Shown here piece after piece: positions 1 through 64,000 of a DNA stretch of 64,000 bases. Source of the DNA: Owenia fusiformis (taxonomy: Eukaryota; Annelida; Polychaeta; Sabellida; Oweniidae); assembly GCA_903813345.2 (NCBI GenBank), contig CAIIXF020000346.1, positions 64,001 through 128,000 of the forward strand. The letters run 5' to 3'. The position numbers and the translations under genes are program-made. The first letter of the stretch is position 1. The number at the start of each line of letters is the position of its first letter. The notes beneath the pieces were generated by a model, which searched no databases, had not been told where the DNA came from, and saw only the letters and a program-made list of their open reading frames with translations.

Positions 1-100
1 AAAGTATATCACTGGTGATTCACTCGATTATGCTGGTTACCCAAACGGTTTGTTTCGGTAACAAAATGTGGGAACATCGAAGGTATGATTTTTCCTTATT
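1..100. repeat. Dispersed repeat fragment, copy 1
   Basis: This stretch matches 16195-16290 in the same orientation. Both copies share 'atcactggtgat', a 'cgatta.gctggttac' block and a following 'gtttgtttc' block. It is a truncated dispersed repeat that runs off the left edge of the window. No coding content is visible. Confidence 0.6.
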
Positions 101-194
101 TCACACTTTGTAGGCAGAATTCCCATGACATTTTTCTCACAAACGTGTATCAGTATGATATGTTTAAGAGAATGTGCATATTTGCGAACAAATA

Positions 195-348
195 GTTCAG
201 AAGACAACACAATAGTACATTTAATTCCTCACTTAAGTTACATAAACGGTATTTCGAAAAAAAAGTTCAGATCTGCACTTTTAACCCAAACCTTTATGTA
301 ACTTAAGTTAGGAATTAAATTGACGATTCTGTTGTCTTCTGAGCTATT
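195..348. mobile_element. Small foldback (hairpin) element
   Basis: Two inverted arms of about 55 bp (about 195-252 and 290-348) surround a short loop. Shared blocks include 'cagaagacaaca' against 'tgttgtcttctg' and 'cttaagttacata' against 'tatgtaacttaag'. The size and structure suit a foldback MITE. No clear target duplication could be read. Confidence 0.6.
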
Positions 349-504
349 TTTAACAGATTGTCCTCAATTTTTTACACTTTACATGGTAAGATGTTCTTCA
401 ACTGATTAACTTTTCGACCATCTTGCTTTCTGGGACATCAAGTCGACACTGCTATGTTTTAGGCCAATCTTGTTCACCATGTGCTTTGTTTACTCCGTTT
501 TTGT

Positions 505-1800
505 AACAGTTCTAGAACTTCTTACCATGTAACATGTGTAAAAAATTCAAGAAAATCAGCTATGTGATCAGCTGTAGAACTTCTTACCATGTAACATGTG
601 TGAAAATTCAAACCAAATCAGTGAAGTGGTTTTCCTGGAATCGCAATTACAAGATTTATCTAAAAACGTTCAAGATGGCTGCTAGAATGCAAAATGGCTA
701 CTTCAAAGTTAATCAGCTCTATAACTTCTTACCATGTAACATGTGTAAAAATTTGAAGGAAAACTGTTGAGTGGTTTTCCTGGAATCGCGATCACAAGAG
801 TTATCTAAAACTTCCAAAATGGCCGACAGAATGCAAGATGGCCACTGAAAAGTTGATCAGCTGTAGTACTTCTTACCATGTAACATGTGTGAAAATTTGA
901 AGCAAATCTGTAAAGTGGTTTTTCTGGAATCGTGATGACAAGATTTATCTACAAACTTCCAAGATGGCCGTCAGAATGCAAGATGGCTATCGGAAAGTTA
1001 ATCAGCTCTATAACTTCTTACCATGTAACATGTGTGAAAATTTGAAGTAAAACTGTTATGTGGTTTTCCTGGAATCGTGATGACAAGATTTATCTAAAAA
1101 CTTCCAAGATGGCCGATAGAATGCAACATGGCCACCGAGAAGTTAACCAGCTCTGGAACTTCATACCATGTAACATGTGTGAAAAAACATGTGTAAAACT
1201 GTGAAGTGGTTTTTCTGGAATCGTGATTACAAGATTTATCTATAAACCTTCCAAAATGGCCGCCAGAATGCAAGATGGCCACTGAAATCCGCTCTAAAAC
1301 TTCATACCATGTGACATGTGTGAAAATTTAAATCTGTTAATCTGTTAGGTAGTTTTCCTGGAATTACGATGACAGGATTTATCCCAAAATTTCCAAGATG
1401 GCCGCCAGAACGCAAGATGGCTGCCGAAAAGTTATTCACCTCTAGATTTTCTTACCATGTAACATGTGTGGAAATTTGAAGTAAATCTGTTTGGTTTTCC
1501 TGAAATCGTGATGACAAGATTTATCTTACAACTTCAAAGATGGCCGACAGAATGCAAGATTGCCACCGATATTGAGGTCTAGGACTTTTTATCATATAAC
1601 ATTTGTGAACATTTGAAGAACATCTGTAGAGTGATTTTTCTGGAATCGCGATGACAAGATTAATCTAAAAAATCCAAGATGGCCGCCAGAATGCAAGATG
1701 TCCGCCGGAAAGTTAATCAGCTCTAGAACTGAGTCCTTACATGTAACATGTGTGAAAAATTTGAAGTAAATCCATCTGGTGGTTTTCTTGTAATCGTGAT
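505..1800. repeat. ~145-bp satellite array, about 9 copies
   Basis: The block 'cttaccatgtaacatgtgtg' recurs near 521, 582, 729, 875, 1018, 1163, 1306, 1451 and 1735, so the usual period is about 145 bp. Each unit also carries 'ttttcctggaatcg', 'acaagatttatct' and an 'aagatggccgccagaatgc' block. Copies differ by substitutions and small indels, so the array is old. Open frames across it are repeat shadows. A short outlying array of the same family lies at 18385-18800. Confidence 0.85.
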
Positions 1801-2604
1801 GACTAGAAAATGAGACTTCAGAATACCAACTTGTCTAACCCCATTTTGGTGCCTTTTGCCCCTGTTTCTATCAATAGAAGAGGTGTTTTCTTGAAGAGGG
1901 AAGTCTGTTCTTTCAAACGGTACAATTATCTCATGTGGGAAAGTACCGGACAACGAAACTTTTTTTCAGAGGGTTCAGATCAGGGACTTACGGAAAGCGA
2001 AAGGGGATATACCGCAGAATTTAAAATTCAATGGAGTTTTAACATGGGAGTGATATCACACACCGTGGCCCAGTCAGATATATTTCTGCGCACTTTATTT
2101 ATTTAATTCACTTTGCACAACGCGCCCTCTGAAATTAATTCAGTGCGCGATTAAAAATTGTTTATGAGTGATATCGCACACCGCGGCCCAGTAAGATCGA
2201 TTTCTGCGCACTTTATTTATTTAGTCAGAATATTAACACACTCAAAATATCGCGCTGAAGCTTGTATATGCTGGCTCGATGTAAATATAGTTTTCTGTTA
2301 ATAGTGCCCAACAAGAAAGGGTAGCACAACGAATTCAACTTTTTTCGAAAGACTGCAGACTTGACCTGCGAAATTGTAATTTTGGATCACAGTGATGCCT
2401 CTAGCGAGGATATCTATGAGAATAACAGATTATAGTGCGCAGAATTATAAAGTCAAACTGACCTCAAAATGGTAGTACACAGTGTACACTGCCATCTTTC
2501 AATAAAGTGTGTACTACAGACCTTCGTATGCAAAATATCAGAATGATTGATGTAATACCTGTATACCATTTCTTCTGGGAGAAGGAAAGTTCCTATATAT
2601 ATTC

Positions 2605-2775
2605 CAGGGCCGTAGCCAGGGGGCCTCACCCCCTCCCCCTTGCAAAATATTCGTTCAAAATCATGCAGTTTTTCACCATTCTTAGCACTTTTCGCATGAT
2701 TTTTTTTGTCCCCCCCTCTTGGCAAAATCTCCCCCTTGGTACCACTCCCCAAGGTTAATCCAGGATACGGGTCTG
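2605..2775. mobile_element. Short CAG-ended MITE with 5-bp target duplication (copy A)
   Basis: It starts 'cagggccgtagccagg' and ends with the inverse, 'ccaggatacgggtctg'. It is flanked on both sides by 'tattc', a probable 5-bp target duplication. Inside are C-rich runs and 'tcatgcagtttttcacca', which is also present in the relative at 56323-56497. CAG...CTG ends suggest a hAT-like mobiliser, which is inference. Confidence 0.7.
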
Positions 2776-2961
2776 TATTCTTAGACGAGATTGTTTAAGA
2801 ACGTAAGGTAGACATAAGTGCCACCTGTTAAAAGCTAGGAGATCTTTTCTAAGTTATTAAGTCATCAATCAGCAGACTGGTAATTGTATCCCCCACCCAC
2901 TTCAAACTCCATACACTAACATACTATTACAATTTTATCTGTGTTTATTTGACTGTAGAAG

Positions 2962-3870
2962 GTGTACATTCATAGCATTGAATTGCATTTCATTGGATTG
3001 TATTGTATTGTATTATATTGTATAGCACATCATTGTATTGTATTGACTGTATTTTATTGTATTGTACTGCATTGTATTGTATTGCATTGCATTGTATTCT
3101 ATTGCATTATATTGTACTGTATTGCACTGTATTATATTATATTGCACTGCATTGTACTTTATTGCACTGCATTGTATTGTACTGCAGTGTACTACATTGT
3201 ATTGCACTGTATTGAACTGCGATGTATTGTATTGCACTGTATTGAACTGCGATGTATTGTATTGCACTGTATTGTATTGCACTGCATTGAACTTCGATGT
3301 ATTATATTGCACTGTATTGTATTGCACTGCACTGTATTGAACTGCGATGTATTGTATTGCACTGTACCACATTGTATTGCACTGCATTGTATTGAAATGA
3401 ACTACATTGTAACTGTATTGTATTTTATTGCACTGCATTGCACTACATTGTATTGCACTGTATTGAACTGCGATGTATTGTATTGCACTGCATTGTATTG
3501 CACTGTACCACATTGTATTGCACTGCATTGTATTGAAATGAACTACATTGTATTGCACTGCACGACATTGTTTTGCATTGTATTGCATTGCACTGCATTT
3601 TATTGTATTATATTGCACTACATTGTATTGTATCATATTGCACTGCATTTTTTGCATCATATTATACTGCTTTGTATTGCATCATATTACACTACATTGT
3701 ATTGCATCATATTGCACTGCATTGTATTGCATCATATTGCTCTGCATTGTATTGCATCATATTGCACCGCATTGTATTACATCATATTGCACCACATTGT
3801 ATTACATCATATTGCACCACATTGTATTACATCATATTGCACTGCATTGTATTGCATCATATTCCGTATT
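2962..3870. repeat. Degenerate TTGTA/TTGCA pentanucleotide array, ~900 bp
   Basis: The tract is built almost entirely of 5-bp words: attgt, attgc, actgc, actgt and, toward the 3' side, 'catcatattg' variants. Higher-order duplications are visible, for example 'attgaactgcgatgtattg' recurring several times. Because 15 bp is both three words and five codons, all frames stay open over long stretches. The apparent proteins of up to 312 residues are low-complexity artefacts. Confidence 0.92.
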
Positions 3871-4469
3871 AACCATTTCAGTTACAGTTTTATTACATAA
3901 AATGTTATTTATAAGATTATAATTTTCAAACATTGAAAATGTTTTATACAATATCACTTAAAAGATATGAAATGGCCCAAAATAATATATTTTCAATGGA
4001 ACCCTTTGCAAGGGTCACTTCAACACAACGCCACGTGTAATCTGTATACATACGCCCTCTTTTAATGAACATTATCTTTGAAACCATATTAGAATCGAAT
4101 CTAATAAAAGTGCGCATCATGGTCCTGGATGTACTGCGCGCTAGAATCGGGAAATCTCAAAGTTCTCCTCGTTAGAGCCATCAAAATTATCCAAAATTGT
4201 CATTTCGCTGGTTCACTCCGCAGTCTTTCGAAAAAAATCAAATTTTTATTCGTTATTTATTCACAGATAATCATTTTTTCATCGCGCACTGAATGCCGGA
4301 ATTTCTGCGCACTTTATTTTAATTAACTTTGCACAACGCGGCCCCTGTAATTCATTCAGTGCGCGATGAAATCTATCTGACTGGGCCGCAGTGTGTGATA
4401 TCACTCCCATGTTAAAACTCCATTGGATTTTGAATTATGCGCATGTCCCCTATCGCTTTCCGTAGGGAC

Positions 4470-5940
4470 TACAATTGAATAACACACACACAACCGTATC
4501 ACCGCGGTCAAAAACATTTACAAAAATACAGCCAGAGTTTACTGCATTGAGTTCAATATAACCATGTCGATTTATATGATTTATACCCTACCACGTGACC
4601 ACATTTAAATTGGAAACAGGGTGCAGCTAAGTTGCAAATGGAGGACGTGGGTTTAATTCCATATTTCTGAACGTAAAATACATTTTACATTTATTTCTAG
4701 TGTTCTACCAGACATAGAATTGATTCATCAAGCAGTTTGTAGAATATTGTTGGCAAAAAAACACTATAGGCAAAGATAGATAATAGTGGGCACAGTGAAG
4801 CAAAACTCGAATGCAATACACGATACATTTCAGTAAATCTGTCAACGTACAGGGAGCATGTAAGTTTCCCCTCGAAAATGTTACATTGATATGTAACAAA
4901 AACCCAGTTAACTATTATTTAAACTGCGTGTCATCGTGTTATAGGTGGATACGTTTTCCATTATGTTATTCAACTGTATTTTTGTGAATTTGAACAAAAC
5001 ATTTTAAATGATCGGTTTTTGAGGACGGTAGTGAATTATACCATCCAAGGGGTTATACAGAAAGATTCTTCACATGTAGTTCAGGCAATTTTAATTATTC
5101 TGAGTAGCGGATAGTCATTTATCATTAACGTCTTAATATTTAATTTCGTTATTTTATTTCAATTTGGTACCCTAGTAACACGTATAATCTAGCGTTCTTG
5201 TTAATTTTATGACTAAAATGCATACGACCTGAAAGCACGTCGAAAAATCCCGAATCTTAAAAGTTAAATCTTAATATGTAAATTGTAATTTTAATAACTT
5301 TATGAGGTTTTAAACTTTTTGATTGACAATGATTAAAGATTTGGAGACTAGAAATATAGTTTGTTTTGTTTCGTACAAAAATCAGATTTCGATTCCGAAC
5401 TAATGATTTCATGAAGAGAGTCATGCTTGACCTGAGGTATTTTTTACTGCTCGGGATTGAAAATGAGTTAACCAAATTTTGTCCAACCTGTGATTTTGTA
5501 CTCGAAAACACATATTAACAAATGACGAGTCAATAGGGAGGTGAAAAACACAATAGGGTGTTTAAGCTTGCAATGCTTTTTCCAACCTAAACGTGAACGG
5601 AAAATATTTAAGTAATGCATTTGTTGGGCGATTTGTCATACGTATAGGTTGGCCTTTCGATTTCATATACAAGCTTTAACTCCCTATTTTTAAACGTGTA
5701 CGTGAATGTGTAGAAATATGGACCTCTGTTGATTAGTTCTCCCATTCGTACTGTTTATTAGGCCGATTGAGAAAGGCATAGGGAAAACAATTGCAATGTG
5801 AATTGAACAGCGGGGCAATAATCCCAGGGGGTCGAAAAATTACACGCTCACGTCCGGGTACTCTTAAAACGTGTTACCCAACCTCCCCAATTAACTAATT
5901 TTAGATATAAATCAACAAATAGCCGCATTCGATTTACAAG
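4470..5940. other. Unannotated AT-rich sequence; possible downstream exon of the secreted-peptide gene
   Basis: No repeat or homologous coding sequence was recognised here. On the minus strand at 4705-4838 there is a short frame with several cysteines, preceded by an AG in a phase compatible with the donor at 5950. It lacks a polypyrimidine tract and is not convincing by itself. Confidence 0.3.
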
Positions 5941-5950
5941 TCTTACTTAC

Positions 5951-6047
5951 CTCTTGGCCTTCTTCGGCCCTTCTTATGCCGTCCTTTGACAAATTCCGTG
6001 GTGATCGCAACAGCAACGATGAAAACTAACAAAGTTAGAGAATTCAT
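5951..6047 (-). CDS. First coding exon of a putative secreted basic peptide
   Basis: On the minus strand an ATG at 6047-6045 opens a 32-codon exon. The N-terminus MNSLTLLVFIVAVAITTEF has the shape of a signal peptide: a hydrophobic core of about 13 residues followed by small residues. A strongly basic stretch follows, RHKKGRRRPR. The exon ends at AGAG|GTAAGT, a near-perfect donor, leaving phase 1, which is common after signal-peptide exons. A TATAAA box lies about 80 bp upstream, which would leave a short 5' UTR. Downstream exons were not identified with confidence. RxxR-like basic clusters could be processing sites, which is inference. No family was recognised. Confidence 0.55.
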
Positions 6048-6094
6048 CTTGTTCAATGTATTTTCAAATGATCGTAAATACTGAACGCGCACCT

Positions 6095-6130
6095 TAAATT
6101 ACTGCTCAATTGAGTACCGTTTAGTTTATA
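6095..6130 (-). promoter_or_regulatory. TATA box and probable start-site region for the 5951-6047 exon
   Basis: The minus strand reads 'gcagtataaact' at 6123-6134, placing TATAAA at 6130-6125. A start site 25-35 bp downstream would fall near 6095-6100, giving a leader of about 50 nt before the ATG. The spacing matches a compact TATA promoter. No other core element was assigned. Confidence 0.4.
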
Positions 6131-6754
6131 CTGCGATCAGCCTCGATCGTAATAATCAGATCTTTTCAATTTTATTTTTAAAAATCTATTCAATATGAGA
6201 GTGAAAGCAAACCAATAAAGTTGACTGATAATCATTGTAATGCTATAGTTGTTTCAATTTTATTTCATGTTTGTGCGAAACATGGATTGTTATACACAAT
6301 AAAGCTATCAATAAAATAGCACATTAGCAAATAAAATGTTGTTTTAAACTGCCTGTTTTTCAGCTCACGATGAGGCTAATGTATGCTCCAATGAAAAGTT
6401 TGAGTTTTTTATTACATTTATATGTGCTACATAAGAATAACTACGAATACCGATTGCAGTAAACGGCTATCATTGCATTGCTCATGTATGGCCTACGTTC
6501 GATACACATTGTATTGGACAAAGGAAGTAGTTCGCTCTCCATTAGCTTTAAGAATTGCATTTTTAACTTGGTCATAATCAGAGCATACTTCTCGTGAGAG
6601 AGAGGCACTCTGAAGGATAACTGACCATGCTGATTTAGGCTAGTTGAGGCTCTGAGCGACTTTTTCAAAATGCGTAAAGTATTTATCAACATTTTTCTCT
6701 TGAAATTTAGGTACAAAGAACGAATGGCTATAGACACCCCTGGGGTCAGTTACC

Positions 6755-7530
6755 AAAAACGACAAAGTTTTGTAGTCCCCCAAATCCTGTAGATCAGAGC
6801 CACATAGTCCCGTTCGTCAAAAGTTAACGTGCAAAAGGCCCAAGTTTTGTAGTTCCAAAAAATTTCCTAAGTTTTGTAGTTCCAGAAAACTTCCTAAGTT
6901 TTGTAGTTCCAAGAATCATCTAAGTTTTGCAGTTCAATAACTTCCCTCAATAAGCCAGTTAATTCATCTAGATTCCAACATCAGTGGCTAATAATCATTT
7001 ATGACTATTTCCTCGGGCTAATAATTAGCAGAAAATTTCCTAAGTTTTGTAGTTACAAGAATCATCTAAGTTTTTCAGTTACCAAAAACGACAACGTTTT
7101 GTAGTTCCCAAAATCCTGTAGATCAGAGCCACATAGTTCCGTTCGTCAAAAGTCAACGTGCAAAAGGCCCAAGTTTTGTAGTCCCAGTGTGAATATATAC
7201 ATATTTATACAACTTTTGACAAAGTGGTAGCCACAAAATCCAAACAAATTTGCAAATATTTCACTGAGGGCAAAGGGATATATTTTGGAGGTCAATTTGA
7301 GAAAAAACGACAACGTTTTGTAGTTTTCAAAATCCTGTAGATCAGAGCTACATAGTTTCGTTCGTCAAAAGTCAACGTGCAAAAGGCCCAAGTTTTGTAG
7401 TCCCAGTGTGAATATATACATATTTATACAACTTTTGACAAAGTGGTAGCCACAAAATCCAAACAAATTTGCAAATATTTCACTGAGGGCAAAGGGATAT
7501 ATTTTGGAGGTCAATTTGAGAAGATTTTGA
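6755..7530. repeat. Tandem duplications built on 'gttttgtagt'
   Basis: A ~220-bp block occurs twice almost identically (about 7083-7302 and 7303-7522). It runs from 'cgacaacgttttgtag' through 'tcagag.cacatagtt', 'caacgtgcaaaaggccc' and 'gtgaatatatacatatt' to 'ggtcaatttgag'. A diverged partial copy lies at about 6755-6860. Between them the short unit 'aagttttgtagttcc' is reiterated. The near-identity of the last two copies suggests a recent duplication. Confidence 0.8.
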
Positions 7531-7843
7531 TATATAAATACTGTTTCCATGGTAACCATATAAGTTAGAGATTGGATATTTCTGGCACTGACTAACCATG
7601 GTAAGGTATAAAACTATGAATGTATGACATGCATTAGTATTCTTTTTATTAGGTGGTATTAAAGTACCCCTAAGGTTTTCTTGGGTGGGGGTATGAATTG
7701 GCCCGAGGGCCTTCTGTCACCCCTACATAAAGTCCAACTAACCAGAAAGTGTCCTGCATAATCATACAGACTGTTTGAAATATGTTGGAATGTGTGACTT
7801 TCCATGAAAGGAAGAAGTTACAATTATCAGAGTAGTCCACAGT

Positions 7844-8149
7844 CTATAATGAGACTTTATTCCATGTATGCCTCTTGCAGTCGTATGTCATACCTGAGAT
7901 ATGTTTCAGACCTTCAACGTTTATGGAAATACTTAAATGGAGATGATCACTTAAATTAGGTGCACGTTTACAATCAAATACATTTTCATCAGCAGAGAAA
8001 AGACAATGGTCTATATAAGACCTGTTACCAAAACTATCTTCAAATGTGAAGCATAGGTCTGATCCTCTAAGAATATCAATGGCAACCAGAGATTTCAGGT
8101 ATTTTACAGGTAAAGAATTCATTAAATTGCATAACCATGGAATCTGCAT
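7844..8149 (-). pseudogene. LINE endonuclease C-terminal fragment
   Basis: The minus-strand frame contains 'SYIDHCLFS' and, about 25 residues on, 'SDHLHLSISI'. These are the classic IDH and SDH motifs near the end of the apurinic-type endonuclease of non-LTR retrotransposons, and an FTF...GNRS segment precedes them as expected. The frame stops soon after a 'KRHTWNK' segment, where the linker to reverse transcriptase would begin. It is a truncated relic with no reverse transcriptase adjacent. Confidence 0.7.
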
Positions 8150-8404
8150 TATTTAGTTATTTATTTATTTACTGTAATTATAAAAAATCAGAAATGTGTG
8201 TTGTCAACTCGAATGTAATTGAAATTCATGGGATATAATATAGAATGTTATGATTTCATTTCAAAATACATTAAGGTTGTTATGAATAACAATTGATCTT
8301 TAACGAACATGTCCAAGTTTCGATCCTTTGAACAGATGATTTTAAAGATACGGTAAATGTGATTTTTTGGCTTTTTTGACATATTCCACAAGTGGGTATA
8401 GCAT

Positions 8405-9460
8405 CAGACTTGCCAACCTAAAATGAAAAATTTACGGGAGATTAAAAAAAAAATTGCGGTACTTTTACGGGAGTTTTTTTTCAAAATCCGGTAGTTTTTG
8501 CGGGAGTTTTTTGAAAAAAAGCGGGAGTTTTACGGGAGGTTTTTGAAAAAAACGGTAGTTTTTACGTGAGATTTAAAAAAACGGGAGTTTTTGCGGTAAA
8601 TTTTGAAAAAAACGTGAGTTTTTACGGTAGATTTCTGAAAAACCGGGAGTTTTTACTTTAGATGTTGAAAAACGGGAGTTTTTACGGTAGATTTATGAGC
8701 ATTAAATCCAGCGATTTAATTGGTTGAAATTATTATGACGCATGCGCAGTTAATAAATTAATTAGAACTTATAATCTAAGATAGATGTCACTTACGTTCA
8801 TTATTTCACAGCAGTCCCTACCAATAATGCGCCTTATATTGCGGGAATATTTTGTTTAGTGCCATATAAAAACAAAATGTATTCTCCCGACAGAAGTATG
8901 ACAGAATATGAACTGGCCCCCGTTTGTGGACATTTGGTGTGCAAACGTATACCGAACTGATCGCAGAAAAGCAATTTGAATCATGGGAATGAAGTACTTT
9001 TAAGTTATTTATGAAAGTATCGATAGTGAACCATGGGAGCCAACCTTCTTGGAGTAAAAGAAAGAAGCGTGCCTGCAATAATCAAGGTCACACATTTGTC
9101 AAATTCCTTTTAAATACGGTAGATTTCGACAGCAAAAAAACGGAGATTTTACGGGAGTTGTACCAAGAATACGGGAGATTTTACGGGAGTTATACCAGAA
9201 AACGGGAGATTTTTCGGGAGTTATACCAAGAATACGGGAGATTTTACGGGAGTTACACCAGAATACGGGAGATTTCAGCAAAAATACGGGAGATTTTACG
9301 GCCATATTTTTAAAAAAATTACGGGAGATTTTATAGAAATACGGTACGGGAGTTTACGGGAGTTTTTACGGGAGAAAACGGTACGGGAGTTTGGTATTTT
9401 TTACGGAAAAACAAAATTTTACGGGAGATTCCCGTAAAAAACGGGAGGTTGGCAAGTCTG
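8405..9460. mobile_element. CAG-ended element filled with 'acgggag' words, 5-bp target duplication
   Basis: The ends are perfect 15-bp inverted repeats: 'cagacttgccaacct' (8405-8419) and 'aggttggcaagtctg' (9446-9460). Both sides carry 'agcat' (8400-8404 and 9461-9465), a 5-bp target duplication. Both flanks of the interior (8440-8690, 9110-9450) consist of reiterated 'acgggagttttt' or 'acgggagatttt' words. The centre (about 8700-9100) is ordinary sequence. No transposase is encoded. Similar ends occur at 50447-50950. Confidence 0.85.
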
Positions 9461-9465
9461 AGCAT

Positions 9466-9960
9466 ATTCTGCATTGGAATATGATATAGTGAGTACCTCA
9501 TATTCACCTGCGTAATATGACACATTCATTCGGAGAATATGACATACACATTGCGAAATATGGCATTTACCTTAACTCGTAATGTAAAACTAAAATGGAT
9601 TACCTTTTGTTTTTATCACTCCGAGCACTAAACTCTGAATCCTGGAGTGATTGAGTAAGTTTATTACGTGTGATCGGTAAATGACACTTCTGAAAGTATC
9701 AGTAACGTGCATTCGTGTTTTTCAGATTTTTATCTGGTCTTTGTAAACTGTTGATTTGGTTGTAAAAGTCATTCATAAGCTTCACGAAACTAGGTTCGAT
9801 TATTTATATGTAATAATGTTTCCCTTGAAATGTTTTTCAATTGTATCAGTTGATATATTCAATTCACTGATCTGTTGATTAAGTAAACATTATAATAATT
9901 TATAGACTTTTATCTGTTCATTGAATCGTGTGTTGAATGTGTGTGTTTGTGTGTAGAAAA
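9466..9960. repeat. Dispersed repeat with 'atattc(c)gca' words, copy 1
   Basis: Short words related to 'aatatgacatattc.gca' (9466-9575) are followed by a ~380-bp body. The body aligns with 17716-18110 through 'gtaaaagtc', 'ataagcttcacgaa', 'taatgtttcccttg' and 'ataataatttatagactttt'. It directly follows the 8405-9460 element. No coding potential was recognised. Confidence 0.7.
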
Positions 9961-10314
9961 AGTCTGTTGATCTTTCACTGGTTCATCTACTACCTTTGGT
10001 CAAATCAACTAACAAAATAACCTTTGGGTTAACGATTTGGTTGAGAGGCTTGAGCACCAGCATTTTTATATAGGTATATGGTTGTCGTAACCACAAGGTC
10101 ACAACTTCGTTACGAGGTTGTGTTTATTCATTTATTCAACTGGAATACTTTCAAATGCGAATTTCCAGCCAATTTGTGAGATAAATATCTAATTCTAAGT
10201 TCAAGTTCTATATTGAGGTGCCATGGAAGTTGACAGGAAATGACAAAACAAAAAGTGACAAAACCATGCTGGATTTTTAAAAATCTTTGAACCAAGATAA
10301 CAGAGTTCTGTTTG

Positions 10315-11756
10315 GAACACAATGGAAATGGTCAGAATGACCACAAACATGATGAAATAACCTTTTTAGCCCTCTGAAAATGTGACTGAAAAATAGCTAA
10401 AAGTAGGTGCTCGGGAAAGGTCACTGAACAGAATCTTTTGACTTTTTCAGAAAATGTGCCCAATATATTGCAATTTTAAAAAATTGATATAATTCTTAGA
10501 AAAAGAAAAAATGAATTGAGAATCGATCTATTTTCCTTTTTACCACAGCCATTATTGTTTCCTACAATTCTTTAAAATTACAAAGATTTAATCATTAAAG
10601 TGCCCGATAAACTATAAAATGCGCATGCGTCCAGGTGTTGATAAACTATAAATAGCGAAAATCCAGGGTTTGTCACCACAAGGTAAGCCAGGACGTGTTG
10701 AGAGAACAGCTAGTGTTGATATTGAATTTACATGTAGCCAGATAAGTTTCCTTATTGAAATTACATATGGTTATTAGCAATACTTTGTAGGTGCTAAATA
10801 ATAAAATATTTAGAGTATATATGAGAGAAATTGGTCATTTCGAACCTGTTGAAAAGTTTGTGGCTCTCGGCTACATCGGGGAATTTACTTCCATGAGTAC
10901 ACACATAAATGTGGGGTTCCCCAAGAGGTACGCGACAAGGTGACCTGGCATCAAATGTGCGACTAAATGCTACTATCAAGAAGATGAAATAACGAATACG
11001 ACAATAAGTTATTGCATGTGACAATTCCGTGCCTTCATCTCACTGAAGTATTTTGAAGTAAAAATAGGATTTTTGTTTTGATACATGGATTCAGATGAAC
11101 GTAACTTTATTCTGACAACTAATCAAAACTGAACAAAATTGATTGTACGTAACAGACAATTTATTGTTTTACAATGTTTTGATTGGCTAAACGAATGAAA
11201 CCAACAAATTATGACATGTAAAATGACAATTTTGAAATGTAAAATTTAAAGGTGACAAACACAACCTCCCTATCCACTCTTTGGGAGCCCTAGTAAATTA
11301 GTAATATGTACATGCAGCAGTGGTAGTGTACAGCTTATTATCACACTACGCTTTGTATTCTAAAGCCTGTTGTTTGTAATAACACAGTGTTCACTCAACG
11401 TATGTTTTGTGTGTGGGCAGTCAACGATAATCATTGTTTTATCCCGGTTATATGACCTCGGCAATTATAACAGAACCGTACTAAACGAAAAATCGCAAAT
11501 AAGAGAAAGCTTTCACACACACATAAAAAATGAACTAGTCTAATCCGCCAGTATAAACTCTGTGCTATACGTAGCCGGGTCAGGCGCACACTTTAAGAGC
11601 AATATATTGGACACATTTTCTGAAAAAAATCATAAGATTTTGTTCATTGACCTTCCCTGAGCACCTACTTTTAGCTATTTTTCAGTCACATTTTCAGAGA
11701 GCTGAAAATGTTATTTCATCATGTTGAGGGTCATTCTGACCATTTCCATTGTGTTT
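10315..11756. mobile_element. Foldback element with ~155-bp arms
   Basis: The left arm (about 10315-10470) and the right arm (about 11601-11756) are inverted copies. Shared blocks are 'caatggaaatggtcagaatg', 'ctgaaaaatagctaaaagta' and 'aaaatgtg.ccaatatatt'. The 1.1-kb spacer has no recognised gene. A shorter, nearly loopless relative is at 51386-51843. On the + strand at about 10646 there is a TATA-like 'ctataaatag', but no exon could be tied to it. Confidence 0.75.
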
Positions 11757-12199
11757 CCGGTCATATAAATAATATGTGGAACTAGTTAAATTGACTGGAG
11801 GTCCAAACATAATAGTACAAGATCCTCGTCGTCCAAAAGTATCATTTTGTTCGAAATGATGAAGAAATCGTGAATCTTTGTATGATGAAACAGGTTGACA
11901 GTCTTATCTTAATAAATCGTTTTTTTGAGAAATATCACAAGCTTTGCAGTCAAAGTAACAAAAGGGATGCTATTTGTGCTAAAAACAAGATAATACGATA
12001 TTCTTTAATTGGTTTTAGTACAACTTTAACAATTAAATTATCAATCCTAGATTCTAATTGTATGCTCTCCATAGTCCTCCTCTATGCATATTTCGTCGTC
12101 CATTGCAAACTTCTACATCTTTACCATAGTTTGCATTTATTCTCTGGGTTCATCTTGTCTCCTTTCTTACAGTTGAAGACCTCCGGAAAATCCGGAGAA

Positions 12200-13000
12200 T
12201 TTTGAAGACTTCCCAATACCCTAATAAAAGATACAATAATACATGTTTATCAGGCATTAAGGTATTGTTACAGGATATTCTAAAAGCAATGTAGAAACAC
12301 TTATAACTCCACCAAAATAATGTTTGCAAAATTGAAAAGAAAATAAATTAATAGGTCGACTATTTAATAAATATATAGTTATTCAAATATCTAAATAGGT
12401 AAAATATTTGAATAAGTCAAATGCATAGTGTTGACATAGTTAACCCTTGCAAAAAGTTAAAAGAATTTAAGCACACGACTCAATGAATTGTGGATGATTT
12501 AAGTCACTCATGCTACCGCACTAAAATGTCTGAGTCACATTTGCTCCGACTTTCAATCTGGCATCAATAATGGAAAATGTGACTAATGTATTATGTCAAA
12601 ATCGGTCAAAAGCAACAATGTATGGTTTGGTATTGACATATGTATAAAACTAAAGTTGATAATACGAGGGTTGTCCCATATTACTCAAGTCTCTATCTAC
12701 AACATTAGCAATAGAAATTGAAAATATAGAAAAAGTTGCCAAACTTATGGAGGGGGTGTAACATTAACGTATGATCCAGGAGGTTGACGATATAATTGAT
12801 CTTGTACTTCAGTACTTGTAATAAACAAACACTTTTGCCAAAGAAGTGAATAATTGTCAAGAAAGACAACCAAATAATTGAGGACTTCGTATAATCTGAA
12901 ATCGTGCCCGAAATTATAATACACTAATTACATGAATACAATGAAATAGCCCTACCTTAACTTAGCAGTTGGATATGGGTATCTTTTGATTCTTCTTTTC
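12200..13000. other. Unannotated AT-rich sequence with one mariner-type end
   Basis: At 12664 there is 'tacgagggttgtcccat', an inverted-repeat end also seen (inverted) near 29897 and 30299. Its partner is not visible and may lie in or beyond the gap. Otherwise no gene or structured repeat was recognised. Confidence 0.4.
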
Positions 13001-13500
13001 NNNNNNNNNNNNNNNNNNNNNNNNNNNNNNNNNNNNNNNNNNNNNNNNNNNNNNNNNNNNNNNNNNNNNNNNNNNNNNNNNNNNNNNNNNNNNNNNNNNN
13101 NNNNNNNNNNNNNNNNNNNNNNNNNNNNNNNNNNNNNNNNNNNNNNNNNNNNNNNNNNNNNNNNNNNNNNNNNNNNNNNNNNNNNNNNNNNNNNNNNNNN
13201 NNNNNNNNNNNNNNNNNNNNNNNNNNNNNNNNNNNNNNNNNNNNNNNNNNNNNNNNNNNNNNNNNNNNNNNNNNNNNNNNNNNNNNNNNNNNNNNNNNNN
13301 NNNNNNNNNNNNNNNNNNNNNNNNNNNNNNNNNNNNNNNNNNNNNNNNNNNNNNNNNNNNNNNNNNNNNNNNNNNNNNNNNNNNNNNNNNNNNNNNNNNN
13401 NNNNNNNNNNNNNNNNNNNNNNNNNNNNNNNNNNNNNNNNNNNNNNNNNNNNNNNNNNNNNNNNNNNNNNNNNNNNNNNNNNNNNNNNNNNNNNNNNNNN
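13001..13500. other. Assembly gap (500 N)
   Basis: There are exactly 500 consecutive N characters. The round length suggests a placeholder of unknown true size. The open frame crossing it is an artefact. Confidence 0.99.
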
Positions 13501-14055
13501 AGTGGCTTTCCCTATTTTGTTAAGTTCAAAAAGTCAATTTAGTAAATCCAAGTCAGTTGCTTTCTGAATTGCATACAGATTGTCGACATTACTGTATATT
13601 TTGTTTTTAGAATGTTCAGCCAGTAAATCTGATCATGATTAAAAATAGAATTGTCATCAGGATGGGATTGCTCCTCAATATTTCAGGAAGAGTATCTTTT
13701 ATTTTCTAAATAAAACTGATCAACTGTGACAAAACAGTGTTTGTTTTTGATTTGTATCTTATAGTGATGATGGTACTTGAGAATGTTAAGATGGTCACTC
13801 TGATTGGAATCTTCAGCTTAATATATGAAATGACAGTTCCGGTCTTGAACAATCTGAGGTACATTTAACTCTTACAGTAATAACACTTCTCATATCAAAT
13901 CTAGATGTTTGAGATATATTGAAGAAAAAATTGTTAGGGTTTTTAACACATTTTTAATTCATTGTCTAAACAACATATCAATGATGCTATTGACCAGTTT
14001 AGGCCAAAATTTGGGACTATACTTGGTCAAAATGGTGGACGTATTGTTATTGTTT

Positions 14056-14489
14056 AGGAAAATGAAATAGCATTATCTAATGATAATAATCATGTTAAAC
14101 ATGTAGCTTGGACAAAAGTAACTAGTACGATTAGAATGGTTTATTGTGAAAAGATTACAAACACGTTAAATAAGATTTTGATAGAAATGCATAGAAAAGA
14201 GCATAAGTTGACCAATGATAAAATTGATTTGTATTTACAAGAGATTGTCAATGTAATTCACGAAGTAGCTGGGGAAATGTTACCAATTAAGAAATTCAAA
14301 AAGCACCAAAAGCCTTTCTGGGCACCTGGTCTTACGGTACTAGTTAAAAAGCGCAACAGTTTATGGCATCTGTGGAAAGACGCTGGCAGGCCTAGGAATG
14401 GTGAGTTATTTCAACAGTACAAACTTTCAAAAAAAGTATTTTCTAAAGCTTTCTACCATGTGGAGTTAGAATACGAAAACATTATATGA
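14056..14489 (+). pseudogene. LINE linker fragment between endonuclease and reverse transcriptase
   Basis: The frame contains 'HVAWTKV' near its start, then 'KKFKKHQKPFWAPGL', 'KKRNSLWHLWKDAGRPRNGE' and 'YKLSKK.FSKAF'. This order (W.K, KPFW..L, K+R..LW..W, YK.sKK.F) is the typical linker ahead of the reverse-transcriptase domain in CR1/L2-like non-LTR elements. It has no upstream endonuclease and no downstream polymerase. It stops at 14489, exactly where the hAT-derived frame begins, so two broken elements abut here. Confidence 0.7.
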
Positions 14490-14958
14490 CTTCCAAGATC
14501 TGTTCACGGTTGTAGACCTCATTCTATCCTTACCTGGTAGTACAGCAGCTGTTGAGAGGGCATTTAGCAAACTAAAGCTTCTTAAAACTTCTGCGAGATC
14601 CAGACTCACAAACAAGACATTGAATTGTCTCATGACAGTAGAATTTGAGGCAAGTCAATTTTCTTGTACACAGTTGTTTCACTTTCAGTGATCTGACATT
14701 GGCCTAATCATCTAACTTATATTTCATTCAAGTCATGTAGTAACTATAAATAAATATCTTTTTATCTTAATTCAGTCCCCATCAATCACTGAGTTCTCTC
14801 CTGATGAGGCAGTAGATCTATGGTACAACAAACAAAACAGGAGGCCAAGTTATGACAGACAGAAGCATCCCAGGCCCCATACATCTGTTGCTGAAGCTGT
14901 TGATCCAGAAGATGCTACCTCACAGGTCCATGTAGATCCAGTAGTCCAGTCAAAGTGA
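14488..14958 (+). pseudogene. hAT transposase C-terminus (dimerisation domain), two exons
   Basis: The first frame reads 'LILSLPGSTAAVERAFSKLK' followed by 'LKTSARSRLTNKTLNCLM'. This is the hallmark of the hAT C-terminal dimerisation domain (LP.S.A..ER.FS.LK...+..R..L). The frame joins in phase 0 to a second exon (14776-14958) through a probable GC-AG intron at 14650-14775. That exon starts 'SPSITEFSPDEAVDLWYN' and stops at TGA 14956-14958. An AATAAA sits at 14987. The catalytic RNase-H part is missing upstream. It may be the 3' end of a hAT element of the ZNF862/KIAA1586-like type, or an exapted gene truncated here. Confidence 0.8.
14650..14775 (+). other. Probable GC-AG intron in the hAT-derived frame
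   Basis: The donor reads GAG|GCAAGT, matching the strong consensus that GC donors usually need. The acceptor is preceded by 'ttttatcttaattcag'. Joining at these points keeps phase 0 and gives a continuous C-terminus. The nearby GT alternative would cause an early stop. Confidence 0.6.
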
Positions 14959-15130
14959 CATTTGACCCAAAACTAATTGCAATAGAAATAAAATGTTGTT
15001 TTTTCAATTCATATAAACATATGAAATGACATACTAAAAATCTACCAAAATCTATCTAGTGGAACATGTAAAAAAATCATTTTTGGTACCCCCTTCCCTT
15101 GAAAAATAGACCCCCCTAAGGAAAAAATTA
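14946..15130. repeat. hAT 3' untranslated segment with an inverted partner at 19540-19725
   Basis: The stop-codon region and 3' UTR of the hAT frame match the reverse complement of 19540-19725. Shared blocks are 'aattgcaatagaaat', 'atactaaaaatctaccaaaa' and 'gtggaaca.gt'. The partner directly abuts the + strand exon at 19709. This implies two copies of one element in opposite orientation. Confidence 0.65.
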
Positions 15131-16194
15131 TTTTTCAAATGCCTGCAATTTTTTGAAAGTAATTTTACAATTTCTTGCTCGTAATAAGGTATCCCAATCT
15201 GTGTATCTCTTTAACTTTGATATTCAGAGTGAATAAGAATATTTTTAACCCTTATTCATCTGAAATTTTGCATTAAATGCGCACAGTAATTTTAGGTGAA
15301 CGCCATTAAATTCCTAAAAAGCAACTTAATCATGTATAAAAAAAATCCCAGTTTTACCTTGTTGTGTACTCTATATATATACAAAGCAAGAGAATTTGGC
15401 ATTCATTAGTCGTTGAGAAAAAAATCATAACTTTTGAAAAAAAATTAAAAAAAATTAGGGGTAGGCCTTCATTCGCTTCACTTATTTTTAAATCACTAGG
15501 AGAATTCAGATCATTAACCCCTAAGGACTTTATAATGAAATCATATATATATTATGTATGCCTTAAATATAATATAAGTATATATAAAGTCATAATTTTT
15601 TTAAAACATATTGAAAAATAGGGATAGGACTTCATTTGTTTCACTTATTTTTAAATTACTGGGAGAATTGAGACCAATAACCATTATGGACTTGAAAATG
15701 AAATCTTTTTAATATTATATACACTATAAATATGATATAGGTAGCTGGGTAAGTAGCTGAATAAGTAGCTTAGTGGGTTGCTGATCAAGTTCGCACCATT
15801 GACTTAACATGAGGATATCATCAAGTCGACCTTTCAAGATTTCAAAACATCAAAGAATCTTAACTCGAAGTCAGATTTCAATTCTGATTTCAGAAATTCC
15901 CCAGTATCTTGACACCTCAAACATTGCATTTATTTAGAACTTTTTGTTCTGATCTGCTTTCCATACAAATCTCAAAAGTAGGTTAAAATACATGTACCCT
16001 CTGACGGCAAGAGTCTAAGACTATTAGCATAATCTTGGCTATCAGTACATCGAACCTCGAAGAATATTATGAAAGCGTTGTGTCAGAATCGCAAAATTAT
16101 GACCTTGACTTTTCAGTGTAAAAATTGTGAATTCAAGCTCTTGAGACCCTCTTCTGTAATCATGTGCTTTCAGTAAATTTAATTGTATTCAGTC
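15131..16194. other. AT-rich sequence with a ~150-bp tandem duplication
   Basis: A block containing 'tcacttatttttaaat.act' followed by 'gggagaatt.aga' occurs near 15478 and again near 15640, each followed by a similar AT-rich run. No coding sequence was recognised in the rest of the interval. Confidence 0.45.
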
Positions 16195-16715
16195 TTTACA
16201 TCACTGGTGATCCATTCGATTAAGCTGGTTACGGAAACAGTTTGTTTCTTAAGAAAATGGCTGAACCTCAAGGTACAATTTTTATGGTTTTGGGAAGTTT
16301 GGGTTTGCTTTTCTTGTGACTGATCATATATACTTAAATGTTTTCTTTTTCTTTCTTTGTTCTTAACAATTTTTGGTCCTTACCCTTTAGCACTAGTGCT
16401 AACATATTCCAGTCATAGTCTTATAGTTGTTACGCGGAATATGGCATATATTCATGCCATACTCACCTGCAGTATATGGCATATTCCGCAGGTGAGTATG
16501 GCATATTCCGCAGTGAGTATGCTATATATTGATTTCAGTGAATATCAGATCACTGCAGAATATGTCATACTCTCCAGTGGAATATGGCTAACTCAACTGC
16601 GGAATATGCCATATACAGCAGATGAAAATGTGATACTGAAAGCCTCGATTGAATCGATCTAAATGTATAACTTCGCTGGATTACCAATTTAGTTAGTGCT
16701 ACGAGTACTAGTATA
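16195..16715. repeat. Dispersed repeat, left half of copy 2, with 'gcatattccgca' words
   Basis: It begins with a block matching 1-100. From 16435 to 16640 it contains repeated 'atatggcatattccgca' and 'ggtgagtatggc' words, including a 15-bp inverted pair, 'gccatactcacctgc' and 'gcaggtgagtatggc'. The 'ggattacc' to 'agtacta' part then aligns with about 9597-9640, where the mariner-type insertion interrupts it. Confidence 0.65.
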
Positions 16716-17713
16716 CAGGGTGGTCCAAAAAAAACGTGAACCCCTGCAACTGGCCATATTTCCCTTATTACTTGCAGGAATTCTTTTTTATTTTCACATG
16801 TTGTAGAGGAAGGTCTAAAATTTATGTTGGTACCATACATTTTTCTTAGTCTTGAAATTTGCAGAAATTATAAGCCCTAACCAAACCTTACTGAAAATGG
16901 ACAAATTGTGATTTTCAATATCCGCGATTCTTCAACCCTTTAACACCTTTCCCCTGAGCATTTTTTAAGCTGCAGTCTTAAAGAACTAATATTTCCTGAC
17001 TTTGTTCAATTTTAAATCCTGCATATTATGGCTTAAAACTAACATTCTACATTTGTTAGTTGCAAAGTTATTGTGATCCAAAGAGATGTGCTAAGCTTCC
17101 ACAGACGAAAACATTTTCCAGTGAAATCATGAACATTCCCCTATATAATCTTGAAATGTCAATATCTTCATAAATCATGGACCAATTCTAATGATATATG
17201 GCTCAAAACATTGAATATTGGATTTTCTTTTGATTTTTTAAAGATATTTGATGAAGGGGTTATCAGATTCCTGGTCACAGGGGGCAACTTCCTTCCATAA
17301 GAGGCCCCCTTCTAACTGTTGGTGTAGGTAACATACCCCTGAACTGTTGAACAGTTAAAAATGCTTCAAAATGATCAATGAAAGTTTGAAATGTGTTTTC
17401 TGCTTGAATAATGTCCCTTTTGTCATATGGTAGGGTTTTAAACTTGTATCTCTAACTGAAAGCTGTTTAACATCATCCAATGTGTTTCAACAATTTCCGT
17501 GAATCACATTTGTAAAATTTTGTACAATAGCTCATTTCCAGGCATGTTTGTTAAACGCTTGTAATTTCCTCAAAATTTAAAACTGAGAATAAATTATGGC
17601 ATCAACCAAAATTTTAGACCTTTCTCTACAACATGTGATAATATGAGCCAATTCATGCATGTATTAAGAAAAATGTGGCCTGTTGCAGGGGTTCACTTTT
17701 TTGGACCACCCTG
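16716..17713. mobile_element. 998-bp Tc1/mariner-type inverted-repeat element, TA target
   Basis: The ends are 'cagggtggtccaaaaaaaac' and its inverse, followed by matching 'gtgaacccctgcaac' and 'gttgcaggggttcac'. TA dinucleotides flank it at 16714-16715 and 17714-17715. The interior has no transposase frame, so it is non-autonomous. Alignment of its flanks with 9597-9660 gives the uninterrupted target, showing it inserted into an older repeat. Confidence 0.85.
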
Positions 17714-17715
17714 TA

Positions 17716-18225
17716 AATAAATCCTGGATTGATTTAGTACGTTTATTACATGTAATTGCTGAATGATACTCCTGAATGTATCAAAAATATGTAAATTGTG
17801 ATTGCCAATACAATATACAAATACTCGTCTTTATCTGACTTTCGTCAACTGTTGATATTGGTAATAAAAGTCTCTTATAAGCTTCACGAATGTAAGTTCA
17901 TTTATTTATGCATCATAATGTTTCCCTTGGAGTGTGTATTTGTGTGTAACACATACATAAAACAACATCAAACAATACAGGTACCGTACTGGTGTATGTT
18001 ATTTAATTGTATTAGTTGATGTTGTCAATGCACAAAGATGTCGATTCAGTAATCATAATAATAATTTATAGACTTTAGCACATTCCTTGAATCAATGTAT
18101 TTGACAGTTGTGTACAGTTCTGTATCACATTCTCATTGGTTAGTGTATATGCCATATACCGCAGGTGAATCTGGCATACACCGCAAGTGAATATCCCATA
18201 TTCGTTGCGGAATATGACATATATT
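17716..18225. repeat. Dispersed repeat, right half of copy 2
   Basis: It continues the alignment with copy 1 (9640-9960) after the mariner-type insertion. Markers include 'aatcctgga', 'taagcttcacgaa', 'taatgtttcccttg' and 'taataatttatagacttt'. At 18150-18220 the 'atatgccatataccgcaggtga' type words reappear, so the family has these words at both ends. Confidence 0.7.
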
Positions 18226-18384
18226 TATATCGTGTTTACCACGTAACAATAGTAACTTTTACAATACCAATCAACATTGTGTCTAAATATATGAGTACAA
18301 TGTAGAACAAGGCACAGGGTTAACAATATTGTACCTAATAAATAGCAGTGTGGGTTTGTTTCCCTAAAAAGCAAGATGACCACC

Positions 18385-18800
18385 AAAATGTTTATCAGCT
18401 GTAGAACATCTTACCGTGTAACATGTGTAAAGTTTTGAAGTAAATCCATTAAGTGGTTTTCATGGAATGCCAATGACAAAATCAATCCAAAAACATCCAA
18501 CATGGCCGCAACAATGCAATATGGTTGCTGAAAGGGGACCAGAATGCAAGATGGCTTCTCAAAAATTTATTAGCGCTAGAACTTCTAACTATGTAACATG
18601 TGAAAATTTTGAAATAAATATGTTATGATTTTTTGGGAATATGTGATGGCAAGATTTATCTAAAAACTTCCAAGATGGCCGCCAGAATGCAAGATGGCCA
18701 CCGAAAAGTTAATCAGCCCTAGAACTTCTTTCCATGTAACATTTGTGAAAATTTGAAGTGAATCCATTAAAATGGTTTTCCAGAAATTGTGATTTCAAGA
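18385..18800. repeat. Outlying copies of the ~145-bp satellite
   Basis: Two to three units resemble the array at 505-1800. Blocks 'gtaacatgtgtaaa', 'ttccaagatggccgccagaa' and 'gttaatcagccctagaactt' are present. They lie 17 kb from the main array in the same orientation. Confidence 0.8.
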
Positions 18801-18837
18801 AAAATGAAATGCCACCCACCCGCCAAGCAGACAACAG

Positions 18838-18861
18838 TATCGTACCTTTCTAGGTACGATA
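18838..18861. repeat. Perfect 10-bp hairpin
   Basis: 'tatcgtacct' and 'aggtacgata' are separated by 'ttct'. It sits just after the satellite copies and may mark an element end. It is too small to interpret alone. Confidence 0.5.
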
Positions 18862-19708
18862 AAATACACATCATATGATGTCATAATAAACTAGTAAATG
18901 AGCTAATTTGCATATGAGCTAATTACATATTTATTGCTTCAATATGATACAAATATCAATTTGAGTCGACGAATATTGAGTAGAATATGCCTGATAATGT
19001 ATTACATCTATTAACAATATTCAAATGGTTGCTATGGAAACTGGCATTTGACATCATTGGTACCAAATTTGAGACTCGGATACAAGTGGATTTGAAAAGG
19101 TTGGGTCATAAGTTTTACAACTGGACCTTATTTGTGCCTTTTCCTCTCGTTTGTACAAATTTCATTTTCTGACCTTCATTCCATGGTGGCCAAACCATAC
19201 GGTATCAAAAAGTTTATTTCTCAAAATTCAATAAACCTATCATTTCAATATTACATAGGAATAATAAGTGAATGTTGGTCCATCTTTATAAATTATAGGA
19301 CATTTTCTAGAAGGTCCCATTAATATAAAAACACACATTCAAATTAGTATATGCGTAATTTTAGGGATTTTTTCTATTTTTCTGGGTTTGTTAGGGTTAA
19401 AAAGAAGACAAATGAACTTTTTCTTTGTTAAATTAATATTATTATCTAGGAAAAACAATATCCAATCGTGGTCAAGCTAAATTATGTAAAAATAAGACCT
19501 CGACTTCAAGAAATATGTTTTTTAGCCATGCACTCATAAATTGAAGGGGGTGGTGTAGGGGGTATCTTCGATTCAAATTTTAACATTGTTCCACTACTTC
19601 GATTTTGGTAGATTTTTAGTATGTATTTCAAGTTAAATAAATGTAAATAACTAACCTAATTTGATTTCTATTGCAATTTGTTTTGGGTTAAGCTATTTTT
19701 TTCATTAG

Positions 19709-20015
19709 TTTGACTGGGCTACAGATCCAGAACCAGAAATAGATAACCAGCAACAGGTATATTACAATCACATGATCTTATCTTTTAATCATAGCCTTGC
19801 ACTAATCATGATAATATTATATTTAGCTATTTACAACGTAGAAAATGCTTGAATAATTTATCTTTCAGCCACAGAACTTAGAAGCACCAACACCAGCACC
19901 TGAGGTTGATCAAATGGATTATGAAGCTGCAGGTCCCACTGAACAGGACAGTCTAGACTCAGACTTTTCAGACAATGAGGAGGTAGTTGACAGACTGATC
20001 GAAAAATATCAATAA
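19709..20015 (+). CDS. Two terminal exons encoding an acidic C-terminus (unrecognised, possible piggyBac N-region)
   Basis: Exon A (19709-19756) follows 'tttttttcattag' and encodes FDWATDPEPEIDNQQQ. It ends at CAACAG|GTATAT. Exon B (19869-20015) follows 'atctttcag', continues in phase 0, and contains 'DSLDSDFSDNEEVVDRL' before TAA at 20013-20015. The splice signals are good on this strand and the reverse frames are closed. An alternative donor GAG|GTAGTT near 19980 would let it splice onward, and acidic DSD-rich stretches are common at piggyBac transposase N-termini. A piggyBac-like fragment does lie at 21170, but the link is inference. Confidence 0.45.
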
Positions 20016-20019
20016 TTTC

Positions 20020-21160
20020 AGAATTTTTGTTGTAACAGATAGCAAAAAAGATAGCTTAACAGTATAACTGGTTTCAAGCAAATATGGTCTTCCTTATATT
20101 TTATTCCATTTTTAAAAGGAAAACAGTCATTAGAAGTGTTTAATTTTTTCGGTCAAAATGGCTAATTCATATTTTGGTTGGCTAAAAACTTTTGAAAGAA
20201 TAAGCCAGAATGGCTAACAAGTTTTTTCAACTATCGTGATCTCTGATTTATCCCATAGTTTAGGTCCAAGATAATATTGCTAAAGCTAAGATTGGCTTTC
20301 CCAGTGCATAAATTTCTTGAATCTTATTGGTCGAATTAGCGGATGTATTGGCATAAAACTGGTTAATTATTTCTAACATAATTTCGTTCTGATTTTTAAC
20401 CAATCAAAACCCTGGAATTTTAACTCCAAATTTTTCCTGCACTCCTTTTTACTTCATTCACAGTAAATAAACCCATACGTCAACATCCTATATTTCCAGG
20501 TAAGAAATTTTGGATTCTGCTAAACTCAAACTTTGTAACCTTTATTTTTGTATTTTTGTAACACTTTCTTCCAGTGTGTGAGCTTTGCCTAAAAGCTGGC
20601 AAACAGCCAGTTGTACAGTGACCTACTTCGACCTATTGGTAAATAGGTTAAAATTTACTAAATAATAGGGCGGTCAAGATTAGCATAAAAATATATGTGT
20701 ACCTATCCCTATCCGTATGTGCAATAACAAATTATGTTAGGTATAGGTAAACAGTAAAAGGTAATAAAAACCTGGAAAGGCAAGGGCAAAGACAGCAAGG
20801 AAGCTAACATGGGAGAGCAGAGATCCAACATGGGAGAGCAGAGATCCAACTTGTGGAACTTACGGAGGAGGGTACCTGGCATGTCATGTTCAGTCAACAT
20901 GAGGTTTGGGCAAATTAGGTTCAATTCTTATGCCGGGCATAAGAGTAGATCTGTCTTATGCCGGGCATAACCTCTTCCAATAATGATACAGAATAAGATC
21001 ACATGTAATGACAGTGCTAGATGTAATTTACAAATTATTATTTTATGAGATGCTTGAATTTATCTACATAATTCCTATCTTAGTGTAACGAACTACATTA
21101 CATGTCATTATTTAAGTATACTTGATACACATACAAATTTCTATTTGGTATATTTGACTT
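20020..21160. other. Unannotated interval with short palindromes and a 22-bp duplication
   Basis: 'aacatgggagagcagagatc' is tandemly duplicated at about 20807-20850. Two palindromes built on 'ttatgccgggcataa' lie at 20927-20943 and 20955-20970, 28 bp apart. Otherwise no coding sequence or known repeat was recognised. Confidence 0.5.
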
Positions 21161-21169
21161 TTTTATTAG

Positions 21170-21434
21170 ATATGCAACAGATAAGATACTCAATGACCGA
21201 GTCTGCAGCGCAGTCAAAAGGCGACTTGAAGGACATCACGATTGATGAGATATGGGCCTTCATAGGACTCCTATGTATGGAAGTTGTAAAAAATCTACAA
21301 TAGAGTCACACTTGAATCAGGGGAAGTGCACATTGCTGGGTCATACAATCAACTTCGGCAACAGATGTCTGTTCCAGGCCTATAGCCAACATGGACATTG
21401 TCGAGATGCGACGCTTGTTTTGATGTCTAATTGA
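21170..21434 (+). pseudogene. piggyBac-like transposase fragment
   Basis: After a possible acceptor 'ttttttattag', one frame reads 'SKGDLKDITIDEIWAFIGLL' and then 'CMEVVKN' before a stop near 21301. This resembles the start of the piggyBac DDE region, where a 'T..E..aF.G.li.mgi' block follows a variable N-terminus. Downstream frames are shifted and broken ('MDIVEMRRLF'), so it is a relic. Several TTAA-flanked small elements in this window could be related passengers. Confidence 0.55.
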
Positions 21435-21728
21435 ACTATATAGTAATGTAATTGAACTTGTTATTTGTTGTTTTTATGTATGATACAATCATTCTTGTTA
21501 TTTCAGTTCAAAGGGGCAAACATTATTGTCAGACCTCCTGAAAAGCAGGTAACATTTTACCTGTGATGCATGCTACAGCCATAGTTCTCTCCCCACCAAG
21601 ACCACCAATGATCCCCAAAACTGCCTAAAATGTCATAACTGCTCAGAAATGATGAAGTGTGATCCCAACTCTTTCACGAATGCTCTAGTTAAGCTCCTTA
21701 CCTTTGACCAATTATATGTGCATATGTG

Positions 21729-21790
21729 CACTACTTGCACACCCTCCATATTCCCCAGGTCTGGGGAATATGGAGGGTGTGCAAGTAGTG
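21729..21790. repeat. Perfect 29-bp inverted repeat with a 4-nt loop
   Basis: The arm at 21729-21757 begins 'cactacttgcacaccctcca'. The arm at 21762-21790 is its exact reverse complement, and the loop is 'ggtc'. A transcript would form a 29-bp uninterrupted stem. It could be a foldback end, a small-RNA precursor or an assembly artefact. Nothing around it decides. Confidence 0.9.
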
Positions 21791-22835
21791 GTAGCCCCAG
21801 TGCCCTTATAGTTTCACTAGTGAGCACAGCTGAGTGTGAACATAAAATTGGTGGTCCAGCAAGAGTAATCAAATTAAAGTCATATTTAATTTTTTGGGAG
21901 AAAACACTTTTTCCTCTAAATTTGAAAGAGGGCTCATATGTAATCTATAGTCTGTATCTGTAGTCTATATTACTCTTAAAAAGCACTTAATCAAATCTCT
22001 TTTCCCATAATTTCTAGGGAGTAAAAATTAATACAGGCTGATGAAAATGGATGTAAACACTGACATATATGTTAAAAAAAGTATTCAAGCATGACCACAT
22101 CTCTACTTCTTTTGTATTATATACAACTAACTGATGATTGCAGTCTAATCAGTGTTGAGTATCAAACATTATTTATTGAAAAGAGAGCAACTGTAAGCAG
22201 CATGTTCATATTTATTTTATAAATATTCTCAAGTGAAATATCTGAACATATAGACTATGTTATAGTTTAAGCTCATCCCTATCTTAGTATGATCTTTAGA
22301 AGATAAAATAACATTAACATGAAGGAAATTATATATCAGTTGATAGTACATGAAAGATTTATATTTCCAGGGCATTTGTTTGTGCTATTCAGCATTACAA
22401 TATTGTTTTACTTCATAATCTACAAAAAGTGTGTATAAAATCAACATTGATTGTTTATTTCTTATTTCTATGAAATAGCATAGAGACAAAATACATCTCA
22501 CAATGGGATGATCAAGAAGAAAAAAGAAGTTACAAAATTAAGTTTCTAAAAATCACCACATACTTTGAATGATCGACCAAAACGGTTTTGAAAAATAAGA
22601 GAAGGTTTCATTGAAAATAGTCAAAAATGGCGACAACTTAGAACAACAGACGACACATATTCAGATATCTATGATGGAATTGTTTGGCACGAATGGAATG
22701 AATGTGGATACAATGATATGATGTGACGTGCTGTATATCTGTAAGCTCGAGAAGGAACCTTCCCTAGACAAATTTGAGAGCTACTGGATCAGATAATGAA
22801 GGTTCCATAGTTAACAGTATGAGTAAATACTTCCC

Positions 22836-23125
22836 ATTACAAGTTGCAGCGGTGTAGTCATTAAGCAATCACTTGCAACCAATTTACCGGCCAGAACGGG
22901 AGATTTTTGACTATTGGTAGAAGAATAGGCCAAGCTCCAGAAGCTAAAATTCTTATCAAAACTCCATTTTTCACAGGAAATGTCAAAGCCTTGTGCTTAG
23001 AAAATCCTATATGTGGCATTATTCTTGGTAATATACCAGGAAAAGTTATGCCAAAATCAACTGATTTTTCCTATGTTACACCTGCTAGTAACGAGAGTCA
23101 TAACACAAAAACACAAGTAGTATAG
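22836..23125 (+). pseudogene. Gypsy-type LTR retrotransposon protease fragment
   Basis: Near 22845 a frame reads 'CSGVVIKQSLATN', where retropepsins have DTGCSG. The expected catalytic Asp codon is missing. After a frameshift the second frame (from 22865) continues 'QFTGQNG', 'AKILIKTPFFTGNVKALC' and 'ICGIILGNIPG', matching the C-terminal half of Gypsy proteases (..TPyf.G.v.a.c......iiGNipG). It ends at TAG 23123-23125. No LTR, reverse transcriptase or integrase was recognised nearby, so this is an isolated, inactive piece. Confidence 0.7.
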
Positions 23126-23390
23126 TTGTAGTATAGTTAATCAATTAGTTTCAGTTTTGTAATATTAACACAACCATAAAGGATGTCACAATAATCATTA
23201 ATTGGGAGTATGAAAGATTTGTGGCTTGCTCCATATGATGTATTATGGTGAACCCATGGTGAAAATTAATGGGCCTTAAGCAATGCTAAGGAGTTTAGTT
23301 GAGTTCCATGGACTTTTGGCTGGATCCAGACGAGGTATGACTGTGAACCCATGGCTCAAATTAATTGATAATATTATCTAAACGATGTTA

Positions 23391-23552
23391 AAAATATCGA
23401 AGTACAAAAAATAAAGGAAATGGGCCAAAATAAACCATTGTGAAAAAGCCTGCTTGAAAGCTCATCGTCTCTAGAACATCAAAATATCTAAGTACAAAAT
23501 GTAAAGGAAATGAGCCAGAGTAAAGCATTTTGAAAATGCCTGCTTCAAAGGA
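23391..23552. repeat. ~70-bp direct duplication
   Basis: 'agtacaaaaaataaaggaaa' through 'gcctgcttgaaag' at about 23391-23461 recurs at about 23482-23552 as 'agtacaaaatgtaaaggaaa' through 'gcctgcttcaaag'. The function is unknown. Confidence 0.6.
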
Positions 23553-24027
23553 AACTCACCTTGTGAGTTTAAAAGTCAAATACATGTATAAGTATTGGTT
23601 CATTTGTAAGTGGAAGAAAGAAACATTTTTTTATTTACTTTAAAAAGAGGCCTGTATTTTATTTTACATTTGAACCAAATGGTCGATGCTGTGTGCAACC
23701 GCCCATTCTCAGACTGCAACACAAATGCAGATTCAACAGGACCCCTCCCCCTCAAAAACATAGCCTATCTGTGCTTCCTAGACATTGTAAAATGGTTGAC
23801 TTGTTCTATCCCTGCAGAAATGTTTACATTTCACGTGTGTGCTTAAGGTTGACATTGAGCTATACCATGTTGAAAGAACATGGCTATACATCTTGCTACA
23901 CAACTTGCAGAGATACGATTTAGTTTTCAAATGAACCGCATTGATGTATTCTTCCAATTAATGTTTTCTAGGCTGCAAAATGCAACCCCAGTAATAACTT
24001 AAGAGATCAAGGACAGTACTGCCAAGA

Positions 24028-24130
24028 AAATGATAAAGGCTGCAGCAAGTGGGCATGGTTTGAGCAGGTTGCAACTTATGGCAAAGGCAGGGAGGGTCTG
24101 CAATACCCTCAAATTAAAAAATATGACAGC
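24028..24130 (+). pseudogene. Short conserved-looking peptide fragment of unknown origin
   Basis: The frame reads 'KKMIKAAASGHGLSRLQLM' followed by 'AKAGRVCNTL'. It resembles a small helical segment of a transposon protein, but I cannot place it in a family. It lies just before the direct-repeat block at 24266. Confidence 0.25.
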
Positions 24131-24265
24131 ATCAGCAGGACTAACAACAATCCCTGATAACAAGATGAATATTCTGAAATGGCAACAACCCTCAAACCAA
24201 GGAAAAACCAAAACAAATTCAAAACTGAACCTCAACAAGAAAGCACAACCCCACGCTACTATAAC

Positions 24266-24960
24266 CCAGGGAAAACAACATTATGGAATCACTTGGACTT
24301 GCACCAGCCAAAGCTGCCAAAAATAGTCAACATAGTACAGATGAAACAACCCTGGAGTCTCTTGAACAAGAAATCCTTTGGGAAGCAAGACACAAAGGTG
24401 CACTACAGGTCATAACAAACTCACCCTCAGAAATCCCAAAAGGGCTTATCCCCAAAATAACATACGGGGATGCCTGAAAAAGACACTACAGGCATCAAAG
24501 AAGTGTTCAACACGTTAACATACAAACACGAGAATGCAGCCACTTTACACAGCAAAACCAGATTTGCCTTTCATACAAAACAGAGAGACACCCTTAACAG
24601 CAAACTTGTCAACACTGTGGGTAAAACGGAAGTGGAGAAAAGTACTAAGGAGCTGAGAAACACAGCTTCAGAATACAGATCCAAATGGAAACAAGCCACA
24701 ACACCTAATCAATGCAAAAATAAAATAGACAAAATTGGTAGCTAATATGTTGTCATCCACCACAATTTTATAAAATGTGTCTTACGTCTTACGATTGGAA
24801 TTCCATGCAAATTCAACCATCATGACCCAGTTCAAAAATTGGTTTTCTTTAAAAAATTACAAATGTTGTACATTCAATTTGAGAGACTAATCTGAAATAC
24901 TATGGCTCAATTCCAAATGGTTTTTGCTATTTTTCAGTAGAGGAAAGGATTAAATTCTGC
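24266..24960 (+). repeat. Direct repeat copy 1 flanking a LINE 3' end; carries a broken frame
   Basis: It aligns with 25729-26330: 'aaaacaacattatgga', 'gcaccagccaaagctgccaa', 'aaacacagcttcagaataca' and 'tggaaacaagccacaacacc' are shared. Two frames that join through a small shift near 24470 encode a Lys-rich segment ('TKELRNTASEYRSKWKQATT'). The frame is better preserved here than in copy 2. The unit may be part of the LINE or an independent element. Confidence 0.65.
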
Positions 24961-25069
24961 TTAAAAGTGACTATTTTTGGCCCATGTTTGAGGCATTTGT
25001 TTTTTGCATTCTTAATTTACTATCGGGGAGGCTCTTCATCTAGATTAGCCGCCGATAGTTGTTTATGTG

Positions 25070-25683
25070 CAAGAGAGCTTGCCTCCATGGCTGCATTGGT
25101 CTCTCCATTCAGGCTTCCATAAAACTCTGGACCATTTATGTTCTACCTAGACTCACCTATGGTCTGGAAACAGTGATCTTCACAAGACAGACATGGGAAA
25201 ACTGAACCGTTTCCGAAGGAAAACCCTCCAACAATTACAAGGTATTCCCGAAAGAACTCCAAATGCAGCCACCCTACTCCTCACTGGTCAAATCCCAATT
25301 ACTGCTACCATCGACAAACTAGCCCTTAAGCTTGCATGTAGCATCTTTAGATTACACAATAGTACCCTACTTAAACAAATTGCAATCCACCAAACACTCA
25401 AATTAGAAACCAATACTTCACCATGGTTCACCCGAAAGATGGATGGAGCAAATCTGTGTACAAGGCTGCGAACATCAGATGTATACAAGACCTAATAACC
25501 AAGGCTAAAACAAAGCCCACTCTCAAATACTTATGTACGCTGCTGTCAACTCCAGGATCCCTACACAGCTCCTGGGCGAACAGTCACCTCAACCACCATG
25601 ATACACTCAGAGCAACTGTAAAGGCACGACTAATGACTGGTACATACATCCTCCAGTCCAACAGAGTTTCTCTTAACCAGTAA
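25070..25683 (+). pseudogene. LINE reverse-transcriptase C-terminal region, frameshifted
   Basis: Three successive frames read through a LINE C-terminus. 'KLWTIYVLPRLTYGLETVIF' comes first, and then 'KLNRFRRKTLQQLQGIPERT' followed by 'NAATLLLTGQIPI'. The last is 'VKARLMTGTYILQSNRVSLN'. The order YVLPRLTYGLE, L..fQ...L..iQg.P.RT.naA, vkarl.tGtY.LQsnR is characteristic of a marine-invertebrate non-LTR family. At least two frameshifts make it inactive. It is bracketed by the direct repeats at 24266 and 25729. Confidence 0.75.
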
Positions 25684-25728
25684 AGAGTTCTTCTGGTTAA
25701 AACATTACACCCACCCTACCATCCTCCA

Positions 25729-26330
25729 GAAAAACAACATTATGGAAACTCTGGGACTCGCACCAGCCAAAGCTGCCAAAAATGGTCAACATGGCACAGA
25801 CCAAACAACCCTGGAGTTGCTAAAATAAAACATCCTTTGAGAAGCAAGAAACAAAGAAGCAATACAGGCCATAATAAAAAACTCATTCTCGGGAATATCA
25901 AAAGGGCTTATACAAAAAATAACATGCAGGGTGCCCAAAAAAGACACTACCACCATCAAAGAAATCTTGATGATAATTTAATAATAATCTTGATGATAAT
26001 TTACAAATGCAGGAACACATATCCTCACCAGCAAACTTGCCAACAGCATGGGTAAAAAGATAGAGAAAACTACTAAGGAGCTAAGAAACACAGCTTCAGA
26101 ATACAGATCCAAATGGAAACAAGCCACAACACCTAATCAATGCAAAAATAAAAAAGAAAACATTGGTAGCTAATATAATATCCTCCTACACAATTTTAAA
26201 ATGTGTCTCAAGTTAAAAATTGGTTTTCTTCAAAAAATTAGAAATTTTGCACATTCAATTTCAGTGAATAATCTGAAATATTATGGCTCAATTCCAAACA
26301 GTTTTAGAAATATTGCTATCAGGGAGGCTC
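25729..26330 (+). repeat. Direct repeat copy 2
   Basis: This is a diverged copy of 24266-24960 with an internal deletion and a small 'aatcttgatgataattta' tandem duplication at 25959-25999. The encoded frame is interrupted by several stops. Confidence 0.65.
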
Positions 26331-27135
26331 ATCATCCTGATTAGTTTCTGATACAAGAACATTAATGAATATGTAATAAGGAGATTTCTCAAATACAAAA
26401 TGTGTGCATTGACCTCTATGAACCAGGAGAAACATTTGTAATGAAATGAAATTACGAGGAGTTCATGGCAAAAAGTTAATATATTTCACTTACTAAGCTT
26501 AATGAAAATCTGAATTCAAAGACTGTAACATTCCTCCAAATAATAAGAATGGTAAACAAAAATTATTGTAAAAATCCTAAAATAAAGTGTGCACTTTTTA
26601 GATTTTTCGAAATCAGACATGTGAAGAAATGACATGACCCAGAAATATTCTAAAATTGAAACAATTTTTTGTTGGCCTGCTCGATAGATCTGATTCTCTC
26701 TTTAAGGAAACATGAAGGGTAATATGTTAGTTTTGATTCTTACATAAGATATTGATCATGATTATATTCATTTAATATTGTACAGAGTATGGCTTTGATT
26801 GATTCATATCAATTGAAATATTAATAGATAACAATATATATTGAATCAACTTGTACGTGAATATAGGACTCTGCAGAAATCTAAATATATATAAGCACAA
26901 GTGCCAAAGGGAAAGGACCAAAAGTTGATATGGAACTTAGCAAGAAAAAGCAAAATCTAAGTGCATACCAGTCAAGAAAAAAACAAACCCCATATAACCC
27001 AAAACCATGATCTAAAGTGAAAAGAAACAATGTCTAATACCCCCTTTCCCCCACCATTCAAGAACCAATATCACAATACAAAACCAGAAGACCCTATCTC
27101 TAAAGAGATATTCCTAAATAAATTTCCAATATGAC
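26331..27135. other. Unannotated AT-rich sequence
   Basis: No gene or clear repeat was recognised. 'agatctgattctctctttaa' at about 26687 also occurs at about 54167, where it forms the right end of a TTAA-flanked element, so a fragment of that family is present. Confidence 0.4.
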
Positions 27136-27519
27136 ATTTTTGTTTCATCTGTTAACAGGTCACCATGCTATTCCCATTGCTTTAGAAGACTTTGGTTTAA
27201 CTGTCTTCATTGGTAAAACATTTACCAAACCACCATGGGTCAGAAGTACTTAGCTTTCCTGTTCAGACAGACGACTGCAACAAAGTAATGTGCATTACTG
27301 TGTCATTGTGTTTGGACCCAATTATGGGAACCTGGACCCCAATTTTTATAAAACTGCATTTCCAAGGTCCACTAAAAAAAGCTGGGATGAGATGAAAACA
27401 CCGAAATGTTTATTGTTTTTAGCTTGAAATGTTTACAGAATCGTGTTGTAGGCTGAGATGTGAAGAACTTTTGATGTATGTTGAAATATCTACATATTTC
27501 TGATAATTTATATTTTCAG

Positions 27520-27632
27520 CTCAAGCAAAGAGGTTTTTCAAAACCAGGCAAATAGAGCATAGGAGGGTTAAGCATCTTGAAAAGCTGACTTCACATAAAA
27601 AGCAGATCACAAGAAGAAACAGATTGAACAGA
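27520..27632 (+). CDS. Internal exon encoding a basic helical segment (unrecognised)
   Basis: The acceptor is 'tatattttcag' and the donor AACAGA|GTAAGT. Between them one frame is open for 37 codons. It reads 'QAKRFFKTRQIEHRRVKHLE' then 'KLTSHKKQITRRNRLNR', which is very rich in Lys and Arg and predicted helical. Splice signals and the clean frame support a real or recently real exon. Upstream, 27137-27400 has another possible exon after 'ctgttaacag', but with an internal stop. The 10-kb element begins 240 bp downstream, so it may have landed in an intron of this unit. Confidence 0.4.
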
Positions 27633-27872
27633 GTAAGTTATATAATACACCTTGGTTTCACCTATATTTCTGTTCTGATACACTTGGTGTGCTTCAGGCT
27701 GATCACCCAGAAATGGCAGAAAATCCAAAATGGCTACATTGACATTTACCCAGAATGCCCAAAAAGCAAACCAAAAAAGTGATTTTTCCAAAATTAAAAT
27801 GGTAGCCACAAAATAGGCAAGCTTTTAAACCTGAACTTACAGGAGGGACGTCTGTATTAAAGAGGAACCATA

Positions 27873-28128
27873 AAGTCGTGACCATTTAAAAAGAGAATGA
27901 ACCGTTTAGTCCCTTTTTGAAAACCCAAAAACGTAAAAACAGCAGTGCATTTCATGTATTTCAACCGTCAATGTTTTATTATCATATTAGATTTACAATA
28001 TTTATACAAAGTATATGAATATTTCATCAAACCAGATAAAGGTAAAATCATTTTATCAATACATATTCATGTTAATGTCTAGTAAAATTGTGTTTCTTCT
28101 TATCATATAGAATTTTCTATGTAGCTTC
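27873..28128 (+). repeat. Left terminal inverted repeat of the 10-kb element
   Basis: 256 bp aligned gap-free with the reverse complement of 37622-37877. The mismatch I can point to in the outer 230 bp is one base in a 'gggttt' run near 27920. Two more lie in and after the first palindrome. Confidence 0.9.
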
Positions 28129-28640
28129 TAACTAGACTTACAAATAAACTATTCTCAGATAGAAATTTCTATACAAATATTCCATTGTTTTTATGTATAG
28201 AAATTTCTATGCAGATGACTCTGGAAATATCAATTTTTGTCATTTTAATTGGTTATCGGTATAGAAATTTCTATGTGAAGGCCGTCGGAAAATAATAATT
28301 ATGTTACTGGTAAAACATTTCTCCTCGTATAGAAATTTCTATATTGATAGTCAAAAATAAAAATTGAAACGCTTCATAGAAATTTATATGGGTGCATATT
28401 TAAATTATGTTTGCTGGTATAGAAATTTCTATAAGGATAGAGTAGAAAAATAAAAATCGAAACTCTGTATAGAAATTTCTATGTGGCCCAGAAAAATTAT
28501 TTTCCTAGATTGCCTGCTGTATAGAAATTTCTATATAGTCAAAAATATAAATTGAATGCCTATGTAGAGATTTCTATGCGGGTGTAGTCGAAAACCTTTA
28601 GTGCTCAAAAATTAAGTTTGTCCGTATAGAAATTGCTATT
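28104..28640. repeat. Left palindrome array (about 11 x TAGAAATTTCTA)
   Basis: Copies or close variants of 'gtatagaaatttctatac' occur near 28107, 28158, 28196, 28258, 28328, 28374, 28418, 28467, 28520, 28564 and 28624. They are spaced about 40-70 bp apart with unrelated AT-rich spacers. Conservation of the palindrome but not of the spacers indicates selection or sequence conversion on the motif itself. Confidence 0.9.
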
Positions 28641-29106
28641 TGGATAAATTCAAAAAATTAAAATCGAATAATTATATAAAGAATGTTTGTAATTAGTCTT
28701 AAATTTTCGGCCTATTGTAATGGTATTTGAAATAGTATTTGAAAATATTTGGAGGTATAGCCAATGCAGTCAAATTACATCACAGCCAGAAAAATTATTG
28801 ATTTACATGGTTTTTTGTCGCTGAAAGTTATGAAAATAAAAAATAAAACATTGAGTGGCTCTGGCACATGGGGAAAAGGTTTAAGGATTTAAGCCCTTGA
28901 CTGAGTGCAATGTGGAATGATCATTCTTTGAAGATGTTGGTAATTACAAAAATATTTTTACCATGTCACCTAAAAGATACGAAATCACTAAAATGACATA
29001 TTTTAAATAACTTTTTGCAAGGGTCAAGATGGCAAACCACCAATTTTTATCTGTTGAGTGAACTTGTCACCTTTGCAACCACCTAAGGAATGACCTTGGA
29101 ATCGTT

Positions 29107-29300
29107 ATTGGTTATTTCACGCACAATGCGTTATGTGAAATACTGTGTTCGGATTGGCTGAAATCGGACACACCTTGTCTAGCTATGTGTGAATTCCAAA
29201 CTAATGGAGGGTAGTGTAGGCATAGTGTAATTTGACAAACTTAGTCTAGCCAATCAAAACACAGTATTTCATATAACTGCATTACATTCTATAACCAACA
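29107..29300. mobile_element. Imperfect foldback element
   Basis: 'ttggttatttcacgcacaat' and 'tgtgaaatactgtgttcgga' pair with the inverted 'agccaatcaaaacacagtat' and 'tctataacca' on the right. The arms are about 55-60 bp. Confidence 0.5.
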
Positions 29301-29887
29301 ACTCTCCACTATATGACCCACCCAAGGCCGTGTCAGATTCAATTAAAATCTGCTTAAAGATTAGTATTTTTCAAAATTGTACGGACATCGACAACAATTA
29401 GTTGATTTTTAGACATCGTATGGGCGCTGCGAGAACTTTACCTCGCACATAAAAAGTGCAGATGCCTAACCGATTTTTTCTCAATTAAACTCATCGGACC
29501 CTACCCTGTCGGCGCCCGTACGGTCACCGTAGGATTATCGTACGTACGGCTTTCGGTGATATCGTATGATCATCCTGTCATTTCGTACAACAATGCAAAC
29601 GTAATGATAAAATCAACTTGATTCTAATTACATTTCAAAAGTTTGCCAGAGACCCCCAACGCGGACATGGATGGGGAATTTGACAAAATGATATTGGCCT
29701 GTCTTGTTCCATACCCCGGGGCCACCATGGGAGCAAAATATCTGGTCAAGTATTCCCCATCCCGGGCCCTTCCCCCGAATCCATTCTATTTAAACATCAG
29801 AGTTACTTGTCAAGAGACTATACTCATTAATGTTGAGAGATAATATGGGTCACATTTGCTTCGATTTCCATTACTATACGATGAGTA

Positions 29888-30320
29888 TGTTGATCTTATG
29901 GGACAACTCTCGTATACTGTACAAAATTCCTATCCCTTTGTGCAATATTGTGTATCAAATTAATTTACAAACATTTCAAGTTGTTATCGTACCGCAATAA
30001 AACAATCAACATCATTTTTAATTTACATATTGTGGTTAAAAGCAAATATGGCCTTACTTCCCGTACTCAATCTACACCTGATTCTAATTTAAATGTTGCG
30101 AGATGACTTGCGAGATGACTACACGCTCTATTTTAGTTTTACTATTGCCATTAGAGATGTCATGATCTTACTTTTAGATTTTAGTTCACTAGTTTACTTT
30201 TTGAGCTTTTGTATCATCCATTTTCTCGTCCTTCGAACGTCGTCCAAAATAGTTCTCTGTATATCATTTTAAGATGTTAGAGCAAACATTTCAGGACTTA
30301 TGGGACAACCCTCGTATTCT
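29888..30320. repeat. Two same-orientation mariner-type ends
   Basis: 'cttatgggacaactctcgta' near 29896 and 'cttatgggacaaccctcgta' near 30299 face the same way. Both resemble the inverted end 'tacgagggttgtcccat' at 12664. The matching left ends are not visible, so these are truncated copies or solo ends. Confidence 0.4.
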
Positions 30321-32054
30321 GTACATGTAGATATAAACGTTCCACAATCGCCCATCATGATGATAAACCATGGCATCTCATTTCTTCTCAGCCCTGAGAA
30401 AGGTGAAACCGAAAGATGCTATGAGTATCAGAATGCAATCGCCATATGATCTGAACAATTCCAGGTACCGTAGTCTGTTATAAGTGTTAGAAGGAAGTTT
30501 TCATTTTCCTCTGTTGTGTCATATTCCTCGCCCAATAATCAAACAATATTTGTCTTCTTGATATGTAATCGAGAGTACCATGTGTGTACCCTCTGTCGTG
30601 GTATTTAGATATTCCAAGATGAGCGTTTGTGTTTTCATCGAAGATATATTTTGACTGAAACATTAATGAATGGAAGCTATAAAATAATGTATAAAAAGTT
30701 CAGGATTTCCATTGCGAGGACAGAATGATGTACCGTTTCGTTTTAAAATACATTTTTATAAAATCTGTTATAAAATACATGTATATCATAACCCAGCTTA
30801 TTATTGTATTAAGTGTTTTTATTAAAAACCTACCTCGTATGATCATGGTTTGAGTTTACACCGGTCGACCAGTCAATCCCCCAAACAGCAACCGACAATT
30901 AATCGCAGTGATATATCTCACCTTTCGTTTCACATTCGCATTTGACTCTAAATGACAACTAGTAATGGGCACTGGTATTTTGAATTCTTACGCCATTTTA
31001 TGCAAATCTCTTATTGTGCAACGATTAAAATGCTTTGATAGTACATTACGTTTGTTGTTCTTAAATTCCAAGTTGGTTATAATTACTGCATATTCAGGAT
31101 ATAAACTTGAACTAACTGCTGACCTGTGGACGTTATACGCAGTATTACAAATTACAATTACAATGATCGGTCAACTGGTCAAGTAGGAGTCTGTTTGATG
31201 AGTAAACTCAGGCTTGCGATTTGTTAACATACAATGTTACGCATCTCTTCAGATTGAAATTTACACAATAGCCCACAAGATTGAAAAGCACATTTCAATA
31301 TTGTATGATTTATGTATAAGGAGCTCCTCCCTTTATCTTTCCGGATTCACTCAAATGTATTAAAATGTACAAATATCTGCCTTAAGGCATGATTTAATGT
31401 AATTTGGGAGATGGTATTTTCAATATGTAAGCTTATTTAGTGACAGATTCAATGGTTTTATCAGTTGACTTCATGCACATGCATAGTAAGCCCCTGAGAC
31501 CTTTACATTAAAACCTTGTGTATATACCACGGTAAGATCATTCATATGTCAGGGTAAAAAAAGATAATTTAGTCAAGAGTCATCCTTCTCGGATCAATAC
31601 CTCAACAAGTCAATAAAGGATGATACAAAGTGTAGGCCTAAAATATTTTAAGGGTCACGATAAGTTGGCCATTTGGGCTAATAATGGCCTGCTTTGTCAT
31701 TAATCGGCCTCTTAATTTTCAAGCAACTAAACATTTGGAGTATAGGGGTCTAGACTTTTTCGTACGATTTTTATCAAAGTAGAGCAAACCCCATCACATT
31801 GCCAAAAGCTGGCTTCCCCCTCAATAAACTCGTGTTTTCGTGCCTGTGTCCAATACTCTTTTATACAAAAACATTATATTATAAACAGCTGGAAACTTTA
31901 TATCATTACTCACAATATTATTCGTCAGTCCAATGTTGTTTGGCAGTGGTACAACATATAGAAAATAGTTAAATAACAATGGCAAGAATATTGTAACGAC
32001 GATCTCAAAACTAAAAATAAACTACATATTATAAAGGACTTAAAATATTACCCT

Positions 32055-32852
32055 CTATCACACCAAACTAGTTCTTACCCGTTCTTGCCAGTCCTACGAA
32101 AACGTCGTAAAACGGGCTCAATCTGGCTGTGGTCGGGAAATATGTCTGAAATAATTAGCTTCTTCGTTCTTAAACAGTCTTCAATACGTCCATTTCGTTC
32201 GCAGTTCGTTCAGGTCGCACCACGTCGGTGTGCAACGTCGTAGAACGCGTCCCTTAGTCTAGAAGGTCAACATGACCTGATTACAGAACGGTATGGTCGC
32301 CATCGAATTTTGAATCGATTCAAAATTCTAAAATCACATTCCCGTCTGAGAACGTTCATAAAGTTCGTGAATAGACCTTAGAAAGTTGCAGCTACGTTCA
32401 TTCCGTTCGCACACAGTTTAAAACCAGTTTTGAAGAACGCAGTGGCAACTTGTTTGGTGTGATAGCTATATTTTTGCTAACTCGTTCATAAGTAGTGTTA
32501 AATACGTTCTTAATCAGTTTAAACCAGTTTGCAATTAGTTCTACCTCGTTCTCAACACGTCCTCAGACAGTTCAACTCGTTCTTAAAACGTCTCTAGGAG
32601 GATTGAAGTACGACGGTTCCGTTCGTAGTACGTCCAGCTCGTCGTTAGTACGTTGTCACTCATTCTAATTGTAGAACGTGACGACCACGAGAACATTTTG
32701 AGCATTGTCTAAGATCTAGAGGACCTACCCGTTCGAGTACGTTCGATGAAGTTTGTAAATAGATCCCAAACGGTTCTTAGTAGGTCCAGTCCGTTCGTAC
32801 ACAGTTGAAGCCCGTTTTCGAGAACGTAGTGAGGACTAGTTTGGTGTGATAG
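32055..32852. mobile_element. Inverted-repeat element rich in 'acgttc/acgtc' words, tandemly duplicated end
   Basis: It begins 'ctatcacaccaaactagt' and ends 'actagtttggtgtgatag'. A second right-type end, 'cttgtttggtgtgatag', lies internally at about 32449-32465, so two related units are joined. The body is packed with 'cgttct', 'acgttc' and 'acgtc' words spaced about 20 bp. There is no coding content. It is nested in the 10-kb element. Confidence 0.7.
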
Positions 32853-32996
32853 TAGGGTAAGGTATACGCAATAGTTAAACCGTGCATGGTGTTGCAATGC
32901 GTAAATATATCTTTTGTTATGATATCTACCTGAATACACTTGTCATTCTAACCCATTAAAATCAAACAGAATATCTCAATGATCAAATAAGATACA

Positions 32997-33378
32997 CACG
33001 CGGTTCTAACTTCGACCGTTAATTTGAATTTTTGACCTACCGGATGTTTGAAAATCAAGGATTACGAGTCTCATACTGCACCGTTTTCTTCAAACTTGTT
33101 CCATTCAAAGCATAACACAAATCCCTTTCTGATGGTACATTATTCTCTTCAACAGAGTCCCTACTTCCAGCGGCATTTTGGTCCCCAGTTGTAAGAAGGC
33201 CTTCTAACAGCTGGGGACCAAAACGCTGCTAGAACGAGGGACTCTTTACAATAAAGTAATGCACCGACAGAAAGGCAATTTTGTTCTGCTTATAATGGTA
33301 AAGGTTTGAAGAAAAACGGTGCAGTATGAGACTCGCAATCCTTGATTTTCAAATTAACGGTCGAAGATAGACCGCGTG
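32997..33378. mobile_element. ~380-bp near-palindromic foldback element
   Basis: The left half pairs with the right half: 'cttcgaccgttaatttgaa', 'gagtctcatactgcaccgtt' and 'agagtccct' each have an inverted match. The centre 'ggtccccagttgtaagaagg' to 'ctggggaccaaaac' completes the stem. The left arm has a ~24-bp segment missing from the right arm. It is nested in the 10-kb element. Confidence 0.8.
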
Positions 33379-33489
33379 ATACAGTCACGACAAAAACTGA
33401 GCAACTTATATACGAGTACATGTTTTATCTTGTGGATTAAAGTGGTGAGGTCAATTGAAATAAATAGAGAAGCGCATTGGCACAATATA

Positions 33490-33666
33490 CACTTCTACAG
33501 ATTTAAATCAGACATCAAGGAAAGGGTTCCAGATCGGTTCACATGTAACATTCACAAGTGCTCAGAACAGGGGGTACTGCATGATTTTGAAAGGATGTAT
33601 GACCGAAGCTACGGGCCTGATATCTCAATTCGATCCAGCCAATTTATTTCCGATAAAATCAGATAA
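33490..33666 (+). other. Open region upstream of the candidate spliced gene
   Basis: Two overlapping frames are open here for 50-70 codons; one contains 'DRFTCNIHKCSEQGVLHDFE'. A possible acceptor 'cacttctacag' precedes it at about 33490. I cannot choose a frame, so coding is only possible. Confidence 0.2.
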
Positions 33667-33868
33667 CACAACAGGCAAATATTCTAACTTGTCAAAGGCT
33701 ATTCTTTCATCATGTTTGGAGATAGAAATATGACTGATGCATATTTCTTTATTGGAGTCCACGGTTACCTCTTAAATGAAGTTATTAAACATTGTTAAAT
33801 CAACTAAACATGCCAACACTCTCAAAATTTGAACCAGACTTATAATATAGTGAGCATTATATACCTGA

Positions 33869-34252
33869 GACCTGATTCATCGTTTCAAAGTGGTAAAATG
33901 CTACCGTATGCGCAAGGGAGGAGACCATATTTACTCGATTGGGAATCACGAGAACATACAAAGAAAACGTTTAGAAGGAAACGCGAAACTTAAAGGTACG
34001 ATTTAAGTAGTATTATGATGTCGAAATTGATCAAATAAGACACACCATAAACACATTAAGGATACCTTATGCTATGCATGTACGTTTGGGACTGATACAT
34101 AATGTCTATTTTTTTGTTTTCTAGCCACGTATGTGATCCAGTACAGCTATACGCTTGTCCATAAAGAGTGTATTTTGAAGCACGTTGGCAAGTTATTTGA
34201 AGAGTTATACAAGAAGCAAGTTCGTTGTTTTGCTAACAATATGATGAATTGA
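33869..34252 (+). CDS. Candidate 3' end of a cargo gene in the 10-kb element (two exons)
   Basis: The upstream frame (open from 33869) ends at AAAG|GTACGA (33995) in phase 1. The downstream exon begins after 'tttttttgttttctag' at 34125 and stops at TGA 34250-34252. Joined, it runs 'GGDHIYSIGNHENIQRKRLE', a short link, 'ATYVIQYSYTLVHKECILKH' and 'VGKLFEELYKKQV'. The spacing of IYSIG, a downstream R, a Lys-Glu-Cys helix and a final aromatic patch is faintly like T5orf172/GIY-YIG-type domains. This is weak and by eye only. The intron would be 129 bp. The exon 1 start and any upstream exons are unknown. Confidence 0.35.
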
Positions 34253-34523
34253 TTCTGGTGGAAGATATACTTGTAAGTTAAACTTATTTAAATAGTTGCA
34301 CATATCTTTAAGAATAATATTATTGTGATTATTCCCATTCTAACTTGAGCTAAAAATAAGAAGGCGTATTCCTAATTCACACGTGTGGCATCTGGGAATA
34401 CATCATACAATAATAATTTAAAGATGAATGGGTACCTCAGTGGAATTGAATAATTATAAAACCGTTCACGCGTGTATCTCCTTCACATGTGCCTAAAGTT
34501 GCTTCTTCAGAAAATATAGCTTA

Positions 34524-34917
34524 CAAGGGTCGATCCAAAAGTTTTGCATCGTGTGCTCTAAAAATCTTAATACTTTATGAGTATTTTTCATATCTTATCT
34601 CATCCACCCCATATGTAGTAGTTTCATTCTGCGTAAAATAAGTAATACATTTGATCAGTAACATATTAGTTTTCTGAAAATGAAATAGCGCTTCAGTTGC
34701 TGAAATTACCAATACGGTTTAATTCATTCAAGCTCTACATACCCTGTTGTTGTATTGCTATGGTAACTAGATGCATATTATGTTGAATTTTGAATTCATG
34801 GTTTATCACACAAAATGAAGCTACAATGTAGGGGGCGATTAAGGCAAAATGTGTATATTATTCGTCAAAGAAATTTTTTTTAGAGCAAACGGTGGAGACC
34901 TTTTGGATCAATCCTCG
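34524..34917. mobile_element. 394-bp mariner-type MITE, TA target
   Basis: The left end 'caagggtcgatccaaaag' and the inverted right end 'cgaggattgatccaaaag' are flanked by TA (34522-34523 and 34918-34919). The subterminal 'gctctaaa' is also shared. The ends resemble mariner families with 'cgaggg.tgatccaaaa' termini. It is nested in the 10-kb element. Confidence 0.7.
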
Positions 34918-34949
34918 TACACCAATTTTTGAATTTGAACCTGATGTGA

Positions 34950-37110
34950 TATGTCATAAGTACAAGCGGATAACATAAGCAATTTGCATTGATCCATCTG
35001 AGACAGTCACGAGGTGGTGTTAATTTCACAGTTTGAAATGCTATATCTTGTAATCCCACTCCATATGTTAATAGGATTTTAAAGACCCAGATAGAACCAC
35101 TTGTTGTAGTCGTACACAATGATATCAATATTTGATATGGAAAACTTCTTTTGAAGGGACTTTTTGTTCGAAACATTCTCAACTAATTTCGAATGATTTT
35201 GTTGTCAGTTGTCAAACACATTAAATAAGCAGTGATAATATAAATCCCATCGATTGCAAGCATATATATATACATGTATACCGATCTATTTTATGTTGGA
35301 AAATTATAACAATTGTTTGGGGAACGAAAGAGAAATGAACTCACAAACGCAGGAAAGTGGTTCAGAAAAAGAGACACATACATTTAAAAATACAACATTA
35401 CAATCAGCGACGGCTTTTCGAATGATGTTGACCCTTGAATTGCCTATGAGCAGAAAAGATTTTGAATTTAAATATATGTTTTGACACAAAAGGATGAAAC
35501 TAAAGATTGACACTATTAGAAAAAATGAAACCAGTAAAATAATAGTAAAATAGAATGGTAGATTAGTGAAATTGTCATTTTAAAGTATATCATCTAATTT
35601 GTCATGTTTCGTTAATATTTTGTATATGTACAATTTTCATAGTAGATAAATATAAAGCTTTCTCATGGAGAAAGTTTTCCATGATTAAAATGAATACTTC
35701 AATTCAGAAATTATAAATTTATTGTGTTAGATCAATCCTCAAGTGTGGTAATTTTCCAAATATTACACAGTATGTAGATTGTATGATTAACAAGTTCAAT
35801 GGTGTCATCACATGCGATATACTTATTTATAGATTTGTCTTAAGAGTCAGCCCTTACAAATACATTTAACATTAATAATCAAATTATGGTGAAAAGAAAA
35901 AAGGAAATAAAAGAATCAAAATAATTTCAACAAAATAATTTCATTGTAGGATGAACCTCAAATGCAATATATGATTTAATAAATGAATGTTGTGGTTGAT
36001 TCAGAACTCCTTCAACATTTATCAAGAAGGGAAAATTCATTCATATTAGATGCATATCTTTCATATGACCACACATGTTTTGAACGCTTGGTATCATCTC
36101 CAGAACTAAATACCGTATCGAATACTACCTACTCTATATGGTATAACCAAGTATGAGAGTACGAGACCACATTTTAGGACTTTCATCAAAATACAAAATA
36201 AAAAACTAAGCCTAAGCCCATCTTGGTATCAAATGATGCTCGATTGAAAGAAACTTATTCGCTTTTCCTTCCCCAATCGAATGATTTTTGATTTAGAGAA
36301 TGCCATTCGCTTTGTCCACCTTTTAATAATGACTGAATGATGAACCTGACCTTATTTGCCTACCTTAATGGCATTGGTGTTTAGCTCTGTAATTCTACTA
36401 GAGAAGAATTGACTTTGCTTCCAGGTAGAAAAGAGATAAAAAGAGATGGAGTCATTGCAGCCTCATTCGCCACTTGAGTAGACCAACCGTTGCGTAATAT
36501 AGACAGGTAAACAGGGCCGACAATATTTATCTGTGTGAATAATTAAGTGAACTATTGTGTTGCCCTATTCCATGACATTCCAAGAATTGGCAAGAGACTC
36601 GAGTAACCACTGGATTTATCCTACAAGTCTTGTACTTCATACCTGATACCTATTGTGTGCTGTAAACAGGCAGAGTCATTTAAAACTCAGATCTCTTTCG
36701 AACAAGAAGCTGCCATCAATTATGTAAAGATATATGCAGAGGGTGCGTGGTTATATAATTCATTCGAACATGACTGTATTCACGCCTTCTATAAACTGTA
36801 AACAAAGTCAACATTTCACCCGGGGTATATTCGCGAACAAAATCCCTGGTAATACGTGCAATGTGTGACGTCATAACGGCGGGACGTAGTAATGGCGGTT
36901 CATAATGAATATTAAAGATTACTGATAGACAGTTACTCTGGCATAGCCGAAAAGAGCACACATTCCAACGTCCATATTGCTCACCAGGAGCCGTCACCGT
37001 GAACAAAAAACATTGTGAGGAAAATTATGAAGTAAACATGTTGCATACGTTTTTGTGCATGTGTGGATACAACATTTTATCATATATTTAAATGAATAAG
37101 TGAATTAAAA
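34950..37110. other. Interior of the 10-kb element, right part: no gene recognised
   Basis: No homologous frames were recognised. 36790-36990 is GC-richer and includes a perfect CRE-like 'tgacgtca' at about 36867. A promoter reading leftward or rightward is possible, but no exon could be attached. 35200-36700 is plain AT-rich sequence. Confidence 0.35.
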
Positions 37111-37119
37111 TGTACTACA

Positions 37120-37640
37120 CCCGCATAGAAATTTCTATACAGGATTTTTATATCTATACATGCATTTTTTGACCATATAGAACTTTCTATATTGGCCATC
37201 AAGCAAAATTATTTTTCTGCGCCGCATAGAAATTTCTATACAGCATTTTTATTTATCGATCTTTTCCCTATAGAAATTTCTATACCGGCAACCAAAATTT
37301 ATATTTACACCTGCATAGAAATTTCTATACGAACACTTGTTTTAATTAGAAAGGCATCGAAATTTCTATACGGGGAGAAATGTTTTTCTGGTAACAGAAT
37401 TAGTATTTTCCGACGGCCTTCACATAGAAATTTCTATAGAGGTATTCAGTTTTAAATCTTCTGCTTAATCGGTAGAGAAATTTCTATACCGATAACCAAA
37501 TGTTCAATAACAAAATTAATATTTCCAGCCTCATCCGCAGAGAAATTTCTATACGAAAAGTCAACGGAGTCTTTTGTATAGAAATTTCTATCTGAGGATA
37601 GTGTATTTGAAAATATAGTTTGAAGTTACATAGAAAATTC
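37120..37640. repeat. Right palindrome array (about 11 x TAGAAATTTCTA)
   Basis: Copies or variants of 'catagaaatttctatac' occur near 37125, 37175, 37224, 37268, 37313, 37354, 37422, 37472, 37539, 37577 and 37629. Spacing is again about 40-70 bp. Beyond the outermost copy the spacers are mostly not inverted copies of those in the left array, although a few words recur ('cgacggccttcacatagaaa' has an inverted match near 28280). Confidence 0.9.
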
Positions 37641-37877
37641 TATACGATAAGAAGAAACACAATTTTACTAGACATTAACATGAATATGTATTGATAAAAT
37701 GATTTTACCTTTATCTGGTTTGATGAAATATTCATATACTTTGTATAAATATTGTAAATCTAATATGATAATAAAACATTGACGGTTGAAATACATGAAA
37801 TGCACTGCTGTTTTTACGTTTTTGGGTTTACAAAAAGGGACTAAACGGTTCATTCTCTTTTTAAATGGTCACGACTT
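37622..37877 (-). repeat. Right terminal inverted repeat of the 10-kb element
   Basis: This is the reverse complement of 27873-28128. It ends 'ggtcacgactt', followed by CATA. Confidence 0.9.
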
Positions 37878-38000
37878 CATAATAATTTAGAACAGATACC
37901 TTAACCTCATGTTTCATTTCTAATTCATGTTTGATCAAATTAAGTATACTATCACACATTGTAATTTTATTAATACATTTATACTTAAAATAAAATAAAC

Positions 38001-38780
38001 AAAGGATCTTGTACACCTGCCATTATGATCTCCCCATGAACAAAATGAGTCATTTTTAGGTGTAATATAAAGAATACAATGTTACATAATACTTTGGAAA
38101 ATATTTAAGCGTTTGGCCCACCATGGGCTGAAGTTGGGGTCATTAAGTTCAGCAAGGGTGTATTGACTTGACATTGGATGTGTTCTATTGACTTAACATG
38201 TGGATACCATCAGATTCCAATGGAGGCCATTGGTTTCTATTGATTTTCACAAAAATACCTAAAATACACTATGACCTGAATCGATTGCAAATTAAATAAT
38301 TTCACAATATGACACAAATGGTATTTCAGATCAGATGTGCAAATATAAAGTTTGCAATCGATTCAGGTCATACTTCAAATTAAAAGATTATTCATTTTTT
38401 TCATCATTTTTTCCTACAAAATGGCTATAGAAAAATGCTTCAAAAGCAACTTTTACACTTATAAAATCCCATATTATACTGTTATGATTCATTAATTAAT
38501 AACATATTTTGATAAGATGTAGGGATGTGTAGGATGCAAATGGATTTTGACAGACACAAAAAGACTTCCTGGTTTGGCATCTCTACCCATGTACACTTTA
38601 TGATCGAATATTGCCCTAAAAAGTGGCCCATTCATCAATACAGTGCTGAATATAGGTCAACAAGATACTAGTGTACATATAAATGTACTAATAATAAAAG
38701 CAGTATATTTATTTTGAAAAATCAGATGAATTTATTTTTCTTCATGGGGAGATCATAATGGCAGGTGTACAAGATCCTTT
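38001..38780. mobile_element. 780-bp element with perfect 40-bp inverted repeats
   Basis: 38001-38040 starts 'aaaggatcttgtacacctgc', and its exact reverse complement is 38741-38780. An inner hairpin pairs 'atgacctgaatcgattgcaa' (about 38270) with 'ttgcaatcgattcaggtcat' (about 38351). No target duplication was seen and no gene recognised. It begins only 120 bp beyond the 10-kb element. Confidence 0.8.
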
Positions 38781-38887
38781 AGATATGTACAAGTGATAAG
38801 TAGCATATATTAGACAATAATGTCCAAGAAATAGCATAAGAAATTCTGTATATGGCTCATATTTTTCAGAAGCTTCCTGGATAAGAT

Positions 38888-39299
38888 ATGCAGATTATTG
38901 GCCCTTTTAGTCTAGGCTATTTTAAGAAATTGCTTGATAACATCAGTCAGAAGTCTGAAGGCCAAAAATATGTCATTATCTTAAATTTGGATGAAACTGG
39001 ACTAAGTATGGTGCCTGCATCATCTCCTACAAGACCAGTGAGGAAAGTCAACATGTTTGAATATTGGGTTAAGACAACAATTTTTTACAATTACCATCGC
39101 CAGAACGTTACTACCACCACTATATCAGTTTCTAGCTTTGCCATGTCCCCCTAATAAGCATATCATAGATGCTTTTGATCAGATAGCTGCTAAAGCAACT
39201 CCAGCTGTTGAGCCGCTTGTGAGATTCATCAGAGCAGCACAGATCAACTCTTCTACGTTGACCCCTGAATCTTCAACCAACAGGAGAACATTTTAATGA
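38888..39299 (+). pseudogene. pogo/CENP-B-type DDE transposase fragment
   Basis: The frame reads 'GYFKKLLDNISQKS', then 'VIILNLDETGLSMVPASSPT'. The N.DETG block is the first catalytic Asp region of DDE_1 (pogo, tigger, jerky-like) transposases, normally followed by a KG.KQVG segment. Here the sequence diverges and shifts frame, continuing in another frame to about 39296. No DNA-binding domain or second catalytic Asp was found, so it is a relic. Confidence 0.65.
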
Positions 39300-39590
39300 A
39301 CTATAAGATGCATGTGTATTTTGATGACATATCATCCGTGTTGTAATCAAAGTTAGGTTCATTGGGGCAGAAACCAAAAATTTTTAGATCAAGTATTTGT
39401 AGGGAGAAAGCAATAGAGGGCTGGTATTGCTAACCTACACTTTTAAAATTACACACTAGGTATTGATAGTTTAAGATATTGTTTGCAAACCTACCAAATG
39501 TTTATACGATTTGTTTTCTGGTGTGTAGGCTTAATTACACTCATGCAGACTTAAAATTTAGCCCCTTGCAGATGTAAAAATTATACTTGG

Positions 39591-39720
39591 TTGGACCCAA
39601 ATTACACCTGTCTATTCCTAAATTAGGCTTGTGGTAGCGTAAATCATGCCAATGATGAAGTTAATTCTACAGACTTTCAAACAACATACAAAGGTGTAAA
39701 GTTGTTGTGTTAAAAGGGTG
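39591..39720. repeat. ~130-bp direct repeat, copy 1
   Basis: 'acacctgtctattcctaaat' through 'caaacaacatacaaaggtgt' and 'gttaaaagggtg' match 40005-40138 closely. Confidence 0.8.
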
Positions 39721-39873
39721 AATTGCAGGCGTTAAGGTGTTATTTAACATATGATGAGTAATACCTTCAGGCCCATCAAGTTCATTTTTAATGCCTTCAA
39801 TTATTAACCCATGGATGCCTTGCTTACGTAATGATACAATGCATTCTGGGTAAAAGCCCAAGATAGGAACAAA

Positions 39874-40038
39874 ATGGCAGCCATTTCAAATGTAAATGAT
39901 ATCATGTCCTCTATGCAAGAGATTACTGCAGCTAGGAGAGTGCAGGAATACACTTCTGATCCACCTCGAAATGTCAAGCCCTTTAGGTTGGGGAATTATA
40001 CTCCATTGGACCTAACTTACACCTGTCTATTCCTAAAT
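39874..40038 (+). other. Short open frame starting MAAISN between the direct repeats
   Basis: An ATG in a reasonable context (aaaatggcag) opens 'MAAISNVNDIMSSMQEITAA' and continues through 'PPRNVKPFRLGNYTPLD' before running into repeat copy 2 and stopping near 40038. Its composition is protein-like. The family is not recognised; it may be a truncated transposon or host first exon. Confidence 0.3.
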
Positions 40039-40138
40039 TAGGCCTGTGTTAGCATAAAAAATCATGTCAATGATGAAGTTAATTCTACAGACTTTCAAAC
40101 AACATACAAAGGTGTAAAGTTGTGGTGTTAAAAGGGTG
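40005..40138. repeat. ~130-bp direct repeat, copy 2
   Basis: This is the second copy of 39591-39720, differing by scattered substitutions and a 3-bp insertion. Confidence 0.8.
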
Positions 40139-40987
40139 TCATGTGGAGAGTGGAGAAAAGAGATGATGCACTGAGTATCATAAGAGAAGAAAACATTGAA
40201 CTCATTTAAGAGTCATAGCTACTTGTTTACCTGCTAAATCACATTGAACATGACTATAGACACTATATAGATGGTCCTGGAAATCTTTAAAAAGATTCAA
40301 AACAGTGGACATGTACTGTCATAGTTAGTTATACCGTATCACTTTATGAACATAAATTATTTAATTTCACATGTCTAGTTATTATAGCATATCCAGTTTG
40401 AAAATGTTTTTATCAGGAAATGAAATTACGAAAACATATCTCAGTCAAAATGGTCCAAGGCTCTCTTCAAGATAGATGAATAAAACAGGAAGAGAAATGA
40501 AGAAATGCAGACTTAAGAGGCTAAACAATAGGAGACAACTTTAGGAGGAGACTTTTATAATTTTTATACAGATTTTGCATTAAGCAACCAGGTGCTCCAG
40601 ACGCTCCTACTGTAGGAGTGTGTATTTTTGTGTCCTTTATTTTCCAGACTTGTCACGCACTTGACTAGGTTTGAATCAAAAAATCAAACGCTTTCAGACG
40701 TCATCATCCAGGCTTTCTACTGTTGTTAAAAACAAAAAAACAATAAAAAAACAATGTCAAATGATTTCCGGTTTTCATAAGATTTGGATTGCATTTTGGA
40801 CATTTTAATCTTGACGAAGTAAGCAATAATTCGAGACATACATAATTCCCAAAATACATGTACTACAGTAGCCTAGATCTGTGTTCAAATATACATTTGT
40901 ACCTAACACTCAACAATCTAGGGTATTGGAAGTGATGGGAGAAGTTGTCGTAGGTGGCTTCCAGCATATGGCAGAAGCAGAGGTTGA

Positions 40988-41233
40988 TGTTGTCGCAAAT
41001 GTTTCTGCTGTCCTGCTGATTGTACAGCTTGTTCTACAGGTGTTGTCGCACCATTGTACTATTCATATCATTGTTTAACTCGCATGATTGTGCAAAAAGG
41101 GAAAGGATTCAGGACTGGGGATAAATTGTTATTCTTATTGGTATGCTTTATGTTATCCTTGAAGAAAGATGACATTAAGGCTCATGGAGCTATGAAGGAT
41201 GTGAAGACATGTCTGAAGATAAACATAAAATAA
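40988..41233 (+). pseudogene. Cys-rich transposon protein fragment
   Basis: The frame starts after an in-frame TGA and reads 'CCRKCFCCPADCTACSTG', then 'YYSYHCLTRMIVQKGKGF' and a basic tail. C..C/CC pairs suggest a zinc-binding module. It precedes the RecQ-type fragment at 41699, and the two could be parts of one decayed element. Similarity to a named family was not established. Confidence 0.35.
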
Positions 41234-41249
41234 GGTAAGAACATATACA

Positions 41250-41600
41250 TTACAGGTCCAGTGGAGTTGTGGGCACTGTCACCTAAATAACATTTACAAA
41301 AACAAAAAAAGAAGGCATGTTGTGTTGGAAGTGTGAGGGAAGGGAGCCAGTGGAGTTGTGGGCACTGTCACCTCAATAACACTTACAAAAAAGAAAGCAT
41401 GGTGCCTTGGACAGTGTGAGGAATGGGAGCCAGTGGAGCTGTGGGCACTGTCACTTCAATGAAAACATTTCCGAAAAAATTATGGCATGTTGTGTTGTAA
41501 GTATGAGGGATGGGAGCCATTGGAATTGTGGGCACTGTCACCTCAATGATAACATTTACAAAAGGAAGGCATTCAGTGTGAAGGATTGGACAACTAATTA
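41250..41600 (+). repeat. ~80-bp tandem repeat with a CGHCH-encoding frame, 4 units
   Basis: The block 'tggag.tgtgggcactgtcac' recurs at about 41261, 41350, 41432 and 41522. In one frame each unit encodes 'QWSCGHCHLN' or a close variant, and the last two units are open together (from 41407). It may be a minisatellite born from coding DNA; stops interrupt units 1 and 2. Confidence 0.6.
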
Positions 41601-41698
41601 TCATATTCGATGTTTGAGTTGAAAGGAGATTCTTTTGGAGGTTCAATGTCTTTTGATAACAAGAGGATTGGTGTTATAATGGTAGAAGTTCAAGTTCA

Positions 41699-41917
41699 AT
41701 GGAGGAGGTCATGTTGGAGAATTTTCGGATGGTTTGTAGTTTCATAAGGGTCATGGTTTGCACAATTGCTTTTGGTCTTAGGGTTGATATTCCAAATGTT
41801 GATCTAGTTGTGAATGTTGTTGTGAATTTTGGTGTTCCTAGGTCATTCCTTGATTATTTGCAGCAGGTAGGTCGGTGTGTTGGAAGTGTGAATAGGAAAT
41901 GTCTAGCATGGTTGTAG
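41699..41917 (+). pseudogene. RecQ-type SF2 helicase fragment (motifs V-VI)
   Basis: The frame reads 'IRVMVCTIAFGLRVDIPNVD' and then 'GVPRSFLDYLQQVGRCVGS'. These match RecQ helicase motif V (i+v..aT.AFG.G.d.p.v) and motif VI (Y.QE.GR.gR.g), with several substitutions: the second motif V Gly is Arg, and the QE and GR.GR positions are changed. No motifs I-IV precede it in frame. AcademH DNA transposons encode such a helicase, which is one possible source; a host RecQ pseudogene is another. Confidence 0.65.
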
Positions 41918-41971
41918 GTTTAACAAGTTAAATGGTTTACGTATGAAGCTCATGAGGCAGTTAAAGTATAT

Positions 41972-42456
41972 TATTATGCACCTCATTAAAATACTCAAAT
42001 CTGATTGGTTAAGAGCTGCAGGGTCTATTGCCATACGTGGCAGCAAGATCTCGTTCTATCCAGTATTGAAGCAACGAGATCTCCAACCATCCCGTATGCC
42101 AGAATACATATCCTCGAGTCCATTTGTCAATGACGTCATTATCTTAGAATCTCTTCCATGTTGAATTTGAGGCGAATGCGAGGGAGAAATGATTTGCATG
42201 ATATGAGAGAAGGGGATTTCTATTCAATTTCCTTTGATTAACTGACAAAGGGTAGGTGGCGCTAGATAAGGCATCGGCCAAACTTATTATATATGGAGGG
42301 AATACTTAAGAATAAGGCCAACTAAGAAAATAAATGGAATTTTTGATTGTCGAAAACCAGGGATTTTAGCATCGCATGTTAGTCACAAAGGCTCGGCTTC
42401 TGTTTTAGTAGACCCATTCTTTAAAGTAAAGTATTCCTCAAGGGAGGTGCATAATA
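41972..42456. mobile_element. 485-bp inverted-repeat MITE
   Basis: The ends are 'tattatgcacctc' (41972-41984) and 'gaggtgcataata' (42444-42456). An inner 'agatctcgtt' and 'aacgagatct' pair and the word 'tatgccagaatac' link it to the adjoining palindrome. A CRE-like 'tgacgtca' occurs at 42131. Confidence 0.55.
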
Positions 42457-42460
42457 AAAT

Positions 42461-42603
42461 AAATACTGGATGACCATGAGGTGGATATGCCAGAATACCT
42501 ATCTTCGAAAAGAAATACTAGGCTCGGCTCGGCTTCGCCTCGCCTAGTATTTTTTCCTCGGATAGGTATTCTGGCATATCCACCTCATGGTCATCCAGTA
42601 TTT
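42461..42603. mobile_element. 143-bp near-perfect palindrome
   Basis: The left half 'aaatactggatgaccatgag' to 'aatactaggc' is mirrored by 'gcctagtatt' to 'catggtcatccagtattt'. The centre is GC-rich: 'ctcggctcggcttcgcctcg'. It directly abuts the previous element and shares 'gatatgccagaatac' with it. Confidence 0.85.
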
Positions 42604-42928
42604 GTTTAATATGAGGTTCGAGTTAGTTGATTGTTTAAGAGTCAAAGTTTTGGGAGCAATTGTAGGTTCAGGGTATAGATAGGAAGTCTTAGAAGCAGTC
42701 AAAATTTTAATGTCAAAAACTTAGAAAGTGTTTAGTATGCAATGTCCTCTGCTGTTGCTGTTGTTGTCGTAAATATTGTAATTGCATATTATAAATATTG
42801 TCAAAAAGTTTCAATTGAAATATTTGCAACTGCAGAAAGTTGAGCTAGGACTTGTAAATATTGTCCAAAAATATGATAGGAATATTGCCTACAACAGAAA
42901 GTTATGCTAATATTTGTAAAGTTATTAT

Positions 42929-42958
42929 GTCACCACCAAAAGTGGTGACATAACCGCG
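42929..42958. repeat. Palindrome 'tatgtcaccac / gtggtgacata'
   Basis: 11-bp arms surround 'caaaa'. The same word, 'aggtggtgacat', recurs at 44365 and inverted at 44713, so it probably marks element ends around the minisatellite and satellite block. Confidence 0.7.
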
Positions 42959-43154
42959 GTTGGCGGTTGGCGGTTGGTGGTTGGCGGTTGGTGGTTGGCG
43001 GTTGGTGGTTGGCGGTTGGTGGTTGGCGGTTGGTGGTTGGCGGTTGGTGGTTGGCGGTTGGTGGTTGGCGGTTGGTGGTTGGCGGTTGGTGGTTGGCGGT
43101 TGGTGGTTGGCGGTTGGTGGTTGGCGGTTGGTGGTTGGCGGTTGGTGGTTGGCG
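42955..43154. repeat. 14-bp minisatellite (ggttggtggttggc)n, about 14 copies
   Basis: This is an almost uniform tandem array, so probably recent and length-variable. The + strand has regularly spaced GG pairs, suitable for two-tetrad G-quadruplexes. All frames are open, giving Trp/Gly/Val or Pro/Thr-rich artefacts. Confidence 0.95.
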
Positions 43155-43199
43155 TCCGGCGTCTGTAACAATTTCTTACAACTTCCTATAACTTAACAA

Positions 43200-44360
43200 A
43201 TACTGTTTAGATTGACTTCAATTTTTTCCTAAATCATCTACATGTTCTCAGAAGTTCAAATCTGACTTTAGATTTGACATTTGACCTTCAATGACCTTCT
43301 CAAGGTCAAAAAGGTCTTTTTTCAACTTGCTTCACATTGACTAAATTTTTTTTCAAAATCATCTACATGTTCTCAGAAATTCAAATCTGGCTTTAGATTT
43401 GACATTTGACCTTCAAATCTGACTTTAGATTTGACATTTGACCTTCAAATCTGACTTTAGATTTGACATTTGACCTTCAATGACCTTCTCAAGGTCAAAA
43501 AGGTCTTACTTCAAATTGACTAAATCTTTTTTTTCAAAATCATCTACGTGTTCTCAGAAATTCAAATCTGACTTAAGATTTGACTTAAGATTTGACATTT
43601 GACCTTCAATGACCTTCAATGACCTTCTCAAGGTCAAAAAGGTCTGTTTTCAACTTGCTTCAAATTGACTAAAATTTTTTTTCAAAATCATCTACCTGTT
43701 CTCAGAAATTCAAATCTGACTTTAGATTTGACTTAAGATTTGACATTTGACCTTCTCAAAGTCAAAAAAGGTCAAAAAGGTCTTTTTTCAACTTGCTTCA
43801 AATTGACTAAATTTTTTTTTCAAAATCATCTACATGTTCTCAGAAATTCAAATCTGACTTTAGATTTGACATTTGACCTTCAATGACCTTCTCAATGTCA
43901 AAAAAGGTCAAAAAGGTATTTTTTCAAATTGCTTCAAATTGACTAATTTTTTTTTCAAAATCATCTACATGTTCTCAGAAATTCAAATATGACTTTAGAT
44001 TTGACATTTGACCTTCAATGACCTTCTCAAGGTCAAAAAGGTCTGTTTACAACTTGCTTCAAATTGACCCAATTTTTTTTTCAAAATCATCTACATCTTT
44101 TCAGAAGTTCAAATTTGACTTTACAAGTTCTCAGAAGTTCAAATCTGACTTTAGATTTGACCTTTGACCTTCAATGACCTTCTCAAGGTCAAAAAGGTCT
44201 TTTTTCAACTTGCTTCAAATTGACTAATTTCTTTTTTCAAAATCATCTACATGTTCTCAGAAGTTCAAATCTGACTTTACATTTGACCTTCAATGACCTT
44301 CTCAATGTCAAAAAAAGTCAAAGAGTTATTTTTTCAACTTGCTTTAAATTGACCAAATTG
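43200..44360. repeat. ~130-180-bp satellite with AGGTCA half-sites, about 8 units
   Basis: Each unit carries 'tcatctacatgttctcagaa', 'ttcaaatctgactttagatt', 'tgaccttcaatgacctt' and 'ctcaaggtcaaaaaggtc', then a T-run. The reverse of 'tgaccttcaatgacctt' is AGGTCA-ttga-AGGTCA type, and 'tcaaggtca' is an extended half-site. Partial internal duplications ('ctttagatttgacatttgac') vary unit length. Non-coding. Confidence 0.9.
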
Positions 44361-44727
44361 TTTTAGGTGGTGACATTTTGTCATGTTAATGCCTTGTGCT
44401 AATATTTCACTAGTAATCAGGGTTTGGTGTGAATGGGACATTTCTTGTGTTAATTGGTATAAAACATAATTTTACTACCACCTAACACCAAGTCACACCA
44501 TAAATCTGGCACAGGGTCCAATGCAATTTCCCCATCTACATGCCTGTAGTTGCTGCATCTGTCTTATTGAAATGATACTAAGAGGCCACAATATGGTTGT
44601 TTAACTTGGAGGTGATCCACTTGATATTCCTAATGTAAATATACATGTAATTTAGACTTATTGCTAAATGCTAAATCATATCAAAAATGAATAAGGCATT
44701 AACATGACAAAATGTCACCACCTAAAA
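44361..44727. mobile_element. 367-bp MITE with perfect 35-bp inverted repeats
   Basis: 44361-44395 begins 'ttttaggtggtgacattttg', and 44693-44727 is its exact reverse complement. It follows the satellite directly and shares the 'ggtggtgacat' end with the palindrome at 42929. Confidence 0.85.
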
Positions 44728-45220
44728 AATTGGTAAATTTTAACAGGTTAAAAAATACCTTTTGATTTGATATATAGCCAAAAATCTAGTTCATTTCAGT
44801 ATCCAGGAAACAGCCCTGACCTGAATGTGACCTAAAATATGGGTGCTATTGTTGAATATAGGATGGATATTGTGTTCTAAAAAGAGAACATTGAAAGTAA
44901 ATATATAATGGGAAAGTAAATATATAATGGGAAAGTAAAGAAGAGGTATTAATATGAAAATGTTCAAATAAATGCTTAAGATTAGCCATAATTCAGAACA
45001 GAAAAGAGACTTGGAATTATCCACAATTTTAGACCCAATGCAAAACTCCCATATACTGGTATTGCCTCCACATTCTACAAAAATTGTTCGTAAGAATTAA
45101 ATTTCAATTGAATTTGTTATTACATTTGGCCAAAACCTCTAAATAAGAAAACATGATTGCCAATGTCATAACATTACTTTTTTGACACTTTTGACTTTTA
45201 GTATGTTGATCATTGATCAT
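44728..45220. other. Unannotated AT-rich interval
   Basis: 'gtaaatatataatgggaaa' is tandemly duplicated at about 44897-44936. Nothing else was recognised. Confidence 0.4.
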
Positions 45221-45227
45221 TTTTTAG

Positions 45228-45447
45228 GAAGTTCAACACTGAAGCACTTAAAAAATACCCAGGCATGGCGTACTCTGCAAAACTAGATGCCATATTTTGC
45301 CTACCATGTTGCCTATTCACAACTGGTGGGAATAATGAAGAGTTTGTGGTAAAACTGTTTCGAGATTGGAAAAGAGCTCCTGAGCCATATAATCATAACT
45401 GGTTTATAATCACTCCTTTTGTTATTGGAATCATATGTTCGGAATGA
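45228..45447 (+). pseudogene. hAT-family TTF zinc-finger exon (N-terminal region)
   Basis: The acceptor 'atcattttttag' precedes a frame reading 'KFNTEALKKYPGMAYSAKLD', 'AIFCLPCCLFTTG' and 'LFRDWKRAPE'. The order F..eal.kyP...YS...d..fC..C.lF......F....+W is the TTF-type zinc finger found at the N-terminus of ZMYM/ZNF862-like hAT proteins. The frame stops at 45447 with no downstream DUF4371 or catalytic domain seen. It fits the same class as the C-terminal fragment at 14488, but they need not be from one copy. Confidence 0.65.
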
Positions 45448-46104
45448 AATGGAACATCTATCAGAACCTCATTTAGAACAAAACAACATAAAAACAATAT
45501 GTTTAGACAATATGTCTATACGGAAAGTTTTCTTGATTTTAAAAAAAGTATCTTGTTAATGAAATAAAAGGTTTGTCTTAATTTTTAACTATTTTAGGGT
45601 TTTTTGTTTTAAGTTTTTGCATCCTTTTTGTTAAATCAACCAAACTTTCTTTTACATAACTATAATACTGAGAGGTCTAGGAAAATGTCGTATATGCTAT
45701 TTTGTTCCAACAAGGTTTGGAAAGACATTTCATTCTCAAGATTGGAAGAAAGGAACAAAAAACAATTGCACTAAAAAACAAAGAATGTTAACAAAGAATG
45801 TTAACAAAAATGTTCGCCGTAAAATATTTTTGGCAATTGCTCTTAAGGGAAAAAACAATGTGTCAGAACAGAGATGTTCTTTGGCACAATGACACTAGAC
45901 GTGAGTAGACTATGCTATATTACTATGCTATAGTTTAATTATAGGTTTCATAAAATAACTCCCATTAGTGCAGTCAGTTAGGTCAATATCAAGCACCATT
46001 TTTTGACCAAAGTATCTTTGGTACATATATTATTGATATCTAACGAAGTTGTGTTGAAAAGATCTCCTAGTTGATGATAGCAGGCCTCGAAAATCTTGCC
46101 CATT

Positions 46105-47325
46105 TACATTGAGCTCCATGTTAATTCATCAATCTCCAAACGACCCCCTGCAGAACAGTTCTAAAGTAATAAAGCCCATATTCCTAGTATCTTACAATAA
46201 CATGATTATCTTCAAAATAAGAAGGGATGTTTTTTCTTTTGCCTAGTTCCAAAGATATTGGAGTTTGAATTTTGGAAAATTCCCATTGGCTGCCATTATA
46301 AACCGCTATAATATGGCTTTATTAAAGTGTCCTTTTCTCAAAAAGTCCACCATGAAATTTTCTAATATTGTAGATTTCTATAGTTAATATATTGACTGAA
46401 AAGAAATCAAACAGGCACATTTCTAAAAATTTCTTATTTTTAATATATTTAGTCGTGAAGTTGTATAAAAAAACCTACATTGAGCCCCATGTTAATTTAT
46501 CAATTTTCAAAAGACCCCGTGCAGAACAGTTCTAAAGTCATAAAGCCCATATTCCTAGTATCTTACAATCACATGATTATCTTCACAATAAGAAGGGTTG
46601 TTTTTTCTTTTGCCTAGTTCTAAAGATATTGGCGTTTGAATTTTGGAAAATCCCCATTGGCTGCCATTATAAACCGCTATCAATATGGCTTTATTAAAGT
46701 GTCATTTTCTCCAAAAGCCTACTATGAAATTTTCTAATATTGTAGATTTCTATAGTTAATATATTGACTTAAAAGAAATCAAACAGGCACATTTCTAAAA
46801 ATTTCTTATTTTTAATATATTTAGCCGAGTAGTTGTATAAAAAACCTATATTGAGCCCCATGTTAATTTATCAATCTTCAAAAGACACCCTGCAGAACAG
46901 TTCTAGAGTAATAAAGCCCATATTCCTAGCATCTTACAATAACATGATTATCTTCAAAATAAGAAGGGTTGTTTTTTTTTCTTTTGCCTAGTTCCAAAGA
47001 TATTGGCGTTTGAATTTTGAAAAATCCCCGTTGGCTGCCATTATAAACCGCTATCAATATGACTTTATTTAAGTCTCCTTTTCTAGAAAAATCCACTATG
47101 AAATTGTCTAGAATTGCAGATTTCTATAGTTAATATATTGATTTAAAAGAAATCAAACAGGCACATTTCTAAAAATTTATTATTTTTGATATATTTAGCT
47201 GTGAAGTTGTATAAAAACCTATATTGAGCCCCATGTTAATTTATCAATCTTCAAAAGACCCCCCGCAGAACAGTTTTAAATTGTTGAAGCCCACATTCCT
47301 AGTATGTTAAAATAACACAATGACA
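46105..47325. repeat. 371-bp satellite, about 3.3 copies
   Basis: 'ttgagccccatgttaattta' starts units near 46109, 46480, 46851 and 47224. Each includes 'cctgcagaacagttctaaag', 'aagatattggcgtttgaatt' and 'tctatagttaatatattgac'. Copies are over 90% alike by eye, and the last is truncated. Non-coding. Confidence 0.93.
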
Positions 47326-49740
47326 CTGTTTGGTTGATATATTTCACTGTCTCAAACACAAAGAACCAATATGCATGCCATTGGACAATCCAAAGTGCAA
47401 TTTCACCCCCACCTTGACGCATTCAAAGACATGGAGAAACGAACACAGAATGTGCGGAACAAGCCTTTCATTGGTTTGGAAAATACAAATACTCCACTTA
47501 TAAAATGGCTCAATGGAAATATTTTTTTCTCAATCGCATAATTGAGTTGAGAAACAGAATTCGGAACGTAAAATGAAAGCTCAAGGAGTATTGATCAACT
47601 CAGGGTTCAAAGAAGTAAAATAATGCAATTAACAGCTGGGCAGCCAAACCCAGAAATCAATTGTCGCGGTGATTCGGCATTAACGTGAAAACTACGCGAA
47701 AATCGTGCTTTTCTACAGAATATAGTCCCGCCTCGAAAAATCATGTGAAATGACACCTGTGCATAAATTGATATTAAATATTGATAATCGTAATGGTTTT
47801 GGCTGATATTTCGGGAAACGTTTGGAGATATCGGGATGTAACTATATTTCACAAATAACAAGCTAAATAAGGTATGGTGGGTGAGAAAGAAGACCTCAAA
47901 GAGAAAAGTTTTGAAACTGGGTTTCGATAATTTGGAAAATTGGGGTCGTATACATGTTTTGGGCATTTTTTTCTGAGATTAGTTATTTATGTGATTTTAG
48001 TAGAAAAAGCACCCCACTTTACTCGCGGACGTGATTTGAACGTTTTATTGCCCATTCTTATATATTTCTTGAGTAATCAGCCATTAAGTCAGCAGTAATT
48101 GATTTTCAGAAAAAAATGTTAATTCTCAGGGATCGATTTTGACATGGTCCCCTGCAGTTGTAAACACTCAATCTCGGATAAAATCCGTAGTTAGCCGATA
48201 CAAAATAACCAATAGATGATAAAATTGACGTGTAGTCCCCCATCCCCGCATTAAGTTTTTGTTGGGAATTGATTTCTTCACGTCGAAAAAAATATGTGAT
48301 CAGAAAATCAGCAAGATGACAAAAAAAATTCTGAGGGAACATTAGTTCAGAATGTTTTGGGCAAATTTTTTTCTTAGAGATCTGTGGTTAAAAATCTATT
48401 GCAAAATAAAATGTAGTCTAAAATACATATGATGTGTAAATATAAAAATATCTGGATAAATACTTTTGTCAGGAGACTTGTATCAATTACGGTCCAGTCA
48501 TCTTGTCGTGTCAAAATTACCCAAAATGGTGAAGCCCTGGGTTTTGAAGAGGGTCGTCTTTCGACTCGAAGTTTTCAGTATTTTTAGCCTTTTAGCAACT
48601 AATTCTTGAATTCAACGTATGCATATGATCTAAATACGTAGAAGTCAGTCGTACTGTGCATCAATTTGAAGTTCTTATACCAATTTGAAGCCATCATCTG
48701 GAGCGGTTTCTACTCTTGAATCCGCCAAATTGCTGAAATGCCAAAGGACCTTCTTAGGTCACGTGACCTGTTTTTTAAATTTTGCATTTCAGCCACAAAA
48801 CAACAACATCGGTCATTCATAAATTGTTTGTGGATGGGTTTTAGCACCAACTTGGCATTACTGTACTTAAGATCAAGAGAGAATGTCAAACAAAACAATA
48901 ATCGCTAACTGTTTTATCATTTTTTAGTTGATTTCAAGGGGTCTTTCCCTTTCGTTCGTAATTTTAAAGTATCGATGGCGCTGAAAACAAATTGAACTGG
49001 CTCAGCCTATTTGAACGGATTTAGAGTAGATTCATGGATATTTAGATCAATCGATCATGTTTACTGGATTCAGAGATTCCAGGGGATTACGATGGAATTC
49101 ACGGCTTTTAAGTAAGTGTAGTATTTCTGTTAGAAAACGTAGTTTGAAAACACATAATTTGAAATATGATGGTGTAATTTTTGATTTTTGAAATTCTTTT
49201 AAGTTCAGGAGGCAATTATCAAATTTCAGTGTCTTTTATTGCACATAGGATTCTAGAAATTTAATCAAATATTGATGTGATAATAAATATTGTATATTTG
49301 ATGTAAATAGCATCATGTCTTGCAGTTCAGCTCGATGTCAGAGCCTCCAAATGACCCATGTCGTTTCAAAATTAGGGACCGTATATTGGGTCATATTGCG
49401 CATGCGCAAAAATATTTATATATAGCTATTTCTTCTTGCATTTCCAGAACTCCCTGATTCTGCCTCTGATTCATTGTGCCTACTGCCTACCAGTTTTACT
49501 TTGTGGATTTCAATGTCATCCTCCCTCTCTGTGCGGCAATGCCTCAGTCATATTTGTGACTTCCCAAGACTAAATTTGCTTGCTATGTGAGTATAGGTGT
49601 AACCTTACATGTGTTATGCAAATTCAAGAAATTAATGCTGAACAGTAACAGTGTTTGTTTGTTTGCGACAAAGTCAAGGTAGTTCCATATCAAAAAGTTT
49701 GGAATATTTCTTGACCTGATTGTTGAGCGAACATTAATTT
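47326..49740. other. Unannotated interval, no gene recognised
   Basis: Several short frames exist on both strands, but none has recognisable motifs, and I found no convincing pair of splice sites. A possible acceptor 'cttgcatttccag' at about 49436 leads into a low-information frame. This may be intron or intergenic sequence. Confidence 0.35.
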
Positions 49741-49746
49741 ATAATT

Positions 49747-51371
49747 AGTACCCCACACACAATTTTGTCGCCTACTTTGATGTGTTGTAGAAAAAATATC
49801 CAATTAGAGTTTTCTCATGAAATTTGGCATACATTGAATTGAAACAATTTGTGACACTCAAATTTTTTTGTTTGGGGTAATATGACTTCACCACAGTTTG
49901 ACTTCGGTTTCTAAATTCCTACGCATTTACAGATTTGACCTAAATTAAGCTAAATTTTGAAACAATTTGTAACAAATTGATTACAAAAAAATTGAATATT
50001 CTGGTCAATCCTATCCTATTAAACACCATTATAATCCACTAGTAAAAGAAAACTGAACCAAGCAGGAGTGACTGTTATAATGTTATAATGTTATGATGTT
50101 ACCCCTGAAAGTTCACATGTTTATTATCCATGTGAATCATTTCCAACAAAAGGTAAGCCGTCGGTGGCCAACAGTGGGGTACTGGGCGAATATGGCCTCC
50201 CGATCGTAGGCAACGAAAAATTGAGTACAAACTTACTGTTAATAATGCCTTAATTGTCTTAAACAAAATACAACCATTTTCTTGAGATTCTATGAGATGT
50301 GAGCTACTGGAAAGGATTTTTTAATCGAGTGAGACAGTAGGAAATGCTGTAGTGGTAGGATTTGATAAAAATCCAAGCAGGGATGTGTTTCGGTGCTCTG
50401 ATAAACCTTTTCAGACTTAAAGCCAACAAATCATATGATACATACACAGGCCTGTCAACTTGGGAACACCTAACATGAGTGACTTGGAAATGTTGAACAC
50501 CTCCCCTCAAAATGTGGACACCTTGGTCCAAATCTGAACACCTTGATTCAAATTTTGAACACCTTGGTTTAAATTGTATTACATCTTGCCAAATTTTGAA
50601 CACCTCAAATTTTTCGCGCTCGCTGCGCTCGCGTTTCAAACATCCATCAACGGGGGGGGGGGGGGGGGGGGGGTAGGTACGAAAAATTTCGAACGAAATG
50701 TGTGACATATCCGTAATTCGCGTGAAAAGTCCGAACGAAATGCGTACGTTTTTTTCCCGCCGTTCGTATTTTTGCTGTGTAGACGATCTTTTTTAGAAAA
50801 TTTTCTACAGAAATATTTTTGCTTGACAATTACCAGGTAAAATGCGTATTTGCGTGACATTTTCTGTCACGCAAAAATAACTGGCGTGACTTCAAATTCT
50901 TCAGCAAATGCGTGACAAATACGCAAATTGCGGGACAGTTGACAGGCCTGCATACACCTGTCCATGTATTGAAAGTATTGAAAGTGGTCTTCACTCATAA
51001 ATAATAATAAAACCACACTTACAATATTCCTGTTTAGGAGTTAAACATCTTCAACACATAGTACATGTAACAATATCTTAAGAGAACAGACAACCCATAT
51101 GTAATGCAATAAGTTTGTAATCAAAATGTAATCAAAATGATTTAAACTCTCTTTAAAACTGCAATACTGGAAAATTTCGTCGAATTTTGTTAAAACATGA
51201 ATATTTCAAAATTGCTTGTTTTTCGTCAATATTACTTAAATTTCCAAATGAAAAAATTTGAGTGTCACAAAATGTTTCAAGTTTAATTATGCCAAATTTT
51301 ATGAGCAAACTCTTTTTGGATATTTTTTTACAATACATCAAAGTAGGTGACAAAATTGTGTGTGGGGTACT
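49747..51371. mobile_element. 1.6-kb inverted-repeat element with ~135-bp arms
   Basis: The left end 'agtaccccacacacaatttt' and its inverse on the right (to 51371) begin arms of about 135 bp. They include 'acatcaaagtaggtgac' (inverted: 'gcctactttgatgt') and 'ttgagtgtcacaaa' (inverted: 'tttgtgacactcaa'). The 504-bp CAG-ended element at 50447 is nested inside. Confidence 0.75.
50447..50950. mobile_element. 504-bp CAG-ended element with 6-bp target duplication and a poly-G run
   Basis: The ends are 'caggcctgtcaact' and 'agttgacaggcctg', perfect inverses, flanked by 'cataca' (50441-50446 and 50951-50956). The interior has 'gaacacctt' words on the left, a G26-like run near 50651-50673, and 'gcgtgac' words on the right. 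Near 50612 is the small GC palindrome 'cgcgctcgctgcgctcgcg'. The ends resemble those of 8405-9460. Non-autonomous. Confidence 0.85.
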
Positions 51372-51385
51372 ATATTATGGTCACA

Positions 51386-51843
51386 TAAGGTCTCTGACTA
51401 TGATCAGAAATACACCAAACAGGAAATGAAAAACCATGTGGATTTTAGAGTTTTTTAAAGTAAAATAACAGAGTTCTGCTTTGATCTTCAGTTTACTACT
51501 CCCATATAACATTTACATGGCCAAGATCACAATGGCCATTGTCAAAATGACCTTTACCATGCCAAAATAGCTTTTCCAGCTCTCTGAAAATCTGACGGAA
51601 AAAAGTTAAAAGTTAGCATTTCCGAAAGGTCACTGAACACAATATTTTGAATTTTCTGTTCAGTGACCTTTCCTGACTGGTGGTCAATTTTGACCATGAC
51701 CATTGTGATCCCGGTCATGTAAATAATATACGGGAGTATGATTGAAAGTTAAAGCAGAACTCTGTTATAAAAATTCTAAAATCCACATGTTTTTTTCATT
51801 TCCTGTTTTTGTGGAAATTTCTGATAACTTCCCGAGACCTTAA
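51386..51843. mobile_element. ~460-bp palindromic element, relative of 10315-11756
   Basis: It is symmetric around about 51640. The outer 'taaggtctc', then 'acaggaaatga', 'catgtggatttta', 'cagagttctgctttga' and the inner 'aggtcactgaaca' blocks all have inverted partners. 'ctctctgaaaatctgac' and 'ggtcaaaatgacc' tie it to the foldback at 10315, which has a 1.1-kb spacer instead of a short loop. Confidence 0.8.
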
Positions 51844-51917
51844 CTCAGGCAAGATTTCTATTGGTTGAGGAAATTCTGTAAATACGACAAATGCAGAAGG
51901 CAACGGGAGATTTTCAC

Positions 51918-52222
51918 AGGTTGTTATCACCCAAATCGCCTGTTGTTTTTTGGGACTTTTCAACTTTTCCATTGTTAAATTCATGATTTTTCCATTAATT
52001 TTGCCTGTTGTTTTCATTTATAATTTTTTCAGAATACCATTTTTATCTACTCAGTGATATTGACATCACTGGGTTGTTATCACCCAAATCACCTGTTGTT
52101 TTTAGGGACTTTTCAACTTTTTCATTGTTAAATTCATGATTTTTCCATTAGTTTTGCCTGTTGTTTTCATTTATAATTTTTTCAGAATGTCATTTTTATC
52201 TACTCAGTGATATTGATATCTG
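51918..52222. repeat. ~152-bp tandem duplication
   Basis: 'ggttgttatcacccaaatc' through 'tatctactcagtgatattga' occurs twice in a row with few differences, suggesting a fairly recent duplication. Confidence 0.85.
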
Positions 52223-52531
52223 GTTCGCTTCGCTCTCTCATGTAGATCACCTTGTAGATATATCCTGAATAACATGATTTACAAAATAATAAAAATATAT
52301 AACTTTTTCAGGAAATGCCTTGTTGCAAAAGTAGAATAGGGGACCAACAACAATGCCTTGACCAGTTGACTCAACCTAAAAGAGAAATTATGTTGAGATC
52401 AAAATGAAAGCCTCTCATGGAGAACACTAGGTAAACTGTTTGTTTTCATGTAACTAAATGAAGTTGGTATATCATCTAAAATTTTAAACAGACTGTTTGA
52501 TATTGATAAACCTTCAATTTCATCTTTTTAA

Positions 52532-53852
52532 AGGCCCCATATGAAGTTTAAAACACTTTGCCTTATTTTGTAGTCCCACCAAAAGTTGTCAAAATGAGAT
52601 ATATGAAACTTTTGGTTTTGATTTTAAAAAGTGTTTCTTGAAGGAGGTTTTTCAAAAATTTTGAATTTATTTAAAATTAAATTTAAAATTAAATTTTAGA
52701 GCTAACACATATCTTGATCATTTACACCAATGCATAGAATTCATTCTCATGTCCACGTGTCATTTGTCAGAAAATTAAGAAAAATTGACAAATAAGCAAG
52801 AAAAGAACTATAAATGCATGAAAATGTTTCAGAGAAAATGCATTTTAAAATTATATTTCTTGTAGAAACCAATGCTACAGAAATATTTAAAACATAATAT
52901 TTGCTTTTTTCCTAGTACAGTAAGCTAATCAACATTAGATTATTTTGAAAGTTTAAGGAGACTTTACCATGGCCCCTCTTGACCTTTTTGCAATATCGAG
53001 ATTTACCACATATTTACTCGTATATATACTTCATATTTTACCAACGAAAAAGTCCCCAATCCCCAGCTTTCAGTGTTAATTTTGCGATTGTACTGACTGA
53101 TCTAATTATTTTCGGAGAAATTAATTTAATCTGAAGTTAGAATATACTGGAAAATCCACCTGTTATCTGATGGGTTGTTGAATTTTTTTATCATGAACCT
53201 GATTGGCTGCCTAGTTCAAGGGCATGTGGGCGCTTGAGTGACTCAACGGGATTCCCATTTCCCCTCGCTAGCCGAGGAATAGATTATGTCTAATTTTGAA
53301 AGTTGATTGTTCTGTGGATTTTTTCAATATGTTGGCAGTAATATGTCTAATAGTAATGTCAGTAATGTCTTCGTCGGGTTGGCCTAGTGGTTAAGGCATT
53401 GGTCTGAAAAGCAGGAAGTCTGGCTTCATGCTGAAAAGTAGAGGTCTTGGGTTCAAACCCAGGTCACAGCACTTCTTGTGATTTGTCAATGGGAAGAACT
53501 GCTTTACCTTAGTGACTAATATGTCATGATATGACATCTAAAGAGTCGATAAAAAGATATATATATATATATACCCTTGTGTTATTCTCATGGTATGCAA
53601 GATATTATATGAGAAATAATAATTGGACATCATTGATTGTCTTGGCACACTTAATATGGCATTTTATTATTAGTATTCATATTGTATGTCCTCTGTGCAA
53701 TCTTCGCTATGGTGTTAAAAAGACAATGTGTTTTGCAATAAATAGTCAGATAGTGGAATATTTGAAAATGGAAATAATGTAAATAATGTTTTAAGTCATG
53801 AAAAATAGTAAATCAATGAAAAAAACATATTTTCAAACTTTACATGGGGCCT
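52532..53852. mobile_element. 1.3-kb TTAA-flanked element carrying a SINE
   Basis: 'aggccccatatgaagttt' and the inverse of 'aaactttacatggggcct' form the ends, with TTAA directly outside (52528-52531 and 53853-53856). TTAA targets suit piggyBac or Kolobok mobilisers. No transposase is visible. A tRNA-like SINE is nested near its right side. Confidence 0.75.
53371..53575 (+). mobile_element. tRNA-derived SINE
   Basis: An A-box-like 'tggcctagtgg' at about 53379 and a B-box-like 'gggttcaaaccc' at about 53450 lie 70 bp apart, as in tRNA genes with a long variable arm. The acceptor stem does not close and the anticodon arm is unclear, so it is not a functional tRNA. A tRNA-unrelated part ('gatttgtcaatgggaagaac', 'tttacctta') and an (AT)n tail follow. 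Confidence 0.75.
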
Positions 53853-53977
53853 TTAACATTCTAAATATTTTGTCATGCTAGGTAATAAAGTCTTAGACAA
53901 TTATATGACTGGATATTGAATATGTTGATTGTATTTTATATGCATAAAATTACATCTTAGACCTAAGCTTTATTTAA

Positions 53978-54182
53978 AGGCAGAACCAGAGTATAGGGGA
54001 TGTAGAATTGCAAGCAATGTGTAGAATTGACCTACCAATCTACACATCATTGTAAAAAATTTCAGTTTCCTGGAATAAAATATTATTTTGAGGAAAATAT
54101 AGACTTGACAAGGACTGATATGAGCCAAAAAATACTTTAAAAGCTTATATGTTAAGCTTGCCAGCTAGATCTGATTCTCTCT
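53978..54182. mobile_element. 205-bp TTAA-flanked MITE
   Basis: The left end is 'aggcagaaccaga' and the right end is the inverse of 'tctgattctctct'. TTAA flanks at 53974-53977 and 54183-54186. The inverted match is imperfect. The right end recurs near 26687. Confidence 0.5.
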
Positions 54183-54189
54183 TTAAATC

Positions 54190-54710
54190 TAAAGTGATGA
54201 TTATGTGTTTAAATATTTTTGAAATAACTTGAAAATAGACATCAGGCGAGCTATTTCAGGTCAGATAACAAGGCAGCTATAGTACAAATCCCCTTAAACT
54301 TGAATCTTCATCAGTTTTAGTCATGGGCTTTCAACAGAAGGGTATGCGACTTCCCATATTTCATTCATACATGACATAAGTATTGCCTTGGGTTTTAAAA
54401 AATTGGAGAAAAATGCTTTCTGTACCAATTCCAGCAAAATCTTATTTTGTACTTTTCATGTATGATTTAACTCAAAAATAAAAACATGATTATCTCATCT
54501 GCATACAGGTTGATGATTAATATAAAATGGAATTCACCACAATTATGGCAATAATGAAAGTGAACATTCTCCCATAAATTATTTTTTTATTGGATCGAAT
54601 GTCTTCTTGAATTATTACACACAGTGCAACATTTGAAGAGAACATTTTGATACCTCTTTCTTATCTGTTTTTTTTTGTTTACGTTTAAATGAGATTAATC
54701 ATGTTTTTTG
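54190..54710. other. Unannotated AT-rich interval
   Basis: No gene or repeat was recognised. Confidence 0.3.
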
Positions 54711-54716
54711 CTTTAA

Positions 54717-55316
54717 AGGGAAATTCCTTGTCAGACTTTTTCTCTTCTGATATGGTAGCTATAATCATTTATATACTTAACATATTTAGCAAAGCACGTG
54801 AAAATGTTTTGATATGGTTAATATTGATAATTTAAAAATGTAGTACTCATTTCCAGTAAGCTGCCATCTTTTAAGATTTCATTCAGGAAGTGATGTCATC
54901 AACTCTCACCTGTCATAACCTTGCCCATTACAGTATAGGAAAGTAGCACAAAATCACTTCTTGAGAAGAACACCTTATCTTCTGTGGAAAAATATTTTCA
55001 GGGCTTGTCAACTTAGAAATAAAGAAGAGATTTTCAGAAGGATTTAAATCAAAGACCAAATTGAAAAATATTCTGCTGGTTTTGTTATTCTTAATAGCTC
55101 TTTTCCTAATGCTATATGCAAAGTTGAGAGTCGATGACATCACTTCCTGGATGAAACCTTAAAAGATGGCAGCCTACTGGAATTGAGCACTACATTTTTA
55201 AGTAATCAATATTGACAATACCAAAACATTTGTCCATGTTTTGCTCAAGATGGAAAGTTAATATATGGTTATAGTTACAATATTAGGAGAGAGACGGTCT
55301 GGCAAGGAATATCCCT
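54717..55316. mobile_element. 600-bp palindromic TTAA-flanked MITE
   Basis: 'agggaaattccttgtcagac' and the inverse of 'gtctggcaaggaatatccct' form the ends, with TTAA at 54713-54716 and 55317-55320. The arms continue inward for about 200 bp, through 'tgccatctttta' and 'gaagtgatgtcatc' blocks and their inverses. Non-coding. Confidence 0.85.
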
Positions 55317-55319
55317 TTA

Positions 55320-56320
55320 AACATATTTAAAATTAATTTTTCTTCAAGATAATACTAAAACATATACATTTATCTATTTATTTAAAGCTCTTTGAAATAT
55401 TATCAAAAAGGGAAGCATGGCACTGCTCATTTTGAAGTTCTCATGTTTATAACACAGAGTTGCATGCCTTTCTCTTAAAAGCCCATGGTTTTAGTGGATC
55501 AATATTCATATTACCTTAAAGTATGTCCTGTGAAAGAAAATGTTATCTGTCCAATACAAGAAAAGATATTTCACTTTTTATGATTTTATAACATGTGATC
55601 TACAGGTCTAAAAGGAATCTGTCCAACCTAGAAGTAACATTTTCAGTTTATAAACCATTTTTGAAACCATATTTGTAGAATAAGTTACTATTTACTAGAA
55701 ATATGTAGATTTCAAATATGATATCACATTGACTGAATTTTGAATATTTAATGGTGTAAATCAAGATTATTTCTAACAACTAGTCCATTCTATATTTTCA
55801 AATTGATTACAGAAAACATGATCTTTTTTCCTATCAAGTTTCTTATAATATAACATCAATATTCATGTACTTTTCTAATTTTTCAGATTTTTTGTGTTGG
55901 CTGAAGATGTTCCCTGCCATAGGTGCAAAAATGACTGGCTTCAAAGGTTACTGGATACTAACATCAACAATATCAAGCTTAGATTTACAACTTTATGAAA
56001 CAATCAACAAAAATGAAACGTTACACCATTCACCATCACCTATTAATGTGACAGTTTAACTAACTTTCCTGATGAAACAACATGGAGACCAGACCATGTC
56101 CATAACAGTAGAGTATTGATAAGGTGAAAACAAAGTGAGACTGTGCAGTGTTAACGAGATACCAAAAACGATATACTCAAAATGATAACAATGAATGATA
56201 ACACAACATTGATAATGGCATGAAAATTGAACTATAAAGAGAGTCAGAATAGCTGGGACAATTTGATTCTCCTGTCTTCCAACTCTTTGAGGTAATGATT
56301 TATTATTCAAAATTATATAG
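55320..56320. other. Unannotated AT-rich interval
   Basis: Short frames are present (for example 55865-56059 on +), but with no motif or splice support. No repeat was recognised. Confidence 0.3.
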
Positions 56321-56322
56321 GG

Positions 56323-56497
56323 CAGGCCCTTAGCCAGGGGGGTTTGGGGGAACCCCCCCCCTGGCCAAAAATTCTTTCAAAATCATGCAGTTTTTCACCA
56401 TTTTTGAGCACTTATCAAATTGTCAAATGTGAACCCCCCCTGAATATTTTGAAAACTGAACCCCCCCCCCCCTTGGCAAATCCTGGCTACGGGCCTG
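56323..56497. mobile_element. Short CAG-ended MITE (copy B), relative of 2605-2775
   Basis: It starts 'caggcccttagccagg' and ends 'cctggctacgggcctg'. It shares 'aaaatcatgcagtttttcac' and C-rich runs with copy A. No clean target duplication was seen. Confidence 0.75.
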
Positions 56498-56564
56498 TAA
56501 GGATATATTGGAAAATACTAATATTGGAAATATACTGGAAAATACTATTTGCTGGAAAGATGTA

Positions 56565-57012
56565 CAGGGTGTCCTGAAAGTATTGGAACCACATGGGCAG
56601 AATATACCAATGCCCTCATAGCATGTGTTAAAGCTTATCCAAAGTTACATTGATTTGCCAAGTATCGTGTTTCAATTCCCAAATTGGAAAAAGGTTACAG
56701 ACATTTCAAAATTTAGTTTTTATTGTTGGGTACAGTTGAAGTTCGGTTTTACACTAAATTAGTATTAAGTGTGTCTTTCCTTGGCCATGTTGCATTTTAA
56801 ATCCTCTTAAAACATTTCTAAGGAAATAAAGAAGAGTTTCCACGGAGTATCTTCCCTCACCTTGGCCAAACACTATTTGAGAGTTGAATCATGACACTAG
56901 GCAAGTCAATGTAATTCTGGATAACTTTTAAAATGATATATGACACATACTGTGAAGGCATTGGTATACGTGTATGTCTGCCTAGGGGGTCCCATACTTT
57001 CAGGACACCCTG
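56565..57012. mobile_element. 448-bp mariner-type MITE, TA target
   Basis: Perfect 19-bp ends, 'cagggtgtcctgaaagtat' and its inverse, are flanked by TA (56563-56564 and 57013-57014). The inverted match continues imperfectly for about 50 bp ('ataccaatgcc'). No transposase frame. Confidence 0.85.
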
Positions 57013-57704
57013 TACATTGGTAAATAGTTTTAAAAATCTTAGTTTTTTCATTTTAACCAAATTAATGATTATTTCTGCTTATCTAAAATTTGGGTTGTCT
57101 ATCCATTGAATCTGTGTTTTTTTGGCATGACCCCCCCCCCCCCCCCCCACAAGGGCTGTGTTGTCAAAAAGGGTTGGAAATATGTGGCTGGAATTATGAA
57201 ATTATGATTCTTGAAAAAATGTTAAATGTAATTTTTACATGTTTTTATTTTCATTTTCTGCTAATCAGCATGCAACCTGGTGGATGGATGCCACATATTT
57301 CTTGACTTTAGAGTGATATTTATTACTTTTTGTCTTGTCCTATTATTTTCTGTTAAAAAAACTAGAACGAGATTCATGAAAACTGAAATTTTGAGAATAT
57401 CCTAATTCCAAAAATCTTGGTCAAATGTATCAAGTTTTAATGTCATTTGGTCAGTTTTTCAATTACCCACTTCCTGTCTGTCTAGATCTACATTTATTTC
57501 TGTCATGTCATGTCTATCTGTGTCTGAAATTGGGGCACACTTATAAAATCACTTAAGATGAATTCCCTATAGTAAATCAGTTATAGTATGGTTTAGAAGG
57601 TATCAATTAAGTTCTGAGATATTGAACACATGCAATATTATATAAATTGTATTGAATATGAAAATAAAGTGAATTATTGATGATATTTGAAATAATTATA
57701 ACAT

Positions 57705-58065
57705 CTGTAATTTTTCAACAAATGACTATTCTCGATTTGGAGAACGAAGTTCATCACTCTAGCGTTACCCCTGCTTTGGACAATTTTTTTACATTATTTA
57801 GGCTAGATTTCAATGTCTTCTTTTGAATAGTCATTTTAATTTAATTTGGGTGATATTTCATAAAAAAATTATGAGTGCAGTAAACTGATGAACTTCTTTC
57901 TCTAAATCTAGACTTGTATTTTATTGAATCGGTCGAATGCATGTTACCCCTGCTTCGAACAATTGTGATGTTTTTATATCTTTCAGAATTAAGTGTCTTC
58001 TTTTGAATATTCATGATTTAATTTGGTTGATATTTCTATATTTTTCATAAAAAATTATAAGCCCA
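57705..58065. repeat. ~180-bp tandem duplication
   Basis: 'gttacccctgctt' with 'tgtcttcttttgaata' and 'tgatattt' occurs at about 57763 and again at about 57943. Copies are diverged. Confidence 0.65.
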
Positions 58066-58099
58066 GGAGACTGTTCTCCAAACCGCGAAGGCTCTTGTG

Positions 58100-59340
58100 T
58101 ATAGTTTTATATGTAACTGTCAGACTGTTACTAATATAAGGTTTGTGGAAATAAAATGAATTGTCAGTATTTCTAGATTTTGCTCTTTATTTTTGCGATG
58201 AGACTTTTTATTCTCAAGCTGCTATTTTTTACCATTAGCAACCAATTAAATAGTAGGCCTACAGTGGAGTGATTGGATCAATATTTTTATGAATTAACAA
58301 TGGTTGCCTCAAGTCAAGCCCCTCCAGTGATAAATGAAGAAATGTAACCTCTTGCAATGGCTATTTAACACTAGGTCTGCCATTCCTTATTTATGTCCCA
58401 GCATTGATTTAGTTACATTTACCAATAGAATTTATATTTTCTATGGTCCCGGGTACTACTAGTAATCGGTATGTTATAATTTGCCTTTTGGGTCACTGTA
58501 CTCAGTGACCGGTATCATTGACCAACATTCCTGTGGAATGAAGTACATGTAGTTGCTCACTCTAGAATAGACATCAGGAGACGGTAGCCGATTAAATACA
58601 AATAATCGCGCGTGTTATGCAGTTTTAAGGTATGTGCAGTACTACCTATATGGCACAGACTTTCTTTTTATCTCGTTGGTAAGGCGATTTACCTAGAACA
58701 AGTCGGTTGCATAGCTCACTAAACTCATCGAATGTCAGAAGGAAAATCGCCATTCAGCTGATTCCAAATCGAGTCAGCCCCGATAAGGACAACCCACTTC
58801 AACTAAATGTCCAGTGAACCTGGCTAGTAGAGACCCAGACACACTTATATAAAGGGACATAGACCACTCGCGTCATAACTTATAGAATTACACCGTGAAA
58901 TCTGAAAATACATGTTCAAGTTGAAAACAACAGTTCAATGCCTACCGAACTAGTGGTTTTTATTCGATTGTTTCAAGGGGTCTTCAAAATTCTCGCAATG
59001 AAAGTTGCAATTACCCTACTTATATAGAAGTCGCGCGATCGAAACCTATTTAAATCGTAAAAAGAAACTATACTTTATGTCTCTGCCAAGTATAAAGTGT
59101 AAATATTCAGTAGTTTTTGCAGGATTAGAAAATCTATTCGGGAGGTGGGGATTCTGGACATATGCCGTGATTTTTTAATCACCGGCGCGTAGTGATAATC
59201 GTGACGTCATATTTTGGTTTGGCCGCCCAGCTGTAACTGAGGACTGAGCTTTGACTTTTGTGACAAATAATCTATCAAACATAAATAGATTTGCACTGGG
59301 ACCTACATGAGATGAGCAATGTAGCTAATAAACAGCTTTC
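58100..59340. other. Unannotated interval with a CRE-like site
   Basis: 58590-59260 is less AT-rich and includes 'tgacgtca' at about 59202 and 'taatcgcgcgtg' at about 58604. A promoter is possible, but no first exon was found on either strand. Confidence 0.3.
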
Positions 59341-59394
59341 AATTTCAAATTGTACATATGGTCTACATGTACATTTCATGTAATAAATCATGAT

Positions 59395-59670
59395 GCAAAC
59401 TCTACTTTGACAACAATGTATTCTATGTGTCTGTATATGGAAAATGAACTTGAGGATTTAGAGAAAATGAATGTATTATCAGAAACTGAACAAATTAGAC
59501 GTGCAACAATATTGACATCTTTAGAAAATGATTTAATAGAAAAAACATCAGGAGCTATTTTGAGATCCAAACAGGAATGGATAAAAGACAAAAATAGCAA
59601 ATTATTTCTAAATCTTGAAAAGACGAGACAGAGTAGTAATGTAATTAGATCTTTAAAAACAAAAAACTAG
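59395..59670 (+). pseudogene. L1-like LINE fragment ahead of the reverse transcriptase
   Basis: The frame reads 'LENDLIEKTSGAILRSKQEW' then 'DKNSKLFLNLEKTRQSSNVI'. The order GA..RS+..W....+.sk.FlnLEK....n.I is diagnostic for the segment just before the reverse-transcriptase core of L1/Tx1-like elements. It stops at 59668 with no polymerase core following. A C-terminal L1-like piece lies at 63610. Confidence 0.75.
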
Positions 59671-59799
59671 CAAGTATACTATACCAAAGAAGAACGTACC
59701 AACGAGGGAAGAGAGCTTAGACATTGATTACAGGGGAGTGTGAACGCTCCTCCGTACAAGGACCTCCAGGTGGACACATGGACAGTGGAACTGATGGAC

Positions 59800-60040
59800 C
59801 AGATGGATGAACCAGACGGATGAACCAGACAGACGAACCAGACAGATGAACCAGACAGATGAACCAGACAGACGAACCAGACAGACAAACCAGGACTTAC
59901 AGACGAACCAGGACTTACAGACGAACCAGGACTTACAGACGAACCAGGACTTACAGACGAACCAGGACTTACAGACGAACCAGGACTTACAGACGAACCA
60001 GGACTGACAGACGAACCAGGACTGACAGATGAACCAGCAG
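59800..60040. repeat. 16-18-bp minisatellite (gacgaaccaggacttaca)n
   Basis: It starts with 16-bp 'gatgaaccagacagac' units and changes to 18-bp 'gacgaaccaggacttaca' units, about 15 in all. The encoded Thr/Asn/Gln/Asp repeats are artefacts. Confidence 0.93.
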
Positions 60041-60514
60041 CAAAATTTTGATCAATTATAGGTCAACACTCAATAAAATATTCAAGTGCCCCCGCTCTGT
60101 GCTTGGAATTAACCTGCCAACTTCTTTTAAACATCAACTTCCCATATCTGTTTTAAAAAGAATTAATTGTGAAAATTGTGAATGAAGGGTGAAACTTTAT
60201 ACATATCACCAGAACACATACAACAGTATTCTAGATTTTTAAAAATATTAATGAAAGGGATTTTAATTTAACAACCCAATAAACAAGTATAGCCTTTCAT
60301 ATCAGTTAACTTATCTAAAACCGTACACATAGACTTTTGATTTTAACCCAATTTTAGAATCAAGTGTGATGCCACCAGAAGCATGTTACCTCTTGATGCC
60401 TCCTCTTTCATCCCCATCACCATCAAAATTGAGGAGGATTGTCAAATCACCAAGTAATCTCTGCACTTTCATAATTTCAAAATTACCTCAATGAACAAAT
60501 TCAGTATTTATTTG

Positions 60515-60816
60515 ATTTGCTTATACCAGCTTCAAGCAAAGAGCAAAAGTTCCTGAACCTTGACTCTTATTGCCATAAAAATAAGTTTATAAGAACACAG
60601 CATTAAAATCTATGCTACAATTGATGTGAAAACTAAGTCACTCTAGGTATAATATTGAAAATGTATATTATCATAGTCTTTTCAATCAATTGTCATGTTT
60701 CTTATCAATCTAGTTTATCTAGAATACAATTTCTGGGATAGAGAAGATGAGGCAAGAGCAATGAGTTATTTTCAACCCTGGATCAGAAAACAAAAAGTAC
60801 CAGGTAATTAATTATT
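60515..60816 (+). repeat. ~300-bp direct repeat copy 1, with an exon-like end
   Basis: It matches 63697-64000 at about 90% by eye. At its 3' end, after 'tctagtttatctag', a frame reads 'EYNFWDREDEARA' and 'YFQPWIRKQKVP', then a donor-like CCAG|GTAATT. The same frame is open in copy 2 (with GTTAAT instead of a donor). Part of the left end is LINE C-terminus. Confidence 0.75.
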
Positions 60817-61358
60817 TGTTCATGTACATCACCCAAAAAGGGCCATTAATTGAGGCCAAAACCACATTAAGGCCAAAAAGGGCCTGGATCTGCCACCGCA
60901 TCATGCATCAAAGTAACGCATCACAGTACAAAATGAGCGAATCATACTTTGCCATGTGCCCAGATTTTAATACATTTAAAGATATCAGTGTACTGTACTT
61001 CAAAATCATTTCTAAGTTGAATACTAGTGTTCAAAAGTATAGCCCCTACAATAGTTTCTCATCTCAACATCCATGTTTGTTCAGCCGCAGAGAGATTAAT
61101 ATTAATGTTAAAAAATTAAAAACATTTATGACACAAAACTGCTATATATCAATACATTACGCATTTGATCCATTCATCCTAAAATCTAAATTGAATGTTA
61201 TATAACTTAATTATTTAAATCTGAGTGCAATATATCTATTCTCCAGCAGCATGATTTTCCATGTTGTTTAAATTCCTCTGATTGACCATTCACAGGCAAT
61301 GTAGTAAAAAAAATGAACAAATGTTTAGAATTCATCATTTTCCTGATTAGAGGAGACA

Positions 61359-61544
61359 GTGAAAAAACATGTTATATTATACTCCAAAGGCAAGACTTTG
61401 GACCTGCTTGCCCAAGCTATGGTCCAGGTACAGGTTGACCAGGTACAATATAATGCTACATATGGATGTAGGTTCCTGGCAAACCTAAGAGACTACCTTC
61501 TTGATTCCTACACTAGTTCACTCAAAACTACCATTGTTCTATGA
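61359..61544 (+). other. Open frame of unknown nature
   Basis: The frame has protein-like composition ('SKGKTLDLLAQAMVQVQVDQ', 'GCRFLANLRDYLLDSYTSSL') and stops at 61542. I do not recognise it. It lies 90 bp before the PIF1-like fragment, so both may belong to one decayed element. Confidence 0.25.
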
Positions 61545-61635
61545 CGTCTTTTATTTTTCAAATCTTGATGTTTTACAGAATTTTTTACAGGGGCAGCATT
61601 ATTTTTCGATGGTGTAGACAGCGGAAATATCCACT

Positions 61636-61773
61636 ATGAAGTCCCTTGACATAAAAGAAAACACTCCAGTTATGCTGATAAGTAATATCAATGTAGCAAA
61701 GGGACTGGTGAATGGTCAAAGTGGTTACATTGTATCACCAGTAATATATATTGATATTTATAAAATGGGGTAG
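61636..61773 (+). pseudogene. PIF1/Helitron-type helicase C-terminal fragment
   Basis: The frame reads 'ENTPVMLISNINVAKGLVNG', then 'QSGYIV'. The signature pVMLi.Nin...GLvNG..G.v is the conserved C-terminal block of PIF1-family helicases, including those in Helitron transposons. It lacks all ATPase motifs and stops at 61771-61773. Given the setting, a Helitron relic is more likely than a host PIF1 gene. Confidence 0.7.
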
Positions 61774-62309
61774 GGGTACCATTAACTATATGTATCCTAT
61801 GGTGTTTATCTGCTGTTTGCACTTCATTTATGATATTTGAGAGTTTTAGTAAATGTAATTATATTTAGACAGATCATGATAACTATGGATCTTTATTGAT
61901 CATTACACATTAAATAGTACATGTGAGCATTATAAATACAAACGAATGGGATAAAAGGTATTATGTATCATCTTGCGGTAGGGGTACCATACTACATCTA
62001 TGATATGGAGTAATCTCATTTCGTGTAGACCAAATATGTTACCGATGGTACTTATCTGCTGTTCATATTCTATTAATGCACCTATAGCTATCTTTAAACA
62101 ATGCGCAGTTGTATACTGGAAGCCAAAAACTGGTCAAAATATGATGAAAACAAGGGAAAAAAATCAAATATTTTTAATTATTTTCACTGTTTCAACCTGA
62201 AATTCCCAGAACAAATGGGAAAATGTGTAAGATATCATGTAAAATCACAATGAACGTTATTAGATCTATAAATTTCCTTTAAAATTAGCAAATACAAATT
62301 CAATGAATT

Positions 62310-62435
62310 GAAAAAAACACTCGCACAGACACTCACACATACACAGAAATGCACATAGACACACATACACTCACACAAATACTCACATACACAGAAACGC
62401 AAACAAACACTCTCATATACACAGAAAATAGAAAT
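62310..62435. repeat. CA-rich imperfect microsatellite
   Basis: Repeated 'acactcacacatacacagaa' type words. Low complexity. Confidence 0.8.
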
Positions 62436-62530
62436 AATACTCATTATATCTTCCAGATTGGACCCGAGAATATTGGACCCGAGAATCTTGGGCCGAGGTG
62501 CGGCATATATTGACGGACCAGACGAACGGG

Positions 62531-62669
62531 GGATCCAATGGTCAAACTGGCGTGTGAGGTCCAATGGTCAAACTGGCGTGTGAGGTCCAATGGTCAAACT
62601 GGCGTGTGAGGTCCAATGGTCAAACTGGCGTGTGAGGTCCAATGGTCAAACTGGCGTGTGAGGTCCAAT
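62531..62669. repeat. 26-bp minisatellite, about 5 identical copies
   Basis: 'ggtccaatggtcaaactggc' plus 'gtgtga' repeats at 26-bp intervals from about 62532, almost without change, so the array is probably young and variable in length. Confidence 0.95.
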
Positions 62670-63609
62670 TGAACGACTTCATCATATCATACTGGACCCA
62701 CGTGTCAAGATTTGCCAGTCACACCTTTTAAATAATGGGGACCTTAAGCATGACACTGTTCCAATGAAACACTTCAATTTTGCCACAGGTGGAATTGAAG
62801 TTCTTCCTCAAAGCAGGGCAACCCCGATAATCAATGAGTTGTGTGGCGTTGTTATATGACATTGCTAGGTAACAGAGCCCCGTTTGACTTCCCTAGAATG
62901 TCTAACAACACTTGTCTTATACAGACAGGTTTAGACAAGGACACCCTGTCCATCATGTCCAAATACCTATCACATGTTAGGAAAACAAAAAAAACGTTCC
63001 AAAATGAACGCTCTGTTAATATTTTTCTTTTCAACTTTTTTCGGAAATGATTCAATAGCGTTAATTTTAGATGGTACATATTTTTATTGCCAAAAGTGTC
63101 AAAACTATCACATTGCCAAAAAAATGTACAGTGGTCAGAAAAAAGACAACTTTTTAAGTTTATGTCAATGTGTTTGCCCGACAGCTACTTATGGATACAT
63201 TCGGCCCTTATTATGCCGATGGTAAAAATAATTATTCAAAATAGTTATTCAATAGTACACACAATTTGACTTTTTGATTGATTGATTTTCTTTTTATTGT
63301 CACTGAAAGAAATTTAAGCGAGGTATCAATATCAATTCTAACCCAACAAATTGGTGTTCATATACGAAGCATACAATACTAAGCAAGGGTTCTTCTTATT
63401 GGATAGTTTTATTTGTAATTCATTTGTAAAAATGTCTGATTCCTCAAATAATATATTTCAGCACATATTTCTGAGTACACTCAGTACATACAGAAAAAGT
63501 TGTCAAGTTTCAGACTCTTGTGAACTTAAAGGCAAGATTAGCCAATTCCATTCCTATATGAGCTGACCTTAGCTTTTGCCAAATGCCGTCTCAAAAATGG
63601 AGACCATAA

Positions 63610-63789
63610 CAATATGCCCTCTTTAAATTCATTTGGAGCAATAAACCAGACAAAATTAAAAGATGGGAGTATAATCTCAAAGAAGACCTGCTTATAGATT
63701 TGCTTATACCAGCTTCAAGCATAGAGCAAAAGATCCCAAAACTTGACTCTTATTGCTATAAAAATAAAAATAAGTTTACAAGAACATAG
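63610..63789 (+). pseudogene. L1-like LINE C-terminal fragment
   Basis: The frame begins 'YALFKFIWSNKPDKIKR', matching the f.W....dKIKR block downstream of the reverse transcriptase in L1-like elements. It continues into the 300-bp direct repeat and stops at 63787-63789. The usual GGL motif is not seen. It fits the same class as 59395-59670. Confidence 0.65.
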
Positions 63790-64000
63790 CATTAAAATCT
63801 ATGCTATAATTGATGTGAAAACTCAGTCACTCTAGGTATAATATTGAAAATGTATATTATCATAGTGTTTTTCCATCAATTGTCATGTTTCTCATCAATC
63901 TTAAGTTTATCAAGGATACAATTTCTGGGATACAGAAGACGAGGCAACAGCAATAAGTTATTTTCAACCCTGGATCAGAAAACAAAAAGTACCAGTTAAT
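63697..64000 (+). repeat. ~300-bp direct repeat copy 2, truncated by the window edge
   Basis: Matches 60515-60816 from 'atttgcttataccagcttca' to 'aacaaaaagtacca'. A 6-bp 'aaataa' insertion and scattered substitutions distinguish it. Confidence 0.85.

Follow-up and report, generated by a model that had tools for sequence, protein, structure and literature searches.

A 10.0 kb stretch of the Owenia fusiformis genome, at positions 27873–37877 of the 64 kb of contig DNA analyzed here (the window), raises the question of what kind of element it is, how it came to be bounded by long and nearly identical inverted ends, and whether those ends mean, as a preliminary description held, that it is young and recently mobile. 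Alignment of 27873–28128 with the reverse complement of 37622–37877 spans 256 bp without a gap and with 3 differences, just as that description had stated, and a fourth difference follows at arm position 257. The outermost 232 bp, which we refer to as the outer terminal inverted repeats (TIRs; 27873–28104 on the forward strand and 37646–37877 on the reverse strand), contain only a single difference between left and right. When extended inward by BLAST, the arm similarity covers 716 bp on the left and 764 bp on the right at 79% identity, whereas outward it ends abruptly at a CATA boundary on both sides. Taken with the 10.0 kb span, this arm alignment supports a TIR-bounded element larger than a MITE.

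The element ends in AAG...CTT (AAGTC at the end), with CATA lying directly outside both termini (27869–27872 and 37878–37881), as had been reported. The length of the target-site duplication is less clear-cut than the 4 bp originally proposed: testing repeats of 4–9 bp within 2 bp of each end, and allowing for at most one mismatch, the 4 bp CATA fits, but so do a 5 bp CATAA with uneven ends and an imperfect 6 bp CCATAA/TCATAA (27868–27873 and 37877–37882) with one mismatch. An exact 4 bp match between two random window positions occurs with a frequency of 0.006 (200,000 draws), and a 6-mer match with at most one mismatch with a frequency of 0.008. No further copy of the terminal 24-mer is present in the window at up to 6 mismatches, which is why we rejected a composite element, in which two full copies would flank host DNA; at 7 mismatches there are two matches, both outside the element. 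The terminal 26-mer has no exact match in the viral contig set, and the 256 bp TIR has no match of any kind among phages. Within the window, a search for an empty site with the joined flanks recovered only the flanks' own positions and the neighboring 38001/38736 repeat.

The two arms do not diverge evenly along their length. At arm positions 250–716, the two sides disagree at 98 of 454 aligned bases (K2P 0.25), the change point in identity falls at 228–252 (0 of 2000 permutations being as strong), and a fit with two rates improves 2ΔlnL by 79, an improvement that was again reached in 0 of 2000 permutations. A single age hardly accounts for both zones when the outer zone carries 1 difference in 232 bp and the inner zone 98 in 454. 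Judging from this alignment, the outer ends were probably homogenized, in which case the age of the insertion cannot be read from how alike they are. We note that insertion makes the two LTRs of an element identical but has no such effect on TIRs, and near-identical ends are thus no proof of a recent jump; the suggestion that the element is young is not established by them. Part of the inner-arm divergence may, in turn, reflect fast turnover of tandem repeats and not age alone.

Directly inward of the outer TIRs lie two arrays of a 16 bp palindrome, TATAGAAATTTCTATR, with 11 copies in each arm. The left array (28106–28640, forward strand) has a spacing of 38–68 bp in a region where the arms are ~78% identical, and the right array (37124–37644, reverse strand) stands in inverted register to it, with one extra unit on the inside. 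Searching the window for TATAGAAATTTCTATA with up to 3 mismatches returned 23 matches, of which 22 are in the arms (11 + 11) and one is at 21130, compared to a mean of 1.59 in shuffled windows, where 0 of 100 shuffles reached 23. The paired subterminal arrays noted at the outset therefore hold up well. As the outer spacers find their best partners at the corresponding positions in the opposite arm (L1–R1 81%, L2–R2 65%, L3–R3 82%, and L4–R5 88%), we consider the two arrays to be one inverted duplication. Of the 20 spacers, 8 have no clear partner in the opposite arm.

Within arm positions 233–716, which include 10 of the left palindromes, the arms differ at 15 of 160 palindrome columns, compared to 84 of 311 spacer columns (p = 4e-6), a pattern that would be expected of putative binding sites. 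This comparison is biased toward conservation, because consensus matching was used to pick the palindromes, which may also anchor the alignment; counting against such anchoring, however, the alignment sets some left palindromes against nonpalindrome letters. As single-stranded DNA, a 22 nt consensus of the unit folds better than 199 of 200 shuffles, but at only −2.3 kcal mol–1, and we therefore think a double-stranded protein-binding site likelier than a cruciform. We found no description of such an array in the listed titles and opening lines of abstracts from searches of open-licence PMC papers. One viral contig from IMG/VR did match the paired-palindrome pattern; there, the motif sits in a ~54 bp AT-rich direct tandem repeat (4 of 6 matches), beside ORFs that look phage-like by eye, and we judged the likeness to be convergent on these grounds.

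Between the arms, the interior (28661–37120) gives little sign of coding capacity. A six-frame Pfam search of 28120–37640 returned no domain in any of the 6 frames at E ≤ 1, and the ORFs in 28690–37100 are no longer than those in shuffled sequence, in agreement with the earlier impression that there is no recognizable transposase. The same method detected a hAT fragment in the flanking DNA; its sensitivity is nevertheless limited, in that it missed the ORFs at 14058–14489 and 25151–25495, which by their look are presumably retroelement fragments, and a transposase from a family missing from Pfam, or one split into short exons, may have escaped the scan. The interior does contain repeats: a MITE-like inverted pair at 29125–29283 (arms of ~35 bp, 89%), nested MITE-like repeats at 32048–32860 (inverted ends of ~40 bp, 87.5%) and 34522–34919 (inverted ends, 81% over 43 positions), and a nested full-palindrome MITE-like repeat at 32997–33378 (94% over 32 positions in the outer arms and 82% over 308 aligned positions in the inner part). 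In addition, the repeat end TACGAGAGTTGTCCCATAAG at 29895–29914 (reverse strand) has related copies, at 0–5 mismatches, at 30297–30316, 34522–34541, and 34900–34919, and outside the element at 12663.

Besides the two arms, 15 other inverted pairs in the window were listed at E 1e-8 or better as candidate elements, leaving out full palindromes. The statement that most neighboring elements are decayed is roughly right, with 14 of these pairs at 73–91% identity, the exception being a 45 bp pair at 98% (38001–38045/38736–38780) just beyond the right end of the element. No Rfam family matches in the window at gathering scores.

Taking these observations together, we consider it likely that the locus is a single copy of a nonautonomous TIR DNA transposon, mobilized in trans, in which proteins would bind the palindromes and the interior would be genomic DNA. 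A transposase encoded elsewhere would recognize the outer TIR and cut at AAG...CTT, while a dimeric protein, either the transposase itself or a helper, would bind the phased palindromes and help the two ends to pair. The interior would be ordinary genomic DNA carried as cargo, holding MITE-like repeats, and the recurrence of the interior repeat end outside the element, at 12663, counts in favor of this reading. The arm architecture would be old, given the K2P of 0.25 between the inner parts of the two arms, with the outer ~250 bp having been made identical again, most likely either by copying from one end to the other during postexcision repair or by gene conversion. Inverted ends with a flanking duplication, which broadly define TIR transposons, are both present, although a flanking repeat of just 4–6 bp is short and counts against the assignment. 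The element probably represents a new family within a known kind of element, and this family may already be catalogued in Repbase or Dfam.

Its superfamily is harder to name from a single copy whose target duplication can be read in several ways, and the earlier view that it fits no named superfamily is not settled by such evidence. Ginger1 and Ginger2 are described with TGTNR ends and CCGG/CCGT (Ginger1) or RTATAY (Ginger2) targets (PMC2836005), in contrast to AAGTC and CATA here; Chapaev has 5'-CAC...GTG-3' termini rather than AAG...CTT, although its 3–4 bp duplication is compatible with CATA (PMC4079192), and piggyBac targets TTAA (PMC5199201) and not CATA. The TIRs exceed the 100 bp given for MULE/Mutator elements (PMC5225508), but a search within 2 bp of the ends found no repeat of 7, 8, or 9 bp, even when one mismatch was allowed, whereas duplications of 8–10 bp are reported for that superfamily (PMC5225508) and 7–8 bp for the P superfamily, which includes Galileo (PMC5199201, PMC2775673). 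A narrower form of the transposon reading would make the element a nonautonomous member of a named 4 bp superfamily, most plausibly Sola2, with the Sola2 transposase elsewhere. This is unlikely: AT-rich 4 bp duplications are reported for Sola2, and CATA would be one if the 5 bp and imperfect 6 bp readings are set aside, but the Sola2-type TIRs in the reported examples are only 12–21 bp (PMC3627910), and no Pfam domain is matched in six frames at E ≤ 1, although a nonautonomous member would lack the enzyme anyway. We regard as distinctly improbable a Polinton/Maverick remnant or nonautonomous derivative with ends AGTCGT...ACGACT (27874–37876), in which protein-primed replication of a linear form would keep the outer ends identical. 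Homogenized ends would follow from such an origin, a 6 bp duplication can be read if one mismatch is accepted, the TIRs of hundreds of bp fall inside the 46–1447 bp of intact vertebrate Mavericks, and AGTCGT is one letter off (AGT)2, which with (AG)3 is a common end motif there (PMC8097293). However, that motif is inexact, the 6 bp repeat is mismatched, the 10.0 kb length is below the 12.7–24.6 kb of intact vertebrate elements (PMC8097293), no pPolB, integrase, ATPase, or capsid domain was matched in six frames, and a phrase search of the literature for nonautonomous forms gave "Polinton-derived" only. Similarly doubtful is a novel TIR superfamily whose phased palindromes, in two mirror arrays, would be read by a dimeric protein and whose outer ~230–250 bp would be copied from one end to the other at or after transposition; were this the case, drift would be confined to the arrays just inside and leave the ends identical, and the palindrome array would mark the limit of the copied tract.

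It is also conceivable, but very unlikely, that there was no insertion at all, and that an inverted segmental duplication or assembly inversion left two 0.8 kb copies 8.4 kb apart, bracketed by CATA through chance. The single copy, the weakness of a 4 bp match, and the inward drop in identity would all fit, yet the similarity halts abruptly at CATA on both sides, the terminal 24-mer lacks the further window copy sought above, and the arrays are in mirror register. We give very little credence to the palindromes serving host or element expression instead of transposition. Here, the arrays could be stress-responsive enhancers, since 19 of the 22 palindromes keep GAANNTTC, which we take to be a head-to-head heat-shock-element core, and of the 40 times it occurs in the window, 19 fall in the arms (and 2 in the interior). 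However, conservation is about as high in the flanking ATA/TAT and the central AT as in GAANNTTC, which is beyond the need of a heat-shock site, and the element holds no recognized gene to drive.

Returning to the trans-mobilized transposon, the locus is a warning that TIR identity is an unsafe basis for dating DNA transposons, and its arrays offer a concrete probe for the trans-acting transposase. If TIR identity also broke off at the first palindrome in other copies, they would provide a clean case for studying how long TIRs stay identical, an issue that Galileo-type elements have brought up. By analogy, the element may work like the foldback-type elements Galileo and Muta1. Galileo, a foldback-like member of the P superfamily in Drosophila, shares long TIRs that are internally repetitive in some subfamilies, as well as copies without coding capacity (PMC2775673, PMC3573991), and in 2 of 4 copies compared the TIRs are >99% identical within the copy but ~7% divergent between copies (PMC2775673). 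It differs in its 7 bp duplications and in its repeats, which are direct and in tandem where ours are phased palindromes, and near-identity is limited to the outer ~232–252 bp in our element. Muta1, a MULE of Aedes aegypti, differs in its 8–9 bp duplications, 145 bp TIR, and 12 bp repeats with 3–4 bp spacers, but it and its nonautonomous derivatives likewise combine a TIR with a subterminal repeat array, which the derivatives keep around variable interiors, some of them from host genes (PMC5225508).

Aligned from the outside inward, 27873–28128 and the reverse complement of 37622–37877 differ at 3/256 positions and show no gaps, which bears out the 256-bp, ungapped inverted ends with about three differences of the preliminary description. 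The similarity continues over 716 bp in the left arm and 764 bp in the right (79% identity overall). The outer TIR carries a single difference across 232 bp, whereas 98/454 aligned columns differ at arm positions 250–716 (K2P distance 0.25; Fisher p = 3e-18 for the two difference rates). In a change-point fit, the difference rate shifts at arm position 252 (supported range 228–252), with 2/251 versus 98/452 differences on its two sides and a 2ΔlnL of 79, the maximum among 2000 permutations being 20.

Further inward, 12 of the 20 spacers between the palindromes (numbered inward, L left and R right) match best to their positional partner in the opposite arm (L1–R1 81%, L2–R2 65%, L3–R3 82%, L4–R5 88%, L6–R7 72% and L8–R9 69% identity); no clear partner in the opposite arm was found for L5, L7, L9, L10, R4, R6, R8 and R10. 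Because of this pairing, we treat the outer and inner zones as one inverted duplication, and since both zones lie within it, the duplication is probably old, with its outer zone kept or made identical. Gene conversion, or repair copying between the ends, would account for the sharp edge of the identical zone. Selection across all 232 outer positions could likewise keep the TIRs identical, but is less likely, as even the palindromes vary by 9%. Given the contrast between zones, TIR identity does not demonstrate that the element is young, as had been proposed, although it may indeed have been mobile recently.

Each arm contains 11 oriented copies of a 16-bp palindrome (consensus TATAGAAATTTCTATR), the first lying 233 bp in from the end and the spacing being 38–68 bp. 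At ≤3 mismatches, 22 of the 23 matches in the window fall in the arms (shuffle mean 1.59). Palindrome columns differ between arms at 15/160 and spacer columns at 84/311 (p = 4e-6; 10 left palindromes within arm positions 233–716), a comparison that leans toward conservation because the palindromes were picked by consensus and may also anchor the alignment. As single strands, the consensus and the copy at 28106 fold weakly (−2.3 and −1.2 kcal/mol), in both cases beating shuffles (z = −6.6 and −4.3). On the simplest reading, the palindromes are predicted sites for a dimeric protein. GAANNTTC, which we take to be the heat-shock element core, is retained in 19/22 palindromes, and the flanking ATA/TAT is conserved to a similar degree, so that this core would not be the entire palindrome function. 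In passages of PMC3573991, a secondary transposase-binding role is proposed for subterminal repeats of transposons including Galileo.

CATA adjoins the element at both ends, as originally described; its 4-bp length is less secure, since 5-bp and imperfect 6-bp readings fit too. The boundaries may be read as 27873–37877 with CATA, 27874–37877 with CATAA (right end one base longer), or 27874–37876 with CCATAA/TCATAA; the boundary scan, covering duplications of 4–9 bp within 2 bp of each end, gave five matches with small shifts. At random position pairs, an exact 4-mer occurs at a frequency of 0.006 and a 6-mer with ≤1 mismatch at 0.008, and thus the letters do not decide between the CATA and CCATAA/TCATAA readings. 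We prefer CATA, with which both ends and the duplication are perfect.

X-masked scans of 28120–37640 gave no Pfam family at E up to 1 in any of the six frames, in agreement with the earlier statement that no transposase is recognizable. As a positive control, the method recovered a hAT transposase C-terminal dimerisation fragment at 14440–14646 (Pfam E = 4.6e-7) in 1/9 translations; it detects decayed domains only sometimes, since ORFs 14058–14489 and 25151–25495, which look like retroelement fragments, had no Pfam match. The 12 flank-control translations gave two weak matches under curated cut-offs, SAE2 (E = 0.035) and, at ~41.7 kb, Helicase_C (E = 1.5e-4; 22.5 bits, just under 23.5). The latter marks a possible helicase C-terminal domain fragment at 41675–41881, whose six PDB matches are led by helicase Q4 and RecQ (E = 3e-4 to 1e-3), followed by DDX6 and PRP28. 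Stops flank the fragment on both sides, and tandemly repeated 87-bp units lie close by (41258–41572); it may represent either an exon or the decayed remains of a copy.

The longest interior ORF has 102 aa (shuffle mean 112; attained by 67% of 200 shuffles), and seven interior ORFs reach ≥80 aa (shuffle mean 5; attained by 24%). MITE-like inverted pairs with 81–89% arm identity lie at 29125–29283, 32048–32860, 32997–33378 (94% over its outer 32 positions) and 34522–34919, together with repeat ends that recur outside the element at 12663; that end, TACGAGGGTTGTCCCATATT, has close copies inside the element and resembles a mariner-type end. The interior looks like ordinary host genomic DNA, either picked up as cargo or built up over the history of an old lineage. 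Just beyond the right end, a 45-bp inverted pair (38001–38780, 98%) enclosing a palindrome with 78% identical arms (38270–38372) is a nested MITE-like repeat. The window also holds high-identity tandem repeats at 7084–7522 (219-bp unit ×2, 98%), 46108–47317 (371-bp unit ×3.3, 91%) and 62534–62669 (26-bp unit ×5.2, 100%), and an assembly gap of 500 N at ~13001–13500.

Against published definitions, as worded in passages of the respective papers, Ginger (PMC2836005), Chapaev (PMC4079192), piggyBac (PMC5199201), MULE (PMC5225508) and the P superfamily were rejected on ends or target duplication. Polinton (Maverick passages of PMC8097293) falls short on genes absent from the Pfam scans and on the element's small size, its exact end motif and exact duplication each being missed by one letter. 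The 4-bp duplication of Sola2, as given in passages of PMC3627910, is compatible with the CATA reading and is the one positive point for Sola2. On these comparisons taken together, we file the element in no superfamily. Judged from one copy, it would work like a foldback-type non-autonomous element. According to passages of PMC2775673, two of four Galileo copies have >99% within-copy TIR identity with ~7% divergence between copies, and the remaining two, with ~6% within-copy divergence, are explained as recombinant chimeras; the within-copy identity of the first two is a possible precedent for homogenised ends.
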